Below, piece after piece: positions 1-56,246 of a stretch of 56,246 nt of DNA. Source of the stretch: Rubrobacter aplysinae (GTDB taxonomy: Bacteria > Actinomycetota > Rubrobacteria > Rubrobacterales > Rubrobacteraceae); assembly GCF_001029505.1 (NCBI RefSeq), contig NZ_LEKH01000015.1:1-56246 (forward strand), in the 5' to 3' direction. Every line of letters begins with the position of its first letter. Within the stretch, counting starts at the first letter, position 1. The position numbers were made by a program, and so were the translations under genes. The notes beneath the pieces are model-generated. The model had not been told where the DNA came from. It saw only the letters and a program-made list of their open reading frames with translations, and made no database searches.

Positions 1-84
1 GGTCCGGGCAGCCTGGGCTTTTGACCTCCCGCGCTCCACGGCAGTGGCTATCTTGCTTCGCAGGTCTTCTGAGTAACCGTTCAT
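1..84 (-). CDS. IS630-type transposase, N-terminal fragment cut by window edge
   Basis: Reading leftward from an ATG at 84, 28 codons are visible before the window ends. They begin MNGYSEDLRSKIATAVERGR and continue with SKAQAART, the characteristic start of the helix-turn-helix region of IS630/Tc1-type transposases (a YSEDLRxKI box, then a segment preceding the recognition helix). The DDE catalytic domain lies outside the window, so activity cannot be judged. The frame is open as far as it is seen. Family assignment rests on these 28 residues only. Confidence 0.75.
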   Translation of the reverse strand, partial: MNGYSEDLRSKIATAVERGRSKAQAART

Positions 85-318
85 GCAGCGATGTTCTCAC
101 CAGTCCATCTCTACCGCAACATGCTGTGAGGCTATTGGCGAGTACGCACACGAACAAAACCAACAGTTGATCAAATCTGTAAACCTCGCTCGCGCTATGT
201 TAGTTTCGACGTTACAAACCCTGGTCACAAACGGCTGGACTGAACCACGTTTTTATTATCAAGTAGAAGGCTCTTCGGAAACGTAATAGCAGCTCTGCAG
301 TATCAAATCGTAAGATCA
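85..318. other. Non-coding stretch upstream of the transposase
   Basis: This stretch lies between the IS630-type transposase start and the hairpin that follows the E2 gene. It is visibly more AT-rich than the rest of the window. It probably contains the terminal inverted repeat of the insertion sequence, but the other end is not in the window, so the boundary and the TA target duplication cannot be set. A 67-codon open frame at 83-286 has no ribosome site and no recognisable protein character and is not called a gene. Confidence 0.4.
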
Positions 319-353
319 TCAGGATGTCCTCTACCTTGGCGAGGACATCCTGA
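319..353 (-). terminator. Hairpin after the E1/E2 dehydrogenase operon
   Basis: A perfect 13-bp inverted repeat (TCAGGATGTCCTC at 319-331 and its complement at 341-353) has a 9-nt loop. It lies 17 nt downstream of the E2 stop codon. On the minus strand the bases after the stem are T-rich but not a pure T run. It is a plausible factor-independent terminator for the operon and also separates it from the insertion sequence. Confidence 0.65.
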
Positions 354-369
354 CTCGACCCACTTACCT

Positions 370-1761
370 TTAAGCTACGAGTAGCATCGGGCTCTCCAGC
401 AGCCGCTTTACCTCGGCCATGTACTGCGCGCCCTCCGCGCCGTTCGCTATGCGGTGGTCGGCGGAGAGGGTGAGCTTCATCATGTTCGCCGCCACGACGT
501 TACCCTCGTCGTCGAAGTCCGGGCGTCGCTGGATGCTGGAGACGGCGACTATCGCGGCCTGGGGCTGGTTGATGATCGCCGAGAAGCTCTCCACCCCGAA
601 CATGCCCATGTTGGAGACCGTGATCGTGCCGCCCTGGTACTCGTCGGGCATTAGCTTACCGTCGCGGGCGCGCTTTGCGAGGTCCTTGGAGGCCCGGGAG
701 ATGGCCGAGAGCGACTTCCCGGCGCAGTCCTTTATGACCGGGGTAATGAGTCCGGCCTCTAGCGCCACGGCCATCGCCATGTTAACCGTCTCGTGCACCT
801 CGATGCCTTCAGAGGTGTACAGAGAGTTGATCTTGGGATACCCGGCGACGGCGAGCGCCACGCCCTTCATTACGAAGTCGTTTACGGAGAGCTTGTCCCC
901 CTGCTCTTCGAGGGCCGCGTTTAGCTGCTTGCGCAGGGCGAGTGCCTCGTCCATCCGCACCTCTACCGTGGCGTAGAAGTGCGGGACCTCCTGCTTTGAC
1001 TGCTGCATCCGCTCGGCGATGACCTTCTGCATCCTGGAGGTCTCCAGGATCTCGGTCCCCTCCGCCCCGGTCGGCGGCGGTAGCTGCGTCTCTCTGGGAG
1101 CAGACTGTGCGGCGGCCTGGGGCTGTGCCTGCTGCTGTGCCTGCTGCTGGCCGTCTCCGGTCTCTTCGGGCGCGGACTCTGGCGCTCTCTTGGCGGTGCC
1201 GCTCTCCATCGCGGCCCGCACGTCACGCTCGACGATGCGTCCGGCGGGACCGCTCCCGTCTACCCGTGAGAGGTCGAGGTCGTTCTCCTTCGCCAGCCGC
1301 CGGACTATCGGGGAGGCGCGGAACTGTCCATTCGAGCTTCCGTTCGCGCCATCTCCTGGAGGCGCCGCCGGCTGTGTCCCGGACTCTGCGCTTTCGCCGC
1401 CTCCGCCGCTCCCGGTCGCGGTAGCCGTTTCGCCGCCGCCTGAGGCGCCTTCTTCCCCGCCGGCCTCTGCCTCGCCGCCACTCGCGGAAGCGCCTCCGGC
1501 GCCACTTTCTGCGGGCGGCTCTTCGCCTTCGGCCAGGATCACGGCCACCGCGTCGCCGACGGGGATGTTGTCGCCTTCGGAGGCCCGGAGCTCGTGCAGC
1601 GTGCCCGAGTTCTCGGCCTCTAGCTCAAGGGTTACCTTGTCGGTCTCTATCTCGGCGAGCGGGTCGCCCTCATTCACCTCGTCGCCCTCGGAGACGATCC
1701 AACGTACGAGGGTGCCCTCCTCCATCGCGTCGCCCATCTTGGGCATAATGACCTCCGGCAT
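370..1761 (-). CDS. Dihydrolipoamide acyltransferase (E2) of a 2-oxoacid dehydrogenase complex
   Basis: This is the core acyltransferase that passes the acyl group from E1 to CoA through a swinging lipoyl arm. Seen in the 463 residues: an N-terminal lipoyl domain (about 1-80) with the ETDKV site (lipoyl Lys42); a Gly/Ala/Ser/Glu-rich linker; a peripheral-subunit-binding domain (about 148-186, RASPIVRRLAKEN); a second Gln/Ala-rich linker; and the C-terminal catalytic domain (about 240-463). The catalytic motif near the end reads DHRIANG (His436, Asn440), where most E2 enzymes have DHRxxDG. The gene is last in an E1-alpha, E1-beta, E2 operon and its ATG overlaps the E1-beta stop by one base (TAATG). 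Pyruvate is the likeliest substrate; a branched-chain complex is possible. No E3 gene is in the window. Confidence 0.9.
   Translation of the reverse strand: MPEVIMPKMGDAMEEGTLVRWIVSEGDEVNEGDPLAEIETDKVTLELEAENSGTLHELRASEGDNIPVGDAVAVILAEGEEPPAESGAGGASASGGEAEAGGEEGASGGGETATATGSGGGGESAESGTQPAAPPGDGANGSSNGQFRASPIVRRLAKENDLDLSRVDGSGPAGRIVERDVRAAMESGTAKRAPESAPEETGDGQQQAQQQAQPQAAAQSAPRETQLPPPTGAEGTEILETSRMQKVIAERMQQSKQEVPHFYATVEVRMDEALALRKQLNAALEEQGDKLSVNDFVMKGVALAVAGYPKINSLYTSEGIEVHETVNMAMAVALEAGLITPVIKDCAGKSLSAISRASKDLAKRARDGKLMPDEYQGGTITVSNMGMFGVESFSAIINQPQAAIVAVSSIQRRPDFDDEGNVVAANMMKLTLSADHRIANGAEGAQYMAEVKRLLESPMLLVA
1123..1146. repeat. Perfect 12-bp tandem duplication inside the E2 linker
   Basis: CTGTGCCTGCTG occurs twice head to tail (1123-1134 and 1135-1146), and a partial third copy follows. 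On the coding strand it produces the repeated Gln-Gln-Ala-Gln pattern of the second interdomain linker of E2 (about residues 205-213). It keeps the frame and sits in a flexible region, as expected of slippage in a tolerant segment. Confidence 0.8.
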
Positions 1762-2759
1762 TACACCACCTCCTGATAAAGCACCCGTTTTGCAGCCGAC
1801 GCCACCTGTTCCTCACCCGGGAACGCCTCTATCTCCAGGTTCCTGGCGTACGGTGCCGGTACCTCCGCGCCGCTCACGCGCTCCACGGGGGCGTCGAGGT
1901 GATCGAACGCCTGCTCCTGGATAATGGCGGCCACCTCGCTGGCAACCCCGAACCACTTCCACTGCTCCTGCACCACGACGGCCCGGTGGGTCTTCTGGAC
2001 CGACTCCACGATGGTCTTCTCGTCGAACGGCCTCAGGCTCCGCAGGTCTATGACCTCCGCCTGTATACCCTCGTCCGCCAATGTATCGGCGACGCGTAAC
2101 AGCAAGTTCACCTGCCGCCCGTAGGAGATCAGCGTCACGTCCGATCCCTCGCGGGCTATGCGCGCCTGCCCGAAGGGGACGGCGTTATCTCCGTCCTCGA
2201 CCTCGCCCTTGGTGCCGTAGAGCGCGCCGGCTTCGAGGAAGATGATGGGGTTCGGATCCCGGATGGCGGTCAGCATCATGCCCTTGGCGTCGTTCGGGGT
2301 TACCGGGGCCACGACCTTCAGACCCGGGAAGTGGCCGTAGAAGCTCTCCAGGGAGTGGGTGTGCTGGGCGGAGAGCTGCACGCCGCCTCCGTTGGGGCCG
2401 CGAATGACCATCGGCACCTGTACCTGACCGCCGGAGAAGTACCTTAGCTTCGCGGCGTTCTGGATGATCTGGTCCGCCGCCAGAAACGAGAAGTTCCAGG
2501 TCATCATCTCCACGACAGGCTTCAGGCCCATCATCGCCATGCCGATAGCCGCCCCGGTAAAGCCGCCCTCGGATATAGGAGTATCCATTACGCGCTTGGG
2601 GCCGAAGGTGTCTATGAGGCCGTCGGTTATGAGGTGAGTGCCGCCGTAGACGCCGATGTCCTCGCCCATGAGCAGGACGTCCTCGTCGCGCTCCATCTCC
2701 TCGGACATCCCGGCCCGCAGGGCTTCACGATAAGTCCTTGTTTCGCTGCTCTCAGCCAA
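1761..2759 (-). CDS. pdhB: 2-oxoacid dehydrogenase E1 component, beta subunit
   Basis: This is the beta subunit of the thiamine-diphosphate-dependent E1 heterotetramer, which decarboxylates the 2-oxoacid and reductively acylates E2. The 332 residues match the family along their length: the start TYREALRAGMSEEMERD, the LMGEDIGVYGG segment, the PISEGGFTGAAIGMAMMG region that contacts the ThDP pyrimidine, and the C-terminal transketolase-like half (DLRSLRPFDEKTI). The start is TTG at 2759, one base after the E1-alpha stop, with its GAGGAG ribosome site inside the end of that gene, so the two are translationally coupled. The symbol assumes the pyruvate-type complex; acetoin or branched-chain substrates cannot be excluded from sequence. 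Confidence 0.9.
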   Translation of the reverse strand: MAESSETRTYREALRAGMSEEMERDEDVLLMGEDIGVYGGTHLITDGLIDTFGPKRVMDTPISEGGFTGAAIGMAMMGLKPVVEMMTWNFSFLAADQIIQNAAKLRYFSGGQVQVPMVIRGPNGGGVQLSAQHTHSLESFYGHFPGLKVVAPVTPNDAKGMMLTAIRDPNPIIFLEAGALYGTKGEVEDGDNAVPFGQARIAREGSDVTLISYGRQVNLLLRVADTLADEGIQAEVIDLRSLRPFDEKTIVESVQKTHRAVVVQEQWKWFGVASEVAAIIQEQAFDHLDAPVERVSGAEVPAPYARNLEIEAFPGEEQVASAAKRVLYQEVV

Positions 2760-2760
2760 C

Positions 2761-3816
2761 CTACTCCTCCCCCATGTACTCGTCGGCTCCGGCGTAGACG
2801 TCGGTGTAGAGCTCGCTTATGTCCGGCTCCTCGCTCTCGTCGGCAAACTTTACGGCCTCGTTCACCGTCTCGCGGGCCTCGTTCTGGTACTCCTCCAGAT
2901 CGCCCTCGGTAACGGCCTCTCTATCCAGCAGCTTCTTCTCCAGAAGCCCTATCGGATCGCGCTCGCGCCACTGCTCGACCTCTTCCTTCGTGCGGTACTT
3001 CTCGAAGAAGTCGCCCGCGCCGTGGGGGGCGGTGCGGTAGGTTATGACGTCCACGGCGTGGGGCTGTCCGGTCTCGCGCACCTTCTGCGTGACCCTCTCG
3101 GCGCACTCCAGCACGGCCTCGAGGTCCATGCCGTCGACCTTCTCGTTCTCGATGCCGTAGGCGTCGAACTTCGCGGCGAGGTCGGTCATCGCCGTGGACC
3201 GCTCCACCGAGGTGCCCATGCCGTACTGGTTGTTCTCCAGAATGAACAGGCACGGGTTCCAGCCTTCCTTGCCCCACAGCCCGGAGAGGTTGGCGGCCTC
3301 GTGGAAGGCGGCGTTGTGCATGGAGCCGTCCCCGAGGTAGAGCTGCACCATCGAGTCTTCATCAGACTCCTCGGAACCTTCGTGGTAGCGCATGGCGTAG
3401 GCCATCCCCACCCCGAGCGGTATGTGCCCGGCGACGATGCCGTAGCCGCCCATCAGGCCCCGCTCGACGTCGAACAGGTGCATCGAGCCGCCCTTGCCCT
3501 TGACCATCCCGGTGCCCTTGCCGTACAGCTCGGCCATGACCTCCTTGGGGTCCGCGCCGAGCAGGAGGGCGTGGGCGTGGTCCCGGTAGGCGGTTATGAC
3601 CTTGTCCCCGTCCTGCTTGTGGTCGATGAAGCCTGTCGCCACCGCCTCCTGGCCGATGTAGACGTGTAGATAGCCCCCGACCTTACCCTGCCGGAAGCCC
3701 TTCTGAGTCGCCTCCTCGAAGGTGCGGATCTCGACCATCTTGCGATACAACTCGACGAGACGCTCGCCGTTCGTGGCTACGGAACCACTCTCGGCCTGCT
3801 TTTTACCCTCTGACAT
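2761..3816 (-). CDS. pdhA: 2-oxoacid (pyruvate-type) dehydrogenase E1 component, alpha subunit
   Basis: This E1 alpha subunit of 351 residues carries the ThDP-binding motif: LGDGSMHNAAFHEA at about 168-181, then ILENNQYGMGT. GGYLHVYIGQEAV near residue 47 is typical of pyruvate-type E1-alpha. In the flexible loop where many E1-alpha proteins have RGHSMSD, this one reads APHGAGD: the His is kept but both serines, the regulatory phosphorylation sites in mitochondrial enzymes, are absent. It is the first gene of the three-gene operon, has a good AAGGGGA ribosome site before ATG 3816, and lies behind a recognisable promoter at 3891-3920. The N-terminal 15-20 residues are polar and probably disordered. 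Confidence 0.9.
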   Translation of the reverse strand: MSEGKKQAESGSVATNGERLVELYRKMVEIRTFEEATQKGFRQGKVGGYLHVYIGQEAVATGFIDHKQDGDKVITAYRDHAHALLLGADPKEVMAELYGKGTGMVKGKGGSMHLFDVERGLMGGYGIVAGHIPLGVGMAYAMRYHEGSEESDEDSMVQLYLGDGSMHNAAFHEAANLSGLWGKEGWNPCLFILENNQYGMGTSVERSTAMTDLAAKFDAYGIENEKVDGMDLEAVLECAERVTQKVRETGQPHAVDVITYRTAPHGAGDFFEKYRTKEEVEQWRERDPIGLLEKKLLDREAVTEGDLEEYQNEARETVNEAVKFADESEEPDISELYTDVYAGADEYMGEE

Positions 3817-3890
3817 AAAGAGTCCCCTTCCCTGGAGGTCACACCCGGCAGCTTACCCTATACCTTTGTCTGTTGTACGTTCCACGAAGC

Positions 3891-3920
3891 AGTATATACT
3901 TTTCCTATATCTGGAATCAA
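3891..3920 (-). promoter_or_regulatory. Sigma-70-like promoter of the E1/E2 operon
   Basis: On the minus strand TTGATT (3920-3915) and TATACT (3896-3891) are separated by 18 bp, 75 bp upstream of the E1-alpha start. The surrounding AT-rich island carries three variants of a TATAGRRWAAG-like motif (3922-3932, 3899-3910 and 3852-3863 on the minus strand). These could be operator sites because they flank or overlap the promoter elements. Confidence 0.6.
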
Positions 3921-3939
3921 ACTTTTCTATACCCCGGTC

Positions 3940-4533
3940 TCATTCCGCTTTTTGCAGTCTTATAAGGTGCTCGCGGGCGGCTTTGAAGGCGCGGGCGCGG
4001 TGGGAGTCGGCGTGCTTGGCGTCGCCCATCTCGGCGTAGGTGCGAGCGTCTCCCTCCGGGATGAAGATGGCGTCCCACCCGAAGCCGCCCTCGCCGCGGG
4101 GAGCACTGGCGAGGCTCCCGGAGACCTCGCCGGGGAAGACCTCCACGCCGTTCGCGGCGGCTATGGCGACGGCGCAGACGGCACGGGCGTCGCGGGGCAG
4201 GCCGTCGCGCAGCATGCCGCAGATACCCTCGTTGCCGACGGCGGACATGAACCACTTGGTAAACGCCCCCGGCAAACCGTTCCAGGCTTCGATCACGAGC
4301 CCGGAGTCCTCGACGAGCACGGGGAGGTCGGGAGAGCCCAGGGCGCGACGGGCCTCGCGGGCCTTTTCTGCGGCGACCTCCCGCGGGTCCAGGGCCTGTA
4401 TCTCCGGCACTTCGGGGCTCTCGGAGCGGAGCTCCACGCCCAGGATGCCCGCCGCCTCCCGGCGCTTGTTCTCGTTCGAGGTTACGAATACGGCTTCCAC
4501 GTCGGCTTCCACATCGGCTCCCATAGCTCCCAT
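3940..4533 (-). CDS. rdgB: RdgB/HAM1 non-canonical purine NTP pyrophosphatase
   Basis: This enzyme hydrolyses dITP, XTP and related purine triphosphates to monophosphates, keeping them out of nucleic acids. The HAM1/RdgB signature is clear: FVTSNENKRREAAGIL near the N-terminus (family TxNxxKxxE), EDSGLVIEAWNGLPGAFTKW (the (E/T)DSGL metal/substrate region) and GEGGFGWDAIFIPEG. At 197 residues the length is normal. The first dozen residues (MGAMGADVEADVEA) come from short tandem duplications at 4492-4527 and are not family sequence; a start at the second Met is possible. It stands alone, with the dehydrogenase operon's promoter behind it. Confidence 0.9.
   Translation of the reverse strand: MGAMGADVEADVEAVFVTSNENKRREAAGILGVELRSESPEVPEIQALDPREVAAEKAREARRALGSPDLPVLVEDSGLVIEAWNGLPGAFTKWFMSAVGNEGICGMLRDGLPRDARAVCAVAIAAANGVEVFPGEVSGSLASAPRGEGGFGWDAIFIPEGDARTYAEMGDAKHADSHRARAFKAAREHLIRLQKAE
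4492..4527. repeat. Three imperfect 12-bp tandem units at the start of rdgB
   Basis: GGCTTCCACGTC, GGCTTCCACATC and GGCTCCCATAGC follow one another at 4492-4527. On the coding strand they create the ADVEADVEA stretch that precedes the first conserved strand of RdgB. The units keep the frame. This is one of several 12-bp-period repeats in the window. Confidence 0.7.
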
Positions 4534-4872
4534 GTGCGCATCATCTCACGGTGCGAGGTTTCGGGCGCGGCCCGGCATCAGCGCCGGACCCGGTCGCTTT
4601 ATACGCTTACCTATACTACGCGCGGCGCGTATGGTACAGTCGCCGTCATGCTCGTCGCCAGGGTCGCAAGCTCGAAACGAGACGGGGGTCGGGTCTACCC
4701 CGCAGATCCCCGCTCCAGATCTTATGCGGGTCCGGCGCGGCGCTTTTGCGGTACTTATGTAGATAGTCGTGTAGGTAGCTATGTAGGTGCTCGTGCAAGG
4801 TATTTACGAGATGTACACGTTAATTCCGTGACCTCCGCGTAAGAGACGCTACCGGGAAGAGGTAAGTCAGGT
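4534..4872. promoter_or_regulatory. Divergent spacer between rdgB and the aminotransferase, with 12-bp tandem units
   Basis: No gene is supported in this 339-bp spacer. It must hold the promoters of the leftward rdgB and the rightward aminotransferase. At 4759-4794 three imperfect 12-bp units stand in a row: GTAGATAGTCGT, GTAGGTAGCTAT and GTAGGTGCTCGT. They end 78 bp before the aminotransferase ATG, a position compatible with an upstream regulator site. A TATACT hexamer occurs near 4613 but no matching -35 box was found. Open frames here have no ribosome site. Confidence 0.45.
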
Positions 4873-6198
4873 ATGGCACTGGTTGATCTGGATCGTTTCG
4901 ACTTTCTGTACGCCAACAGGGTAAAAGGCATGAAAACGGCGGCGACCCGCGACCTCATGGCCACGCTATCGCGGCCCGGGATCATCTCGCTGGCCGGAGG
5001 TTTCCCGGATACCAAGGCATTCGGCGAGGAGGCTTTCAAGGACCTCTCGGACGACGTGGCCCAGGGCTTCGCCCAAGCCCTGCAGTACGGGCCGACCGGC
5101 GGTCTGGAGACCATAAAGGACGTCATAGTGGACGTGATGGAGGCCGAGGGAGTCTCCACGCGCCAGGAGGACGTCTTCATAACCACCGGAGGGCAGCAGG
5201 GCCTGGACCTCGTCGCGAAGACCTTCCTGGACGAGGGTGACGGGATAATCTGCGAAGGCCCGACCTACGCCGGGGCGCTCAACGCCTTCGCCGCCTACCG
5301 GCCCAGGATCATGCACGTCCCGATGGACCGTGCGGGCATGATCCCGGCCGCCGCCCGCGAGTCGCTGGAGAAGGCGCGCAAGCAGGGCGTACACGTGAAG
5401 TTCATCTACACCGTGCCCAACTTCCAGAACCCGGCCGGGGTGACGCTCGCCAAAGAGCGCCGACGGGAGCTACTAGAGCTTGCCAGAGAGTACGATCTCG
5501 TGATCCTGGAGGACAACCCGTACGGCATGCTCCGCTTCGAGGGCGAGAGCCTGCCCACGCTCGCCTCGCTGGAGCAGGAAGACAACGGCGAGGTCGAGCG
5601 GGTGGTATATCTGGGGACCTTCTCGAAGATATTCGCCCCCGGCGTGAGGCTCGGGTGGGTCCACGCCCAGCCGGGGATACTGCACAAGATCAACGTCGGC
5701 AAGCAGGGAGCGGACCTCTGCTCCTCGAACCTCTCGCAGATGATGATCTCCTCCTTCTTCCAGAACTCGGACTGGCGTGGCTACGTGAACCGCCTGAACG
5801 ACATCTACCGCGAGCGGCGCAACGCGATGCTCGACGCTTTAGCGGAGTTCATGCCCAAGGACGTGCACTGGACCCACCCCGAGGGCGGGCTCTTCGTGTG
5901 GGCCACCCTGCCGAGCTACATAGACGCCACGGCGATGCTGCCCCAGGCGATAGCAAAGAACGTCGCCTACGTCCCCGGCGAGGGCTTCTACGCCGGAGAC
6001 GAGGGCAAGAACTGCATGCGGCTGAACTTCTCGTTCGTGGAGTCGGACAAGATCCGGCGCGGCATCGAGCTTCTGGCGGAGGTGATCCGGGAGCGCATGG
6101 AGCTGCGCGGCAGCCTGGAACGTGGCTCACACTCGGGCTCGCACGCCTCGCAAGCCTCACAGGCTGCGGAGAAGTCCTCCAGCAGAAAGTCCGGGTAG
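4873..6198 (+). CDS. PLP-dependent aminotransferase of the 2-aminoadipate/MocR-like class
   Basis: This fold-type I aminotransferase has 441 residues. The PLP Lys is in YLGTFSKIFAPGVRLGW (about residue 251), with upstream family motifs TTGGQQGLDL, YTVPNFQNPAGV and LEDNPYG. It resembles LysN/2-aminoadipate transaminases and the enzyme half of MocR regulators, but it begins directly at the enzyme domain and has no DNA-binding domain. The last about 25 residues form a Ser/His/Gln-rich tail with short duplicated units, unlike the rest of the protein. Substrate is undetermined; aromatic, 2-aminoadipate and branched-chain amino acids are all known for this class. D-Ala-D-Ala ligase follows after 6 bp, so the two are probably co-transcribed. 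Confidence 0.85.
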   Translation: MALVDLDRFDFLYANRVKGMKTAATRDLMATLSRPGIISLAGGFPDTKAFGEEAFKDLSDDVAQGFAQALQYGPTGGLETIKDVIVDVMEAEGVSTRQEDVFITTGGQQGLDLVAKTFLDEGDGIICEGPTYAGALNAFAAYRPRIMHVPMDRAGMIPAAARESLEKARKQGVHVKFIYTVPNFQNPAGVTLAKERRRELLELAREYDLVILEDNPYGMLRFEGESLPTLASLEQEDNGEVERVVYLGTFSKIFAPGVRLGWVHAQPGILHKINVGKQGADLCSSNLSQMMISSFFQNSDWRGYVNRLNDIYRERRNAMLDALAEFMPKDVHWTHPEGGLFVWATLPSYIDATAMLPQAIAKNVAYVPGEGFYAGDEGKNCMRLNFSFVESDKIRRGIELLAEVIRERMELRGSLERGSHSGSHASQASQAAEKSSSRKSG

Positions 6199-6204
6199 CG
6201 GTAG

Positions 6205-7161
6205 ATGGCCCGGGTAGCCGTCCTATCCGGCGGGCACTCGATGGAGCGGGAGATCTCCATCGTGACCGGCACCCGTGTACGCCGGGCGCTGGAGCGTCTT
6301 GGACACGAGGTCCATAGCCTGGACCTGGACGAGAGCACCACCGATACCTTGATGCAGAGCCGCCCAGACGCCGCCTTCGTGTGCCTGCACGGCGTCGGTG
6401 GCGAGGACGGCACGGTGCAGGCGGTGCTCGAAACCCTCGGCATCCCCTACACCGGCAGCGGCCCGCTCTCCAGCATCCGCTCGATGGACAAGGACTACGC
6501 CAAACGGATGATGCTCGCCGGGAACGTCGCGACCCCGCCTTTTCGCACCTTCCTCCGGCGCGCCATGCGCGAGATGGGCGCGGCGAGCGCGCTGGAGGAG
6601 GCGGCGGAGTCAATCGGCTATCCGCTGCTCGTAAAACCCGCCCGCGGCGGCTCCGGGATGGGCATCTCGACCGTGGAGTCCGGGGAAGGTCTGCTCGACG
6701 CCGCGTACGAGGCCCTCGGCTACGACGCCAAGATCATCCTGGAGAAGCTGGTATCCGGGACCGAGATCACGGTCCCCGTAATAGAGCCTCACGGCGAGCC
6801 CCCGCGCGCGCTCGGCCTGGTCGAGATAAGGCCCCAGGACGGGGCCTACGACTACGGGGCCCGCTACACCCCCGGCATGACCGACTTCGCCATCCCCGCC
6901 GAGATCCCGGCCGAGGCGGCGGTGAAGGTCGAGGAGGCCGCGCTCGACGCCTACCGCACCCTGGGATGCTCGGGATTTGCGCGGGTGGATATGATCCTGT
7001 CGGACGACACGCCCTGGGTGATAGAGGTCAACTCCATTCCAGGCTTTACCGAGACCTCCACGCTACCCATCGCCGCCGAGGCGGCGGGCCTCTCCTTCGA
7101 CGACCTCGTCGAGACCATCCTTGAAAGCGCCCTCCACACGGAGGCGACGGCCAAGCTGTAG
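6205..7161 (+). CDS. ddl: D-alanine--D-alanine ligase
   Basis: This ATP-grasp ligase makes D-Ala-D-Ala for peptidoglycan precursors in the cytoplasm. Seen in 318 residues: the N-terminal VAVLSGGHSMEREISI motif with the catalytic Glu; the HGVGGEDGTVQ segment; YTGSGPLSSIRSMDKDYAKR; the ATP-grasp LLVKPARGGSGMGIS loop; and the C-terminal RVDMILSDDTPWVIEVNSIPG metal-binding region, where most Ddl proteins read EVNTxPG. It follows the aminotransferase by 6 bp without its own obvious promoter. The next gene converges from the right. The assignment as Ddl rather than another ATP-grasp enzyme is well supported. Confidence 0.9.
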   Translation: MARVAVLSGGHSMEREISIVTGTRVRRALERLGHEVHSLDLDESTTDTLMQSRPDAAFVCLHGVGGEDGTVQAVLETLGIPYTGSGPLSSIRSMDKDYAKRMMLAGNVATPPFRTFLRRAMREMGAASALEEAAESIGYPLLVKPARGGSGMGISTVESGEGLLDAAYEALGYDAKIILEKLVSGTEITVPVIEPHGEPPRALGLVEIRPQDGAYDYGARYTPGMTDFAIPAEIPAEAAVKVEEAALDAYRTLGCSGFARVDMILSDDTPWVIEVNSIPGFTETSTLPIAAEAAGLSFDDLVETILESALHTEATAKL

Positions 7162-7209
7162 CTCAACCCGCTTCTTGTCGCGGATGGGGCAACGTTATGG
7201 GTGTGCTCT

Positions 7210-8028
7210 CTAACCCCCGTGGGCCTCGACCGAGACGGGTTGCCACTCGTTCCACTCGGCCAGGCGCGACTCGTAGTCCTCGGTTGCGATCTCAATCGGC
7301 TTCTCGCCGAAGAAGATCCGCAGCGGCGGCTCTTCGGCGTCTACCACCTTGAGGATCGCGCTCCGGGTCGCCGCCGGATCGCCCGGGCTGGCGGCCGACG
7401 GACGGTTCTTTGCCGCCTCACGGACCTCAGCGTAGGCCGGGTTCTCCTCGCTTTTCGCCGCGGACGCTCCGGACCATTCCGTCGAGTACGGGCCGGGCTC
7501 TATCAGGGTTACGTTGATGCCGAAGCCCGCAGCCTCCCGTGAGAGCGACTGAGAGAATCCTTCGAGAGCCCACTTGGAAGCGTGGTATGCGCCGACCGTC
7601 GGGAACGCGCTGATGCCGCCGATGCTCGACACCTGGATGATGTGTCCCGAGCCCTGCTCGCGCATGATCGGCAGCGCCGCCTGCGTGATCCACAACGCAC
7701 CAAACAGGTTCGTCTCCATCTGGCCCCGGATCTCACTCTCGCTGAGCTCCTCGACCATGCCAAAGTGCCCGTAGCCAGCGTTGTTCACGACCACGTCGAG
7801 CCGGCCAAAGTGGTCCGCGGCCCTCTTCACGGCGTCGAAGTCGGCGTCGCGGTCGGTAACGTCGAGCTGTATCGGCAGGAAAGCATCGCCGTAGGCGTCG
7901 ACGAGCCCATCCAGGGTATCGAGCTTACGGGCGGTCGCGGCCACCCTGTCTCCCCGCTCCAGGGCGGCCTCCGCCCATTCCCGTCCAAAGCCCTTCGACG
8001 CACCGGTGATAAACCATGTCTTGGTCAA
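7210..8028 (-). CDS. Short-chain dehydrogenase/reductase
   Basis: This classical SDR has 272 residues: the cofactor-binding TGASKGFG (8-15), the NNAG motif at 82-85, catalytic Ser near 134, and Tyr148/Lys152 in YHASK. An Arg-containing loop after the second strand (ATARKLD) suggests NADP(H). The C-terminal region (PSAASPGDPAATRSAILKVV, FFGEKPIE) is typical of a large actinobacterial group annotated only as oxidoreductase or short-chain dehydrogenase, so the substrate cannot be named. TTG 8028 is the start. The gene is convergent with ddl and stands alone. Confidence 0.85.
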   Translation of the reverse strand: MTKTWFITGASKGFGREWAEAALERGDRVAATARKLDTLDGLVDAYGDAFLPIQLDVTDRDADFDAVKRAADHFGRLDVVVNNAGYGHFGMVEELSESEIRGQMETNLFGALWITQAALPIMREQGSGHIIQVSSIGGISAFPTVGAYHASKWALEGFSQSLSREAAGFGINVTLIEPGPYSTEWSGASAAKSEENPAYAEVREAAKNRPSAASPGDPAATRSAILKVVDAEEPPLRIFFGEKPIEIATEDYESRLAEWNEWQPVSVEAHGG

Positions 8029-8121
8029 GGTAATTCCTGTCCTTTTGGATAGCTAAGCAGGCCCAGTACCCGAGTCTAAACTATCAATCCTCTACGTCAG
8101 ATAAAACAGGGCCGCGACGCT

Positions 8122-9471
8122 CTAGCTTACGGCCTCTTCCGCCGCCACGGCCGAAGACTCCGATACGAAGCGATCCAACTCCGCCAGGGCCATCTCGGAT
8201 TGGCGCTCACGGCGCTCGGGCTTCGAGAGCCGGCGGCCATTCTCCTTTTTCGGGGCGGTCGGGACGAGGCCCCAGTTGGAGTTTATTGGCTGTAGGGTGC
8301 CGTCCTTTACGGTGATGTAGCGGGAGAGGGCCCCGATCATGGTCTCCTCCGGCAGCCGTACCTCTTCTTCGCCCCGGGCGGCGCGGGCGGCGTTTACCCC
8401 CGCGATGAGACCCATCGCCGAGCTCTCGGTATAGCCCTCCACGCCGGTCAGCTGTCCGGCGAAGTACAGCGGGGGGCCTCCAGAGTCACCCGAGCGGACG
8501 CGCATCGTCTCGGTGAGCATCCGGTTGGAGGGGAGGTAGGTGTTGCGGTGCATCACGCCCATGCGCGCGAACTCGGCGTTTTCCATGCCGGGGATCGTGC
8601 GGAACACGCGCCGCTGCTCGGGCCACTTGAGCCGGGTCTGGAAGCCGACGAGGTTGTATAGCTGGCCCTCGGCGTCGTCCTGACGGAGCTGCACGACGGC
8701 GTAGGGCTCCTCGCCGGTTCGCGGGTCGGGCAGCCCGACGGGCTTCATCGGGCCGAAGCGCAGGGTCTCGGGGCCGCGGCCGGCTATGACCTCGACGGGC
8801 ATGCAGCCCTCGAAGTACATGTCCTCCTCGAAGTCCTTTATCGGGGCGAGCTCCGCGTTCGTCAGCTCCTCGACGAAGGCGTAATATTCTTCTTCGTTCA
8901 TCGGGCAGTTGAGGTAGGCGGCCTCACCCTTGTCGTAGCGGCTCGCGAGGTAGACCCTCTCCTCGTCCACGGACTCGCGGAAGATTATCGGGGAGGCGGC
9001 GTCGTAGAAGTACAGCGTCTCGCCGGATAGCTCGGCTATGTGATGCGCCAGCGCGTCCGAGGTGAGCGGGCCGGTCGCGATCACGGTCGGACCGGACGGG
9101 ATCTCCTGCATCTCTTTTCTAACGAGCGTTATGTTCGGGTGGGACTCAATCGCCTCGGTGACGGCGGCGGAGAAGTCCTCGCGGGCCAGGCCGAGCGCGC
9201 CGCCGGCGGGGACGCGGGTCCTGTCGGCACAGCGCAGGATCATGGACCCCAGCCTGCGCAGCTCCTCCTTCAAAAGACCGGACGCGGTGGTTAGCGAGAG
9301 GTTGCCCAGAGAGTTGGAGCACACGAGCTCCGCCAGGCCCTCGGTGTGGTGCGCCGGCGTGGGCTTCTCGGGACGCATCTCCCAGAGCTCGACCGAGCAG
9401 TCGGCCTCCGCCGCCTGCCACGCCGCCTCGCTACCGGCAAGCCCCCCACCGATCACCGTTACATCCGCCAT
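8122..9471 (-). CDS. trmFO: TrmFO, folate- and FAD-dependent tRNA (uracil-54-C5) methyltransferase
   Basis: TrmFO forms ribothymidine-54 in the tRNA T-loop with methylenetetrahydrofolate as carbon donor and FADH2 as reductant. The 449-residue protein starts with the dinucleotide-binding VIGGGLAGSEAAWQ, followed by ELWEMRPEKPTPAHHT and the diagnostic ELVCSNSLGN segment with Cys51. A second cysteine in YFEGCMPVEV (about 223) matches the other catalytic cysteine known for the family. GQLTGVEGYTESSAMGLIAG near the C-terminus is also typical. The ATG start is clear. Upstream lies a short 10-bp tandem repeat. Confidence 0.95.
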   Translation of the reverse strand: MADVTVIGGGLAGSEAAWQAAEADCSVELWEMRPEKPTPAHHTEGLAELVCSNSLGNLSLTTASGLLKEELRRLGSMILRCADRTRVPAGGALGLAREDFSAAVTEAIESHPNITLVRKEMQEIPSGPTVIATGPLTSDALAHHIAELSGETLYFYDAASPIIFRESVDEERVYLASRYDKGEAAYLNCPMNEEEYYAFVEELTNAELAPIKDFEEDMYFEGCMPVEVIAGRGPETLRFGPMKPVGLPDPRTGEEPYAVVQLRQDDAEGQLYNLVGFQTRLKWPEQRRVFRTIPGMENAEFARMGVMHRNTYLPSNRMLTETMRVRSGDSGGPPLYFAGQLTGVEGYTESSAMGLIAGVNAARAARGEEEVRLPEETMIGALSRYITVKDGTLQPINSNWGLVPTAPKKENGRRLSKPERRERQSEMALAELDRFVSESSAVAAEEAVS

Positions 9472-9500
9472 GTCCAGACCCCGTCCGTCTCGTTTGCACT

Positions 9501-9530
9501 ATGCAGCGCCATGCAGCGCCGTGCAGCGCC
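9501..9530. repeat. 10-bp tandem repeat, three copies, upstream of trmFO
   Basis: ATGCAGCGCC, ATGCAGCGCC and GTGCAGCGCC lie head to tail at 9501-9530, 30 bp upstream of the trmFO start on the minus strand, where the trmFO promoter or leader should be. The rest of the 9472-9727 spacer shows no gene, tRNA or clear terminator. Confidence 0.65.
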
Positions 9531-9727
9531 ACGCCACGCTCTGCCCGCGTTCCGCTGGCGCGCATTCTACGTCAGGGTAGCGGGATTTCAAACAGAGCTT
9601 TGCGAGCATAGCAGGCTCCCGGAGCGGGGACCGCGGGTGAGCCGGGGCGGGGCCGGAGACCGGGAGGCTCAGAGGGGAAACCATGGTGCCAGATGCGACC
9701 TGGCGGAGCATCCGGGGGTTCTAGCGC

Positions 9728-10153
9728 TCAGCTCTGCTCCTCGGAGTCCTTGTCCTCGGCGAGGGTGAACTCCAGGCCCAGCATGCTCAGGTACGTGCCC
9801 GTGGCGAGAAAAGGGCACAGAAACCACGCGAGGCCGCTGCTCACGAGATACCCGGTCAGGGTCGCCACCGCCACGCTCAGGCCCACGGCGGGGATGTGGA
9901 AGTTGCCCCAGAGCTCTACGCTGTGCAACTGCCCGCCAGAGTGCCCCCGGATGCCACCGTAGGCCAGCGCCCCGACCACCGCGAAGGCCAGTACCACCCC
10001 CACGATGAACACCAGGACCTGGGGAGGACCCGGTGAGCTCCGAAAGCTCGACGTGACCGCGCCGGTACTCCAGACGGCCAGCGTGAAGCCGTACGGGGCG
10101 GCGCTGGTGCCGATCGCCGAGCGCAGGTTCCTCCAGTACTCGTGGCCTTCCAC
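9728..10153 (-). CDS. Small four-helix membrane protein, paralogue of the next upstream gene
   Basis: The protein is not from a family I can name. I place the start at GTG 10153 because AAGGGGA lies 5 nt upstream and because the 141-residue product then lines up end to end with its 142-residue neighbour at 10416-10844. Both open with a short basic segment and the block TSAAPYGFTLAVW (SSAAPYGFTLAVW in the paralogue) and share LWGNFH near the middle. Four hydrophobic helices are visible (about 15-30, 45-65, 88-105 and 108-130). The C-terminus is acidic. An open frame extends 64 codons further upstream, but that part has no membrane or family character. Confidence 0.6.
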   Translation of the reverse strand: MEGHEYWRNLRSAIGTSAAPYGFTLAVWSTGAVTSSFRSSPGPPQVLVFIVGVVLAFAVVGALAYGGIRGHSGGQLHSVELWGNFHIPAVGLSVAVATLTGYLVSSGLAWFLCPFLATGTYLSMLGLEFTLAEDKDSEEQS

Positions 10154-10334
10154 GTCTCCCCTTTCCGCTAGCCCTCTCTGCCCGTTTACCCCTCCGAGAG
10201 CCGAATAAACCCAGCCCCCCCACGAGGCCGCCTCCCGGGCAGGGATCGTGAGCTTCGTAAGAACGAGACACGGGCAAGACGTACGGCATCCCCAACGATG
10301 GTACAAATCGGGCCCGGACGTTTTACGGGCAACG

Positions 10335-10360
10335 CGTCCAGACACCGGTTAATCTGGACG
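10335..10360. other. Inverted repeat between the two paralogous membrane genes
   Basis: CGTCCAGA (10335-10342) and TCTGGACG (10353-10360) form an 8-bp stem with a 10-nt loop. It lies 55 bp after the stop of the upstream membrane gene and 180 bp before the start of the next. No T run follows on the minus strand, so it may be a weak terminator, a processing site or a protein site. Nothing else was seen in 10154-10415. Confidence 0.4.
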
Positions 10361-10415
10361 TTTCCCTATCTTCCGCGGGGCTCTAGCGGCTAATACGCGG
10401 CCCCGGCCGCTTACG

Positions 10416-10844
10416 TTAGTGCTCGCCGTCGCCGTAGTACCGGCCCTCGGCGGCGGTAAACTCCGCGCCGAGAGCGAGCAGGTAGCAGGCGGTGGAGGCA
10501 AAGGTGGCGAGCAGCCAGACGAGGTCCGTGTGTACGAGGCTCGTAACGAGCACGGCGGCCCCGATGGCGAGCCCGACGGACAGGAAGTGGAAGTTTCCCC
10601 AGAGCGAGGTCTTGGGTCGTTTCTCGCCGTTGTCGCCGGTAAAGTCACCGAAGGCCATAAAGCCGATGAAGGCGAAGGCGAGCACGGAGCCCGCCGCGAA
10701 TGAGAGGGCGTTTATCGCGCTCGGGAGTCCCTGGGAGTCAATGATCACGGCGCCCGTGGTCCACACCGCGAGGGTAAAGCCGTAGGGGGCGGCGCTCGAA
10801 CCCACCGCCGCCCTGAGGCTTCGTCCGTAGCGCCGCCCGATCAC
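10416..10844 (-). CDS. Small four-helix membrane protein
   Basis: This 142-residue integral membrane protein starts at GTG 10844. It has a short basic N-terminus (MIGRRYGRSLRAA), the SSAAPYGFTLAVW block in helix 1, then three more hydrophobic helices (about 45-65, 87-105 and 108-128), a charged loop between helices 2 and 3 (GDNGEKRPKT), and a C-terminal tail rich in Tyr, Gly and acidic residues. It is clearly paralogous to the product of 9728-10153, so the pair arose by tandem duplication. The function is unknown. It follows an SDR gene on the other side in the opposite order of transcription (the SDR gene ends at 10865 upstream of it), so co-transcription with that gene is possible. Confidence 0.65.
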   Translation of the reverse strand: MIGRRYGRSLRAAVGSSAAPYGFTLAVWTTGAVIIDSQGLPSAINALSFAAGSVLAFAFIGFMAFGDFTGDNGEKRPKTSLWGNFHFLSVGLAIGAAVLVTSLVHTDLVWLLATFASTACYLLALGAEFTAAEGRYYGDGEH

Positions 10845-10864
10845 GTTCTATCCCCGCTCCGCTG

Positions 10865-11641
10865 TTACCAGGCGGTCGCGCCGCCGTCCACGGAGACGGT
10901 CTGGCCGGTCATGTACGAGGCCGCGTCAGAGGCGAGAAAGACGGCCACGCCCTTTAGCTCCTCGGGGCTGCCGAAGCGGTGCAGCGGGATGTCGCGCAGC
11001 ATCTCGTCCTCGAATCGCTCTATGAGCGCGCCGGACATCTTTGTCGGGAACCAGCCGGGGGCTATGGCGTTGACGTTTATGCCGTACTGGGCCCAGCTGG
11101 TGGCGAGGTCGCGGGTCATGGAGACCACGGCGCCCTTGGTGGAGTTGTAGCCCACGGTCTGCATGTAGGGCGGCCGGCCGCCGGAGAGCGCGGCCACGGA
11201 GGCGATGTTTATGATGCTCCCGCCCGAGCCGCGCCGGATCATGCGCTTGCCGACCGTCTGGGCCATTATGAAGGTGCCGCGCAGGTTTACGTTCACCACC
11301 TGATCGAAGCGGTCGAGGGGCATCTCCTCCGGCGGGGCTCCCCAGGTCGCGCCGGAATTGTTCACGAGGATGTCCACGCCGCCGAACTCGCTCTCGGCGG
11401 CGTCCACGACGGCCTGCACGCTCTCGGGGTCGGAGACGTCGCAGGACATCGAGATCGCCTGCCCGCCGCGCCCGTTTATCTCGTCCTTTACCTCGTCACA
11501 GGCTTCCTTCTTTCGCGAGCACAGGACGACCTTCGCCCCGGCGTCGGCCAGGGCTTCGGCCATGTAGCGCCCGAGGCCTCGGCCACCGCCGGTCACGATG
11601 GCGGTCCGGCCGTCGAGCCGGAAGAGATCCAACGTATTCAA
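10865..11641 (-). CDS. SDR family oxidoreductase (FabG/gluconate dehydrogenase-like)
   Basis: This is a 258-residue classical SDR if the start is TTG 11641, chosen because GGGAGGAGC precedes it by 5 nt and the conserved fold begins at once (LFRLDGRTAIVTGGGRGLG). An in-frame extension to 11758 runs through a 12-bp tandem repeat and is not family sequence. The protein shows NNSGATWG, the catalytic Ser in INIASVAA, and YNSTKGAV with Tyr and Lys; it ends in MTGQTVSVDGGATAW. Relatives reduce 3-oxoacyl thioesters or sugar acids. Its place after an acyl-CoA ligase gene suggests a role in acyl-CoA metabolism, which is inference. Confidence 0.85.
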   Translation of the reverse strand: MNTLDLFRLDGRTAIVTGGGRGLGRYMAEALADAGAKVVLCSRKKEACDEVKDEINGRGGQAISMSCDVSDPESVQAVVDAAESEFGGVDILVNNSGATWGAPPEEMPLDRFDQVVNVNLRGTFIMAQTVGKRMIRRGSGGSIINIASVAALSGGRPPYMQTVGYNSTKGAVVSMTRDLATSWAQYGINVNAIAPGWFPTKMSGALIERFEDEMLRDIPLHRFGSPEELKGVAVFLASDAASYMTGQTVSVDGGATAW

Positions 11642-11670
11642 AAAAGCTCCTCCCTGATCACGTCCTACGA

Positions 11671-11706
11671 TACCCGCATACATACCCGCGTGTGTACCCG
11701 CGTATC
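11671..11706. repeat. Three imperfect 12-bp tandem units upstream of an SDR gene
   Basis: ATACCCGCATAC, ATACCCGCGTGT and GTACCCGCGTAT lie in series at 11671-11706. They fall between the stop of the acyl-CoA ligase gene (11765) and the ribosome site of the SDR gene (start 11641), so they are in a leader or promoter region. The period is the same as at 4759-4794, but the sequence differs. Confidence 0.65.
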
Positions 11707-11764
11707 CTACCGGAACTTCGAAACGCCGGGTGGGCGACCGCCCTCGGCGCTCCGCCATACCCCT

Positions 11765-13411
<1,647 letters not shown>

Positions 13412-13533
13412 AACTTCTCCTTCCAAAAGGGCCGCGGACCACTACCGGCCGGCGGCGCGTCCTTCCCACATACCAGATACTATAATCAAAAATGATATCT
13501 TGCGAACGTTGCGGACAGCCTTTGGACCGAGGC

Positions 13534-14070
13534 TCACACGCTGGTGACGCCCTCGCTCTCGAAGACGCGGAAGGTGCCGGTGCCCATCGCCACCAGGTTC
13601 CCCTCCTCGTCATAGACGCTGCCCTGGGCGGTAGCCATGCGGCGTGTGCGGTGCAGCACCTCGGCGTGGCAGATTATGCGACCGCCGTTCACCGGGCCGA
13701 GAAAGCGGGTGTCCATCTGGATGGTCGCCGCCCGCAGGCCGACCTTCGAGAGCACGGAGATGCCCATCGCGTTATCTATCAGGGAGGCGTAGACGCCGCC
13801 ATGCAAGGTGCCGTTGCCGTTTAGGTGATGATCCTCGACGTCTATGTACAGTATCGCCCGGCCGGGCTCGACCTTCTCGACCCTGGAGCCTATGTGGCGG
13901 GAGAAGGAGATCGCCTCGTCGAAGTACCGGGCGAGCTTCGTGAGCCGCTCCTCGTCCAGGGCTCCGGTATCCAGGCCGTTCTCCACCGCCTCCTTCTTGA
14001 GCTCCTCCAGATCCGCCTTCTCACCCTGCGACAAGCGACCGTCCTCCGGGCTCTCTGAGTTTTCTGGCAT
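13534..14070 (-). CDS. PaaI-type hotdog thioesterase
   Basis: This 178-residue protein has a single hotdog domain in its C-terminal two thirds. The core reads NGNGTLHGGVYASLIDNAMG, the family's HGG block with the acidic catalytic residue in the following helix. A polar, probably helical N-terminal stretch of about 60 residues (SQGEKADLEELKKEAVENG) precedes it. Members hydrolyse aryl- or acyl-CoA thioesters and often remove dead-end CoA intermediates. It is 49 bp after the second MaoC gene and 107 bp (plus the ligase's leader) before fadD, so it probably belongs to the same transcription unit. Confidence 0.85.
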   Translation of the reverse strand: MPENSESPEDGRLSQGEKADLEELKKEAVENGLDTGALDEERLTKLARYFDEAISFSRHIGSRVEKVEPGRAILYIDVEDHHLNGNGTLHGGVYASLIDNAMGISVLSKVGLRAATIQMDTRFLGPVNGGRIICHAEVLHRTRRMATAQGSVYDEEGNLVAMGTGTFRVFESEGVTSV

Positions 14071-14119
14071 CGTTCCCTCCCGCTGATAGTGATCTAATTA
14101 GGCTGGTGAGCTACCAGGG

Positions 14120-14596
14120 TTATCCGGCTTCGTGGACGATGGGCTCCACGAACTCCGCGGTGCCGGTAATCATCGTCTCTAACGGGGTCCTGGCGTACAC
14201 CTCGAAGCCGTACGTAAACCTGTCGGGTCCGCGCCGTGCCTCCATGCCGCCCTTGACCTCCTTGGCCTCTTTGAGACCTGTCGCCGTACCGCCGACGCGC
14301 AGGGTATCTCCGAGCCGGACCATGCCCGTAAAGCGCACGTCGAGGCTGCTCACGTACCCGTAGGCCAGATGCGGCGAGAACAGACGCCCCAGCGTGGCGG
14401 CGGTCAGCATACCGTGAGCTATTATCCCGGGCAGCCCGGACTCGTGGGCGGCCTCGTCAACGGTGTGGATGGGATTGTAATCGCCGGAGGCCCCGGCGTA
14501 CTTTATGAGGTCGAGGCGGGTGATCGGCTCTAGCTCGATCTCCTCCAACTCCTCGCCGGCCTCCCAGCGCGACCCCGGCGCTCTCGCCCCGCTCAC
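14120..14596 (-). CDS. MaoC-like (R)-specific enoyl hydratase, catalytic subunit
   Basis: This 158-residue hotdog protein carries the hydratase-2 motif YAGASGDYNPIHTVDEAAHE followed by GIIAHGMLTAA, with the catalytic Asp and His. Such proteins hydrate trans-2-enoyl-CoA to (R)-3-hydroxyacyl-CoA or run the reverse dehydration. The GTG start overlaps the TGA of the upstream MaoC-N gene (GTGA), so the two are co-translated. The arrangement, one catalytic and one non-catalytic MaoC subunit, resembles mycobacterial HadA/HadB pairs. By analogy I expect a heterodimer. Confidence 0.85.
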   Translation of the reverse strand: MSGARAPGSRWEAGEELEEIELEPITRLDLIKYAGASGDYNPIHTVDEAAHESGLPGIIAHGMLTAATLGRLFSPHLAYGYVSSLDVRFTGMVRLGDTLRVGGTATGLKEAKEVKGGMEARRGPDRFTYGFEVYARTPLETMITGTAEFVEPIVHEAG

Positions 14597-15048
14597 CGCG
14601 CCAGCCTCTCCCGCACCTGCTCCGTAACGACCACGGTGTCGTCTGAGGTGAAGATGCGCTCCCCCTCCGGCGTCTCGCCGGTGCGCTCAAACACGAGGAA
14701 CCCGAGCCTGCCGCTACGCCCCTCACGGTCGAAGGACCGTTTCAGCTCGACCCGGCACACGACACTCTCTCCGACGTACAGCGGCCGCTCGTACACCGTG
14801 TTGTGGCCGCCGTGGATCAAACCCTCCAGCGGTAGCTCGGCGCCGGGCACCGAGCCATACTCGAAGGTGCGCGGGAAGGTCGGCGGCGCGATGAGCCCAC
14901 CGTGTACGCTCCGCCGGGCCGCCTCCGGGTCGGTGTAGACCGGGTTCGGGTCGCCTATGGCCTCGGCAAAACGGCGCACCGCGACCCGCTCCACCGGGTT
15001 CTCCACGGGCTCCGAGCACCGCCCGACATACTCCTCGAAAAGCGCCAA
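14593..15048 (-). CDS. MaoC-type N-terminal-domain protein, partner subunit of the hydratase
   Basis: This 151-residue protein has the FAS1-type dehydratase (MaoC N-terminal domain) pattern: an initial FEEYVGR helix, VERVAVRRFAEAIGDPNPVYTDPEAA, PPTFPRTFEYGS, and GLIHGGHNTVYERPLYVGE. The hydratase Asp/His motif is not complete here, as is usual for the structural partner. Start is TTG 15048 with an AGAGGG ribosome site. It is 8 bp behind a FabG-like gene and overlaps the catalytic MaoC gene by 4 bp. Confidence 0.8.
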   Translation of the reverse strand: MALFEEYVGRCSEPVENPVERVAVRRFAEAIGDPNPVYTDPEAARRSVHGGLIAPPTFPRTFEYGSVPGAELPLEGLIHGGHNTVYERPLYVGESVVCRVELKRSFDREGRSGRLGFLVFERTGETPEGERIFTSDDTVVVTEQVRERLAR

Positions 15049-15056
15049 GCTACCCT

Positions 15057-15812
15057 CTAGGCCTTTGGCCCGCCGGCGGCGTACAGCACCTGGCCGCTTA
15101 TGAACGACGCCTCCTCGGAGGCGAAGAACAGCGCGGCGGCCGCGACGTCCTCGGGCCTGCCGCCGCGCCCGACGGGTATCTCCTTCGCCCGCAGGGCCGC
15201 GAACTCCTCGAAGTCCTCGTACCCCAGCCGGGCGGCGGTGGTCCGGGTCATCTCGGTCTCTATGAAGCCCGGTGCCACGGCGTTGGCGGTTATGCCGAAC
15301 CGCCCGAGCTCGGCGGCCAGGGTCTTGGTAAAGCCCTGCAGCCCGGCCTTGGCGGTCGAGTAGTTGGCCTGCCCGCGGTTTCCGAGCGCGCTCGTGGAGG
15401 AGATGTTCACGATCCTGCCGTACCCGCCGTCAACCATGTAACGCTGCGCCGCCCGGCAACAGTAGAAGGCTCCTGCGAGGTGCACGTCCATCACCGACGC
15501 CCACTCCTCGTCGGTCATCCTGAAGAGCAGGTTATCGTGGGTGACTCCCGCGTTGTTTACCAGGACGTCCAGGCTTCCGTGGCGCTCCGCTGCCTCCTCA
15601 ACCACCCGGTCCACCGACTCGCGATCCGAGACGTCCAGCGAGACCCCGTACGACTCCCCGGGCAGCCCGGAGGCGGTACCCGCGGCGGCGTCCCCGTCCA
15701 GATCCGCGACGCACACCCTCGCGCCCTCCCCGGCGAAGCGCCGGGCTATGGCCGCTCCTATGCCCCGCGCCGCGCCGGTGACCAGTGCCGCGCGGCCCTC
15801 CAGCCTACCCAC
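15057..15812 (-). CDS. FabG-like 3-oxoacyl thioester reductase (SDR)
   Basis: This 251-residue classical SDR shows ALVTGAARGIGAAIARRFAGEG with an Asp-containing loop after strand 2 (VADLDGD, which suggests NAD preference), NNAGVTHDNLLFRMTDEEW (the strongly FabG-like segment), INISSTSALGNRGQANYSTAK (catalytic Ser, Tyr and Lys) and GFIETEMT. It most likely interconverts 3-oxoacyl- and 3-hydroxyacyl-CoA (or ACP). Next to the MaoC pair it would supply or use (R)-3-hydroxyacyl substrates. The start GTG overlaps the end of the 3-hydroxyacyl-CoA dehydrogenase gene by 8 bp. Confidence 0.88.
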   Translation of the reverse strand: MGRLEGRAALVTGAARGIGAAIARRFAGEGARVCVADLDGDAAAGTASGLPGESYGVSLDVSDRESVDRVVEEAAERHGSLDVLVNNAGVTHDNLLFRMTDEEWASVMDVHLAGAFYCCRAAQRYMVDGGYGRIVNISSTSALGNRGQANYSTAKAGLQGFTKTLAAELGRFGITANAVAPGFIETEMTRTTAARLGYEDFEEFAALRAKEIPVGRGGRPEDVAAAALFFASEEASFISGQVLYAAGGPKA

Positions 15813-16683
15813 CGCTTTCGTTCCCCTCCCCGGAATCGTAGAATCCGCCGCCGGTCTTGTGTCCGAGCCTGCCGGCCCGCACCAGACGCTTCAGAGAGTT
15901 CGGAGGCGTGTAGTACGGGTCGCCGGTCTCCTCGTGCACGTAGTCCGTAACGTCGAGCGCCACGTCCAGCCCGATAAAGTCCCCGAGCTCGAACGGACCT
16001 ATGGGGAAGCCGAGCCCCTTCTTGACGAGGAGGTCTATCTCCTCCTTGCTCGCAACACCCTGCTCGTACAGCCTCACCCCTTCGAGCATGAACGGCATCA
16101 GAAAGCGGTTAGCCACGAAACCGGGCACGTCGCCCTCGACCACGACCGGCAGCTTGCCGAAGCTCTGTATTAGCTCTTTCACGCGCTCAACGGTCTCGTC
16201 GCTCGTGTGATACCCCCTCGGCACCTCTACCGCCTCCCTGACCGGCGGCGGGGTAAAGAAGTGCGTGCCGCAGACCCGGTCGGGGCGCGCGGTTGCGGAG
16301 GCGAGATCCGTTATGGAGATGGACGAGGTGTTAGTGAGCAGCAGGGCTTCCGCCGGCAGCAGCACGTCCAAAGCGGCGAAGGCCTCCTTCTTGGGCTCCA
16401 CCCGCTCGACTATCGCCTCTATTACCGCGCCGCAGCCGCCAAGCTCTACCACGTCGGTGGTCCAGGAGACCCGCCCGTACACCGTCTCGGCATCCTCCGG
16501 TAGACGCCCTTTGGAGGCTAGCTTCTGTAGCCCCTCCCGCACGTACCGCTGACCGCCTTCGAGCGCCTCGACGGAGCTGTCGCACGCGACGACCCCGTAG
16601 CCGCCCTGCGCCGCGACCTGGACTATGCCCGCGCCCATCGTACCCGTACCCAGCACGCCTATCGTGCTTATGTTTTGCGACAA
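15805..16683 (-). CDS. 3-hydroxybutyryl-CoA (3-hydroxyacyl-CoA) dehydrogenase
   Basis: This 292-residue NAD-dependent enzyme has an N-terminal Rossmann domain (GVLGTGTMGAGIVQVAAQGG) and a C-terminal helical dimer domain. The catalytic His is in GTHFFTPPPV (about 140-149), and a Glu follows; VEGDVPGFVANRFLMPF and GLGFPIGPFELGDFIGLDV are standard family segments. It oxidises (S)-3-hydroxyacyl-CoA to 3-oxoacyl-CoA, or reduces acetoacetyl-CoA. Start is TTG 16683, 2 bp after the APH kinase stop. Having this (S)-specific enzyme beside an (R)-type MaoC/SDR set could allow epimerisation of hydroxyacyl-CoA (inference). Confidence 0.9.
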   Translation of the reverse strand: MSQNISTIGVLGTGTMGAGIVQVAAQGGYGVVACDSSVEALEGGQRYVREGLQKLASKGRLPEDAETVYGRVSWTTDVVELGGCGAVIEAIVERVEPKKEAFAALDVLLPAEALLLTNTSSISITDLASATARPDRVCGTHFFTPPPVREAVEVPRGYHTSDETVERVKELIQSFGKLPVVVEGDVPGFVANRFLMPFMLEGVRLYEQGVASKEEIDLLVKKGLGFPIGPFELGDFIGLDVALDVTDYVHEETGDPYYTPPNSLKRLVRAGRLGHKTGGGFYDSGEGNESGG

Positions 16684-16685
16684 AG

Positions 16686-17768
16686 TTACTCCCCTCTCCG
16701 AGAGAGTTCGTAGGCGTGTTGGATCAGGCTCTGGACGCGTTTACCGAACGAGGCGAAGCGTTCGTCGGAGGTCTGTCCGGCGACGTAGCGGGCGTAGATC
16801 TGCTGCAGGATCACGGCGAGCTTGAAGTAGCCGAAGGGTAGATAGAAGTCCATGGCGGACAGGTCGCGGCCGCTCTTCTCGGCGTAGCGTTGCATGAACT
16901 CCTCCCGGGTGAAGAATCCGGGGGTGTCGGTGACGGTCGGCAAGACCTCCTTGAGGTCCTCCGGATCGTCGGGCTCGACCCAGTAGGAGAGCGAGACGGC
17001 GAGGTCGAAGAGCGGGTCTCCGATGGTGGTCATCTCCCAGTCGAGGACTGCCCGCACGTCGGTCAGGTCTCCGGGGTCGAGGACGAGGTTGTTTAGCTTG
17101 AAGTCGTTGTGGATGATGGTGGCCGGCGGGCTCTCGGGCACGTTCTCTGCGAGCCAGCGGGTAAGCGGCTCCACCTCGGGATACTCGTCGGTCTTGGCCT
17201 TCTCGTAGCGCCCGATCCAACCCTCCACCTGACGCTGGAGGAAACCTTCCGGCCGCCCGAGGTCCGACAGCCCCGCCCCCTCCCAGTCGACGGCGTGGAG
17301 CTCGACGAGCGTATCCACCACGGTGCGCGAGATGCCCTGGCAAAGCTCCTCGTCCGGCTCTACTCCGGGCGGGAACTCGGCGTCCAGCACGAGGCCCTTG
17401 CGGTGCTCCATTACGTAGAAGGGCGCGCCTATCACGCTCTCGTCGTCGCAGAAGAAGTACGGGGCGGGCGCGAGCGGATAGCTCTCCGACAGCCGCGCCA
17501 GGATGCCGGACTCGCGGCCCATGTCGTGGGCCTTGGGCGGCACCGGGCCAAACGGCGGGCGGCGTAGCACGCCTTCCCAGGCTGGCTCGTTACCCTCGCC
17601 GCTCTCGTCGCGGATTCGCAGCAGATACGTGAGGTTGGACGCGCCGGAGGGGAACTGCTCGACCTCCAGCTCACCGGCGGGGAGACCGTCTATGTGTTCC
17701 CGCAGGTAACGCTCGACCGCCGCGAGGTCGAAGCCTTCTCCCTCGCGGACCCTGATCGTCTCCGACAT
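16686..17768 (-). CDS. APH-type phosphotransferase of the ACAD10/11 kinase group
   Basis: The 360-residue protein has an aminoglycoside-phosphotransferase/choline-kinase fold: a Gly-rich GASNLTYLLRI start, the catalytic loop IIHNDFKLNNLVLDP (about residues 206-220) and the metal-binding ILDWE-type VLDWEMTTIGDPLFDL. Relatives fused or adjacent to acyl-CoA enzymes, such as the kinase domain of ACAD10/11 and bacterial LvaA, phosphorylate 4-hydroxyacyl-CoA during catabolism of 4-hydroxy acids. The neighbours here (hydroxyacyl-CoA dehydrogenase, SDR, hydratases, ligase) fit that role better than antibiotic resistance. Its ATG directly abuts the stop of a 30-codon ORF, so its translation is coupled to it. 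Confidence 0.75.
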   Translation of the reverse strand: MSETIRVREGEGFDLAAVERYLREHIDGLPAGELEVEQFPSGASNLTYLLRIRDESGEGNEPAWEGVLRRPPFGPVPPKAHDMGRESGILARLSESYPLAPAPYFFCDDESVIGAPFYVMEHRKGLVLDAEFPPGVEPDEELCQGISRTVVDTLVELHAVDWEGAGLSDLGRPEGFLQRQVEGWIGRYEKAKTDEYPEVEPLTRWLAENVPESPPATIIHNDFKLNNLVLDPGDLTDVRAVLDWEMTTIGDPLFDLAVSLSYWVEPDDPEDLKEVLPTVTDTPGFFTREEFMQRYAEKSGRDLSAMDFYLPFGYFKLAVILQQIYARYVAGQTSDERFASFGKRVQSLIQHAYELSRRGE

Positions 17769-17861
17769 CTAGGCTCCGTCTCTCTCGTCGGCGGGCTTGC
17801 GGGACACCAGGGCCCACTCTCTCTTCCGGGTCGTCAGATTTGTCACAACTGTCGGGTGCAT
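17769..17861 (-). CDS. 30-codon ORF with strong ribosome site; possible MDR reductase remnant or leader peptide
   Basis: On the minus strand AAAGGAG stands 6 nt before ATG 17861. The frame runs 30 codons to a TAG directly followed by the ATG of the kinase gene. The product contains TTRKREWALVSRKPADE, which resembles the first strand of NADP-dependent MDR reductases of the CurA/prostaglandin-reductase group (family pattern NRxWxLxSRPxGEP). After this the similarity stops. It may be the stump of a deleted reductase gene whose ribosome site now serves the kinase, or a genuine coupling peptide. The resemblance is from memory of family sequences. Confidence 0.5.
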   Translation of the reverse strand: MHPTVVTNLTTRKREWALVSRKPADERDGA

Positions 17862-17879
17862 CGTTTTCTCCTTTCCCGG

Positions 17880-18653
17880 CTAACTTCTCTCCGGCGCGGG
17901 GCGCGGCTCTTGCGGGCTCCCGGAATCCAGGCGGAACAGGCTTCCGTCCCGCACGGCGGGGACCAGGCCGCTAGCCCCCACGTCTCCGACGAACCGGAGC
18001 GTCTCTTCACGGTCGTTACCCGCGAACCAGCGTCCGGCCCGGCTCTCGCGGAGGGCTCCCAGAGGATCGTCTCCGAGTCTCTGGGCGGAGTCCAGCGCGA
18101 GCCGGGCGGCATCGTTGAGCCTGGCCCCGGAGTTGACGCCGGACGGATCCAGTCGGGACGTGATCTCCACGGCCCCGAGAAAGTCCTCCAGCGTGAAATG
18201 TCCTCCGGAGCCCGCGCAGACTACGTACAGCTTCTCCGGGTCGGCGCGCAGCAGGTAATCCGCCACCGCCGGGGCGTTGCGGAGGCAACCGACCAGCAGC
18301 TCCCGGGCCGTGGCGGCCGCCGAGAGGGCGCGGGTGCCATTCGTGGTTACGAAGATCACATCCCGCCCGGAGACCAGCGAAGGCGGGTACTCCTCGGGCA
18401 ACGGCCCGCAATCGTAGCCCTCGATGTCCCGGGCGTCCTGCTCGCCGCCGTAGATCGGGGTCTCGGGCAGACTCGCGCCGATCTCCGCAGCCTCCTCTAG
18501 ACTGTCCACCGGGAAGACCCGGCGAGCGCCGTTCTCGAAGATGGTCAGGAGCGTGGTAGTAGCCAGAAAGGTGTCTATGACGACGACCGTGGCGTCGGCG
18601 ATCCTCTCCGGCGACACCTCCTCCCGCGTCATGAGAACCCTGATCCTCCGCAC
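17880..18653 (-). CDS. comB: 2-phosphosulfolactate phosphatase family protein (ComB)
   Basis: ComB removes phosphate from 2-phosphosulfolactate in coenzyme M biosynthesis. The 257-residue product matches the family through its N-terminal VVVIDTFLATTTLLTIFENGA, the central YGGEQDARDIEGYDCGPLPEE, FVTTNGTRAL and a C-terminal DDAARL-like helix. The first motif usually reads DVLRAST; here the Arg position is Leu (DTFLATT, about 27-33). The start is uncertain: GTG 18653 gives the standard N-terminus, ATG 18632 has a closer ribosome site, and the open frame extends to 18785 without family character. No comA or comC is in the window. It is the first gene of the hydroxyacyl-CoA operon, an unexpected partner. 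Confidence 0.8.
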   Translation of the reverse strand: MRRIRVLMTREEVSPERIADATVVVIDTFLATTTLLTIFENGARRVFPVDSLEEAAEIGASLPETPIYGGEQDARDIEGYDCGPLPEEYPPSLVSGRDVIFVTTNGTRALSAAATARELLVGCLRNAPAVADYLLRADPEKLYVVCAGSGGHFTLEDFLGAVEITSRLDPSGVNSGARLNDAARLALDSAQRLGDDPLGALRESRAGRWFAGNDREETLRFVGDVGASGLVPAVRDGSLFRLDSGSPQEPRPAPERS

Positions 18654-18721
18654 GGGCGCTATCTTACATAACTCCGCCCCGCCGGACACGCGACGCCCGC
18701 GCGCCGGCCCATCCGGGGTCG

Positions 18722-18737
18722 CCGGAATATAATCCGG
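18722..18737. promoter_or_regulatory. Near-palindrome with TATAAT in the comB / winged-helix divergent spacer
   Basis: The 16-bp CCGGAATATAATCCGG is palindromic except for one base pair. It contains TATAAT (18728-18733) for rightward transcription, about 40 bp before the TTG start of the winged-helix membrane protein, and TATATT on the other strand for comB. It may be a shared -10 region overlapped by an operator. No good -35 box was found for either direction. Confidence 0.45.
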
Positions 18738-18774
18738 TCCGTGAGCGGGAGTCGTCACCCGGAGGATCGCCGGC

Positions 18775-19179
18775 TTGGATAGCAAGAATCGTTTCCCCTA
18801 CCTCAGGCTGGTGCTCGGGGTGGCGTGTATCGCGGCGGGCATAGTAGCGGGTCAGCTGGTGGACCAGAGACTGATGCTGATCGCGATGTTTCCGGCGGTC
18901 GCCCTGCTCTCGGGCGTTATAGTGAGCCTCACGGCCCCGCGAGCCCCCAAGACGCCCGAGACGCCAGGGACCGGGCAGCCTCCATCCTTCTCGTCCGCGG
19001 AAAGGGAGCTCATGGCGGCGGTGTGGAACGCCGGTGGGCTGCGCCCCGCAGAGGCCGCGGAGAAGACCTCACTCTCCGAAGAGGAAGCCTCGGAGCTACT
19101 CGCCGGCATGGCGGAGAAAGGCTATCTCAGGGTGAGATCCGGAGAAAACGGCCCCGTATACGAGCGCGCCGCCGGCTAG
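18775..19179 (+). CDS. Two-helix membrane protein with cytoplasmic winged-helix-like domain
   Basis: No family name is recognised. The 134-residue protein starts at TTG 18775 with GGAGGATC 9 nt upstream. Two hydrophobic segments follow (about 9-26 and 32-52), then a Pro/Thr-rich linker (APKTPETPGTGQPP). A compact C-terminal domain (about 72-134) with the pattern ERELMAAVWNAGGLRPAEAA, LSEEEASELLAGMAEKGYL, RVRSG and YE resembles a winged-helix fold: helix, turn, recognition-like helix and a beta wing. It might be a membrane-anchored DNA-binding protein or a protein-protein module. It is divergent from comB and convergent with the universal stress gene. Confidence 0.6.
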   Translation: MDSKNRFPYLRLVLGVACIAAGIVAGQLVDQRLMLIAMFPAVALLSGVIVSLTAPRAPKTPETPGTGQPPSFSSAERELMAAVWNAGGLRPAEAAEKTSLSEEEASELLAGMAEKGYLRVRSGENGPVYERAAG

Positions 19180-19216
19180 CCGGTTACTCGGAGGGCCCGG
19201 CAGTTCCGTGCGTGGC

Positions 19217-19669
19217 TCAGTGACGCACCACCATGACCGGGCAGTGGGCGTTGCGCACCACGGAGTCCGAGACGCTACCCAGTAGCGCCCGCCGCATACC
19301 GCCGAGGCCCCGGCTGCCCATCACGATCAGCCCGACGCCCTCTTCTTCTCCGAGGGCCACGATCTCCTGATCCCGGCTCTCACCGACCCTGACGTGGGCC
19401 TTCTCCACCTTGCCACCGGACCGCTCGATCTTGCTTACCTGCTCCTCCAGCGTCTTCTGGGCGCCCTGTCTGACGTTCTGTATCAGTTGCTCGTAGTTGA
19501 GCGTCGGACCGGCCTCGGTCAGATAAGCCGGGTCCGGGCTGCGCGCCACGGTGACGACGTGCAGCTCGGAGTTGGTGCTGTTCGCCAGGTCTACCGCCGT
19601 CGCGTTGGCCAGCTCCGCGTCCGGGGAACCATCGGTGGCGAGCAGTATCCTGGTCGGGAAAACGCTCAC
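19217..19669 (-). CDS. Universal stress protein, UspA family
   Basis: This 150-residue single Usp domain begins RILLATDGSPDAELA (Asp13 for nucleotide binding) and ends with the ATP-binding motif VMGSRGLGGMRRALLGSVSDSVVRNAHCPVMVV (read across about 118-148), matching G-2x-G-9x-G(S/T). It is thus of the ATP-binding Usp subgroup. GTG 19669 has GGAGGAG 6 nt upstream. The AT-rich region above it (19700-19730) carries CTATATAGG on the minus strand, similar to motifs near the E1/E2 and fadD promoters. A general stress or dormancy role is likely but not shown. Confidence 0.9.
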   Translation of the reverse strand: MSVFPTRILLATDGSPDAELANATAVDLANSTNSELHVVTVARSPDPAYLTEAGPTLNYEQLIQNVRQGAQKTLEEQVSKIERSGGKVEKAHVRVGESRDQEIVALGEEEGVGLIVMGSRGLGGMRRALLGSVSDSVVRNAHCPVMVVRH

Positions 19670-19763
19670 GGCAAGCTCCTCCTCTCGTCCGGAACCTTTT
19701 GAAACCTACCTATATAGTATCATAAATTCCTAGCGCGTGGAAGCTCGTGTTGCGTAAGGGCGG

Positions 19764-21164
19764 CTACCCGTGCAGGGTCTCGCCGGTTCTTTCTTCTATC
19801 TTCTGCACGTACTGTTTTGGCTTCGTCTTGCGCTCCAGGCCGTTCGCGGCCATGTAGCGGACCTTGCCGAACACGGGGCGCTCTTTCCAGCCCTGGTCGT
19901 GCTGGCCGAAGACCCAGGATACGTTTGCGTAGGAGTTCGCGTCGCGGCCGTCTATGAAGTACTTGTTGTTGAGGTACAGGGTTCTCTGGTAGGCGTCTTG
20001 TGGGTCCTCGGTCCACTCCAGGATCTTCTTCCCCCAGTACATGCGCATGTAATTGTGCATGTAGCCGGTGTGGACCATCTCCATCATCGCGGCGTTCCAG
20101 TACTCATCGTGGGTCTCGCCGTTCTCTAGCTGTTCCGTGGTGTATACGTACTCGCGGCTATCCTGCGCGTGCTTTCTGAGGGTGTCCTGCGCCCAACCGG
20201 GCAGACACGAGAAGGAGTCGTAGTCGGGCTCGTAGAACACGAAGTTCATCGCCAGCTCCCGCCGCACGGTCAGCTCCTCTATAAAGGAGTCCTTGTCCTC
20301 CTGCGGGCCGCCGGAGCCGAGGACCGTCAGGGCTACCTCTATGGGCGAGATGTGACCGTAGTGCAGATACTTGCTCATGTGCGAGACGTCGTCGGTCTGG
20401 GGCTGGTTGCGGTTGCCAGAGTAGGTAGAGATGTTGCTTTCGAGGAACGCGTCCAGCGCCCGGCGGGCTGCGGTGTGACCGCCGCGGAACAGGTGCCCGA
20501 GCGGCTCTACACCGCGGTCCACGTCCAGAGAACCGAGAAGCTCCTCGGGGCGGTCGAGATCCTCCCCGGAGACACTCATGTTCAGGGACTGCTTGTCCGG
20601 GATGGTAGGGTCGAGTCCAATTAAAAAGTCGTCACGATGGCGCTGTATCTTGGGCCGTAGCGTGCGGGCGGCGGTCTCCTTCTTGTCGGAGGCGAGCTCG
20701 ACCGGCACGACGACCTCGGACTCCACCTGCACGACCTCACGCCCGGCCTCGTTCGCCACCTTCTCGCGCCAGGCGCGCTGGTGGCGCAGGTAGCCCCGGT
20801 CACAGACCACGAGCGATGCGTCGGCGGCGAGATCCAGGGCCACCGCGTCGGGCGCGCCACGCCGCACCACGAGCTTCAGCCCGCGCTCCTTGAGACCGTC
20901 CCGCACGTCCCGCAGCCCATCCACCAGGAAGGCAAAGTGCCGCAGGTTGGCCTCGGGGTAGTCGTCGGTGAGGCCAAAGGCGACGAGCAGGCGCTGGTCG
21001 AGGGAGTTGGCGCGCTGCACGGCGTACTCCAGCGCGTGGTTGTGGCGGGCGCGGACGGCGGCCTGCATCCAGTACAGGACGTAGTCGCCCCCGACGGTAT
21101 CCTCCCCGTTTAGCGGCTGTATCCGCTCGCTCTGTATCTCCGCCGTGCCGCGTGTCGTGGACAA
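19764..21164 (-). CDS. Class II CPD photolyase
   Basis: This deoxyribodipyrimidine photolyase repairs cyclobutane pyrimidine dimers with light, FADH- and usually an antenna cofactor. At 466 residues it shows the class II pattern: an N-terminal Rossmann-like photolyase domain (DYVLYWMQAAVRARHNHALE, the class II marker at the start) and a C-terminal FAD domain with ELTVRRELAMNFVFYEPDYD, MVHTGYMHNYMRMYWGKKILEW and NNKYFIDGRDANSYANVSWV. These differ from class I/cryptochrome motifs. TTG 21164 has GGGAGGGTGAT before it. Standing next to a stress-protein gene fits a radiation- or desiccation-tolerant organism. Confidence 0.93.
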   Translation of the reverse strand: MSTTRGTAEIQSERIQPLNGEDTVGGDYVLYWMQAAVRARHNHALEYAVQRANSLDQRLLVAFGLTDDYPEANLRHFAFLVDGLRDVRDGLKERGLKLVVRRGAPDAVALDLAADASLVVCDRGYLRHQRAWREKVANEAGREVVQVESEVVVPVELASDKKETAARTLRPKIQRHRDDFLIGLDPTIPDKQSLNMSVSGEDLDRPEELLGSLDVDRGVEPLGHLFRGGHTAARRALDAFLESNISTYSGNRNQPQTDDVSHMSKYLHYGHISPIEVALTVLGSGGPQEDKDSFIEELTVRRELAMNFVFYEPDYDSFSCLPGWAQDTLRKHAQDSREYVYTTEQLENGETHDEYWNAAMMEMVHTGYMHNYMRMYWGKKILEWTEDPQDAYQRTLYLNNKYFIDGRDANSYANVSWVFGQHDQGWKERPVFGKVRYMAANGLERKTKPKQYVQKIEERTGETLHG

Positions 21165-21376
21165 ATCACCCTCCCGGTTTCGAAGCGAACTCCTGGTCTG
21201 ATCGGGCTACATCTAGCAGAATCCACGCGCCGGTACTGGGTTAGCGGCTACACTCTCGTGCACATAGCGCGTACACGTCACGGTTACAAGGTCACCCAGG
21301 ACTGATAACATCAGCTTCTAAGACGATACAGGGTCCGCGCCGCACCGGAGCGCGCGGTCCAGAGGAGATAGGCTGC

Positions 21377-22309
21377 TTGGTAGAATTCTTTTCAAACCTG
21401 TTCCACCCCATGATCGTGCTGCTCGGCGGCATACTCACGTTCTTTCATGGACTGGGGGCCCCGTGGTGGCTGGCGATAGCCCTGCTCACGATAGTGGTGA
21501 GGGGTGTGCTCTTCCCGCTCACCGTCAAGCAGGTAAAGAGCATGCGCCAGATGCAGGAGTTGCGCCCAAAGCTCAAAGAGATTCAGGATAAGCACAGCGG
21601 CGACCGCCAGAAGCTCCAGGAAGAGCAGATGAAGCTGTATCAGGAGACCGGGGTAAACCCGGTTGGCGGATGTCTGCCGCTTTTGATCCAGATGCCGATC
21701 TTTATCGGGATCTTCTACACGATACGCGAGTTCGGCGGAACCTCGGGCATGATCGGGGTTCCCGACACCGCGGGCACCATAGAGAGCTTTACCAGCGGCG
21801 GGATGCTGTGGTTCCAGAACCTCAGCCAGCCCGACCCGCTATTCTTGCTGCCCGTGATCTCGGCCGTAACCATGCTCGGCTCGATGGAGATGACCAACAA
21901 GCAGATGGAGCCCCAGATGCGCTGGGTCATGCGCCTGATGCCGATAGTGTTCGTCTTCTTTACCATCTTCTTCCCCGCCGGTCTTCTGGTGTACATAGTT
22001 ACCAGCAACCTCGTGACCGTGTTCCAGAATTACCTGATCTACTACCGCGGTCCCGGCCGTCAGGACGCCGCGGAGACCGGGAGCGCCGGAGATACCAACG
22101 GCAAGCAGTCCGGGAAGGCGGGCTCCACGAGCTCTGCCGACGGAAACTCTGCTAACGGGAGCGGGAAAAAGACCTCGAACGGCGTCCAGTCCAGCCAGTC
22201 AAACAAGGCGGCTCAGGCGAATGGGCATAACGGCGGCTCGCAGCAGGGCGGCTCCAAGCAGGGCTCGTCCTCTAGCAAACGCCGCAAGAAAAAGAAGAAG
22301 AAAAACTGA
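21377..22309 (+). CDS. yidC: YidC/Oxa1 family membrane protein insertase
   Basis: YidC inserts and folds inner-membrane proteins, alone or with SecYEG. The 310-residue protein is of the short Gram-positive type: no large periplasmic domain, five hydrophobic helices (about 5-25, 27-45, 100-125, 155-175 and 185-215), and the conserved PLTVKQVKSMRQMQELRPKL coiled segment followed by GVNPVGGCLPLLIQMPIFIG. The hydrophilic-groove Arg is in IVVRGVLFPLT. From about 220 the tail is Gly/Ser/Asn/Gln-rich and ends in a strongly basic RRKKKKKK cluster, likely to touch the ribosome. Start is TTG 21377 with GAGGAGA upstream. It is not in the usual rnpA-rpmH-yidC cluster, so it may be a second copy. Confidence 0.9.
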   Translation: MVEFFSNLFHPMIVLLGGILTFFHGLGAPWWLAIALLTIVVRGVLFPLTVKQVKSMRQMQELRPKLKEIQDKHSGDRQKLQEEQMKLYQETGVNPVGGCLPLLIQMPIFIGIFYTIREFGGTSGMIGVPDTAGTIESFTSGGMLWFQNLSQPDPLFLLPVISAVTMLGSMEMTNKQMEPQMRWVMRLMPIVFVFFTIFFPAGLLVYIVTSNLVTVFQNYLIYYRGPGRQDAAETGSAGDTNGKQSGKAGSTSSADGNSANGSGKKTSNGVQSSQSNKAAQANGHNGGSQQGGSKQGSSSSKRRKKKKKKN

Positions 22310-22312
22310 AGT

Positions 22313-22352
22313 CCGGGAGAGGCGGCGGGGATAACCGCGCCGCCTCTCCCGG
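22313..22352. terminator. Strong bidirectional hairpin between yidC and an enoyl-CoA hydratase gene
   Basis: A perfect 15-bp GC-rich stem (22313-22327 with 22338-22352) and 10-nt loop starts 4 bp after the yidC stop. CTATTTG follows on the plus strand. The converging hydratase gene ends at 22362, so the hairpin can stop transcription from both sides. Confidence 0.8.
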
Positions 22353-22361
22353 CTATTTGCT

Positions 22362-23165
22362 CTACTCGCCGGTAAAGGCAGGCTCGCGCTTGTCGAAGAA
22401 GGCGGAGATCCCCTCGCGATGGTCGGCGGTGTGGCCGCAGAGGGTCTGGCCCTCGGCCTCCCTTTCGAGAGTCTGCGGAAGGTCGGCGTCGAAGCTCTCG
22501 TGCAGGGCAGCCTTCATCTCGGCCAGCGCCCGGGTGGGGAGCTTCGAGAGGCGCTCGGCCAGCTCACGCCCCTCTTCGGTGACGGAGCCTCCGGGGACGA
22601 CGCGGCTCACGAGACCGAGGCGCCGGGCCTCGGCGGCGTCGAGGTCGTCGCCGAGCATGGACATCTCAAGGGCGCGGCCCAGGCCTACCATGCGCGGCAG
22701 GAAGTAGGTGATCCCGGCGTCGGGCATCAGCCCGATCTTTATAAACGCCACCGAGAACCGCGCGCCCTCCTCGGCGACCCGCAGGTCGCAAGCGAGCGCG
22801 ATGCCGAGCCCCGCGCCGTAGACCGGCCCGTGCAGCACGGCGACCACCGGCTTCCGTAGACCCACGATCTTCGTGACCAGGCGACTGTAGGTGCCGCGCA
22901 GATACTCGCCGAGATCTGGCCCTTCTCCACTCTCCTCGCCATGCTCGACGACCTCTCCGAGGTCGGCCCCGGCGGAGAAGCCCCGGCCCTCACCACGTAA
23001 GAGCACGGCGCGTACCTCATCATCGGCGTCGGCCTGCTCGAAGGCGGCGTAGATCTCCTCGTGCATCTTGCCGTTGAAGGCGTTCATAACCTCCGGGCGG
23101 TTCAGGGAGATCTCGGCCACCCCGTCCCGCTTCTCGTAACCTATGGTCTCGAACGTTTCCTGCAA
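22362..23165 (-). CDS. Enoyl-CoA hydratase/isomerase family protein
   Basis: This 267-residue crotonase-fold protein shows the oxyanion-hole blocks GRGFSAGADLGEV (about 60-72) and HGPVYGAGLGIALACDLRVA (about 108-127), then FIKIGLMPDAGITYFLPRMVG. The second block lacks the two-Glu pattern of a classic hydratase in full: Asp replaces the Glu at the PDAG position, which is common in PaaG-like isomerases. It may thus be an isomerase, a hydratase or a ring-fission enzyme; substrate is not set. TTG 23165 has AAAGGA 7 nt before it. It follows the AtoE-type transporter gene by 117 bp on the same strand. Confidence 0.85.
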   Translation of the reverse strand: MQETFETIGYEKRDGVAEISLNRPEVMNAFNGKMHEEIYAAFEQADADDEVRAVLLRGEGRGFSAGADLGEVVEHGEESGEGPDLGEYLRGTYSRLVTKIVGLRKPVVAVLHGPVYGAGLGIALACDLRVAEEGARFSVAFIKIGLMPDAGITYFLPRMVGLGRALEMSMLGDDLDAAEARRLGLVSRVVPGGSVTEEGRELAERLSKLPTRALAEMKAALHESFDADLPQTLEREAEGQTLCGHTADHREGISAFFDKREPAFTGE

Positions 23166-23282
23166 GTTTGTATCCTTTCAAAGAAGGTGCCTGGGCTGTG
23201 GCCGGCGACACTTCAAGAGGTGTCCGCTTCCCGCGGGCATTGTAAAGGAGCAGGCCCGGGGCGTGTCGTGATGGCTGGGGCA

Positions 23283-24677
23283 CTAGAGGATAAGCAGCCC
23301 GCCCCCGATCACCACCCCGCTCACGATCAGGATCAGCGCCGTGTAGCCCATTATGTCCCGGATGGTGAGGCCCGCTATGGCGAGCAGCGGCAGGGTCCAG
23401 AACGGCTGCACGAGGTTGGTCCAGGCGTCGCCCCAGGCAAGACCCATCGCGGTCTTCGCGGAGTCCGCGCCGAGCCCGCCCGCGGCCTGCATCATCACCG
23501 GGCCCTGCACGGCCCACTGGCCGCCGCCGGACGGGACGAAGAGGTTGACGATACCGCCGCTTATAAACGCCCAGAAAGGCAGGGTGCCGGCGGCCGAGAA
23601 GCTGGTAAAGAAGTCAGCGATGGTCGTTATGAGCCCAGTCCCGCTCATGATGCCGAGTATGCCGGCGTAGAAAGGGTACTGGAGGATGATGCCGTAGGCC
23701 GTGCGTGCCCCGTTCGAGAGGCTGTCCAGGTAGTGCCGGGTGTCCGGCACGAGCAAGAGCCCGAGCACCAGAAAGGAGAAGATGGCGATGTTCAGCTCCA
23801 GCGTCCCGCCGTCGAAGACGTACACGGCTATGTAACAGAGCCCGAGCAAGCCCAGTATCAGCGGCACGAACCTCATACGCTCCAGCCTGACCGAGATCGG
23901 GGGCCGCCCGGCCGCCGAGTTCTCCGGGTTTTCAGAGCTATCCGGGCCCTCCAAAGACCGGCCGTCTTCTTGTTCCTCTTGCCCTTCTTCCTCTTCCCGG
24001 TGTCCCTCCGCCTCGGCGACGACGCTCTCGGGGATGTCCACCCTCTCGGAGGGGTCTCTGGGGCGCATCAGCACCAGCGCGAGGGGGACGATGATCACCA
24101 GGGCGGCGAGGATAATGAGCGTCGTGGAGGAGAAGAGGGTCTGGGTAACGGGGATGACGCCTATCTCGCCGGCCAGGAAGTGATCCTCGGTGGCTATGAG
24201 CAGCGGTACCGATCCGCTGTATCCGGCGTGCCAGACGATAAACCCCGAGTAAGAGGCGGCGACTATGAGAGGGTAGTGGACCCGGCCCCGGTGGACGACG
24301 CCCATCTCCCGGGCCACTATCGCCCCGGCGACCAGGCCGAATCCGTAGGAGATCCAGCTACAAACCATCATTATCAGCACGGTCGCCACGATAACCTGCA
24401 CCTCGTTGCGCGGCAGACGGGCGAAAGCCTTCAGGGCCCGGCTCACGGGCGGAGTGTTGGCGAGCGCGAACCCGAGGACCACGAAGAGCGTCACCTGCAT
24501 GGTGAACTCCAGCAGGTCGAAGAAGCCTTCGCCCCAGTACCCGACGACCTCCACGGGCCCGGAGCCCTGGAGCATCCCGAACACGAACACGAGGATGGTT
24601 ATAAAGAACAGAAAGATGAACGCGTCCGGCAGATAACGCTCGGCGACGCGGGTAAACACCCGGGCGACTGCTTGCAC
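23283..24677 (-). CDS. atoE: AtoE-type short-chain fatty acid transporter
   Basis: This polytopic permease of 464 residues has 10-12 hydrophobic segments. It matches the AtoE family from its first helix (RYLPDAFIFLFFITILVFVFG) through the FTMQVTLFVVLGFALANTPP and SWISYGFGLVAGAIVARE segments to the C-terminal GGIVNLFVPSGGGQWAVQGP signature. A hydrophilic, Glu-rich loop interrupts the middle (about 240-275). The family imports short-chain acids such as butyrate or acetoacetate. It stands next to acetoacetyl-CoA synthetase and the leucine-degradation genes, whose end product is acetoacetate, which supports the assignment. GTG 24677 has GAGGAG upstream. Confidence 0.88.
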   Translation of the reverse strand: MQAVARVFTRVAERYLPDAFIFLFFITILVFVFGMLQGSGPVEVVGYWGEGFFDLLEFTMQVTLFVVLGFALANTPPVSRALKAFARLPRNEVQVIVATVLIMMVCSWISYGFGLVAGAIVAREMGVVHRGRVHYPLIVAASYSGFIVWHAGYSGSVPLLIATEDHFLAGEIGVIPVTQTLFSSTTLIILAALVIIVPLALVLMRPRDPSERVDIPESVVAEAEGHREEEEGQEEQEDGRSLEGPDSSENPENSAAGRPPISVRLERMRFVPLILGLLGLCYIAVYVFDGGTLELNIAIFSFLVLGLLLVPDTRHYLDSLSNGARTAYGIILQYPFYAGILGIMSGTGLITTIADFFTSFSAAGTLPFWAFISGGIVNLFVPSGGGQWAVQGPVMMQAAGGLGADSAKTAMGLAWGDAWTNLVQPFWTLPLLAIAGLTIRDIMGYTALILIVSGVVIGGGLLIL

Positions 24678-24875
24678 TAATATTCTCCTCTCCCCGGTCC
24701 CGCCGCCCGCACCCGGCCTTTGCCGGATCTCCGCGGACCCTTGTGGCTCTTGCTTCCGGCTCTAGTATCCGCCGTATGCGCGAGCGCGGGACTTTTCCCT
24801 TCCCCGAGGCTCCGGGGCCTCTCGGAGAAGATTAGTTCAAGCGCGGGTCCGGGTCAAAGAGGGTCGAAGAGCCGC

Positions 24876-26915
24876 TCAGTCTCCCGAAACCGTCAGCCCC
24901 GCGAAGTAGTCCAGGGCTCCGGGATTAGCCAGGGAATCGCGGCTTGCGGCCTCCTCCACGGGCTTGCCGGAGAGGATCTTCTTTACCGGCACCTCCAGCT
25001 TCTTGCCGTTCAGGGTGCGCGGCACCTCCTCTATGACGAGCAGCTCGTCCGGCACGTGGCGCGGCGAGCAGTGCTCCCGGACGCCGCGCTTTATGCCGGA
25101 TGCGAGATCCTCGTCTAGCTCTGTATCCTCCTCTGGGACCACGAACAGGTAGATCTTCGTCTCGGTGCCATCCCCCACCGGCGCGTCCACGACCAGGCTG
25201 TCTGCCACGCCCTCCACGGACTCCACGGCGGAGTAGATCTCGGCCGTCCCCATCCTCACGCCGCCCCGGTTTATGGTGGAGTCCGAGCGGCCGTAGATCA
25301 CACACGCCCCGGTGTGCTTTACCTGTAGCCAGTCCCCGTGGCGCCACACCCCGGGGTAGTGCTCGAAGTAGCTCTCGTGGTACTTCTCCCCCTCGGGGTC
25401 GTTCCACAGGTAGAGCGGCATCGAAGGCATCGGGGCGGTGATGACCAGCTCCCCGACGTCGTCTATCAGGGGCAGCCCTTCTTCGTCGAAGGCGTGTACC
25501 GAGGCCCCGAGAGCCCGGCACTGCAGCTCCCCGGCCCGGACCGGCAGCAGCGGGCTGCCGCCTATGAAAGCGGTACACATGTCGGTGCCGCCGCTGGTGG
25601 AGAACAGGTGCAGGTCTCCCTTCACGTGCTCGTACACCCACTCAAAGCCCTCCGGCGGCAGCGGGGAGCCCGTGGAGCCTATGGCCCGGAGCCTCGACAG
25701 GTCATGGTCCCGGCCGGGCTCTATTCCGGCCTTCATGCACGCCGTGAGGTAGCCGGCGCTGGTGCCGAACACGGTGATCCCGGCCTCTTCGGCGAGCCGC
25801 CACATCGCGTCCATGTCCGGGTGGCCGGGGCTCCCGTCGTAGAGGACTATCGCACCGCCGCCGAGGAGCCCGGAGACGAGCAGGTTCCACATCATCCAGC
25901 CGGTGGTGGTGAACCAGAAGAAACGGTCCTCCTCCGAGAGGTCCATGTGCAGGTACACCTTCTTCAGGTGCTCCAGTAGTATCCCCCCGTGCCCCTGCAC
26001 GATCGCCTTCGGCAGCCCCGTGGTGCCGCTGGAGTACAGGACCCACAGCGGATGGTCGAAGGGGACCTGCTCGAAATACAGCTCCGAGCCCTCGTGGTTG
26101 TCCAGGAACTCGTCCCAGAGGGTGAGGGTGCCTCCGGGAAGGCTGGAGGTGTCTAAAATCTCGGGACTCTCGTTCAGGTACGGTAGCAGTACGGTGTGCT
26201 CCAGGGAGGGGATCTCCCATCCGAGCTCGGCCACGGTCTCCAGGCGGTCGAAGTCCTTGCCGCCGTAGCGGTAGCCGTCGCAGGCGAATAGCACTTTGGG
26301 CTGTATCTGGGCGAAGCGTTCTATAACGGCCGGTGCGCCGAAATCCGGCGAGCAGCTCGACCAGACCGCCCCGACCGAGGCCGTCGCGAGAAACGCCACC
26401 ACCGTCTCCGGGATGTTCGGCAGGTAGGCGACCACCCGGTCGCCCTTCTGCACGCCAAGCTCCCGCAGGGCAGAGGCCGTCGCGGCGACCCTCTCTCTGA
26501 GCTCGCCCCGGGTTACGGCGCCGAGGCCCCTCGTCTCGGAGGCGTGGATCACGGCCGGGCTCTCCGGATCTTCCGTCTCTCTTCCGTCCCCGAAATCACG
26601 GAGCGCGTTCTCCGCGTAGTTCAGGAGGGCTCCGGGGAACCACTGGCCATCCTCGACGGGCATGGCACGGCCGGTCAGCACCCGCTCGTAGGGCCGGGAG
26701 TGGACCACGCCGCAGTACTCCCACACCGAGGCCCAGAACTCTTCTATCTCCCGCACGGACCACTCCCAGAGCCTCTCGTAGCCCTCTCGGCCATAGCCCG
26801 GGAAATGCAGGCCTCTCTCCTCGGAGAGCCAGTCCATATAACGGGCCGTGCCCGAATCGCGGCGCCGCTCTTCTGAGGGCTCCCACAGAAGCGCGCCTTC
26901 ACCTATCGTGTCCAC
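24876..26915 (-). CDS. aacS: Acetoacetate--CoA ligase (acetoacetyl-CoA synthetase)
   Basis: This enzyme activates acetoacetate with ATP and CoA. The 679-residue protein has the family's long N-terminal region (GEGALLWEPSEERRRDSGTA, RYMDWLSEERGLHFPGY), the adenylation loop YSSGTTGLPKAIVQGHGG, the GGTDMCTAF motif and HGDWLQV, SDSTINRGGVRMGT. The catalytic Lys is in RTLNGKKLEVPVK near the C-terminus. Start is GTG 26915, whose G overlaps the TAG of the carboxylase alpha gene (TAGTG). An open frame runs another 127 codons upstream but is out-of-frame sequence of that gene. With AtoE and 3-hydroxybutyrate dehydrogenase it forms a ketone-body module. Confidence 0.92.
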   Translation of the reverse strand: MDTIGEGALLWEPSEERRRDSGTARYMDWLSEERGLHFPGYGREGYERLWEWSVREIEEFWASVWEYCGVVHSRPYERVLTGRAMPVEDGQWFPGALLNYAENALRDFGDGRETEDPESPAVIHASETRGLGAVTRGELRERVAATASALRELGVQKGDRVVAYLPNIPETVVAFLATASVGAVWSSCSPDFGAPAVIERFAQIQPKVLFACDGYRYGGKDFDRLETVAELGWEIPSLEHTVLLPYLNESPEILDTSSLPGGTLTLWDEFLDNHEGSELYFEQVPFDHPLWVLYSSGTTGLPKAIVQGHGGILLEHLKKVYLHMDLSEEDRFFWFTTTGWMMWNLLVSGLLGGGAIVLYDGSPGHPDMDAMWRLAEEAGITVFGTSAGYLTACMKAGIEPGRDHDLSRLRAIGSTGSPLPPEGFEWVYEHVKGDLHLFSTSGGTDMCTAFIGGSPLLPVRAGELQCRALGASVHAFDEEGLPLIDDVGELVITAPMPSMPLYLWNDPEGEKYHESYFEHYPGVWRHGDWLQVKHTGACVIYGRSDSTINRGGVRMGTAEIYSAVESVEGVADSLVVDAPVGDGTETKIYLFVVPEEDTELDEDLASGIKRGVREHCSPRHVPDELLVIEEVPRTLNGKKLEVPVKKILSGKPVEEAASRDSLANPGALDYFAGLTVSGD

Positions 26916-28969
26916 TAGGTATTCACCTCTTGCTCTCCGGATTGCTCTTTGGCTTCTTCTGCTTCGTCCATCTCGGCCAGGACCGCACCGCCGGATACCC
27001 TGGAGCCTCCCTCGAAGGGCAGTTTGCGCACGATCCCGGCGTACGGTGCCTGTATGGTTTGCTCCGTCTTCATGGCTTCCAGTATCAGGATGGGCTGACC
27101 GGCCTCTACCTCCGCCCCTTCCTCGACTAGAACCTTGATAACCGTCCCCGGCATCGGAGCCGTAAGGCTCGTGCCCCGTGAGGCTCCAGCGCCGGAGCCG
27201 AGGTCGTCGAGGTTCAGCGAGCGGCGTTTGCCCAGCCTGTAGACGTAGCCGTCCAGCCCCACGAGCAGGTCCCGGCCCTCCTGGACCACGCCGCACTTGA
27301 TCCGGCCCTCGTCATCCAGAAGATACAGCCTGCCGCCGCGGCGGGCAACGACCTCGACCTCCTTCTTATGCTTCTCATGACCGTCGAGTTCGAGCATCCA
27401 CCGACCCCGGCTCCCGCGCTCGGCCCACACCTCCCACTCGGTATCTCCCAGCAAATAACGCACGCGATGTCCGCCGCCGGGCCGCACCCGACCGGCCGCG
27501 AACGGGTCCGTGGCCGGGGGCCTCTCGTCCGGCGCGTCCGACAGCTCGGCCACGGCGGCGGCGACCAGCGCTTCCGGCGGAGTCTCCACCTCGGAGGGGG
27601 TGGTGAGACCGTACTCCTCGAGAAACCCGGTCGTGAACTCTCCGGCCCCGAAGGCCTCGTGGTCGGCTATCTGCCTCAGGAGTGGGAGGTTGGTCGTGAC
27701 CCCGAGCGCCAGATATTCCCTGAGCGCCTGACGCAGACGTCTCACGGCCGCCGGGCGGTCCGGGGCGTGGACTATGAGCTTCGCGAGCATGGGATCATAG
27801 TCCAGCGGCACGGAGTCCCCGGTCTCTACCCCGGTGTCGTTGCGGATACCGGGGCCCTCCGGCGGATCGAACAGGAGCAGCTCTCCGCCCGACGGCATGG
27901 CTGTCTGCGGATCCTCGGCGTAGAGGCGCACCTCTATGGCGCTGCCACTCACCCGGACCTCGTCCTGCGTAACCTGCAACGCCTCCCCGGCGGCGACGGC
28001 CAATTGCAGGTGCAAGAGATCAAACCCCGTCACGAGCTCGGTCACCGGGTGTTCGACCTGTAGCCGCGTGTTCATCTCCAGAAAGTAGAACTCCTCTCCG
28101 GATGGCTCCTCCCCCGAGAGCAGAAACTCCACCGTCCCGGCGTTGCGGTAGCCGGCGGCTTTCGCCAGCCGCACTGCGGCGGCCCCGAGCTCCTGGCGGC
28201 GCTCCCCGATGATAGCCGGTGAAGGTGCCTCCTCGACCACCTTCTGGTGCCGGCGCTGGATGGAGCAGTCCCGCTCGCCGAGGTGGACGACGTTGCCGTA
28301 GTCGTCGGCGACGATCTGGACCTCTATGTGACGCGGGTCAACCACGGCTTTTTCGAGAAAGACTGTGCCCTCGCCGAAGGCTGCCTCCGCCTCGCGCGTG
28401 GCGCTCTCGAAAGCATCCTGAAAATCCTCCGGACGCTCGACCATCCGCATGCCGCGCCCGCCGCCTCCGGCGCTGGCCTTGACGAGCACGGGGTAGCCGA
28501 TCTTTTCGGCCTCGGCGGCGAGTTCTTCTGGAGTCGCCTCGCCGCTGAAGCCCGGCACGGTCGGAACTTCGGCCTCTTCCGCGAGCCGCTTTGCCGAGAC
28601 CTTCGAGCCCATGAGGTCCATCGAATCCGGCGACGGACCGACCCACGTCGCCCCGGCCCGCTCGACCGCCCGCGCGAACTCCGCGTTCTCCGCCAGAAAG
28701 CCGTAGCCCGGATGCACCGCGTCGGCCCCGCTCCTTTCGAGGGCCTCTACTATTCTCTCTATGCTAAGGTAGCTCTCCGCGGCCGCCGCCGGTCCAATAA
28801 GGTAGGACTCATCGGCCAGCCTGTGGTGCATGGCCCCGGTGTCCGGCTCGGAGTAGACCGCCACCGTGCGTATACCAAGCTCCCTGCAGGCCCGAATGAT
28901 GCGGACCGCGATCTCACCACGATTGGCGACGAGCAGCTTCTCCAGCTTACGAGTATTACGGGTACTCAC
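26915..28969 (-). CDS. liuD: Acyl-CoA carboxylase alpha subunit, methylcrotonyl-CoA type
   Basis: This biotin-dependent subunit of 684 residues combines biotin carboxylase (about 1-450: LLVANRGEIAVRIIRACRELG, VKASAGGGGRGMR, EMNTRLQVEHPVTE), a linker/BT domain and a C-terminal biotin carrier domain. The biotinyl Lys is Lys634 in LEAMKTEQ, where the commonest form is EAMKM. It carboxylates biotin, and the partner beta subunit passes CO2 to the substrate. The methylcrotonyl type is inferred from the partner at 29764-31386 and the cluster. GTG 28969 overlaps the TGA of the hydratase gene. Confidence 0.9.
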   Translation of the reverse strand: MSTRNTRKLEKLLVANRGEIAVRIIRACRELGIRTVAVYSEPDTGAMHHRLADESYLIGPAAAAESYLSIERIVEALERSGADAVHPGYGFLAENAEFARAVERAGATWVGPSPDSMDLMGSKVSAKRLAEEAEVPTVPGFSGEATPEELAAEAEKIGYPVLVKASAGGGGRGMRMVERPEDFQDAFESATREAEAAFGEGTVFLEKAVVDPRHIEVQIVADDYGNVVHLGERDCSIQRRHQKVVEEAPSPAIIGERRQELGAAAVRLAKAAGYRNAGTVEFLLSGEEPSGEEFYFLEMNTRLQVEHPVTELVTGFDLLHLQLAVAAGEALQVTQDEVRVSGSAIEVRLYAEDPQTAMPSGGELLLFDPPEGPGIRNDTGVETGDSVPLDYDPMLAKLIVHAPDRPAAVRRLRQALREYLALGVTTNLPLLRQIADHEAFGAGEFTTGFLEEYGLTTPSEVETPPEALVAAAVAELSDAPDERPPATDPFAAGRVRPGGGHRVRYLLGDTEWEVWAERGSRGRWMLELDGHEKHKKEVEVVARRGGRLYLLDDEGRIKCGVVQEGRDLLVGLDGYVYRLGKRRSLNLDDLGSGAGASRGTSLTAPMPGTVIKVLVEEGAEVEAGQPILILEAMKTEQTIQAPYAGIVRKLPFEGGSRVSGGAVLAEMDEAEEAKEQSGEQEVNT

Positions 28970-29757
28970 CGCTCGCTACTCCAGCGCGGCTTGCGCTTCT
29001 CCAGGAAGGCGGTCAGCCCCTCCTGCCCCTCCTCGCCCGTACGCAGCTCCGCGATACGCGCGGCGGTGATCCCGGCCGCCTCCTGCGGGCCGGCCTCTTC
29101 GAGCTCTCCGAGAAGCCTCTTCGTGCTCGCCAGCGCCTCCGGCCCCCCGGAGACGAGCTGCCCGGCCTTCTTCCGCACGAGCTCGTCAAGCTCCTCTCCC
29201 GGGGCGACCTCGTGTACGAGCCCGATCTCCCGCGCCCGTTCAGCGCCGAACCGCTCTCCGGTCAGAAACAGCGACCGGGCGTGGGAGTGCCCGATCTTGC
29301 GCAGCACGAAGGGCGCGATGGTCGCCGGCGTGATACCGAGCCTCACCTCCGAAAACGCGAACACACAGCCCTCCTCGGCCACACCCACATCCGCGGCCGC
29401 CACCAGCCCGACGCCGCCGCCGATGGCCGCCCCCATGACGCAGGCCACTACCGGTTTCGGGCAGGCGGCGATGGTCTCGAAGAGCGCCGCCAGGCGTCTG
29501 GCGTCTCCGAGGTTCTCCTCGTAGGAGAAGCCCGCCGTCTGGCGCATGTAGCCGATGTCGGCCCCGGCGCAGAAGGATTCCCCCCTGCCGGTCAGGACCA
29601 CCACGCGCACGTCCTCCAGCTCCGACATCTCGCCCATACAACGCGTCAGCTCTTCGATAAGCCCCGCGCTCAGGGCGTTGCGCACGTCGGGGCGGTCGAG
29701 CGTTACCGTGGCGACGCCGCCCTCTACGCTAGCCTCCAGGTGTTCGTAGTCGGTCAT
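28966..29757 (-). CDS. liuC: Enoyl-CoA hydratase family protein, probable methylglutaconyl-CoA hydratase
   Basis: This 263-residue crotonase has the oxyanion-hole segments GESFCAGADIGYMR (about 60-73) and MGAAIGGGVGLVAAADVGVA (about 105-124), then FSEVRLGITPATIAPFVLRKIG with the catalytic Glu region. Lying between the two carboxylase subunit genes, it fits 3-methylglutaconyl-CoA hydratase, which makes HMG-CoA in leucine breakdown. It overlaps the downstream alpha subunit gene by 4 bp. The gene order ligase, alpha, hydratase, beta, acyl-CoA dehydrogenase is that of liu clusters. Confidence 0.85.
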   Translation of the reverse strand: MTDYEHLEASVEGGVATVTLDRPDVRNALSAGLIEELTRCMGEMSELEDVRVVVLTGRGESFCAGADIGYMRQTAGFSYEENLGDARRLAALFETIAACPKPVVACVMGAAIGGGVGLVAAADVGVAEEGCVFAFSEVRLGITPATIAPFVLRKIGHSHARSLFLTGERFGAERAREIGLVHEVAPGEELDELVRKKAGQLVSGGPEALASTKRLLGELEEAGPQEAAGITAARIAELRTGEEGQEGLTAFLEKRKPRWSSER

Positions 29758-29763
29758 GCCCGG

Positions 29764-31386
29764 CTACATCCTGAAGATGCCGTAGCGGGCATCCTCGATC
29801 GGGGCTCCGGCGGAGGCTGCGAGGCCCATCGCGAGCACCTGCCGGGTGTCGGCGGGGTCTATCACGCCGTCGTCCCACAGGCGGGCGGTTGAGTGGTAGG
29901 GGTTTCCCTCCTGCTCGTACTTCTCGAAGATAGGTCGCTTGAACTCCTCGCGCTCTTCCTCTGTCATCTCCTTACCTTCGCGGGCGAGGCCTTCTTCGCG
30001 GACGGTGAGCAGCACGTTCGCAGCCTGCTCCCCGCCCATGACCGAGATGCGGGCGTTCGGCCACATGAACAACAGGCGCGGCGAGTAGGCCCTCCCGGCC
30101 ATCCCATAGTTCCCAGCCCCATAAGAGCCGCCGATTATGACGGTAAACTTTGGAACCGGGGCGTTCGAGACCGCCATGACCATCTTCGCGCCGTTCTTTG
30201 CTATGCCTTCGTTCTCGTACTGCTTGCCGACCATGAAGCCGGTGATGTTCTGCAGAAAGACCAGCGGTATCTTGCGCGAGCTACACAGCTCTATGAAGTG
30301 GGCGCCCTTTAGGGCGCTCTCGGAGAACAGGATGCCGTTGTTGGCGATTATCCCCACCGGATGGCCCATGAGGCGGGCGAAGCCGCACACGAGCGTCTCG
30401 CCGTAGAGCGGCTTGAACTCGTGCAGGCGACTGCCGTCCACGACGCGGGCGATGATCTCCCGCACGTCGTAGGCCTTGCGCGGGTCGTCGGGGATCACGC
30501 CGTACAGCTCTCCGGGGTCGTGGAGCGGCTCCTCGGGCTCGGTGAGCGTCCAGGGGGCTCGGTCCCTGGCGATGGAGCTCTCTCCGTTCAGGCTGGCGAC
30601 GATCTCACGCACGTAGGCCAGGGCGTGCTCGTCGTCTTCGGCGAGGTAGTCCGCCACCCCGGATAATTGTGTGTGGACCTCCGCACCGCCGAGCTCTTCG
30701 GCGGTGACCTCCTCGCCGGTCGCGGCCTTCACCAGCGGCGGACCTCCGAGGAAGATCGTGCCCTCCCCCTTTACCATCACGACCTCGTCGCTCATCGCCG
30801 GTACGTAGGCGCCCCCGGCGGTGCAGCTCCCCATCACGGCCGAGATCTGGGGTATCCCCTTGGCGCTCATCTGGGCCTGGTTGTAGAAGATGCGCCCGAA
30901 GTGCTCGCGGTCGGGGAAGACCTCGTCCTGCAGCGGCAGAAACGCCCCGCCGGAGTCCACGAGATACACGCAGGGCAGGTGGTTCTCTTCCGCAACCTCC
31001 TGCGCCCGGAGGTGCTTCTTGACCGTCATCGGGTAGTAGGTTCCGCCTTTAACGGTGGCGTCGTTGGCGACGATGACCACCTCGCGGCCCGAGACGCGCC
31101 CTATGCCGGTCACGATCCCGGCCGCCGGCACCTCGCCTTCGTACAGCCCGTGCGCCGCCAGCGGCGAGAGCTCTAGAAACGGCGTATCCGGGTCCAGGAG
31201 GAGCTCTATGCGGTCGCGGACCGGGAGCTTGCCGCGCTCCTTGTGGCGTTCCAGGGCGCGCTCTCCCCCGCCACGCCGGGCCTCTCGCTGGTGCTCCCGG
31301 AGCTCAGCGACGAGCGATTCGTAGGCCGCGGCGTTCTGTTTGAACTCCTGGCTATCCGCCGCGACGTTACTGCGGATGGTGCTCAC
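29764..31386 (-). CDS. liuB: Methylcrotonyl-CoA carboxylase beta (carboxyltransferase) subunit
   Basis: This carboxyltransferase of 540 residues transfers CO2 from carboxybiotin to 3-methylcrotonyl-CoA. The methylcrotonyl-type signature is visible: [21 protein letters not shown] and [20 protein letters not shown]. The oxyanion-hole glycine regions are in [16 protein letters not shown] and [18 protein letters not shown]. The length and domain order (N- then C-terminal crotonase-like halves) match the family. GTG 31386 overlaps the stop of the acyl-CoA dehydrogenase gene (GTGA); the hydratase gene begins 6 bp after its stop. Confidence 0.93.
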
Positions 31387-32576
31387 TGGGCGACCATCTC
31401 CTCCTTCGCCCGCTCTGCGGTCTCGTCTTGGAGCAGGGAGCGGGCGATGAGCTGGCGGTTGATCTCGGAGGTGCCCTCACCGATCTCGTTGATCTTTACC
31501 TGCCGCCAGTAACGGGCCACCGCGCTCGTCTCCATGAAGCCCTCGCCGCCGTGGATCTGCACGGCCTGATCGGCGGCCCGCTTTGCGGTCTCCGAGGCGA
31601 ACACCTTTGCCATGCTCGCCTCGCGCCCGAACGGACGCCCCTGGTCCTTGAGCCACGCAGCCTTTATCATCATGCTCCGCGCAAGCTCTATCTCCATCGC
31701 CATGTCCGAGAGCTTGAACTGTATGGCCTGGAACTCCGCGATGCTCCTGCCGAACTGCTCGCGCTCCCTGGCTCTAGCCAGAGCCTCGTCCAGGCACGCC
31801 TGCGCCAGCCCGACCGAGAGCGCCGCCACCGCAACCCTGCCGGCCTCCAGCGTAGAGAGGAACTGCCTGAACCCTTTCCCGCGCTCGCCCAGGGTGTTTG
31901 CCTCCGGCACCCGCACGTCTTCGAAGTAGAGCTGGCGCTGATCGGAGGCGCGCCAGCCGGTCTTCTCATAGCCGGGGCCGCGGGTAAAGCCGGGGGTGTC
32001 CTGCGGGATGATGATCGCCGTCAGCTCCGGCTTGCCGTTCTCGCGCTCTCCAGTGCGGGCGATCGCCGTTACGCCGGCGGTGATGTCGGTGCCAGAGTTG
32101 GTGATCCACTTCTTCGAGCCGTTCACGACCCACTCGCCGTCCACCAACTCCGCCGTGGTCCGGGTGCCGCCGGCGTCGGTGCCAGCGTGCTCCTCCGTAA
32201 GCCCGAAAGCCCAGAGCCTCTTGCCGCCCCGTACCTCCTCGGCGAGAAAGCGCCGCTTCTGCTCCTCGGTTCCGTAGGCGGCCAGCGGGGCGCAGCCCAG
32301 GGATATGTGGGCCTCCATCGTGATGCCAACGGAGGTGTCGGCGCGGCAGATCTCCTCCAGCGCCATGTTGTAGGCGACGAAGTCTCCGCCCGAGCCGCCA
32401 TACTCCTCGGGAATGGTGAGGCCCATCAGCCCGAGCTCCGCCATCCTCGCGACGATGTCGTAGGGGAACTTCTGCTCTTTGTCTAGCTGGGCGGCGCGCG
32501 GGGCTATCTCCTCGCGGGCGTAGTCGCGGGCGACTTCTTGCCAGCGGAGCTGCTCGCTCGTGGGGTCGAAGTTCAA
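31383..32576 (-). CDS. Acyl-CoA dehydrogenase at the isovaleryl-CoA dehydrogenase position of the cluster
   Basis: This FAD-dependent dehydrogenase of 397 residues shows [15 protein letters not shown], the ITNSGTD region, [19 protein letters not shown] and [20 protein letters not shown]. Its place before the carboxylase genes suggests isovaleryl-CoA dehydrogenase (LiuA). However, the end motif reads [13 protein letters not shown]: a Glu stands at the canonical catalytic position (SCAD/MCAD pattern), where isovaleryl enzymes have GAGTSE and take their base from elsewhere. So it may act on other short or branched acyl-CoAs. TTG 32576 has AGAGGAG upstream. Confidence 0.85.
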
Positions 32577-32608
32577 TGCTCTCCTCTCGTCGCTTTCGTC
32601 GCGCCCGT

Positions 32609-34279
32609 CTAGTTGCTAGCGGCCTCTTCGAGGCCCAGACTCTCGACGGCGGCCTGGCGGAGCTTGTACTTCTGGATCTTGCCCGAGGCCGTCATCGGAT
32701 ACTCCTCGACGAACTGTATGTAGCTTGGGACCTTGAAGCGCGCGATGCTCTCCCGGCAGTAGCTCAGGATGCCCTCCTTATCCGGCTCGGCGCCCTGGCG
32801 GGGGATGATCGCGGCGGCCACCCGCTCGCCGTAGCGTTCGTCGGGGACGCCGTAGACCTGCACGTCGGAGACGTCGGGGTGCGTGTACAGGAACTCCTCG
32901 ATCTCCCGCGGATACACATTCTCGCCGCCGCGGATGATCATATCCTTCGCCCGCCCGGTGATGCTGAAGTAGCCGTTCTCGTCCATGACGGCCAGGTCTC
33001 CGGTATGCAGCCAGCCGTCCTCGTCTATGGCGTCCGCGGTCTCCTCGGGCATCTTGTAGTAGCCGCGCATCACGTGGTAGCCGCGGGTCCACAGCTCGCC
33101 CTGCTCGCCAGCTGGCGCCTCCTCGCCCGTATCCACGTCCACCACCTTCGCCTCCACGCCCGGCAGTACCTTTCCGACGGAGGAGACCCTGATCTCCAGC
33201 GGGTCGTCGGTGCGGGTCTGGGTAATTACCGGGCTCGACTCCGTCTGGCCGTAGGCTATGGTGATCTCGGCCGCCCCCATCACGTCCACGACCTGCTTCA
33301 TCACCTCCATCGGGCAGGTGGTGCCGGCCATGATCCCGGTCCTCAGAGAAGAGGTGTCGAACCTCTCGAACTCCGGGTGCTCCAGCTCCGCGATAAACAT
33401 CGTCGGCACCCCGAGTAGTGCCGTGCAACGCTCCTCGTGTACCGCATCTAGCACCCTCACGGGGTCGAACTGCTCCACGGGCACCATCGCCGCCTCGTGG
33501 GTTACGGCGTTCAGCGTGCCGAGCACGCAGCCGAAGCAGTGGAAGAACGGCACCGGGATGCACACCCGATCCTCCGGCCCGAGCTCCATGCACTCGCCTA
33601 TGTAGAAGCCGTTCTTGACGACGTTGGCGTGGGTGAGCTGCACGCCCTTCGGAAATCCCGTGGTGCCCGAGGTGTACTGCATGTTTATGACCTCGTCCGG
33701 GTCGAGCGAGGATTGCCGCTCCTGGAGCTCCTCCTCGGAAACCCTCCCGGCGAGCCCCAGAAACTCCTCGTCGTAGCCCATAATGGGTAGGCCGGACTTC
33801 GACCCCCCGCCCATGAGGACCACGCTCTCCAAATAAGGCAGGTCTCTTGCGGAGACCCCGTCACCGGAGTCCTCCGAGAGATCGGGCACCGCCCCCTTCA
33901 GGATGTCCACGAAGTCCGCGCCTCTAACCCCCTCGGTAAGGAATAATGCCCTGGAGTCGGACTGCTCCAGTACATAGTGCAACTCCGTGGCCCGGTAGGC
34001 CGGGTTTACGGTGACGAGCACCGCGCCTATCTTCCCGGTGGCGAACTGGAGCGTCACCCACTCGGGCTTGTTCTGACCCCAGACGGCGACCTTGTCGCCC
34101 TTATCGAGCCCTAGAGCCATAAGCGCCCGGGCGCACTCGTCCACCTTCTCCTTGAACTCGCGGTAGGTGTAGCGCAGGCCGTGCTCGGGATACACCAGGG
34201 CGTCGCCCTCCGGCCGGCGCTGCTCCACCAGGTCCAGCAGTCCGCCTACCGTAAGGTCTTCCACGTCCTCTGGCCGCAT
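32609..34279 (-). CDS. AMP-binding acyl-CoA synthetase
   Basis: This adenylate-forming ligase has 556 residues: the loop [20 protein letters not shown], the [10 protein letters not shown] motif, [21 protein letters not shown] and [15 protein letters not shown], and the terminal catalytic Lys in [14 protein letters not shown]. The ITGRAKDMI form and the overall pattern resemble acyl-CoA synthetases of medium or branched acids such as FadD35-like proteins. It begins 33 bp upstream of the acyl-CoA dehydrogenase start on the same strand, so it is probably the first gene of the leucine/ketone operon. Exact substrate unknown. Confidence 0.88.
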
Positions 34280-34519
34280 AAGATCTCCTCCGAGGCCGGT
34301 TGTCTAGTGAGCGTCTCGGAAGCGCTTTGCCGGAGCGCCGTCCCTGTTAAAAGCTCCGGGTACACGTCTTCTCAGGTCCCCGCATCACGAGACCGTCAGT
34401 GTGCTTGTGGGTGGCAAAGCCCTTCCCGACCCTTTCCGAGCTCCACGCAAGCACTGTACAAGAACGCCTCCACTCCGGCAACTCGGGCTACAAACGCGTC
34501 CCCTGATACCCGGAGAGGC

Positions 34520-35263
34520 TCAGCGCGCACTCCAGCCACCGTCCATGGTAAGAGAGGAGCCGTTCATGAAAGACGCGGCGGGCGAGCAGAGGAAAAGCAC
34601 GGCCTCGGCGACCTCCTCGGGCTCCACGAGGCGCTTTATGGCGGGCTCTGTGAGCATGATCTTCTCCACCACCTCGTCTTCCGAGATGCCGTGGCGTTCT
34701 GCCTGAGCCTGGATCTGACCCTCCACCAGCGGCGTCCTCACGTACGCCGGACAGATGCAGTTAGAGGTCACGCCCCTCGGCCCGCCTTCGAGCGCGATGG
34801 TCTTAGAGAGACCTTCGAGGCCGTGCTTCGCGGCCACGTACGCGGACTTGTACTCCGAGGCGCGCAGGCCGTGGACGCTGGAGATGTTGACGACCCGTCC
34901 CCAGCCCCGCTCGTACATCCCCGGCAGCGCCTCGTGGACCAGCCGGAAAGGCGCTTCGAGCATCACTCGCAGCATCGCCGCGAACCGCTCGGGTGGGAAC
35001 TCCTCGACCGGCGCGACGTGCTGCATACCGGCATTGTTCACCACGATGTCGGCGTCAACCGCGAGAACGTCGAGCACGTCCGGGTCGGAGAGGTCCGCGA
35101 CGAGCGGCCTGCCGCCGATCTCCCCGGCGGCCCTACCGGCGGCGTCCGAGTCGAGATCGAGCACGGTCACCGCCGCCCCGGCCCGGGCGAGCCTGCGGGC
35201 ACAGGCCAGTCCGATGCCGCTCCCGGCACCGGTCACGAGCGCCGTGCGGCCGCCCAGGTCCAA
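34520..35263 (-). CDS. 3-hydroxybutyrate dehydrogenase (SDR)
   Basis: This 247-residue SDR interconverts (R)-3-hydroxybutyrate and acetoacetate with NAD. I choose TTG 35263 as start because GAGGAGG lies 5 nt before it and the SDR fold begins there (LDLGGRTALVTGAGSGIG); the open frame extends to 35329. Family-specific segments are VNNAGMQHVAPVEEFPPERF, ISSVHGLRASEYKSAYVAAK (catalytic Ser, Tyr, Lys; His typical of the family) and ICPAYVRTPLVEGQIQAQAE. Together with the AtoE-type transporter and acetoacetyl-CoA synthetase it supports growth on ketone bodies or polyhydroxybutyrate products. No gene was found in the 34280-34519 spacer that follows it. Confidence 0.9.
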   Translation of the reverse strand: MDLGGRTALVTGAGSGIGLACARRLARAGAAVTVLDLDSDAAGRAAGEIGGRPLVADLSDPDVLDVLAVDADIVVNNAGMQHVAPVEEFPPERFAAMLRVMLEAPFRLVHEALPGMYERGWGRVVNISSVHGLRASEYKSAYVAAKHGLEGLSKTIALEGGPRGVTSNCICPAYVRTPLVEGQIQAQAERHGISEDEVVEKIMLTEPAIKRLVEPEEVAEAVLFLCSPAASFMNGSSLTMDGGWSAR

Positions 35264-35363
35264 GCTGACCTCCTCGCCAGCGTACGATCCGGTGCCGCCT
35301 TCCGTGCTTGCCCCGCCTTCCAAACCCACCTCGCTTTAGAGTTTTCCGTGGTCGTTGTGGTAG

Positions 35364-35392
35364 CCGGGGGCCGCTCCGGTAGCGGCCCCCGG
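35364..35392. terminator. GC-rich hairpin between the MFS gene and the hydroxybutyrate dehydrogenase gene
   Basis: CCGGGGGCCGCT (35364-35375) and its exact complement (35381-35392) form a 12-bp stem with a 5-nt loop. It lies 30 bp after the MFS transporter stop, on the minus strand. No T run follows, so it may need Rho or may only protect the 3' end, but its position fits a terminator. Confidence 0.6.
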
Positions 35393-35422
35393 AATCCATC
35401 ATCTAACTTCCCCTGACTTACC

Positions 35423-36778
35423 TTACCTGACCCTGGAGCCGCTGGCCTCAGCGCTCTGCGCCCGTTCCGCGGCGTGCGGCGCCTCTATGTCGTCCTGGTA
35501 GCTCTCGGTCGCGAAGTACACGGCGGCGATGGTTATGAGGGCCATGAAGCCGAGGTACACGGCAACCGGCCAGTAGCTACCCGACCAGCCGAGCAGGGCA
35601 ACCGCGATAAAGGGCGAGAGCCCGCCGGCGAAGACCGAGGCGAGCTGGTAGCCCAGCGAGGCCCCGGAGTAGCGCACCCGGGTACTAAAGAGCTCGGAGA
35701 AGAAGGCCCCCTGCACCCCGTACATCGCGGCGTGGCCGACGACCAGCGCGAGGACGATGGCGAGCCAGATCAGCAATGTACTCTCCGTGTTCACCAGCCA
35801 GAAGAACGGGAAGGCAAACACCAGCGAGAATACCGCACCGAACATATACACCGGCCTGCGGCCCACGCGGTCGGTAAGCGCCCCGAAGAACGGTATGGCG
35901 AAAAGCTCGATAAACGAGGCGATCATCACGCCGAGCAGCGCCAGCGTACGCGGCAGCCCGAGCTGGTCCACCACGTAGGTCAGCACGAACACGGAGAACA
36001 CATAGAACGAGCCGTTCTCCGCCACCCGCAGCCCCATCGCTATGAGCACCTGCTTGGGGTACACGCGCAAGACTTCCACTATCGGCATCCGGTGCTGGGA
36101 CCCGGAGTCCTGCACCTGCTGGAAAGCCGGAGACTCAAGTATCTTCAGCCGGATGTACAGCCCGACGGCTATCATAACGACGCTCAGGAGAAACGGTATC
36201 CGCCAGCCCCAGGCGAAGAACTGCTCGTCCGGCAGCAGCGAGAACAGGTAGACCGCGCCGGTACCGAGCAACAGCCCCGCCGGTACCCCGATCTGGGGCC
36301 AGCTACCGTAGAACCCGCGCCTGCTGGGCGGGGAATGCTCGACGGCCATTATTATCGCGCCGCCCCACTCGCCGCCCACGCCGAAGCCCTGGAAGATGCG
36401 CAGGAGCACGAGCAGTATGGGCGCCCAGACCCCTATCTGGTTGTAGGTGGGCAAGAACCCTATGAGCAGCGTCGAGACGCCCATGATCATGAGCGTCGTC
36501 ACCAGCATCGCCTTGCGGCCTATCTTGTCCCCGAAGTGGCCGAACACCACGCCGCCCACGGGCCGGGCGAAGAACCCGACCGCAAACGTAGCCAGCGAAG
36601 CCAGCACGCCCGCCAGCGGCGAGAAGTCCGGGAAGAACACGGTCCCGAAAACGAGCGCCGCCGCCGTTCCGTACAGGAAGTAGTCGTACCATTCTATAGC
36701 CGTCCCGATAAAGCTCGCCAGCGCGACCTTCCGGATCGACTCCTCTCTTATCGCGCCGCCTGAAGCACCTTCCGACAT
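35423..36778 (-). CDS. MFS transporter, metabolite:H+ symporter (ProP/ShiA-like) subfamily
   Basis: This 451-residue major facilitator has 12 hydrophobic segments. MHS-subfamily features are seen: the opening ASFIGTAIEWYDYFLYGTAA, FFPDFSPLAGVLASLATFAVGF, GHFGDKIGRKAMLVTTLMIMG (loop 2-3 motif with GDKIGRK) and FGVGGEWGGAIIMAVEHSP. Members import dicarboxylates, shikimate, alpha-ketoglutarate or betaine with protons; the substrate here cannot be told. ATG 36778 has GGAGGAGCGG before it. It stands alone between the Zn alcohol dehydrogenase and hydroxybutyrate dehydrogenase genes, all on the minus strand. Confidence 0.9.
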   Translation of the reverse strand: MSEGASGGAIREESIRKVALASFIGTAIEWYDYFLYGTAAALVFGTVFFPDFSPLAGVLASLATFAVGFFARPVGGVVFGHFGDKIGRKAMLVTTLMIMGVSTLLIGFLPTYNQIGVWAPILLVLLRIFQGFGVGGEWGGAIIMAVEHSPPSRRGFYGSWPQIGVPAGLLLGTGAVYLFSLLPDEQFFAWGWRIPFLLSVVMIAVGLYIRLKILESPAFQQVQDSGSQHRMPIVEVLRVYPKQVLIAMGLRVAENGSFYVFSVFVLTYVVDQLGLPRTLALLGVMIASFIELFAIPFFGALTDRVGRRPVYMFGAVFSLVFAFPFFWLVNTESTLLIWLAIVLALVVGHAAMYGVQGAFFSELFSTRVRYSGASLGYQLASVFAGGLSPFIAVALLGWSGSYWPVAVYLGFMALITIAAVYFATESYQDDIEAPHAAERAQSAEASGSRVR

Positions 36779-36843
36779 CCGCTCCTCCTATCCCCTTCTC
36801 CTGCGGTCCCCACCGCTCTGTACCAGACTCCGCACTCGATCCG

Positions 36844-37977
36844 CTACATGACCACTATGGCCCTCCCGTTGATCTCGCCGTTATCCAACGCCCGGTACGC
36901 CTCGTCCACCTCTTCCAGCGAATACCTCCTCGTGACGGTCTGCTGTGGGGTAAGAAAGCCCCGGGCCGCGAGGTCGAGTATCTCCGGCATGTCCGTCCGG
37001 GTCCTGCCGCCGTAGGAGCCTATGAGACGCTGACTGCGGCGCACCAGGCGGGTGATCTCGACCGGAGCCGTGGTCTTGCCGGGCGCTATGCCGACCGCGA
37101 CCATCCGTCCGCCGTCCCGGAGCATCCCGGCGGCCTGGGTGAAGGTCTCCGGTCTGCCCAGCGCCTCGAAGGCGACGTCCACGCCTTCACCGCCGGTTAG
37201 CTCCATAACCTTCTCGACGGCGTCCTTCTCGGCCCCGTTCACCGCGTCGGTCGCCCCGAGTCCGCGGGCGGCTTCGAGCTTCTCGGCGGAGACGTCTACC
37301 GCGATTACGCGCGAGGCCCCGAATGCGCGGGCGATCTGGACCATGTTCGATCCGACCCCGCCCATCGCCACCACCGCGGCGGTCTCTCCGGCTCTCAGGT
37401 CGGCCCCGTTGCGCACGGCGCCGTAGGCGGTAAACACGGCGCAGCCCAGGATCGCGGACTCCTCTGGCGGCAACCCTTCGGGCAGCGGGAACACGTCGGT
37501 CACCGGGACCACCGCATACTCCGCGAGCCCGGCCATCGAGTACATCGCGAGCGGCGTCCCATCCTTCCGCTCTAGCCGGGTCTCGCCGTCGTAGAGCACG
37601 CCCTTCAGGCGGTTCATGGAGAAGAACTTCTCGCACACGTCGTCCCGGCCCCGCACGCAGTACCGGCACTCGCCGCACGGCATGATGAAGCTAGCCGCCA
37701 CCGGGGTGCCGGGCTCCGGCCCCTCGACACCGGGCCCGAGGCTCTGTACGGTGCCCGTGATCTCATGCCCGAGCACCGCCGGGGTCGGGAACGGGGTCTC
37801 GTCCTTTATTACATGCAGGTCCGTGTGGCACACGCCGCAGGCCCTGACCTTGACCAGCACCTCCCCGGCCCGGGGCTCTGGTACGGGTATCTCCTCTACC
37901 TTTAGCCCGGTATGCGGGGCTTCGAGCACCGCCGCCCGCATCGAGCCCGCAGCATCTACTGCGCCATCAACCACCAT
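36844..37977 (-). CDS. Zinc-dependent alcohol dehydrogenase (MDR superfamily)
   Basis: This 377-residue medium-chain dehydrogenase has the catalytic-zinc ligands in ACGVCHTDLHV and GHEITG, the four-Cys structural-zinc loop in CGECRYCVRGRDDVC, and the nucleotide-binding VVAMGGVGSNMVQIARAFGA with Asp after strand 2 (VIAVDVSAEK, NAD preference). The substrate may be a primary or aryl alcohol. The ATG at 37977 has AAAGGGG 6 nt upstream, so the 12 residues before MRAAVLEAP are probably translated. Next upstream, 45 bp away, is a DsbA-like isomerase gene on the same strand; both could serve aromatic-compound use. Confidence 0.88.
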   Translation of the reverse strand: MVVDGAVDAAGSMRAAVLEAPHTGLKVEEIPVPEPRAGEVLVKVRACGVCHTDLHVIKDETPFPTPAVLGHEITGTVQSLGPGVEGPEPGTPVAASFIMPCGECRYCVRGRDDVCEKFFSMNRLKGVLYDGETRLERKDGTPLAMYSMAGLAEYAVVPVTDVFPLPEGLPPEESAILGCAVFTAYGAVRNGADLRAGETAAVVAMGGVGSNMVQIARAFGASRVIAVDVSAEKLEAARGLGATDAVNGAEKDAVEKVMELTGGEGVDVAFEALGRPETFTQAAGMLRDGGRMVAVGIAPGKTTAPVEITRLVRRSQRLIGSYGGRTRTDMPEILDLAARGFLTPQQTVTRRYSLEEVDEAYRALDNGEINGRAIVVM

Positions 37978-38022
37978 CTCACCCCTTTCACTCCGCCTGG
38001 TTAGTACCCGGCCATCGGCGTC

Positions 38023-38634
38023 TCAGCCGGCGCGCTCCAGCTCCCGCTCGACGAACTCGAGCCGGTCGTTGCCCCAGAACATCTCGTCGCCCACGAAGAA
38101 CGTCGGCGCGCCGAACGCGCCCCGGTCCAGGGCGTCGGAGGTGGCCTCCTTTAGCTCCTCCTTGACCTCCGGGTCGGCGGCACCGGCGAGCACAGCTTCC
38201 GGGTCGGCCCCGATGCGGCGGGCCACCTCTGAGATGGGGCCGTCCTCGTCGGACTCCTCGCGGCCGCCTGGCGCGCCGTTCTCCTCCCAGTACAGCTTGA
38301 AGGCTTCCCGGGTAAACGGCTCCAGCTCGCCCCGGCCCCGGCAGAACAGGGCCGCCCGCATGGTCTTTAGCGTGCGGAACGGGAACGGCTCCGGGAACCT
38401 CATCGGCAGGCCGTAGTGCTCGGCCCAGCGCTTGAGATCCTGGTTCATGTAGCGGCCCTTCGCCGGGATGGAGACGGGGGCCTGTATCCCGGCGGCGTCG
38501 TGCAGGGCCCCGAGCAGAACCGGGTGCAGAACGAGCTCGGCGTTTTGGCGGGCGCAGATCTCACCCAACCGCCCGTATGCCAGGTACGAGAACGGGCTTA
38601 CAAGATCGTAGAGAAACTCTACCCTTCCCCCCAA
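38023..38634 (-). CDS. 2-hydroxychromene-2-carboxylate isomerase/DsbA-like protein
   Basis: This 203-residue thioredoxin-fold protein belongs to the glutathione-S-transferase kappa/HCCA isomerase group: it begins VEFLYDLVSPFSYLAYGRL, where Ser replaces the thioredoxin Cys, and has LGALHDAAG, NQDLKRWAEHYGLPMRFPEPFP and GAFGAPTFFVGDEMFWGNDRL (cis-Pro loop). HCCA isomerases act in naphthalene degradation, but many relatives in genomes have no known substrate. I take TTG 38634 (GAGGAG 5 nt before it) as start; GTG 38640 overlaps the ribosome site. Confidence 0.85.
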   Translation of the reverse strand: MGGRVEFLYDLVSPFSYLAYGRLGEICARQNAELVLHPVLLGALHDAAGIQAPVSIPAKGRYMNQDLKRWAEHYGLPMRFPEPFPFRTLKTMRAALFCRGRGELEPFTREAFKLYWEENGAPGGREESDEDGPISEVARRIGADPEAVLAGAADPEVKEELKEATSDALDRGAFGAPTFFVGDEMFWGNDRLEFVERELERAG

Positions 38635-38713
38635 GATCACTCCTCTCTTAAACGTCCCAGCCTAGCTCCGCGAGTCTGTAGGCGGAACTCTGGGGCTTCT
38701 GGTGCTTCTTGAG

Positions 38714-38848
38714 CTAGCCTCCGTTGTCCTCGGAGTCGTGACGATGACGTCGGCGTCGGCTCGGGGCGTACACGAACCAGTAAGAGCCTATCAGTATGGC
38801 GACGAAAAGAACCAGGGCCGCCGCGAACTGCAACAACTCGGATCCCAA
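38714..38848 (-). CDS. 44-residue single-pass membrane protein
   Basis: No family is recognised. TTG 38848 is preceded by AGGAGG at an ideal 5-nt spacing. The product has one hydrophobic helix (about 6-28, LQFAAALVLFVAILIGSYW), then a basic stretch of Arg and His (SRRRRHRHD) and an acidic end. The positive stretch after the helix predicts a cytoplasmic C-terminus. Longer open frames through this region have no ribosome site. It lies between the isomerase gene and the divergent fadD promoter region. Confidence 0.6.
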   Translation of the reverse strand: MGSELLQFAAALVLFVAILIGSYWFVYAPSRRRRHRHDSEDNGG

Positions 38849-39012
38849 ACAAACCTCCTCTCGATGGCCTAGATGGTCTCGACGGCCCACGAAGGTCGCA
38901 GACGACCCCGCGGGCGGTCTTCCTCCTCCAACCCTGTTTGACCGGGATTCTACGCTAGCCCGCCCCCGGCCGTCGTGGCGGATTCGGCCGCAGACTCTAT
39001 CTCGGGAAAAAG

Positions 39013-39030
39013 TATAGGGAATATAGGGAA
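39013..39030. repeat. 9-bp perfect tandem repeat in the fadD upstream region
   Basis: TATAGGGAA occurs twice in a row (39013-39021 and 39022-39030), about 90 bp before the TTG of the acyl-CoA ligase gene, in the divergent spacer 38849-39119. The motif resembles the TATAGR elements upstream of the E1/E2 operon. It may be an operator. No clear -35/-10 pair could be fixed; CATAAT near 39089 is a candidate -10. Confidence 0.55.
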
Positions 39031-39119
39031 AACAGATCCCGGTCACGCCCCGCCGAAGACTCCGGGCTATCTGTGCTGGTATCATTACTCATAATTTATC
39101 TCTCGGGAAAGGAGATGCG

Positions 39120-40748
39120 TTGAAGGGTCTTACCTCTGACTATCAGCTAACGCTGCCCGCCATACTAAGGAGGGCGGAAGAGTTGTTCGGCCACAAGGAG
39201 ATCGTCACCCGCCGGCCGGACAAGAGCTTCCACCGCTACACCTACAGCGACTTCGTCCGGCGCTCCAAGAGGCTCGCCGTCGCGCTCGGGGAGCTCGGGC
39301 TACAGAAGGGCGACCGGGTGGCCACGCTCGGCTGGAACTCTTACCAGCATCTGGAGTGCTACTTCGGCCTGCCGTCCGCGGGGCTGGTGATCCACACCCT
39401 GAACCCCCGGCTCTCGCCCGAGGACCTCTCCTACATAATCGGACACGCCGAGGACCGGGTGCTGATCGTGGACGAGACCTTGTTGCCCGTCTTCGAGGGC
39501 ATCCGCGATAAGGTGGACCTCGAAAGGGTCCTCGTCTTTACCTACGAGGGCTCTGACACCGAGATGCCGGATGGCGTTGAGAGGTACGAGGATCTCCTGG
39601 AGCGCGGCGACGAGAGCCGCTTCGAGTATCCGGACCTCGATGAGAACGACGCGGCGGCGCTGTGCTACACCTCCGGCACCACCGGCCGTCCCAAGGGCGC
39701 GCTCTACTCCCACCGGGGCCTGTGCCTGCACTCGATGGCGCTCGCCACCGCCGACGGTATCGGTATAGGCGAGGCCGACACCGTGCTGCCCGTCGTCCCG
39801 ATGTTCCACGTCAACGCCTGGGGAATGCCGTTCACCGCCACCATGACCGGGGCAAAGCAGGTCTTCCCGGGGCCGCACCTGGACCCCGAGAGCCTGCTTG
39901 AGGACCTCGAACAGGAAGAGGTCACCATAACCGCCGGGGTGCCCACGATCTTCCTCGGCGTGTTGCAGACGCTCGACGCCGAACCCGGCGCCTACGACCT
40001 CTCCAGGCTACGGACGCTCGCCGTCGGCGGCTCGGCCGCGCCGGAGTCCATGATCCGGGGCTTCCAGGAGCGCCACGGCCTCTCCATCCTGCACGCCTGG
40101 GGCATGACCGAGACCAGCCCGGTCGCCACCGTCTCCCGGCTCACGAGCGGAGTCCAGGACGCCTCCGAGGACGAGCAGTACCGCTACCGGGCCAAGCAGG
40201 GAATCCCGCTGCCGTTTATCGAGGTGCGGGCGCAGGGCGAGGACGGCTTCATCCCCTGGGACGGCGAGAGCATGGGTGAACTGGAGGTGCGCGGTCCCTG
40301 GGTGTCGCGCTCCTACTACAACACGCCGGAAGGCGACGACAAGTTTACCGGCGACGGCTGGTTCCGCACCGGCGACGTGGTCAGCATAGACCCGCTCGGG
40401 TACGTGGAGATCCGGGACCGGGACAAGGACCTCGTGAAGTCCGGCGGCGAGTGGATCAGCTCCGTGGACCTCGAAAACGCCCTGATGGGCCACGAGGCGG
40501 TCGCCGAGGCGGCTGTAATCGCCATCCCCGACCCCCGCTGGCAGGAACGTCCGCTCGGCGTGGCGGTCCTCAAGGAAGGCGAGAGTGCGACGGCCGAGGA
40601 GCTAATACAGCACCTCGCCGGGAGCGGATTCGCCAAGTGGCAGCTCCCGGACAACGTGGAGTTCGTCGAGGAGATACCACGCACCGCGACCGGCAAGTTC
40701 CTGAAAATGCGGCTGCGCGAGCAGTTCGAGGACTACACCCCGGCATAG
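39120..40748 (+). CDS. Medium/long-chain acyl-CoA synthetase
   Basis: This ligase has 542 residues: loop YTSGTTGRPKGALYSH, the AWGMTETSPV motif, TGDVVSIDPLGYVEIRDRDKD, KSGGEWISSVDLENAL, and the catalytic Lys in RTATGKFLKMRLRE. The KSGGEWISSVDLEN form is typical of the AlkK/medium-chain fatty acyl-CoA synthetase group. TTG 39120 has AAAGGAG 6 nt upstream. It converges with a thioesterase gene, with only 1 bp between the stops. It could feed the crotonases in this window. Confidence 0.9.
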   Translation: MKGLTSDYQLTLPAILRRAEELFGHKEIVTRRPDKSFHRYTYSDFVRRSKRLAVALGELGLQKGDRVATLGWNSYQHLECYFGLPSAGLVIHTLNPRLSPEDLSYIIGHAEDRVLIVDETLLPVFEGIRDKVDLERVLVFTYEGSDTEMPDGVERYEDLLERGDESRFEYPDLDENDAAALCYTSGTTGRPKGALYSHRGLCLHSMALATADGIGIGEADTVLPVVPMFHVNAWGMPFTATMTGAKQVFPGPHLDPESLLEDLEQEEVTITAGVPTIFLGVLQTLDAEPGAYDLSRLRTLAVGGSAAPESMIRGFQERHGLSILHAWGMTETSPVATVSRLTSGVQDASEDEQYRYRAKQGIPLPFIEVRAQGEDGFIPWDGESMGELEVRGPWVSRSYYNTPEGDDKFTGDGWFRTGDVVSIDPLGYVEIRDRDKDLVKSGGEWISSVDLENALMGHEAVAEAAVIAIPDPRWQERPLGVAVLKEGESATAEELIQHLAGSGFAKWQLPDNVEFVEEIPRTATGKFLKMRLREQFEDYTPA

Positions 40749-40749
40749 C

Positions 40750-41178
40750 TTACCCTTCCGAGGGTTCCGAACGCAGAGCTCCGGCAAAATCCTCCGGGAT
40801 GCGTCGGGGCCGGCCGCTGGCTATGTCAACGCAGCCGTGGCGAGTGTAGCCGGTCGAGATCTCCCCGCCGCCGCGCAGTACGGTGTACTCGAACCGGAGC
40901 GAGGCCCGGCCAAGCTCGGCGAGCGTGGTACGCAAGGTTAGCTCGTCGTCGAAGCGGGCCGGGGCGCGGTAGCGGGTCAGGGCCTCGGTGACCACGAGGC
41001 CGATGCCGCGCTCCTCCAGCTCGCGGTAGGAAAGCCCGGCGGCGCGCAGCCACTCGACGCGCCCGATCTCGAAGTACGAGAGATAGTTGGCGTTGTTTAT
41101 GATGCCCTGGGAGTCGGTCTCGCCGTAGCGGGCCCGGATGGGCGTCTCGTGCGCGGCTCCGGCGGCTATCTCAGCTAT
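40750..41178 (-). CDS. 4-hydroxybenzoyl-CoA/YbgC-type thioesterase with apparent AUA start
   Basis: The hotdog domain is complete: ARYGETDSQGIINNANYLSYFEIGR (Asp22 in the catalytic ETDxxG) read across residues 16-40, RVEWLRAAG, and a C-terminal TLAELGRASLRFEYTV strand set, ending 1 bp from the ligase gene. But the frame has no ATG, GTG or TTG between an upstream in-frame TAA (inside the crotonase gene) and GTG 40995, which lies behind the catalytic motif. ATA 41178 would give a normal 142 residues; it begins 1 bp after the crotonase stop with AAGGGA about 8 nt ahead. So either AUA (or another non-AUG codon) initiates, or the start codon has mutated. Function as acyl-CoA thioesterase is well supported. 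Confidence 0.7.
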   Translation of the reverse strand: MAEIAAGAAHETPIRARYGETDSQGIINNANYLSYFEIGRVEWLRAAGLSYRELEERGIGLVVTEALTRYRAPARFDDELTLRTTLAELGRASLRFEYTVLRGGGEISTGYTRHGCVDIASGRPRRIPEDFAGALRSEPSEG

Positions 41179-41179
41179 C

Positions 41180-41953
41180 CTACTGTCCCTTGAAGTCCGG
41201 CTTGCGCTTCTCGGAGAAGGCTCCCATGCCCTCAGCCGCGTCCTCGGTGGAGAACAGCAGAGCGAACTGATCCGCCTCGTACTCCAGGCCGCTTACGAGA
41301 TCCACGTCCAGCGCCTTGTTCGCGGCGGCCTTGGCGTAGCGCACGGCGAGCGGGCCGTTCTTGGAGATCTCGGTCGCAAGCTGCTGGGCTGCGTTGAGCG
41401 CCTCACCCTGCGCGACGACGCGGTTCACGAGGCCCATCTCCTTCGCCTCTGCGGCCTCTATGCGGCGGGCGGAGAAGAGTAGCTCGCTCGCCAGCCCCGA
41501 GCCTATAAGACGTGGCAGCCGCTGGGTCCCGCCCATGCCGGGCAGGATGCCGAGCCCGACCTCGGGGAAACCGAACATCGCGTTATCGGCGGCGATGCGC
41601 ATGTCGCAGGCTAGCGCGATCTCACATCCCCCGCCGAGCGCGAAGCCGTTTACGGCGGCTATGGTCGGCACCGGGCTCCGGTCGAGTAGCGCCATCGCGG
41701 CGTGCCCGATCTCGGCGAACCTCTTTGCCTCGACCGCAGACATCTGGCTCATCTCGGCTATGTCGGCCCCGGCGACGAACGCCTTCTCACCGGCCCCAGT
41801 AACCACGATGGCCGTCGGCGGCTGGCTCTCAAGCTCCAGCAGCGACTGCCCGAGCTCCTCGACAACCTGCGGGCTGATCGCGTTCAGCTTGTCCTGCCGG
41901 TCTATGGTCAGGGTCGCGACGCTACCCTCGCGTTCCACCTTTACGAAATCCAA
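41180..41953 (-). CDS. Enoyl-CoA hydratase (crotonase)
   Basis: This 257-residue protein is a classic crotonase: AFVAGADIAEMS (about 63-74) and NGFALGGGCEIALACDMRIA (about 100-119) with Glu in GGCE, then FPEVGLGILPGMGGTQRLPR, which carries the second catalytic Glu. Both acid residues of a true hydratase are present, unlike in the crotonase at 22362-23165. It probably hydrates crotonyl-CoA or short enoyl-CoA. TTG 41953 has GAGAGGAG upstream. The thioesterase gene follows at once and is likely translationally coupled. Confidence 0.92.
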   Translation of the reverse strand: MDFVKVEREGSVATLTIDRQDKLNAISPQVVEELGQSLLELESQPPTAIVVTGAGEKAFVAGADIAEMSQMSAVEAKRFAEIGHAAMALLDRSPVPTIAAVNGFALGGGCEIALACDMRIAADNAMFGFPEVGLGILPGMGGTQRLPRLIGSGLASELLFSARRIEAAEAKEMGLVNRVVAQGEALNAAQQLATEISKNGPLAVRYAKAAANKALDVDLVSGLEYEADQFALLFSTEDAAEGMGAFSEKRKPDFKGQ

Positions 41954-42154
41954 CGTAGCTCCTCTCGGTCTCCTCCGACTCCTCTATCTCCCTAGTCTCC
42001 CCACAGGGCTCGCACATTCTAGCGGAGTCCACCGTGGCCCGCGCCGGTCCGCCCTTGACGGGCATGCTAGATTCATCCTGTTTGCACGGTGTATTAGATA
42101 AAGTGTTGGATTGCCTGAGACGGCGACCCCGGTGAGGTCGAGTGGAGGCGTAGG

Positions 42155-43465
42155 TTGCAGGAAAGTCTACAGCGGGTTCTAGGCACCCCGGCGGTGCTCC
42201 TGATCGGCATAAACGCGGTGGTCGGCGGCGGCGTGTTCCTTTTGCCGGGCCAGCTCGCGGCGGAGGCGGGGGCTCTGTCGGTGTTCGCGTATCTCGCGGC
42301 AGGGCTACTGGTGATGCTCATGGGGCTCTCCTACTCGGAGGTCGGGACGATGTTCTCGCGCACCGGGGGGCCCGTGGTCTACGCCCAGGAGGCGATGGGC
42401 CGGACGGTCGGGTTCTCGGTGGGTTGGATGACGTGGATGACCTACCTCGCCGGGTGGTCGGTGCTCGCAAACGGCTTCGTGGACTACCTCTCGGACCTCG
42501 TGCCCGGCATCGGGGGCGTCGCCCGGGTGCTGATTATCGCCGGGATAATAGTGATCCTGTGCCTGCTCAACACGCTCGGCGTTCGGCTCGGCTCGGGGGT
42601 GATCCAGGTCTTCTCCGTGGCGAAGCTCGTGCCGCTTCTGGTGCTCGTGGTCGCGGGGCTGACCTTCGCCGGACAGACGGGCAACGCGGGGCTCGGTGCG
42701 GTGCCCGTCGGGGCCGGCGGTTTCCTGGCGGCGGTGTCGCTAACCATCTTCGCCTTCGGCGGCTTCGAGGGGACCACCGTGCCCTCCGGCGAGATGCGCA
42801 ACCCGGGGCGCGCCATCTCGGTCGCCGTGCTCGGCACTCTGGGCGGCGTGACGGTCTTCTACATGCTGATACAGTACGCCTCCCTGCGCATCCAGCCCGG
42901 ACTGGCGGAGACCGGCTCGCCACTAACCTCCGTGGGGGCGGCGATGTTTACCGGCGGCCTGGCGCTGGTGACCATCGGGGCGCTCATCTCCATCTTCGGA
43001 ACCCAGAGCGGCGTCGCGCTGACCGCGCCGCGCAACCTCTACGCCCTCTCCCGGGAGGGGATGCTGCCGGACGTGCTCTCACGGGTACACCCGCGCCTCG
43101 CGACCCCGGTCGTGGCGACCTGGGTGACCGGGGGGCTCGTGCTGGTGCTGGCTACGACCGGCACCTTCGAGCAACTCCTGCTGCTGAACGTCGCCGCCAG
43201 ACTCTACCAGTACCTGATGGTCTGCCTCTCGGCGGCGATCCTGCGCCTGCGCCGGCCTGAGGCAGAGCGTCCCTTCAGGCTGCCGCTCGGGCCGGCCATA
43301 CCGGCGGTCGCCGCCGTCTTGAGCCTCGCGCTGCTCGTAACAGGCCAGGACGCCGTCAACCTGCTGGCCGCGGCCGTCGCCCTCGGCATAGGGCTCCTGC
43401 TATATATCGCCACGAGACTGGCCGCGGCGCGCAATGGTGACAGAGGCGACAGCGAGTCAGGATAG
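42155..43465 (+). CDS. APC superfamily amino acid permease
   Basis: This 436-residue transporter has about 12 hydrophobic helices. The first reads TPAVLLIGINAVVGGGVFLLPG, the helix-1 break that binds the amino acid main chain in this superfamily; SYSEVGTMFSRTGGPVVYAQEA and FAFGGFEGTTVPSGEMRNPGRA are further APC markers. The substrate is undetermined. TTG 42155 has GTGGAGG upstream. It is divergent from the crotonase gene; the 42000-42154 spacer contains an AT-rich stretch near 42080-42115 that could be the promoter. Confidence 0.9.
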   Translation: MQESLQRVLGTPAVLLIGINAVVGGGVFLLPGQLAAEAGALSVFAYLAAGLLVMLMGLSYSEVGTMFSRTGGPVVYAQEAMGRTVGFSVGWMTWMTYLAGWSVLANGFVDYLSDLVPGIGGVARVLIIAGIIVILCLLNTLGVRLGSGVIQVFSVAKLVPLLVLVVAGLTFAGQTGNAGLGAVPVGAGGFLAAVSLTIFAFGGFEGTTVPSGEMRNPGRAISVAVLGTLGGVTVFYMLIQYASLRIQPGLAETGSPLTSVGAAMFTGGLALVTIGALISIFGTQSGVALTAPRNLYALSREGMLPDVLSRVHPRLATPVVATWVTGGLVLVLATTGTFEQLLLLNVAARLYQYLMVCLSAAILRLRRPEAERPFRLPLGPAIPAVAAVLSLALLVTGQDAVNLLAAAVALGIGLLLYIATRLAAARNGDRGDSESG

Positions 43466-43566
43466 CTCGCCGAGGCGCAGCGGGATGCGATGAGGCATGG
43501 AGCCCACTCCGCATAGCACCCATCTCTGCTTCAGCGCGCCCTATCCGGGTAGGTAGCAGGAACCCT

Positions 43567-43977
43567 CTACCGGCACTCCTCCGGGTACTGCTCGCAGTAC
43601 GGGGTATCGCCCGGGACCTTGCCGCGGTTGGCCGCCACCCAGTCGTAGACCTTCTCCTGCAGAGAAGGCATGCCGGGCAGCTCGTACAGCCGGTGCGGCA
43701 GCGGGATGCCGGTCGCCACCGCGACCGACATGTTTATGGCCTCCGCCCCCCGGTGGCGCTGCGGGGGATTGCCCGGCTCGCCGGGGACGTAGCTCCAGGC
43801 GGCCGCCTTACAGTCCTCCTCGGAGAGCCCGGCCTCCTCCGGGACGCCGCTCTTCTGATACGGGACCACCGTCACGCGGTGGTTGCGGTCCAGCGCCCCG
43901 ACGAGGCGCGCGCACCGCGTTCAAAAGTGTCAGCCGCCGTCGAATATCAGTACCAGATGCTCGGGTAACGCCGCCAT
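43567..43977 (-). CDS. DCC-family (DUF393) thiol-disulfide oxidoreductase with two in-frame TGA codons; candidate selenoprotein
   Basis: From ATG 43977 (AGGAGG 5 nt upstream) the minus strand reads LVLIFDGG, TGA, HF, TGA, TRCARLVGALDRNHRVTVVP and on to 43567: 136 codons counting both TGAs. The family motif is DxxCxxC. Asp13 is present and codons 16 (43932-43930) and 19 (43923-43921), where the two active-site cysteines belong, are both TGA. All else is intact, including VVPYQ, HRGAEAIN, YELPGMPSLQEKVYDWVAANRG and a Cys-containing end. A SECIS-like hairpin follows. Read through with selenocysteine, the protein has a DxxUxxU site. Without recoding only 15 residues are made, and 102 codons remain open downstream from 43875. 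The family probably acts as a redox protein; its partner is unknown. menA lies 79 bp upstream on the same strand. Confidence 0.75.
43885..43918 (-). promoter_or_regulatory. Candidate bacterial SECIS hairpin after the two TGA codons
   Basis: In the RNA after the second UGA, GCGG (nt 3-6) pairs with CCGC (nt 33-36). After an internal loop GCGCCUC (nt 12-18) pairs with GGGGCGC (nt 22-28, one U-G pair). The apical loop is GUC. The loop starts 18 nt after the second UGA and 27 nt after the first. Bacterial SECIS elements are known to need an apical loop with G in the first two positions about 16-37 nt from the UGA, so both UGAs qualify. A further perfect 7-bp hairpin lies at 43865-43883 but is farther than usual. 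Folding was done by eye. Confidence 0.55.
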
Positions 43978-44055
43978 CCTGGCCTCCTCGTCTTATCGCC
44001 TAGCCGTCCACGGTACAGAGCCTAACAGCATCAGGCCGGAAGGTGTTACAGGGGT

Positions 44056-44949
44056 TTACAAGGGTACGCCGATCACCACCCCGGCGGCGTAGAGCAGGCC
44101 GAAAACGGCGTGCAGCCCAGAGGTACCCTTCACCACCGGCGCCAGCCGCGCCGGTACGGTAGACGACGCCACGCCGCGCCACAGCCGCAGGGCCAGCGGC
44201 AGGCTCAGTAGCGCGACGAGCGTCGTGACCGGCACCACGCCAGAGAGGACGAGCGGCGCTAGCAAGACGTAAGTCCCGGCGAGCAGGCCCCGGTACACGG
44301 CTATACCGCCCCTGCGGCCGAGCACTATGGGCAGGGTGCGACGTCCGCCCCGGACGTCCTCGTCCAAGTCCCGGATGTTGTTCGCGAGCAGGATGGCGGC
44401 GACCGGGCAGCCGAGCGGGAGCGCGGCCAGAAGCACGCCCGGCGGAAACCCGCCGGCCTGCACGGCGTAGGAGATCGCGACTATGAGCACGCCCATGAAC
44501 ACGAAGACCGTCGCCTCGCTGGCCGGGGTCGAGGAGATCGGACGCGGCCCCCCGGTGTAGAGGTATCCCGCGAGCGCCGACACCAGCCCGAGCGCTAGTA
44601 TAACGAGGCCGCCCACGGCGACGAGGTATAGCCCGAGCACGAAAGCCACCGCGTACAGCCCGAGCGCCGCCAGGAGCACCGAGCGGGCCCGCAGCTTGCC
44701 CCCGACGATGGAGCCGGATTTGCCGACCGAGTCAACCGTATCCAGGCCGCGCTCCGCATCGTAGTACTCGTTGAACATATTGGTCGCGGCCTGTATCAGG
44801 AGGCTCGCCGCGAGCATCGCCACGAACGGCCCGGCGCTAAAGCCGCCGTCCCGCAGCGCGAGCGCCGTCCCGAAGAGAACCGGCACCGCCGCCGCCGTCA
44901 GGGTGACCGGACGTGCGAGCCTTACCCACTCGCCGGGGGTCGCGCTCAC
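44056..44949 (-). CDS. menA: 1,4-dihydroxy-2-naphthoate polyprenyltransferase (UbiA family)
   Basis: MenA attaches the prenyl chain in menaquinone synthesis. The 297-residue protein has about nine hydrophobic helices and the two Asp-rich UbiA motifs: ATNMFNEYYDAERGLDTVD (about 55-73) and LANNIRDLDEDVRGGRRTLP (about 188-207). The KSGSIVGGKL segment after the first motif is typical of MenA rather than UbiA or protoheme farnesyltransferase. GTG 44949 is the start. The DCC-family gene follows 79 bp downstream on the same strand and may share its transcript. On the other side, an M23 lipoprotein gene is divergent. Confidence 0.9.
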   Translation of the reverse strand: MSATPGEWVRLARPVTLTAAAVPVLFGTALALRDGGFSAGPFVAMLAASLLIQAATNMFNEYYDAERGLDTVDSVGKSGSIVGGKLRARSVLLAALGLYAVAFVLGLYLVAVGGLVILALGLVSALAGYLYTGGPRPISSTPASEATVFVFMGVLIVAISYAVQAGGFPPGVLLAALPLGCPVAAILLANNIRDLDEDVRGGRRTLPIVLGRRGGIAVYRGLLAGTYVLLAPLVLSGVVPVTTLVALLSLPLALRLWRGVASSTVPARLAPVVKGTSGLHAVFGLLYAAGVVIGVPL

Positions 44950-45054
44950 GCCGGCCTCCGCGCGGTGGTCGCCGGCTTCTCTATTGGCGGGGTTAACGGA
45001 GTCACGCGCAACATCTTACAGGCTCCGCGCCGCCGCGCTGTTAGCATCCACCCG

Positions 45055-45693
45055 GTGTACAGTCCAAAGCAGAAACCCCCCCGCCGCACTCTTATCCTCG
45101 TTCTGGGCCTGATCCTGATGCTTTCGGCGGGATGCTCGGCCGCGGGCGGCGGCTTCCTGGAGCCCGAGCCTCGAAAGGCCGTGTTCCCGCTCCCGGAGCA
45201 GTACACGGGCGGGTACACGGACGACTGGGGCGCCACCAGGCCGCAGGGCGGCCACGAGGGCACGGACATATTCGCCCCGAGGGGTACGCCGGTGCGCTCG
45301 ATCACGGCGAGCACGGTGGTGGATGGCGAGGAGTCCAGTGAAGCGGGCTGGAACACACTCGGCGGCTACACGGTGAACGTCCGGGCCGCCAACGACGTTG
45401 GACCCGTCGAGCGCGGCGATCTCTTCTACTATGCGCACCTGAGACGGTCCACCGCCCTAGAGCCGGGCGACGAGGTGGAGGCCGGAGACAAACTGGGCGA
45501 GGTCGGCTCCACCGGCGGAGGTCCACCCGGCACCCGCGAGGCCGGGCCGCCGCACCTGCACCTGGGCTGGTACACCGCATCCGAGCCGGACCAGCAGGCC
45601 GAGAGCGGAGCCCGGAACCCGTACCCGCTGCTCGAACGTCTCAGGCTAAACGGCGGCTCTTTCACCGTACAGCCCGAAGGTCCGTTTTCATAA
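45055..45693 (+). CDS. M23-family metallopeptidase-like lipoprotein
   Basis: This is a probable envelope endopeptidase of the LytM/M23 class. The N-terminus has basic residues (KQKPPRRT), a hydrophobic core and a lipobox LSAGC (Cys about 24), so it should be a lipoprotein. The zinc ligands of M23 are present: GGHEGTDIFAP (His, Asp) and PPHLHLGWY (HxH). I place the start at GTG 45055 (212 residues) because the signal peptide then has normal length; no ribosome site precedes it, so it may be leaderless, and the frame extends upstream to 44965. It converges with the GlcD-like gene with 6 bp between. Confidence 0.75.
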   Translation: MYSPKQKPPRRTLILVLGLILMLSAGCSAAGGGFLEPEPRKAVFPLPEQYTGGYTDDWGATRPQGGHEGTDIFAPRGTPVRSITASTVVDGEESSEAGWNTLGGYTVNVRAANDVGPVERGDLFYYAHLRRSTALEPGDEVEAGDKLGEVGSTGGGPPGTREAGPPHLHLGWYTASEPDQQAESGARNPYPLLERLRLNGGSFTVQPEGPFS

Positions 45694-45699
45694 CCTAGG

Positions 45700-47070
45700 C
45701 TACGTCTCGTTCGGGAGCACCTTGCCGGGGTTGAGGATTCCGTCCGGATCCAGGAGGCGCTTTATGCCGCGCATCAGGGGGATGCTGTCGCCGTGCTCCT
45801 TCTCCAGGGAGCGGCGCTTGCCGGAGCCGATGCCGTGCTCTCCGGTGCAAGTGCCGCCCCGGGCGAGGGCGTAGTCCACTATCTCGGCGTTCACGCGGGA
45901 GGCGCGATCCACGTCTCCGGGGTCGGAGGCGTCCATCGGGAAGATCGCATGATAGTTGCCGTCGCCGACGTGGCCCAGGATCGCGCCCTCGAACCCGGCC
46001 TCGGAGATGGTCCGCCGGGCCGCTCCGAGGGCTCCGGGAAGATCCGAGATGGGCACGCACACGTCGGTGGAGATCGTGGCCTTCCCGGGGTTCAGGGCCC
46101 GGACGGCGAGCCCGGCCTTGTGCCGCGCCTCCCACAGCGTCTCGCGGGCTGCGGGGTCTTGCTCGTGCTCGAAGGAGTCGCAGCCCCCGGAGCGGGCGAT
46201 CTCCCGTGCCCTGCCGGTGTCGGCCTCGACGGCGGCCTCGTCGCCGCTAAACTCCAGGAACAGCGTCGGGGACTCCGGGTAAGCGGTGCCAGAGTAGGCG
46301 TTTACAGCCGCCACCGTGCGCTCGTCCACCAGCTCCACGCGGCCGACGAGCATGCCGGAGCGGATCATGACTATAGCCGCCTCCCCGGCCTCCTCGACGC
46401 TCCCGAAGGTTGCGCGGGCGGCGATAGCCATCTCGGGCAGGGGCTTGAGCCTGAGCGTGATCCCGGTAAACACCCCTAGCGTACCCTCCGAGCCCACGAA
46501 CAGGCTCGTGAGGTCGTAGCCGGCGGAGGACTTGGCGGATAGCCCACCGGTCGTCATGAGGCTCCCGTTGGCGAGTGCGACCTCTAGCCCGAGGACCTGA
46601 TCCCGCATCACCCCGTGGCGCACGGCGTTGGTTCCGCTCGCGTTCGTAGCCGCCATGCCGCCTATCGAGGCGTCCCAGCCAGGGTCCACCGGGAAGAATA
46701 GCCCGTGCGGGGCAAGCTCGCGGTTCAGGCGCTCGTGGGTAACCCCGGGCTCGACGCGCGCGATGAGGTCCTCCGGGCGCAGCTCGACAATACGGTCCAT
46801 GCGAGAGGTGTCCAGGCTTATGCCGCCCCTCTCGGGCACGACGTGGCCCTCCAGGCTGCTCCCCTGACCGAAAGGCGTCACGGACACTCCGTATTCCCCC
46901 GCGAACACGAGCACGGCGGCGACCTCCTCCCGGCTCTCGGGGTAGACGACCGCCTCCGGCGGGCGCGGCGAGTGGTCCGCTACGCCGCCTCCATGACGTC
47001 CGACCTCCTCGCCGGAGGTCACGACCCGGTCCTCCGACAGGATCGCCGCAAGCTCAGAGGCGAGGCTCAC
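45700..47070 (-). CDS. FAD-linked oxidase, GlcD/D-lactate dehydrogenase type
   Basis: This 456-residue flavoenzyme has an N-terminal PCMH-type FAD domain (VVYPESREEVAAVLVFAGEYG, TPFGQGSSLEGHVVP, GGMAATNASGTNAVRHGVMRDQVLG) and a C-terminal FAD-oxidase domain ending in the metal/substrate region GHVGDGNYHAIFPMD and GEHGIGSGKR. It oxidises D-lactate, glycolate or a related 2-hydroxyacid and feeds electrons to quinone or cytochrome. GTG 47070 is chosen as start since AAGGGAGG lies 8 nt before it; the GTG three codons upstream overlaps that site. The FAH-type gene lies just upstream (16 bp). Confidence 0.88.
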   Translation of the reverse strand: MSLASELAAILSEDRVVTSGEEVGRHGGGVADHSPRPPEAVVYPESREEVAAVLVFAGEYGVSVTPFGQGSSLEGHVVPERGGISLDTSRMDRIVELRPEDLIARVEPGVTHERLNRELAPHGLFFPVDPGWDASIGGMAATNASGTNAVRHGVMRDQVLGLEVALANGSLMTTGGLSAKSSAGYDLTSLFVGSEGTLGVFTGITLRLKPLPEMAIAARATFGSVEEAGEAAIVMIRSGMLVGRVELVDERTVAAVNAYSGTAYPESPTLFLEFSGDEAAVEADTGRAREIARSGGCDSFEHEQDPAARETLWEARHKAGLAVRALNPGKATISTDVCVPISDLPGALGAARRTISEAGFEGAILGHVGDGNYHAIFPMDASDPGDVDRASRVNAEIVDYALARGGTCTGEHGIGSGKRRSLEKEHGDSIPLMRGIKRLLDPDGILNPGKVLPNET

Positions 47071-47085
47071 GGCTGCCACCTCCCT

Positions 47086-47931
47086 TTACTCCGCCCGCAC
47101 CGGGTTGGTCAGGGTGCCGAGGCCCTGTATCTCGACGGTCACCTCGTCGCCGTCCCCCAGAAACACCTTCGGGTCCCGCGCGGTGCCGACGCCCGCCGGG
47201 GTGCCGGTGGAGATGATGTCGCCCGGCATCAGGGTCATTCCGGTGGAAAGGAACGCTATAAGCTCTGCGACGGGGAAGATCATGTCCGAGGTGTTGCCGT
47301 CCTGCATGGTCTCGCCGTTCAGCACGCAGCGCACGGACAGAGCCTGCGGGTCCGGCACCTCGTCGGCGGTGGCGATGTACGGACCGATGGGGAAGAAGGT
47401 GTCTATGGACTTCGAGCGGGTCCACTGTCCGCCCTCGGAGAACTGCAGGTCGCGGGTCGAGACGTCGTTGCAGGCGATGTAGCCGAAGACGTGATCCAGG
47501 GCCTCCCCGGCCGAGACGTTGCGCGCCGGACGCCCGATAACCACGCCGAGCTCGGCCTCGTAGTCGGCCTGCTCCGTGATCGGGGGTATGCTTATGGCCT
47601 CGCCGGGCGCGGCGATGGTGTTGGCGTACTTGGCGAAGAGTATGGGCTTCTCGGGTAGCTCGGCCCCGGTCTCCTCGGCGTGGTCGCGGTAGTTGAGGCC
47701 GATGCCCAGGATCTTCTGCGGCCCCCGCGTCGCACCACCGAGTGGCGCGTGGAGCTCGACCTCGGCCATCGCCAGCGACTCGTCCTCGTCGGGCCTGTCC
47801 TCCGGATCGCGGCCGTGCTCTATGAACTCCAGCATGCTAATGCCAGGCTCCGCCATCTGCCGCACCCGGCCATCCTCGAGATAACCGATCGTCGGCTCTT
47901 CTCCGGGCCGTGAGTAAGTTACGAGCTTCAA
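47086..47931 (-). CDS. Fumarylacetoacetate hydrolase family protein
   Basis: This 281-residue FAH-fold protein shows [24 protein letters not shown], the metal-binding Glu region [29 protein letters not shown] and [18 protein letters not shown]. Relatives cleave or isomerise acylpyruvates, decarboxylate oxaloacetate, or hydrate 2-oxopentenoates; the exact reaction is not visible. TTG 47931 has GGAGGAACCT upstream. It precedes the GlcD-like gene by 16 bp, so both are likely one operon, perhaps for a hydroxyacid or aromatic intermediate. Confidence 0.88.
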
Positions 47932-48020
47932 AGGTTCCTCCCCGCTTCTATCAACTGTATTACCCTGTTTACGGGAGGCATCTTAGCAGCAGTGACCGAC
48001 TCCGCGCCGGTAAGAAACGT

Positions 48021-48665
48021 CTATGGCTGGAGGCGCGTGATCTCCCAGCCGCCTGAATCGTCTGGCGTATACAGCAGCCTGTCGTGCAGGCGGCTCTCGC
48101 GGCCCTGCCAGAACTCCACTCTCTGTGGCGCGAGCCGGTAGCCGCCCCAGCCTGCGGGACGTGGGACCTCGCGTCCCGCATATCTTTCCTCTAGCTCTCG
48201 CTGGCGCCGTTCCAGCGCGGCGCGGCTGTCTATGGGGCGGCTCTGCTCGGAGACGTGGGCTCCTATACGGCTGCCCCACGGGCGGCTCGCGAAGTAGGCG
48301 TCGGACTCCTCGGCGAGTAGCCGACTTACCTCGCCTTCGACGCGCACCTGACGCTCGAGCTTGCCCCAGTAGAAGACTAGCGCGGCGCGCGGGTTCTCTT
48401 CCAGCTCGGCGGCCTTGCGCCCGGTGTAGCTGGTGTAGAAGACGAAACCGTGCTCGTCGTAGCCCTTTAGCAGCACGATGCGGGCGGAGGGCGCGCCCGA
48501 GGAGTCGGCGGTGGCGAGGGTCATGGCATTTGGCTCGTGCAGGCCCGCTTCGAGCGCCGCTTCGAACCAGCGCCGGAACTGCTCCACCGGGTCGGGTTGG
48601 GCTTCGTTTTCGGAGAGGCCGGTCCGGGTGTACTCGCGGCGCAGGCGGGCTACGGAATCCTCCAC
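48021..48665 (-). CDS. pdxH: Pyridoxamine 5'-phosphate oxidase
   Basis: PdxH oxidises pyridoxine or pyridoxamine 5'-phosphate to PLP with FMN. The 214-residue protein contains [52 protein letters not shown] (FMN site), [19 protein letters not shown] and the C-terminal [28 protein letters not shown], all standard PdxH blocks (each longer string here is given in family order). GTG 48665 begins 2 bp after the stop of the DUF427 gene, so translation is coupled. Confidence 0.95.
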
Positions 48666-48666
48666 G

Positions 48667-49161
48667 CTACCAGCCGGTCGTGCCGGGCGCGCCCTTGAAC
48701 GGGCCTACGATGTCCGAGGAGATCCAACCCCCGTAGAAATCCCCCTCCTGGGCCTCGACCTTCTCGCCGTCCACCCAGCAGTTGTCCATGAGCGACGGGT
48801 AGAAAGCGACGTAGTCCTTTATCTCCCTGAACTCCGGGGTCGGGTCCGGGTAGGCGAAGGCGGCCCGGTCGGCCTCCTTCTCGTCGGTAACGAGCCGGTA
48901 GTAGCGCGCCGCCCCCTTCCACTCGCACATCGAGGCACCCGCCTTCGGCTGCAGGTGCTCCATCCTCACGTCCTCGGGCGGGAAGTAGTACACCGGCGGG
49001 TGGCTCGTCTCCAGCACCCGCTTGGGACGGCTCGTGTACGCCACGGTCACGTCGCCGAAGACCACCTTCACCCGCTTATCCACGCTCTCGATGCGCGGCG
49101 GGCGCGGATAGTCCCACACGGACTCCTGACCCGGTCCCGGCTCCACGCGGCTCTCACTCAC
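48667..49161 (-). CDS. DUF427 domain protein
   Basis: This 164-residue protein has the DUF427 fold signature: [65 protein letters not shown] and [20 protein letters not shown]. The biochemical function of this family is unknown to me; it is common in actinomycetes. GTG 49161 has GGGAGG 8 nt upstream, and an exact TATAAT lies at 49212-49217 on the minus strand. pdxH follows after 1 bp, so the pair forms a small operon. Confidence 0.88.
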
Positions 49162-49211
49162 TCCGCAAACCTCCCGTTTCGTGGTACTCGTGGTAAGGAT
49201 CTCACCCCAAG

Positions 49212-49217
49212 ATTATA
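49212..49217 (-). promoter_or_regulatory. TATAAT -10 element upstream of DUF427-pdxH
   Basis: A perfect TATAAT on the minus strand stands about 51 bp before the GTG of the DUF427 gene. No convincing -35 hexamer was found 16-18 bp farther, so only the -10 is supported. Confidence 0.4.
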
Positions 49218-49277
49218 TGAGACAGCGGGTGTGCGACCGTGATAAAGAACCTGAAAGACCCAAGAGGTCGAAGAAGA

Positions 49278-49673
49278 CTAACGTCCCGGCGGGAGCACGG
49301 CCTCCGCCTCTATCTCGACCAGCATCTCGGGCGAGAGGAGCCGGCGCACCTCGACGATGGTCGAGGCGGGCCGTATCTCCTCGAAGAACTCGCGGTGCGC
49401 CCGGCCGACCTTCTCCCCGTCGCCCATGTCCGTGACGTAGATGCGGGTACGGACCACGTCCTCCATCTCCGCCTCCGCCGCCCGCAGCGCGACCCGGATG
49501 TTCCTCAGGGCCTGTACCGTCTGGGCGTAGGCGTCCCCGACACCGATTATGCCGCCGGAGCCGTCCGTGGCGGTGGTCCCGGAGACGTGGACGGAGCGGT
49601 CGGCCCTAACGGCGCGCGAGTAGCCGAACTCGGACTCCCAGGGCGTCCCGCTGGTGATGTTGTCGCGCCTCAC
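49278..49673 (-). CDS. RidA (YjgF/YER057c) family enamine/imine deaminase
   Basis: RidA proteins hydrolyse reactive enamine/imine intermediates from PLP enzymes. The 131-residue protein has the family core: the N-terminal [20 protein letters not shown], a central region ending [20 protein letters not shown] and RTRIYVTDM, and a C-terminal [20 protein letters not shown] with the catalytic-type Arg (VEVRRL) and Glu. It is closer to the wider Rid subgroups than to archetypal RidA (RxxxxV, ends EIEAEAVL). GTG 49673 has only a weak ribosome site. It stands just after the OpuC terminator. Confidence 0.85.
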
Positions 49674-49708
49674 GCCTACAGGATACCCTGGTTACGATCC
49701 AGAAGAAA

Positions 49709-49739
49709 CGCCGGGCGCCTCGCAAAGGAGGACCCGGCG
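49709..49739 (-). terminator. Intrinsic terminator of the OpuC operon
   Basis: On the minus strand CGCCGGG (49739-49733) pairs with CCCGGCG (49715-49709). Inside the loop CCTC pairs with GAGG, giving a nearly continuous stem; TTTCTTCT follows (49708-49701). It lies 36 bp after the binding-protein stop and before the ridA start. This is the best intrinsic terminator in the window. Confidence 0.75.
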
Positions 49740-49774
49740 CCGTGAGCTGAGCGGCTCTGTGCTCGGCCCGGCCG

Positions 49775-50776
49775 CTACTCGATGAAGCCCTGCTCCGTCA
49801 GCCAGTCCTCGGCGACGTCCTCCGGGTCCTCACCGTCGACGTCCACGCGGGCGTTGAGCTCCTGCATGGTCTTCAGCGTGATCTCCTCGGATATCGGCTC
49901 GAAGAGGTCGGAGAGCGCCTTGTTCTCCTGATACACCTCTTCGCGGACGTTGATCGTCGGGTTGTAGAGCGGGAAGAAGCCCTCGTCGTCCTCGAGTGGC
50001 TTGAGGTTGAGCGCGGCGACGCGGCCGTCGGAGGTAAAGACCTCGCCGAAGTTGCACGGGTCACCCTCGTCAGCGCGATCGTAGATCACACCCTCCTGGA
50101 AACGGGAGATATTGCCCTTGGGGAACTCGTAGCCGTACTCTTTCTCCATACCGGGCAGGCCGTCGTCGCGGGCTGCGAACTCGCTGTCTACGCAGACCGT
50201 GGCCTTGTCCGGGTTCTCCTCGATGAGCTGGCCTATGTCGGAGAGCTTCTCCATCTGTGCCAGGTCCTCGTCGTACTGGTCGCTGTCCTCGTTATAGACC
50301 TCCTGGCGCACGGCGAGGGCGTAGGTGTTGTTCATCGGGGCCGGCGGCTCCAGCAGCCGGATGTCGTTCTCCTGTAACTCGGTCTCTTGGACCGTGTCGA
50401 AGAGCTTCTGTGAGTCGTCGGGCGGGTCGGTGTTGCCGAGGTGGGTGATGTAGTTGGTGCCCGTGTACTCCCAGTACATGTCGATGTCGCCGTTTACGAG
50501 CGCGCTGCGGGCCGCGTTGGTGCTGGCGAGCCCGACCTGGTCGGTTACGCTAGCGCCGGTCGACTCCAGCGACTTGACGGCGATGTAGCCCAGGATCAAC
50601 TGCTCCGTGAAGTCCTTGGAGCCCACGGTGAGATCCGCCCCCGAAAGGTCCACGTCCGAGATGGGACCGGAAGCCGAGGACCCGCCGCCGACCACGCCGC
50701 CGCAGCCCGCGAGCACGAGCGAGGCAACCAGCGCCAGCGCCAGGGTTTTTACGGTTAGCTTCTTTCTCTTGAACAC
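49775..50776 (-). CDS. opuCC: Osmoprotectant (glycine betaine/choline-type) ABC transporter, substrate-binding lipoprotein
   Basis: This 333-residue binding protein has a lipoprotein signal (LALALVASLVLAGCGG, lipobox Cys about 25) and the OpuAC/QAT fold: LTVGSKDFTEQLILGYIAVK, DMYWEYTGTNYI, the Tyr/Trp-rich region expected to form the aromatic cage for quaternary amines, and FYNP-like LYNPTINVREEV. It delivers betaine, carnitine, choline or similar solutes to the permeases. It is last in the order permease, ATPase, permease, binding protein and is followed by a clear terminator. GTG 50776 has AGGAGGAG upstream. Confidence 0.9.
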   Translation of the reverse strand: MFKRKKLTVKTLALALVASLVLAGCGGVVGGGSSASGPISDVDLSGADLTVGSKDFTEQLILGYIAVKSLESTGASVTDQVGLASTNAARSALVNGDIDMYWEYTGTNYITHLGNTDPPDDSQKLFDTVQETELQENDIRLLEPPAPMNNTYALAVRQEVYNEDSDQYDEDLAQMEKLSDIGQLIEENPDKATVCVDSEFAARDDGLPGMEKEYGYEFPKGNISRFQEGVIYDRADEGDPCNFGEVFTSDGRVAALNLKPLEDDEGFFPLYNPTINVREEVYQENKALSDLFEPISEEITLKTMQELNARVDVDGEDPEDVAEDWLTEQGFIE

Positions 50777-50871
50777 TAATCTCCTCCTATGTTTTTGTTT
50801 ACACGATTAGCGGGTATACGGTAGCCAGAATTTTTGCGTGTCCCCGTCTACGGCGTCCGGGCGCTACCTCA

Positions 50872-51702
50872 TCACAGGCCCTTTGGCTTGAGGATGTCCT
50901 CCGCTATTCCGGCTATGTAGTCTATGCCGAGCGCGAGCACGGCGGTTAGCAGGGCGCCGGTAATGAGGATCGAGTCCCGGCTGAGCGAGAGGCCCGTGTC
51001 TATCATGTCGCCCATGCCGCCCGCGTTGATAAAGGTCGCCAGCGTCGCCGTGCCGACCGCCAGGATGAGCGCCGTCCTGATGCCGGCGAGCATGATCGGG
51101 ATCGCCAGCGGCAGCTCTATCTTGAACAGCACCGCGGTCTTTGTCATGCCCATGCCGCGGCCGGCCTCTATCACCGAGCTGTCTACCTGCTGGATGCCGA
51201 CCATCGTGTTCCTGAGGACCGGCAAGAGGGTGTAGATCACGAGCGCGACTATCGCCCAGAACGTCCCGAAGCCGAGGAGTATGGCGAAGATCACCAGGAG
51301 CCCTATGGACGGTATCGCCTGCCCGATGCCCGCTACGGCGACTATTATCGGGGTCGCCGCCTTGAGCGCCGGCCGGGTCAGGAGCACCCCGGTGGGGACG
51401 GCCAGAGCGACGACCACGACCGTCGTGATCGCGGATATCACCAGGTGCTGGCGCATGAGCGTCAGTATGGTGTCCGCGTTAATCGTGCGCTCCTCGATGG
51501 AGTCGAGGCTCAGGGTGCCCACCCACAGATAGTTCGCCACGCAGACGGCCACGAGTATCAGGGGCAACGTGGCGTAGCGCAGGACCTTCCTGGCCCCGCC
51601 CCCGGAGCGGGAAGGTCCTTTCTGCTCGGTAGCCTCCGGCCGCCCTTCCGAGGCCTCTTCCTCCCTTACCTCCTCAGCCTTCTGGTCCTTGAGGTCGGTC
51701 AT
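50872..51702 (-). CDS. opuCB: Osmoprotectant ABC transporter permease (OpuCB/ProW type)
   Basis: This 276-residue permease has a polar, charged N-terminal stretch of about 35 residues (rich in Glu and Lys), then about six hydrophobic helices. The binding-protein-dependent permease loop is present: EAGRGMGMTKTAVLFKIELPLAIP, the EAA-type contact with the ATPase. RHLVISAITTVVVVALAVPTG and GIGQAIPSIGLLVIFAILLG are typical of OpuCB. It works with the second permease at 53056-53703 in a heteromeric channel. 55 bp separate it from the ATPase gene. Confidence 0.9.
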   Translation of the reverse strand: MTDLKDQKAEEVREEEASEGRPEATEQKGPSRSGGGARKVLRYATLPLILVAVCVANYLWVGTLSLDSIEERTINADTILTLMRQHLVISAITTVVVVALAVPTGVLLTRPALKAATPIIVAVAGIGQAIPSIGLLVIFAILLGFGTFWAIVALVIYTLLPVLRNTMVGIQQVDSSVIEAGRGMGMTKTAVLFKIELPLAIPIMLAGIRTALILAVGTATLATFINAGGMGDMIDTGLSLSRDSILITGALLTAVLALGIDYIAGIAEDILKPKGL

Positions 51703-51757
51703 CGGCGGGCTCTTTCGGTTCGTGCCCGCGCGCCGGGCCCTGCGGGCCCCGTACCAC

Positions 51758-53059
51758 TCACGAGGTCACCTGTTGGTCGGCGGCCTGGCCGGAGGGGCTC
51801 TGGTCCACCGCGCCCTGCTGGCCGGGACGCATCTCGCCTATGGCTTCGAGAACGGTGTCGAAGTCCACGACGCCCGTATAGGCGCCGTCGTCGTCAACGA
51901 CCACCGCAGAGCCCTTGTAGGAGGTGATCATGGCGTCCAGCGTGTCGTAGAGGTTGGCGTCGTCCTTGACGATTGCGACCGCCGGACGGCCCATCTCGGA
52001 GAGATCTCTCCCGTCGTTCTTGAGGTCCTCGGCGGGGATCCAACGCTGCGGCCGCTTCTCCTCGTCCAGCATCAGCGCGTACTCCCGGCCGGAGTCCTGT
52101 ATGGTCCTCAGCGCCTCCTCGCCGCCCGTCGAGGGCCCGATCACGGGCCAGTCGGTCGGCTCGATGTCCTTTACGGTGCTCAACGAGAGCCGCTTGATGG
52201 TCGCCCCGCTCCCGATAAAGTCCTCGACGAAATCATCCGCGGGGTCCGTGAGTATGACCTCGGGGGTATCGTACTGGGCTATTAACGCGCCCTCCTTGAG
52301 GATCACGATGCGGTCGCCCATCTTTATGGCCTCGTCTATGTCGTGGGTGACGAAGACGATGGTCTTCTTCAGGGTCTCCTGGAGCCGGAGGAACTCGTCC
52401 TGCAGCCGCTCGCGGGTGATCGGGTCTATCGCGCCAAACGGCTCGTCCATGAGCATCACCGGCGGATCGGCCGCCATCGAGCGCGCCACGCCGACGCGCT
52501 GCATCTGGCCGCCGGAAAGCTCCTTGGGGTAGCGGCCCTTGAAACGCTTGGGGTCTATGCCGACCATCTCCAGGAGCTCGTCGGTGCGCTCGGAGATGCG
52601 CTGCTTGTCCCAGCCGAGCATCTTGGGGACCGTTGCGATGTTGTCTGCGATGGTCATGTGCGGGAAGAGCCCGATCTGCTGTATCACGTAGCCGATGCGG
52701 CGCCGGAGCTGGTCCGCGTCCTGGTCGGTGACATCCTCGCCCATTAGGAATATCCTGCCGCCAGTGGGCTCGATGATGCGGTTGATCATCTTCATCGTCG
52801 TCGTCTTGCCGCACCCGCTCGGGCCGACGAAGACAACAATCTCACCCTCCTGTACGTCCAGCGACAGCTCGTGTACCGCTGGCTCGTCAGATCCGGGAAA
52901 GGTTTTCGTAATATTGTCCAGCCGGATCATGGCCTCCCCGGACCGACCGTCGGACCCGCCGGCCCCGTCGTTCATACCGGACGCCTCCGAGGCCTCCGAG
53001 GCCCCGGTTGGTCCGCCATTACCCTCTTCTTCTTTGTATTGGCTCTTGTATTGGCTCAT
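51758..53059 (-). CDS. opuCA: Osmoprotectant ABC transporter ATP-binding protein with CBS domains
   Basis: The ATPase of the OpuC-type system has 433 residues: Walker A FVGPSGCGKTTTMKM (about 78-91), Q-loop near 127, signature LSGGQMQRVGVARS (181-194) and Walker B VMLMDEP (201-207). Two CBS-like units follow (about 285-405), which sense ionic strength in OpuA/OpuC relatives. The usual family start MIRLDNITKTF is at residue 44; the first 43 residues are low-complexity (SQYKSQYKEEE, SEASEAS, Gly-rich) and derive in part from tandem duplications. ATG 53059 overlaps the permease stop (ATGA), so translation from there is likely. Confidence 0.92.
   Translation of the reverse strand: MSQYKSQYKEEEGNGGPTGASEASEASGMNDGAGGSDGRSGEAMIRLDNITKTFPGSDEPAVHELSLDVQEGEIVVFVGPSGCGKTTTMKMINRIIEPTGGRIFLMGEDVTDQDADQLRRRIGYVIQQIGLFPHMTIADNIATVPKMLGWDKQRISERTDELLEMVGIDPKRFKGRYPKELSGGQMQRVGVARSMAADPPVMLMDEPFGAIDPITRERLQDEFLRLQETLKKTIVFVTHDIDEAIKMGDRIVILKEGALIAQYDTPEVILTDPADDFVEDFIGSGATIKRLSLSTVKDIEPTDWPVIGPSTGGEEALRTIQDSGREYALMLDEEKRPQRWIPAEDLKNDGRDLSEMGRPAVAIVKDDANLYDTLDAMITSYKGSAVVVDDDGAYTGVVDFDTVLEAIGEMRPGQQGAVDQSPSGQAADQQVTS
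53034..53057. repeat. Perfect 12-bp tandem duplication at the start of opuCA
   Basis: TTGTATTGGCTC is present twice in a row (53034-53045 and 53046-53057), producing SQYKSQYK at the N-terminus of the ATPase. A second perfect duplication, 9 bp long (GCCTCCGAG at 52983-52991 and 52992-53000), gives SEASEAS slightly later. Both keep the reading frame. Confidence 0.8.
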
Positions 53060-53703
53060 CTCACTCCTCTAGAAGTCGCCAGCCTGCCCGCAATTCCCAG
53101 CACGCCGTCGAATATGATCGCGAGCACCACAATACCCAGGGTGCCGGTGAGAACCTGATTGAGGGCGTTCGCCCCGCCGACCCGGGAGAGCCCGGAAAAG
53201 ATGTAGTCTCCGAGACCGGGACCGCCCACCACGGCGGCGATTGCCGCAATGCCCATGAGTATGAGCGCCGAGGTCCTCACGCCGGCCACTATCACCGGCC
53301 ACGCCAGCGGCAGCTCTATTCGCAGGAGCGTCTGGACGCCGCTCATGCCCATGCCCTGGGCCGACTCCACGACCGCCGGGTCCACGCTCCTGAGCCCCGT
53401 GATCGTGTTGCGCAGGATGGCGAGTATCCCGTACAGCCACAACGCGATGAAAGCCGGGGTGAAGCCGAGCCCGAACCCGGCCGCGAGCGCCAGCGCGAAA
53501 AGCGCGAAGGAAGGTATCGTCAGTATCGTCGAAGCTACCGCCAGCACCACTTCGGCGGCGAACTCCCGGCGATACGTGAGCAACCCGAGAACTATCCCGG
53601 TAAGCGTCGCGGCGATCAGCGACACGAGCACCAGTTGGGCGTGCCCGATGGTCGTCTCCAGGAGATCCTCCCAGTCGTCAGCAAGAAACTCGAGAAATCC
53701 CAC
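53056..53703 (-). CDS. opuCD: Osmoprotectant ABC transporter permease (OpuCD/ProW type)
   Basis: This second permease of 215 residues has five to six hydrophobic helices. The ATPase-contact loop reads VVESAQGMGMSGVQTLLRIELPLAWP, and GLRSVDPAVVESAQGMG is the shared OpuCB/OpuCD pattern. It is the first gene of the operon, GTG 53703. A perfect TATAAT lies about 135 bp upstream on the same strand. The next gene, the ATPase, overlaps by 4 bp. Expression is probably osmotically controlled, which cannot be seen in the sequence. Confidence 0.9.
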   Translation of the reverse strand: MGFLEFLADDWEDLLETTIGHAQLVLVSLIAATLTGIVLGLLTYRREFAAEVVLAVASTILTIPSFALFALALAAGFGLGFTPAFIALWLYGILAILRNTITGLRSVDPAVVESAQGMGMSGVQTLLRIELPLAWPVIVAGVRTSALILMGIAAIAAVVGGPGLGDYIFSGLSRVGGANALNQVLTGTLGIVVLAIIFDGVLGIAGRLATSRGVR

Positions 53704-53837
53704 TATCCACCGCCCCTCTGGTCACGCTCGTGCATCCGTATGCCTCTCTCCGTCTCGCTCTTGACATCGTATTCTTCACACCGCTCGTGCCGGTAAGCCC
53801 TTCTAACCCGAAAGCGTAAAAACACACTCCAGCGAGC

Positions 53838-53843
53838 ATTATA
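53838..53843 (-). promoter_or_regulatory. TATAAT -10 element of the OpuC operon
   Basis: A perfect TATAAT on the minus strand lies 135 bp before the first permease start. The -35 region 16-17 bp upstream (TGCCGA-like) is weak, suggesting an activator or an alternative sigma factor. The 5' leader would be about 125 nt. Confidence 0.45.
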
Positions 53844-54097
53844 ACCAATTCCGTATGTGTCGGCATGTTTGCGGATAGCTTGATGTTACAAACGTGTCTT
53901 TGACGTGTGTCATTCTATTGCATTTCTTGTCCTGATCCTTGCCCCGAGTTTGTCGGCGGGCCGGGTGAGGGGCCCAGAGCTGCCCCGGACGAGCCTCACG
54001 GCGGCGTCACTATGGTCGTACGGCTCGTGGCGGAGCGTTCCGGGAGACCGAGAGCCCATATGACGCCTCTTACGGCACCGGGTGGCCGGGGCTGGGA

Positions 54098-54119
54098 GAA
54101 CCTTAAAAGAACCTTAAAA
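54098..54119. repeat. 11-bp perfect tandem repeat upstream of the asnB promoter
   Basis: GAACCTTAAAA occurs at 54098-54108 and again directly at 54109-54119. It ends 91 bp before the TTGACA of the asnB promoter. Tandem sites with 11-bp period, one helical turn, are the usual target of OmpR/PhoB-type response regulators, so this may be such an operator. Confidence 0.55.
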
Positions 54120-54210
54120 CAGGGATTTTTCTCGTTCCGGGTTATCCTTTGCCGGTACCGGACGGGCCTCTGGGTGCCGGGAGAGAATCCCGGTTTGCAC
54201 GGCGGTAGGT

Positions 54211-54239
54211 TTGACATATCCTCAATACGGGATAAACAT
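54211..54239 (+). promoter_or_regulatory. Probable asnB promoter
   Basis: A consensus TTGACA -35 box stands at 54211-54216; a -10 with weak match (AAACAT at 54234-54239, spacing 17, or TAAACA one base before) follows. The leader to the GTG at 54491 would be about 245 nt, long enough for regulation; only short hairpins are seen in it. Confidence 0.5.
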
Positions 54240-54490
54240 ATATACAGTATGCTAACGATACCGAGCCCGGCCGGAGACTTTCTGGAAGCTCTGGAAGGCT
54301 CCCCTCCGCTGCCGGGTGACACGGTCTCGTGTGTCGCGCCCCGGACCCCCAATGAGCAGAGTGATAGCGAGAGCCTCGGGTGCGGCGGCAAGACGAGCGA
54401 GGTCGAGGCTCGGGCGGATATTACAGGCAGCTACGAGTTACGGACACATACACTAACCGGCAGTAGCCGGAAGGGAGACGAAGGTAGACC

Positions 54491-56035
54491 GTGTGCGGAA
54501 TAGTGGCCCAGTACGGCGGGTACGACGAGGCCTACAGGGAGTCGGCGCTGAGGATGCTGCGCCGAGTAGTCCACCGGGGCCCGGACAACGAGGGCGAGGT
54601 GCGGGTCGGTGGTAGCTGGCTCGGGCACCGCAGGCTCTCCATAGTAGACGTCGAAGGCGGCGAGCAGCCGCTGGTAGGCGAGCGGGGAGACCTGTACCTC
54701 GTCGGGAACGGTGAGATCTACAACCACGACGAGGTGCGCAGGTCCATCCCCGGCGCGAGTTACTCCACCCGCTCGGACAACGAGGTCGCCCTGCAGCTCG
54801 TGGACAAGCTGGGGCCGGGTGAGATCCACCGCCTCAAGGGCATGTTCGCGTTCGTCGTGGCCGGTGAGGACGGCCGCTTCGTGGCGGCCCGCGACCCCGT
54901 CGGCATAAAGCCGCTGTTCTGGGCGAAGAAGAACGGCACCGCCGTATTCGCCTCCGAGCTGCGCGCCTTCGACCCCGAGTGGCAGTCCGAGGTAGAGGTG
55001 TTTCCCCCCGGATACTACTGGACCCCGGAGAAGGGGCTGGTCCGGTTCGCCGCCCCCGTCCCCCACGACGTCCGCGAGCTGGAGAAGCTCGACGCCCCCA
55101 CCGAGCCCGGCGCGGAGATACCGGATCACGTCCTCACCGCCGTGCGCGAGCGCCTCGTGAAGACCGTGGAGCGCCAGATGATGGGCGACGTGCCCGTAGG
55201 AGTCTTCCTCTCCGGCGGGCTGGATTCAAGCCTCGTCGCCGCTATCGCCGCCAAGTGGTGCCGCGAGCGCGGCACGCGCCTGAAGACCTTCGCCGTCGGC
55301 CTCGCGGACTCGCCGGACCTGCTGGCCGCCCGCACCGTCGCCGAGCACCTGGACACCGAGCACCACGAGAGCATCTACACCGCAGAGGAGGCGATGGAGG
55401 CTCTGCCAGAGGTGGTGAGATCCATCGAGTCATTCGACCCGGCTCTCGTGCGGAGTGCGGTGCCGAACTACATCCTCGCCGGGTTCACGGCGCGGTACGT
55501 AAAGGTCGTGCTTACCGGCGAGGGGGCGGATGAGATCTTCGCGGGCTACGAGTACCTCGACGACTTCTTCAGCGACGAGGAGGCCCTGCACGAGGAGCTG
55601 GTGCGCACCGTGGAAGGCCTGCACAACCTGAACCTCCAGCGTTGTGACCGGGTCACGATGGCGCACAGCCTCGAAGCCCGCGTTCCGTTCCTGGAGCTGG
55701 ACATGATCTCTTTGGGCCTCTCCCTGCCCGCCGCGCTGAAGATACCGACCGAGGACAGGGGCGAGAAGTACCTGCTCCGCAAGGCGTTCGACGGCTGGCT
55801 GCCGGACGAGTTCCTGTGGCGCAAGAAGGCCCAGTTCGGCGACGGATCGGGCGCAACAGATGCTCTACAGGAGCGCATGGAGGCAACCGTCACCGACGAG
55901 GAGTTCGAGCGCCTCAAGGACGAGGTTGACCCGCCGCTGCGCACCAAAGAAGAGGCCGCCTACTACCGCATCTTCAACGACCATCTCGGCGACATAAACC
56001 CCGAGGACACCATAGGCCGCTTCGCCACCGCGTAG
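54491..56035 (+). CDS. asnB: Asparagine synthetase (glutamine-hydrolysing)
   Basis: AsnB makes asparagine from aspartate, ATP and glutamine. The 514-residue protein starts GTG-TGC: Met is removed to expose catalytic Cys2 (MCGIVAQYG). The glutaminase domain shows LGHRRLSIVD (44-53), NGEIYN (73-78) and RSDNE (94-98); the synthetase domain has the ATP-PPi loop FLSGGLDSSLVA (239-250) and VVLTGEGADEIFAGYEY with the SLEARVPFLE segment. It is somewhat shorter than E. coli AsnB (554) but lacks no motif. The ribosome site is GAAGG 6-7 nt before GTG. A strong hairpin follows the stop. Confidence 0.94.
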   Translation: MCGIVAQYGGYDEAYRESALRMLRRVVHRGPDNEGEVRVGGSWLGHRRLSIVDVEGGEQPLVGERGDLYLVGNGEIYNHDEVRRSIPGASYSTRSDNEVALQLVDKLGPGEIHRLKGMFAFVVAGEDGRFVAARDPVGIKPLFWAKKNGTAVFASELRAFDPEWQSEVEVFPPGYYWTPEKGLVRFAAPVPHDVRELEKLDAPTEPGAEIPDHVLTAVRERLVKTVERQMMGDVPVGVFLSGGLDSSLVAAIAAKWCRERGTRLKTFAVGLADSPDLLAARTVAEHLDTEHHESIYTAEEAMEALPEVVRSIESFDPALVRSAVPNYILAGFTARYVKVVLTGEGADEIFAGYEYLDDFFSDEEALHEELVRTVEGLHNLNLQRCDRVTMAHSLEARVPFLELDMISLGLSLPAALKIPTEDRGEKYLLRKAFDGWLPDEFLWRKKAQFGDGSGATDALQERMEATVTDEEFERLKDEVDPPLRTKEEAAYYRIFNDHLGDINPEDTIGRFATA

Positions 56036-56057
56036 CACCCGGACCTCGTAAAACCAG

Positions 56058-56091
56058 CGGCCCTCTACCGGTATCTTCCGGCAGAGGGCCG
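56058..56091 (+). terminator. Hairpin terminator after asnB
   Basis: CGGCCCTCT (56058-56066) pairs with AGAGGGCCG (56083-56091). Inside, CCGG pairs with CCGG around a 6-nt loop, giving a long, nearly continuous stem 22 bp after the stop. A T/G-rich stretch follows. It marks the end of asnB before the insertion sequence. Confidence 0.7.
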
Positions 56092-56184
56092 TGGTGTGTC
56101 TAGCGGTAGGGTGGGGTGCTAGGGTAAATCGACATTTGAGATAGCATCACTTCACTCGCGGACAAGAGACCGAGTGAGGTAGAG

Positions 56185-56246
56185 ATGCCTAAACGCTACG
56201 AGCTTACAGACAAGCAATGGCACCAGATAGAGGATCTGCTACCAGG
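56185..56246 (+). CDS. IS5/IS4-type transposase, N-terminal fragment cut by window edge
   Basis: The frame from ATG 56185 reads MPKRYELTDKQWHQIEDLLP before the window ends. This is the characteristic start of IS5-type DDE transposases (YELTDxQWxxIxxLLP). AGAGGTAGAG-like purine-rich sequence precedes it, and the region 56110-56184 is more AT-rich than the genes, as expected of the IS left end. The terminal repeat could not be fixed with only one end visible. The rest of the gene lies outside. Confidence 0.75.
   Translation, partial: MPKRYELTDKQWHQIEDLLP

Follow-up and report, generated by a model that had tools for sequence, protein, structure and literature searches.

A minus-strand frame in a 56,246-nucleotide stretch of the Rubrobacter aplysinae genome (the window) very probably encodes a cytosolic, thioredoxin-fold, DCC1-like selenoprotein with selenocysteine (Sec) at both cysteine positions of the CxxC active site. 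Two in-frame TGA codons stand where the DCC family has both cysteines of its DxxCxxC motif. Decoding would use the SelA, SelD and SelB route, directed by a hairpin (SL1) and helped by a second one (SL2). We infer Sec insertion at codons 16 and 19, and a diselenide in the resulting UxxU protein. Sec recoding had been proposed in an earlier note made from the letters of this DNA, and it is supported: the refutation tests set out in that note all favoured it wherever they could be carried out. The TGA form of the gene also occurs beyond R. aplysinae, in Rubrobacter-type and Chloroflexota bacteria.

A DCC1-like gene interrupted at its active site

The frame starts at ATG 43977 behind a ribosome site, AGGAGG at 43988-43983, that ends five bases from the start codon, and it is interrupted by TGA at codons 16 and 19, as the earlier note had described. 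After codon 19, the minus strand reads open as far as TAG 43569-43567. With both TGA codons translated as Cys, the protein matches the Pfam DCC1-like family PF04134 over residues 10-123 (E=2.7e-12, 48.4 bits against a gathering score of 27.8). This bears out the proposed DCC/DUF393 membership, with the TGAs on both motif cysteines. The standard ORF listing of the locus gives GTG 43875-43567 alone, a product of 102 aa; the expectation that annotation would start at 43875, without the active site, was therefore correct. Features of the locus are collected in Table 1.

Table 1. Features of the candidate selenoprotein locus, in window coordinates.
Feature	Coordinates	Strand	Basis or remarks
DCC1-like (PF04134) thiol/selenol-disulfide oxidoreductase selenoprotein gene (candidate)	43567..43977	-	136 aa; frame, PF04134, orthologues, dN/dS, AlphaFold
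Shine-Dalgarno AGGAGG	43983..43988	-	5' of ATG 43977
TGA codon 16, Sec1, predicted nucleophile	43930..43932	-	First U of DxxUxxU
TGA codon 19, Sec2 (predicted)	43921..43923	-	Second U of DxxUxxU
SL1, hairpin that fits the bSECIS model	43885..43918	-	Covariation, synonymous-recoding null, published model
SL2, conserved 7-bp hairpin with CGUGA loop	43865..43883	-	99.3% of cells paired; two-sided changes in 4/7 pairs

In the AlphaFold model (pLDDT 95, pTM 0.88), residues 16 and 19 sit where the first helix (H17-29) begins, behind a strand at E8-12. The predicted architecture is thus that of a thioredoxin-type fold, whose first strand leads into a helix opened by the motif. A search by sequence found no solved homologue, and the fold search returned weak matches alone, to glutathione transferase (GST) and PDI domains (E 0.016 and up). 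All 28 aligned relatives match PF04134, and the motif Asp is invariant among relatives. Also invariant in 28/28 are C128 and C135 (PYC-x6-C; 43573-43596, minus strand, codons 128 to 135), which may form a second redox pair or a metal site. The protein is probably cytosolic, since by eye its N terminus carries no signal peptide. Identity with TrbB/TraF was rejected on NCBIfam scores far below cut-off, and a phage or plasmid origin was rejected for want of matches. Across the set of DCC loci no neighbouring gene is conserved. Neighbours are common to few genomes, R. aplysinae sharing its own just with its closest relative, and we set operon context aside as a clue to function.

The genome collections searched were samples of genomes. 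Within the window's family, the DCC gene was found in 12 of 39 genomes, ten of the copies being UxxU (TGA/TGA), two UxxC (TGA/TGC) and none CxxC. None of the 12 has an additional in-frame stop; further stops in relatives, which the earlier note held would count against recoding, are absent from the Sec forms. Every family copy has TGA at the codon 16 position, a start 15 codons 5' of it and a purine-rich, Shine-Dalgarno-like sequence. The second position is TGA in ten and TGC in two. A TGA/TGA copy (L030) lies on the complete chromosome of Rubrobacter marinus SCSIO 52915, a member of the same GTDB family. In the Chloroflexota class that was searched (the class of a Thermomicrobiales MAG), relatives occur in 24 genomes: seven are TGA/TGA, one is TGA/TGC and the remainder are CxxC (one a pseudogene). 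A divergent Chloroflexota clade, drawn from a sample of the phylum, has UxxC, UxxU and CxxU copies; its single CxxU copy (L196) is the sole TGA form found that lacks TGA at the first position. Motif-bearing relatives sampled from the rest of the window's phylum, beyond the family, are all CxxC. One CxxC relative (L134) has two in-frame TAGs and is apparently a real pseudogene, in contrast to the TGA forms. Two further candidates for stops as motif codons, a TGA in L080 and a TAA in L083, were rejected because both lie at the C-terminal end.

The alternation of TGA with Cys codons that the earlier note proposed to look for is therefore seen at both motif columns, in all four combinations (UxxU, UxxC, CxxU and CxxC). 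In a tree built with both motif positions masked, which has few columns and leaves many forks open, Sec and Cys change places at least seven times and CxxC copies are nested among UxxU copies. Judged from these sequences, the pattern is thus one of repeated exchange, not decay. Downstream of codon 19, where a Ka/Ks comparison had been suggested, median pairwise dN/dS is 0.33, indicating purifying selection.

Selenocysteine decoding and two conserved hairpins

The Sec genes whose presence the earlier note made a test of its proposal, those for tRNA-Sec, SelA, SelB and SelD, are each present in the R. aplysinae genome. The tRNA-Sec has the anticodon UCA; selB adjoins it and selA adjoins selB, so that the three form one cluster (selA was identified from the translated ORF next to selB, rather than by family search). 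The selD gene contains one in-frame TGA. Across the 39 genomes of the family, selB is above cut-off in 29 and selD in 30, and full-length selD copies have a TGA with a strong hairpin after it, the loop being about 19 nt 3' of the TGA. Given the Sec cluster, the spread of selB and selD, and the TGA and hairpin of selD, the Rubrobacter family lineage reads UGA as Sec and has long done so. The family selD genes (L036, L085-L112), with their in-frame TGA and strongly conserved hairpin, also make a handy reference set of SECIS elements.

Among genomes with a TGA-form DCC gene, selB is above cut-off in 9 of 12 in the family and in 8 of 8 in the Chloroflexota class. The three family genomes with no selB above cut-off are incomplete (60-77%), and a partial selB occurs in one of the three. 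Many selB-positive genomes retain the CxxC form of the DCC gene, and the DCC family can therefore do without Sec.

The R. aplysinae genome also holds a tRNA-Ser-like gene just past tRNA-Ser(CGA) (L002, about 550-642, minus strand; G000:C6:551-642). The arm that should hold its anticodon folds as a perfect hairpin, GGCGAUCC-UUCG-GGAUCGUC, and the gene is therefore without an anticodon loop. The best matches in other family genomes, at 75-81% identity, are no nearer than the genome's own tRNA-Ser, and the gene thus looks like a local duplicate.

Both hairpins are present 3' of UGA19 in every close Sec form. Over SL1 and SL2 together, 93.8% of cells are paired and 8 of 20 pairs show two-sided changes. 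This covariation was matched by none of 500 shuffles and was lost when pairing partners were slid. We also compared folding with a null in which the protein was held fixed and synonymous codons were drawn at random. The close Sec forms fold better than their recodings (p <0.05 in 20/20, mean z -3.1), whereas the 22 Cys forms show no excess folding as a group (mean z -0.45). Synonymous divergence (pS) is 0.35 in the hairpin codons against 0.53 farther on, a difference that conservation of RNA structure in the former would be expected to produce. The CGUGA loop of SL2 is near-invariant, and SL2 pairing survives substitutions of residue 37 (Val, Ala, Thr, Met, Ser) that are matched to codon 33. 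The RNA may thus steer the protein, residue 37 varying only in ways that preserve the pairing.

The published bSECIS model calls for an upper stem of 4-16 bp, an apical loop of 3-9 nt, an MFE of <=-7.5 kcal/mol, a G within loop positions 1-2 with G or U after it, and 16-37 nt between UGA and loop. SL1 agrees with it throughout. Its region folds at -16 to -25 kcal/mol across the 12 family genes, with stem, loop and MFE inside these ranges. By eye, its loop has the required G, reading C-GUC-G in the window (with a U-G closing pair) and GGGUC in two other copies (L020, L023). The apical loop lies about 16-18 nt past UGA19 and 25-27 nt past UGA16, within the permitted spacing for both. SL2 lies 44 nt and 53 nt from the UGAs, beyond that spacing.

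A covariance model of SL1 plus SL2 gives the Sec forms tested, which were in its training set, 71-83 bits. With E allowed up to 1, it matched neither the selD loci nor most Cys forms, and scores for Cys forms among close relatives peaked at 20 bits. In the divergent clade, hairpins exceed the synonymous null weakly (z +0.2 to -1.8). A CxxC member of that clade, L168, reaches 34 bits against the RNA model of the Sec forms and has a z of -3.55 against synonymous recodings; it is possibly a relic SECIS left after a switch from Sec to Cys.

We do not favour SL2 as the dedicated SECIS of UGA19, because it is retained in UxxC forms that have lost that codon. Our best guess is an accessory role, in which SL2 helps rather than serves UGA19. 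More specifically, SL1 and SL2 could be the two parts of a new SECIS variant for efficient insertion of two Sec residues 9 nt apart, with SL2 binding SelB or pausing the ribosome and thereby sparing the second UGA from termination. We give this bipartite reading a little under an even chance.

Alternative readings of the TGA codons

The alternative that survives best is that UGA16 alone is a true Sec codon, UGA19 being read inefficiently or as Cys, so that the enzyme is mostly UxxC. UGA16 is indeed the constant one of the pair in the family, while UGA19 is replaced by TGC in two members and in one Chloroflexota copy, and the usual nucleophile of a thioredoxin-type CxxC is the first Cys. Counter to this, 17 of the 20 close Sec forms retain UGA19 even though a single base change would give a Cys codon, the divergent copy L196 is CxxU, and the distance of the SL1 loop suits the bSECIS model for UGA19 too. 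We consider a mostly UxxC enzyme unlikely.

Reading of UGA by some other suppressor tRNA (inserting Cys or Trp, for example), rather than by tRNA-Sec and SelB, is very improbable. The anticodon-less tRNA-Ser-like gene might be taken to point that way, but the Sec cluster is complete, a like TGA with its hairpin is present in the family's selD genes, and the hairpins go with TGA, not with TGC. In addition, four family DCC genes (L022-L025) terminate in TGA, so this codon remains a stop where there is no recoding signal. The same genes rule out genome-wide reassignment of UGA, which the earlier note had thought unlikely.

Still less probable is that the functional product begins at GTG 43875 and that the sequence upstream is an untranslated leader. 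Mechanical listing does return that ORF, but the FDG motif, the UGAs, and the start with its Shine-Dalgarno sequence are conserved at the protein level across the family. Furthermore, GTG 43875 falls within the SL2 hairpin, and judged from the structural model, the short form would be missing the fold's opening strand and helix.

A pseudogene or sequencing error, the DCC gene being in decay with a pair of nonsense changes, would accord with TGA as a stop in the standard code and with the decay of L134, but it is refuted and we give it almost no weight: many independent genomes, one of them a complete chromosome, share these two codons, with purifying selection 3' of them, a conserved start and Shine-Dalgarno sequence, and hairpins that covary. 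Two chance nonsense mutations had been called improbable from the window itself, and the same TGAs are now found in nine further family genomes, the first of them in two more, and again in Chloroflexota.

Proposed mechanism and comparison with known systems

For the double-Sec protein that we prefer, SelA and SelD would produce Sec-tRNA(Sec), and SelB carrying it would dock on SL1, just 3' of the UGAs. SL1 would be near enough for both codons, UGA16 being recoded first and UGA19 three codons later. SL2 probably aids by holding or slowing the ribosome or by binding SelB. The enzyme would then cycle between diselenol and diselenide, reducing (or oxidising) some disulfide or peroxide substrate. 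Diselenides are low-potential, and selenols withstand permanent over-oxidation.

These findings add a selenoprotein family whose product is cut short, and stripped of its active site, by standard ORF calling. The four active-site states among relatives make the questions "why Sec" and "why two" testable with natural variants, and the tandem hairpins offer a natural system for asking how one recoding signal handles two adjacent UGAs.

A 2026 review catalogues 119 prokaryotic selenoprotein families or subfamilies, and PF04134, DCC and DUF393 are absent from it (PMC13188914). We found no report in the open-licence literature that joins DCC, PF04134 or DUF393 with selenocysteine or selenoprotein, which agrees with the earlier note's view that a UxxU site would be new for this family. 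A 2006 survey credits R. xylanophilus with five selenoproteins and names SelD (PMC1794560). Given the absence of the family from the catalogue and the literature searched, and the presence of the motif elsewhere, we rate the DCC UxxU protein as a new selenoprotein family, and UxxU motifs as such as already known. SL1 and SL2 are possibly a new two-hairpin recoding element.

The R. aplysinae protein has the domain, the DxxCxxC frame and the length of DCC1-like oxidoreductases (PF04134, DUF393). It differs in that its two motif Cys positions are encoded by TGA; the C128/C135 pair is invariant in the aligned relatives. In Arabidopsis, the complex I subunit carbonic anhydrase 2 is reduced by DCC1, a DxxCxxC thiol-disulfide oxidoreductase (PMC7598583). 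The fold class has a plant member known to protect complex I from reactive oxygen. Among known selenoproteins, the Prx-like thiol:disulfide oxidoreductases (PF00578) likewise have UxxC and UxxU forms with alternation of Sec and Cys (PMC13188914, PMC2398784), but their domain family is not PF04134. FmdB-like and metal-binding (NF041115) selenoproteins are also UxxU, with two Sec (PMC13188914); they have other domain identifiers and, judging by family names, are unrelated to DCC. The DCC gene departs from the usual bSECIS arrangement: its two UGAs, 9 nt apart, have to share one element, and SL2, a further conserved hairpin, lies beyond that element, 44-53 nt from the UGAs.

Follow-up and report, generated by a model that had tools for sequence, protein, structure and literature searches.

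The DNA considered here (the window) is a 56,246-nt stretch of Rubrobacter aplysinae, and on its minus strand lies a reading frame for a DCC1-like thiol-disulfide oxidoreductase that carries two in-frame UGA codons and, directly behind them, two RNA hairpins. The features are the following:

43567..43977, minus strand: DCC1-like thiol-disulfide oxidoreductase gene, ATG to TAG, 136 aa, with two in-frame UGAs
43982..43989, minus strand: plausible ribosome-binding site upstream of the ATG, a purine-rich GAGGAGG region as read from the sequence
43930..43932, minus strand: UGA1, predicted Sec16, a UGA in 12/12 Rubrobacteraceae homologues
43921..43923, minus strand: UGA2, predicted Sec19, UGA in 10/12 homologues and UGC (Cys) in 2/12
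43885..43918, minus strand: hairpin 1, likely the SECIS, from RNAfold, covariation, the synonymous-codon scan and the codon table
43865..43883, minus strand: hairpin 2, a 7-bp stem (ACCACCG/CGGUGGU) with loop CGUGA, conserved across homologues

With UGA read as Sec, the product matches PF04134 over profile positions 1–112 of 113 (E 2.7e-12; 48.4 bits against a gathering cut-off of 27.8), and the two UGAs of the motif D-G-G-U-H-F-U fall on the two Cys positions of the PF04134 CxxC. Their distance of 9 nt thus follows from two Sec residues replacing a CxxC pair, as in UxxU selenoproteins. An AF2 model of the protein (pLDDT 88.9) has a strand at residues 8–12 and then, after U16, a helix at 17–29, which places the redox motif at the beginning of the first modeled helix. 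When this model was compared with known folds, GST and thioredoxin chains matched weakly (Foldseek E 0.01; Z ≤5.8), too weakly for a fold relative to be named from Foldseek/VIA; a PDB sequence search with the homologue alignment gave no match, and no NCBIfam model scored above its cut-off for the protein. The gene neighborhood gives no function, since the UbiA-type neighbor and the FAD oxidase adjoin the gene only in the same-genus genome.

The host genome holds a complete Sec machinery (tRNA-Sec, SelA, SelB and SelD), in which the genes for tRNA-Sec (anticodon UCA), selB and selA lie side by side on contig 5 (G000:C5). Beside tRNA-Ser(CGA), ARAGORN also lists a tRNA-like gene whose two-base anticodon is unclear (L002:550-642, G000:C6). 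Most members of the family have selA, with or without the DCC1-like Sec gene; among the carriers of that gene to which the selA search extended, it was found in all but two, whose genomes are incomplete (60% and 75%). The host selD (L018, G000:C22:28730-29647) likewise contains a UGA (..TKAG-U-ASKF..) with a SECIS-like stem behind it, and in 29/29 Rubrobacteraceae selD genes examined a UGA is accompanied by a typical conserved SECIS stem, whose 3-nt loop lies 20 nt downstream of the UGA and reads GGA or GGU in most.

The DCC1-like Sec gene was found in 12 of 39 genomes of a Rubrobacteraceae/order-level set, as 12 distinct UGA-bearing sequences; one carrier, Rubrobacter marinus, is in culture, and the predicted Sec peptide there would cover FDGA-U-HF-U-T. 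Their redox motif is UxxU in 10 and UxxC in 2, and all other intact relatives examined have CxxC; 11 further relatives were found among 396 genomes of the phylum, with a TGA in none. These proteins share with the DCC1-like family the PF04134 match, which extends to 11/11 aligned homologues, and the position of the redox motif, and what sets them apart from it is Sec in place of Cys. In a phylogenetic tree the Sec proteins form one clade (support 99/94) against 16 CxxC relatives, and UxxC looks derived from UxxU because the two UxxC sequences are nested inside that clade. Both UxxC genes (L027:1540-1619 and L029:1540-1619, from G026 and G032) have kept both hairpins and are natural single-UGA controls. 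The 12 clade genes are divergent, with about 60–70% identity to the gene studied, and are conserved both upstream and downstream of the UGAs. A relative from a Chloroflexales MAG (L045:2966-3358) has CxxC, but also in-frame TGA, TAG and TAA where its relatives have Arg/Trp, Lys and Gly, respectively; this copy looks decayed, or else the MAG is in error.

The preliminary description of this DNA had placed behind the UGAs a two-part stem with a GUC loop and a separate 7-bp stem with loop CGUGA, and had proposed RNAfold as a check. Both hairpins are indeed the favored fold: the MFE and centroid structures consist of exactly hairpin 1 (43918–43885) and hairpin 2, at −35.7 kcal/mol. Hairpin 1 (14 bp, −23.1 kcal/mol) is built of GCGGU, then C-G and G·U pairs, a bulged C, the inner GCGCCUC and the apical loop GUC at 43902–43900, which lies 27 nt after UGA1 and 18 nt after UGA2. 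These two distances had been given as those to the start of the hairpin; they are right for the apical loop but wrong for the stem base, which stands 2 nt after UGA2. The loop of hairpin 2 follows UGA2 by 44 nt and UGA1 by 53 nt.

The current model of the bacterial SECIS (bSECIS) describes an apical loop of 3–9 nt with an N-G-U pattern, an upper stem of 4–16 bp, an MFE of at most −7.5 kcal/mol and a distance from UGA to apical loop of 16–37 nt (PMC13188914). Hairpin 1 agrees with it for both UGAs in loop size, stem, MFE and spacing, and the earlier statements that both spacings lie within the bacterial range and that the apical loop begins with the G that the model requires are borne out. This apical G is found here and, in the best register, in 11/12 homologues, the failing one being L042 (AUC); the upper stem of L023 just misses the energy cut-off applied. 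The spacing of hairpin 2 lies outside the range. Overall, the element shares with the bSECIS model a stable stem-loop in the coding region just after a UGA and a small loop with an early G, but departs from it in that one element stands behind two UGAs, in the conserved bulge between its two helices, and in the second conserved hairpin directly behind. The selD SECIS offers a comparison within the same hosts: it too is a conserved stem close behind a UGA, but selD has one UGA, its stem is CUCCAGG-GGN-CCUGGAG, and no comparable second hairpin stands directly behind it.

Taken by itself, the single sequence does not lift these hairpins above chance. Dinucleotide shuffling gives a z of −1.09, with 31/200 shuffles equally stable, and 145 of the 1011 TGAs (14%) in the window, which has 66% G+C, are followed by a hairpin that agrees with similar rules; an Rfam scan of the window returned no match. 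Across homologues, the hairpins do exceed chance. All 12 genes can be aligned gap-free over the 80 nt that follow UGA1, and the influence of the protein was removed by reshuffling synonymous codons with the protein kept fixed. Hairpin 1 is then the strongest 36-nt window in the gene (mean z −2.69, with 12/12 genes below −1), and none of the 36-nt windows away from both hairpins falls below −1 in the whole-gene scan; among 21-nt windows, hairpin 2 gives the strongest signal of the gene (z −2.20, 12/12 genes). The same scan recovers the canonical SECIS in the 29 selD genes (z −2.8 to −3.6), which serves as a positive control, and detects no similarly strong hairpin immediately downstream of it in these genes. 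A weaker synonymous-structure signal appears ~30 codons after the selD UGA (mean z about −1.4; L071–L098).

Counting paired cells in the alignment gives 151/180 (83.9%) for hairpin 1 against a simulated mean of 109 and maximum of 126, and 83/84 (98.8%) for hairpin 2 against a simulated maximum of 70, an excess that is overstated because the simulations treat related sequences as independent, for which the scan along the gene corrects. Changes on both sides of a pair occur in 11 cells versus 3.6 in shuffles, and sliding the partners by 1–3 columns destroys the pairing. The clearest compensation links the Ser/Cys codon at nt 18–20 with the Leu codon at nt 39–41 (UGA1 = 0) in the combinations TCG+CTC, TGC+CTG and TCC+CTG, broken in one gene (L028): column pair 21–42 of hairpin 1 switches between GC and CG by way of Ser TCG/TCC, Cys TGC and Leu CTC/CTG. 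In L028 and L031 hairpin 1 apparently pairs in a shifted register. In hairpin 2, the codon at nt 63–65 has G as its last letter in 12/12 genes, although codons for Val, Ala and Thr in these genes more often end in C. Covariation of the stem in homologues had been named beforehand as a test; compensatory changes are present, and the UGA-bearing homologues keep the stem-loop. The CxxC relatives, as a negative control, form 3–10 of the 15 pairs of hairpin 1 and 0–6 of the 7 pairs of hairpin 2, mostly without a synonymous signal. A third, closing helix proposed by RNAalifold (UUCUG/CAGAA, columns 7–11 with 76–80) is not claimed, because its residues are fixed by the protein and compensation is absent.

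It is therefore very probable that the locus is the gene of a UxxU DCC1-like selenoprotein and that hairpin 1 is a bacterial SECIS serving both UGAs. The earlier reading of hairpin 1 as a SECIS thus stands, since the UGAs occupy the Cys positions of CxxC, the Sec machinery is complete, the stem-loop is kept in UxxU and UxxC homologues, and the CxxC relatives are without the structure. One SECIS for two closely spaced UGAs had been called unusual, and it is uncommon, but it has precedent in bacterial UxxU families: a Prx-like thiol:disulfide oxidoreductase (PF00578), the metal-binding NF041115 and the FmdB family (PMC13188914), in addition to the Prx-like 2 UxxU protein (PMC2398784). The less expected part is hairpin 2, which the preliminary description mentioned only in passing and which is itself conserved.

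Several other explanations can be envisioned. The hairpins might be by-products of encoding a conserved peptide in G+C-rich DNA, for which the unremarkable single-sequence z and the 14% of TGAs with such a hairpin could be cited; however, codon shuffling with the protein fixed leaves excess structure at both hairpins in 12/12 genes and far less elsewhere in the gene, and most CxxC relatives show no comparable signal, so that we regard this as very improbable. The same holds for decoding of the UGAs by a near-cognate or suppressor tRNA (Trp or Cys), with hairpins that merely stimulate read-through. Stem-loops can stimulate read-through, but the host has the entire Sec machinery, UGA substitutes redox Cys positions only, and the host's own selD likewise carries an in-frame UGA with a SECIS-like stem behind it; this reading was rejected. 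Less credible still is that the gene has decayed and the UGAs are nonsense mutations. A mechanical ORF call in the standard code does yield a product of 102 aa, from a GTG at 43875 inside hairpin 2, but that ORF is without the active site and below the Pfam cut-off, the two UGAs coincide with catalytic Cys positions and are common to a clade of 12 divergent genes, and the sequence on either side of them is conserved throughout that clade, which led to the rejection of this explanation as well.

The alternative that comes closest keeps Sec insertion but divides the work between two SECIS elements, hairpin 1 for one UGA and hairpin 2 for the other. In its favor, conservation is as strict in hairpin 2 as in hairpin 1, the loop CGUGA of hairpin 2 conforms to the N-G-U pattern of the bSECIS model (PMC13188914), and in selD, which has a single UGA, the SECIS is not directly followed by another hairpin of this sort. 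Yet with 44 and 53 nt between its loop and the UGAs, hairpin 2 exceeds the 16–37 nt of the model (PMC13188914), and both single-UGA UxxC homologues retain both hairpins. Hairpin 2 is therefore not simply the element of UGA2, being too distant for a normal SECIS and kept by UxxC genes, and we give this arrangement only an outside chance.

For a single SECIS serving both UGAs, the UxxC homologues are informative: they have retained UGA1 together with hairpin 1, so that a spacing of 27 nt is apparently enough by itself. The 18 nt of UGA2 differ little from the 20 nt seen in selD, and one element therefore probably serves both codons. Hairpin 1 would bind SelB-GTP-Sec-tRNA(Sec), and Sec would be delivered at UGA1, from which the loop is 27 nt distant, and then, after a further three codons, at UGA2, where this distance is 18 nt. 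The ribosome covers roughly 12 nt downstream, and in E. coli the part required by SelB is the inner stem-loop. While UGA1 occupies the A site, hairpin 1 would still lie entirely outside the ribosome; once UGA2 has arrived there, the outer helix would be drawn in and melted to about the bulge, and the inner stem-loop would remain. Hairpin 2 would stay folded behind hairpin 1 and probably aids recoding by stacking, by pausing or by keeping the upstream fold in register, an auxiliary role that is our best guess, held with low confidence. It is possible but doubtful that hairpin 2 is a new kind of auxiliary element, by which a single SECIS can serve both UGAs efficiently while the bulged hairpin 1 unfolds in two stages between UGA1 and UGA2.

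In the replacement of a CxxC pair by two Sec residues the protein resembles the known UxxU selenoproteins, but these belong to other families (PF00578, NF041115 and FmdB), not PF04134. Neither PF04134 nor COG3011 appears in the text of a 2022 review or of a 2026 review (PMC13188914), and a literature search of incomplete coverage found no report of a DCC1-like selenoprotein. We thus rate it as a selenoprotein family undescribed within the literature and NCBIfam searched, with a known type of signal and one unexplained conserved hairpin. The known bacterial selenoproteins would thereby gain one more family, and the protein is one that standard gene callers will truncate or miss. The gene would also offer a compact natural system for a poorly studied question, namely how one SECIS serves two UGAs 9 nt apart with termination at neither, for which nature supplies controls in the UxxC variants that carry the same hairpins. 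The equal conservation of a second hairpin suggests that signals for recoding in bacteria can reach past the single stem-loop of current models.
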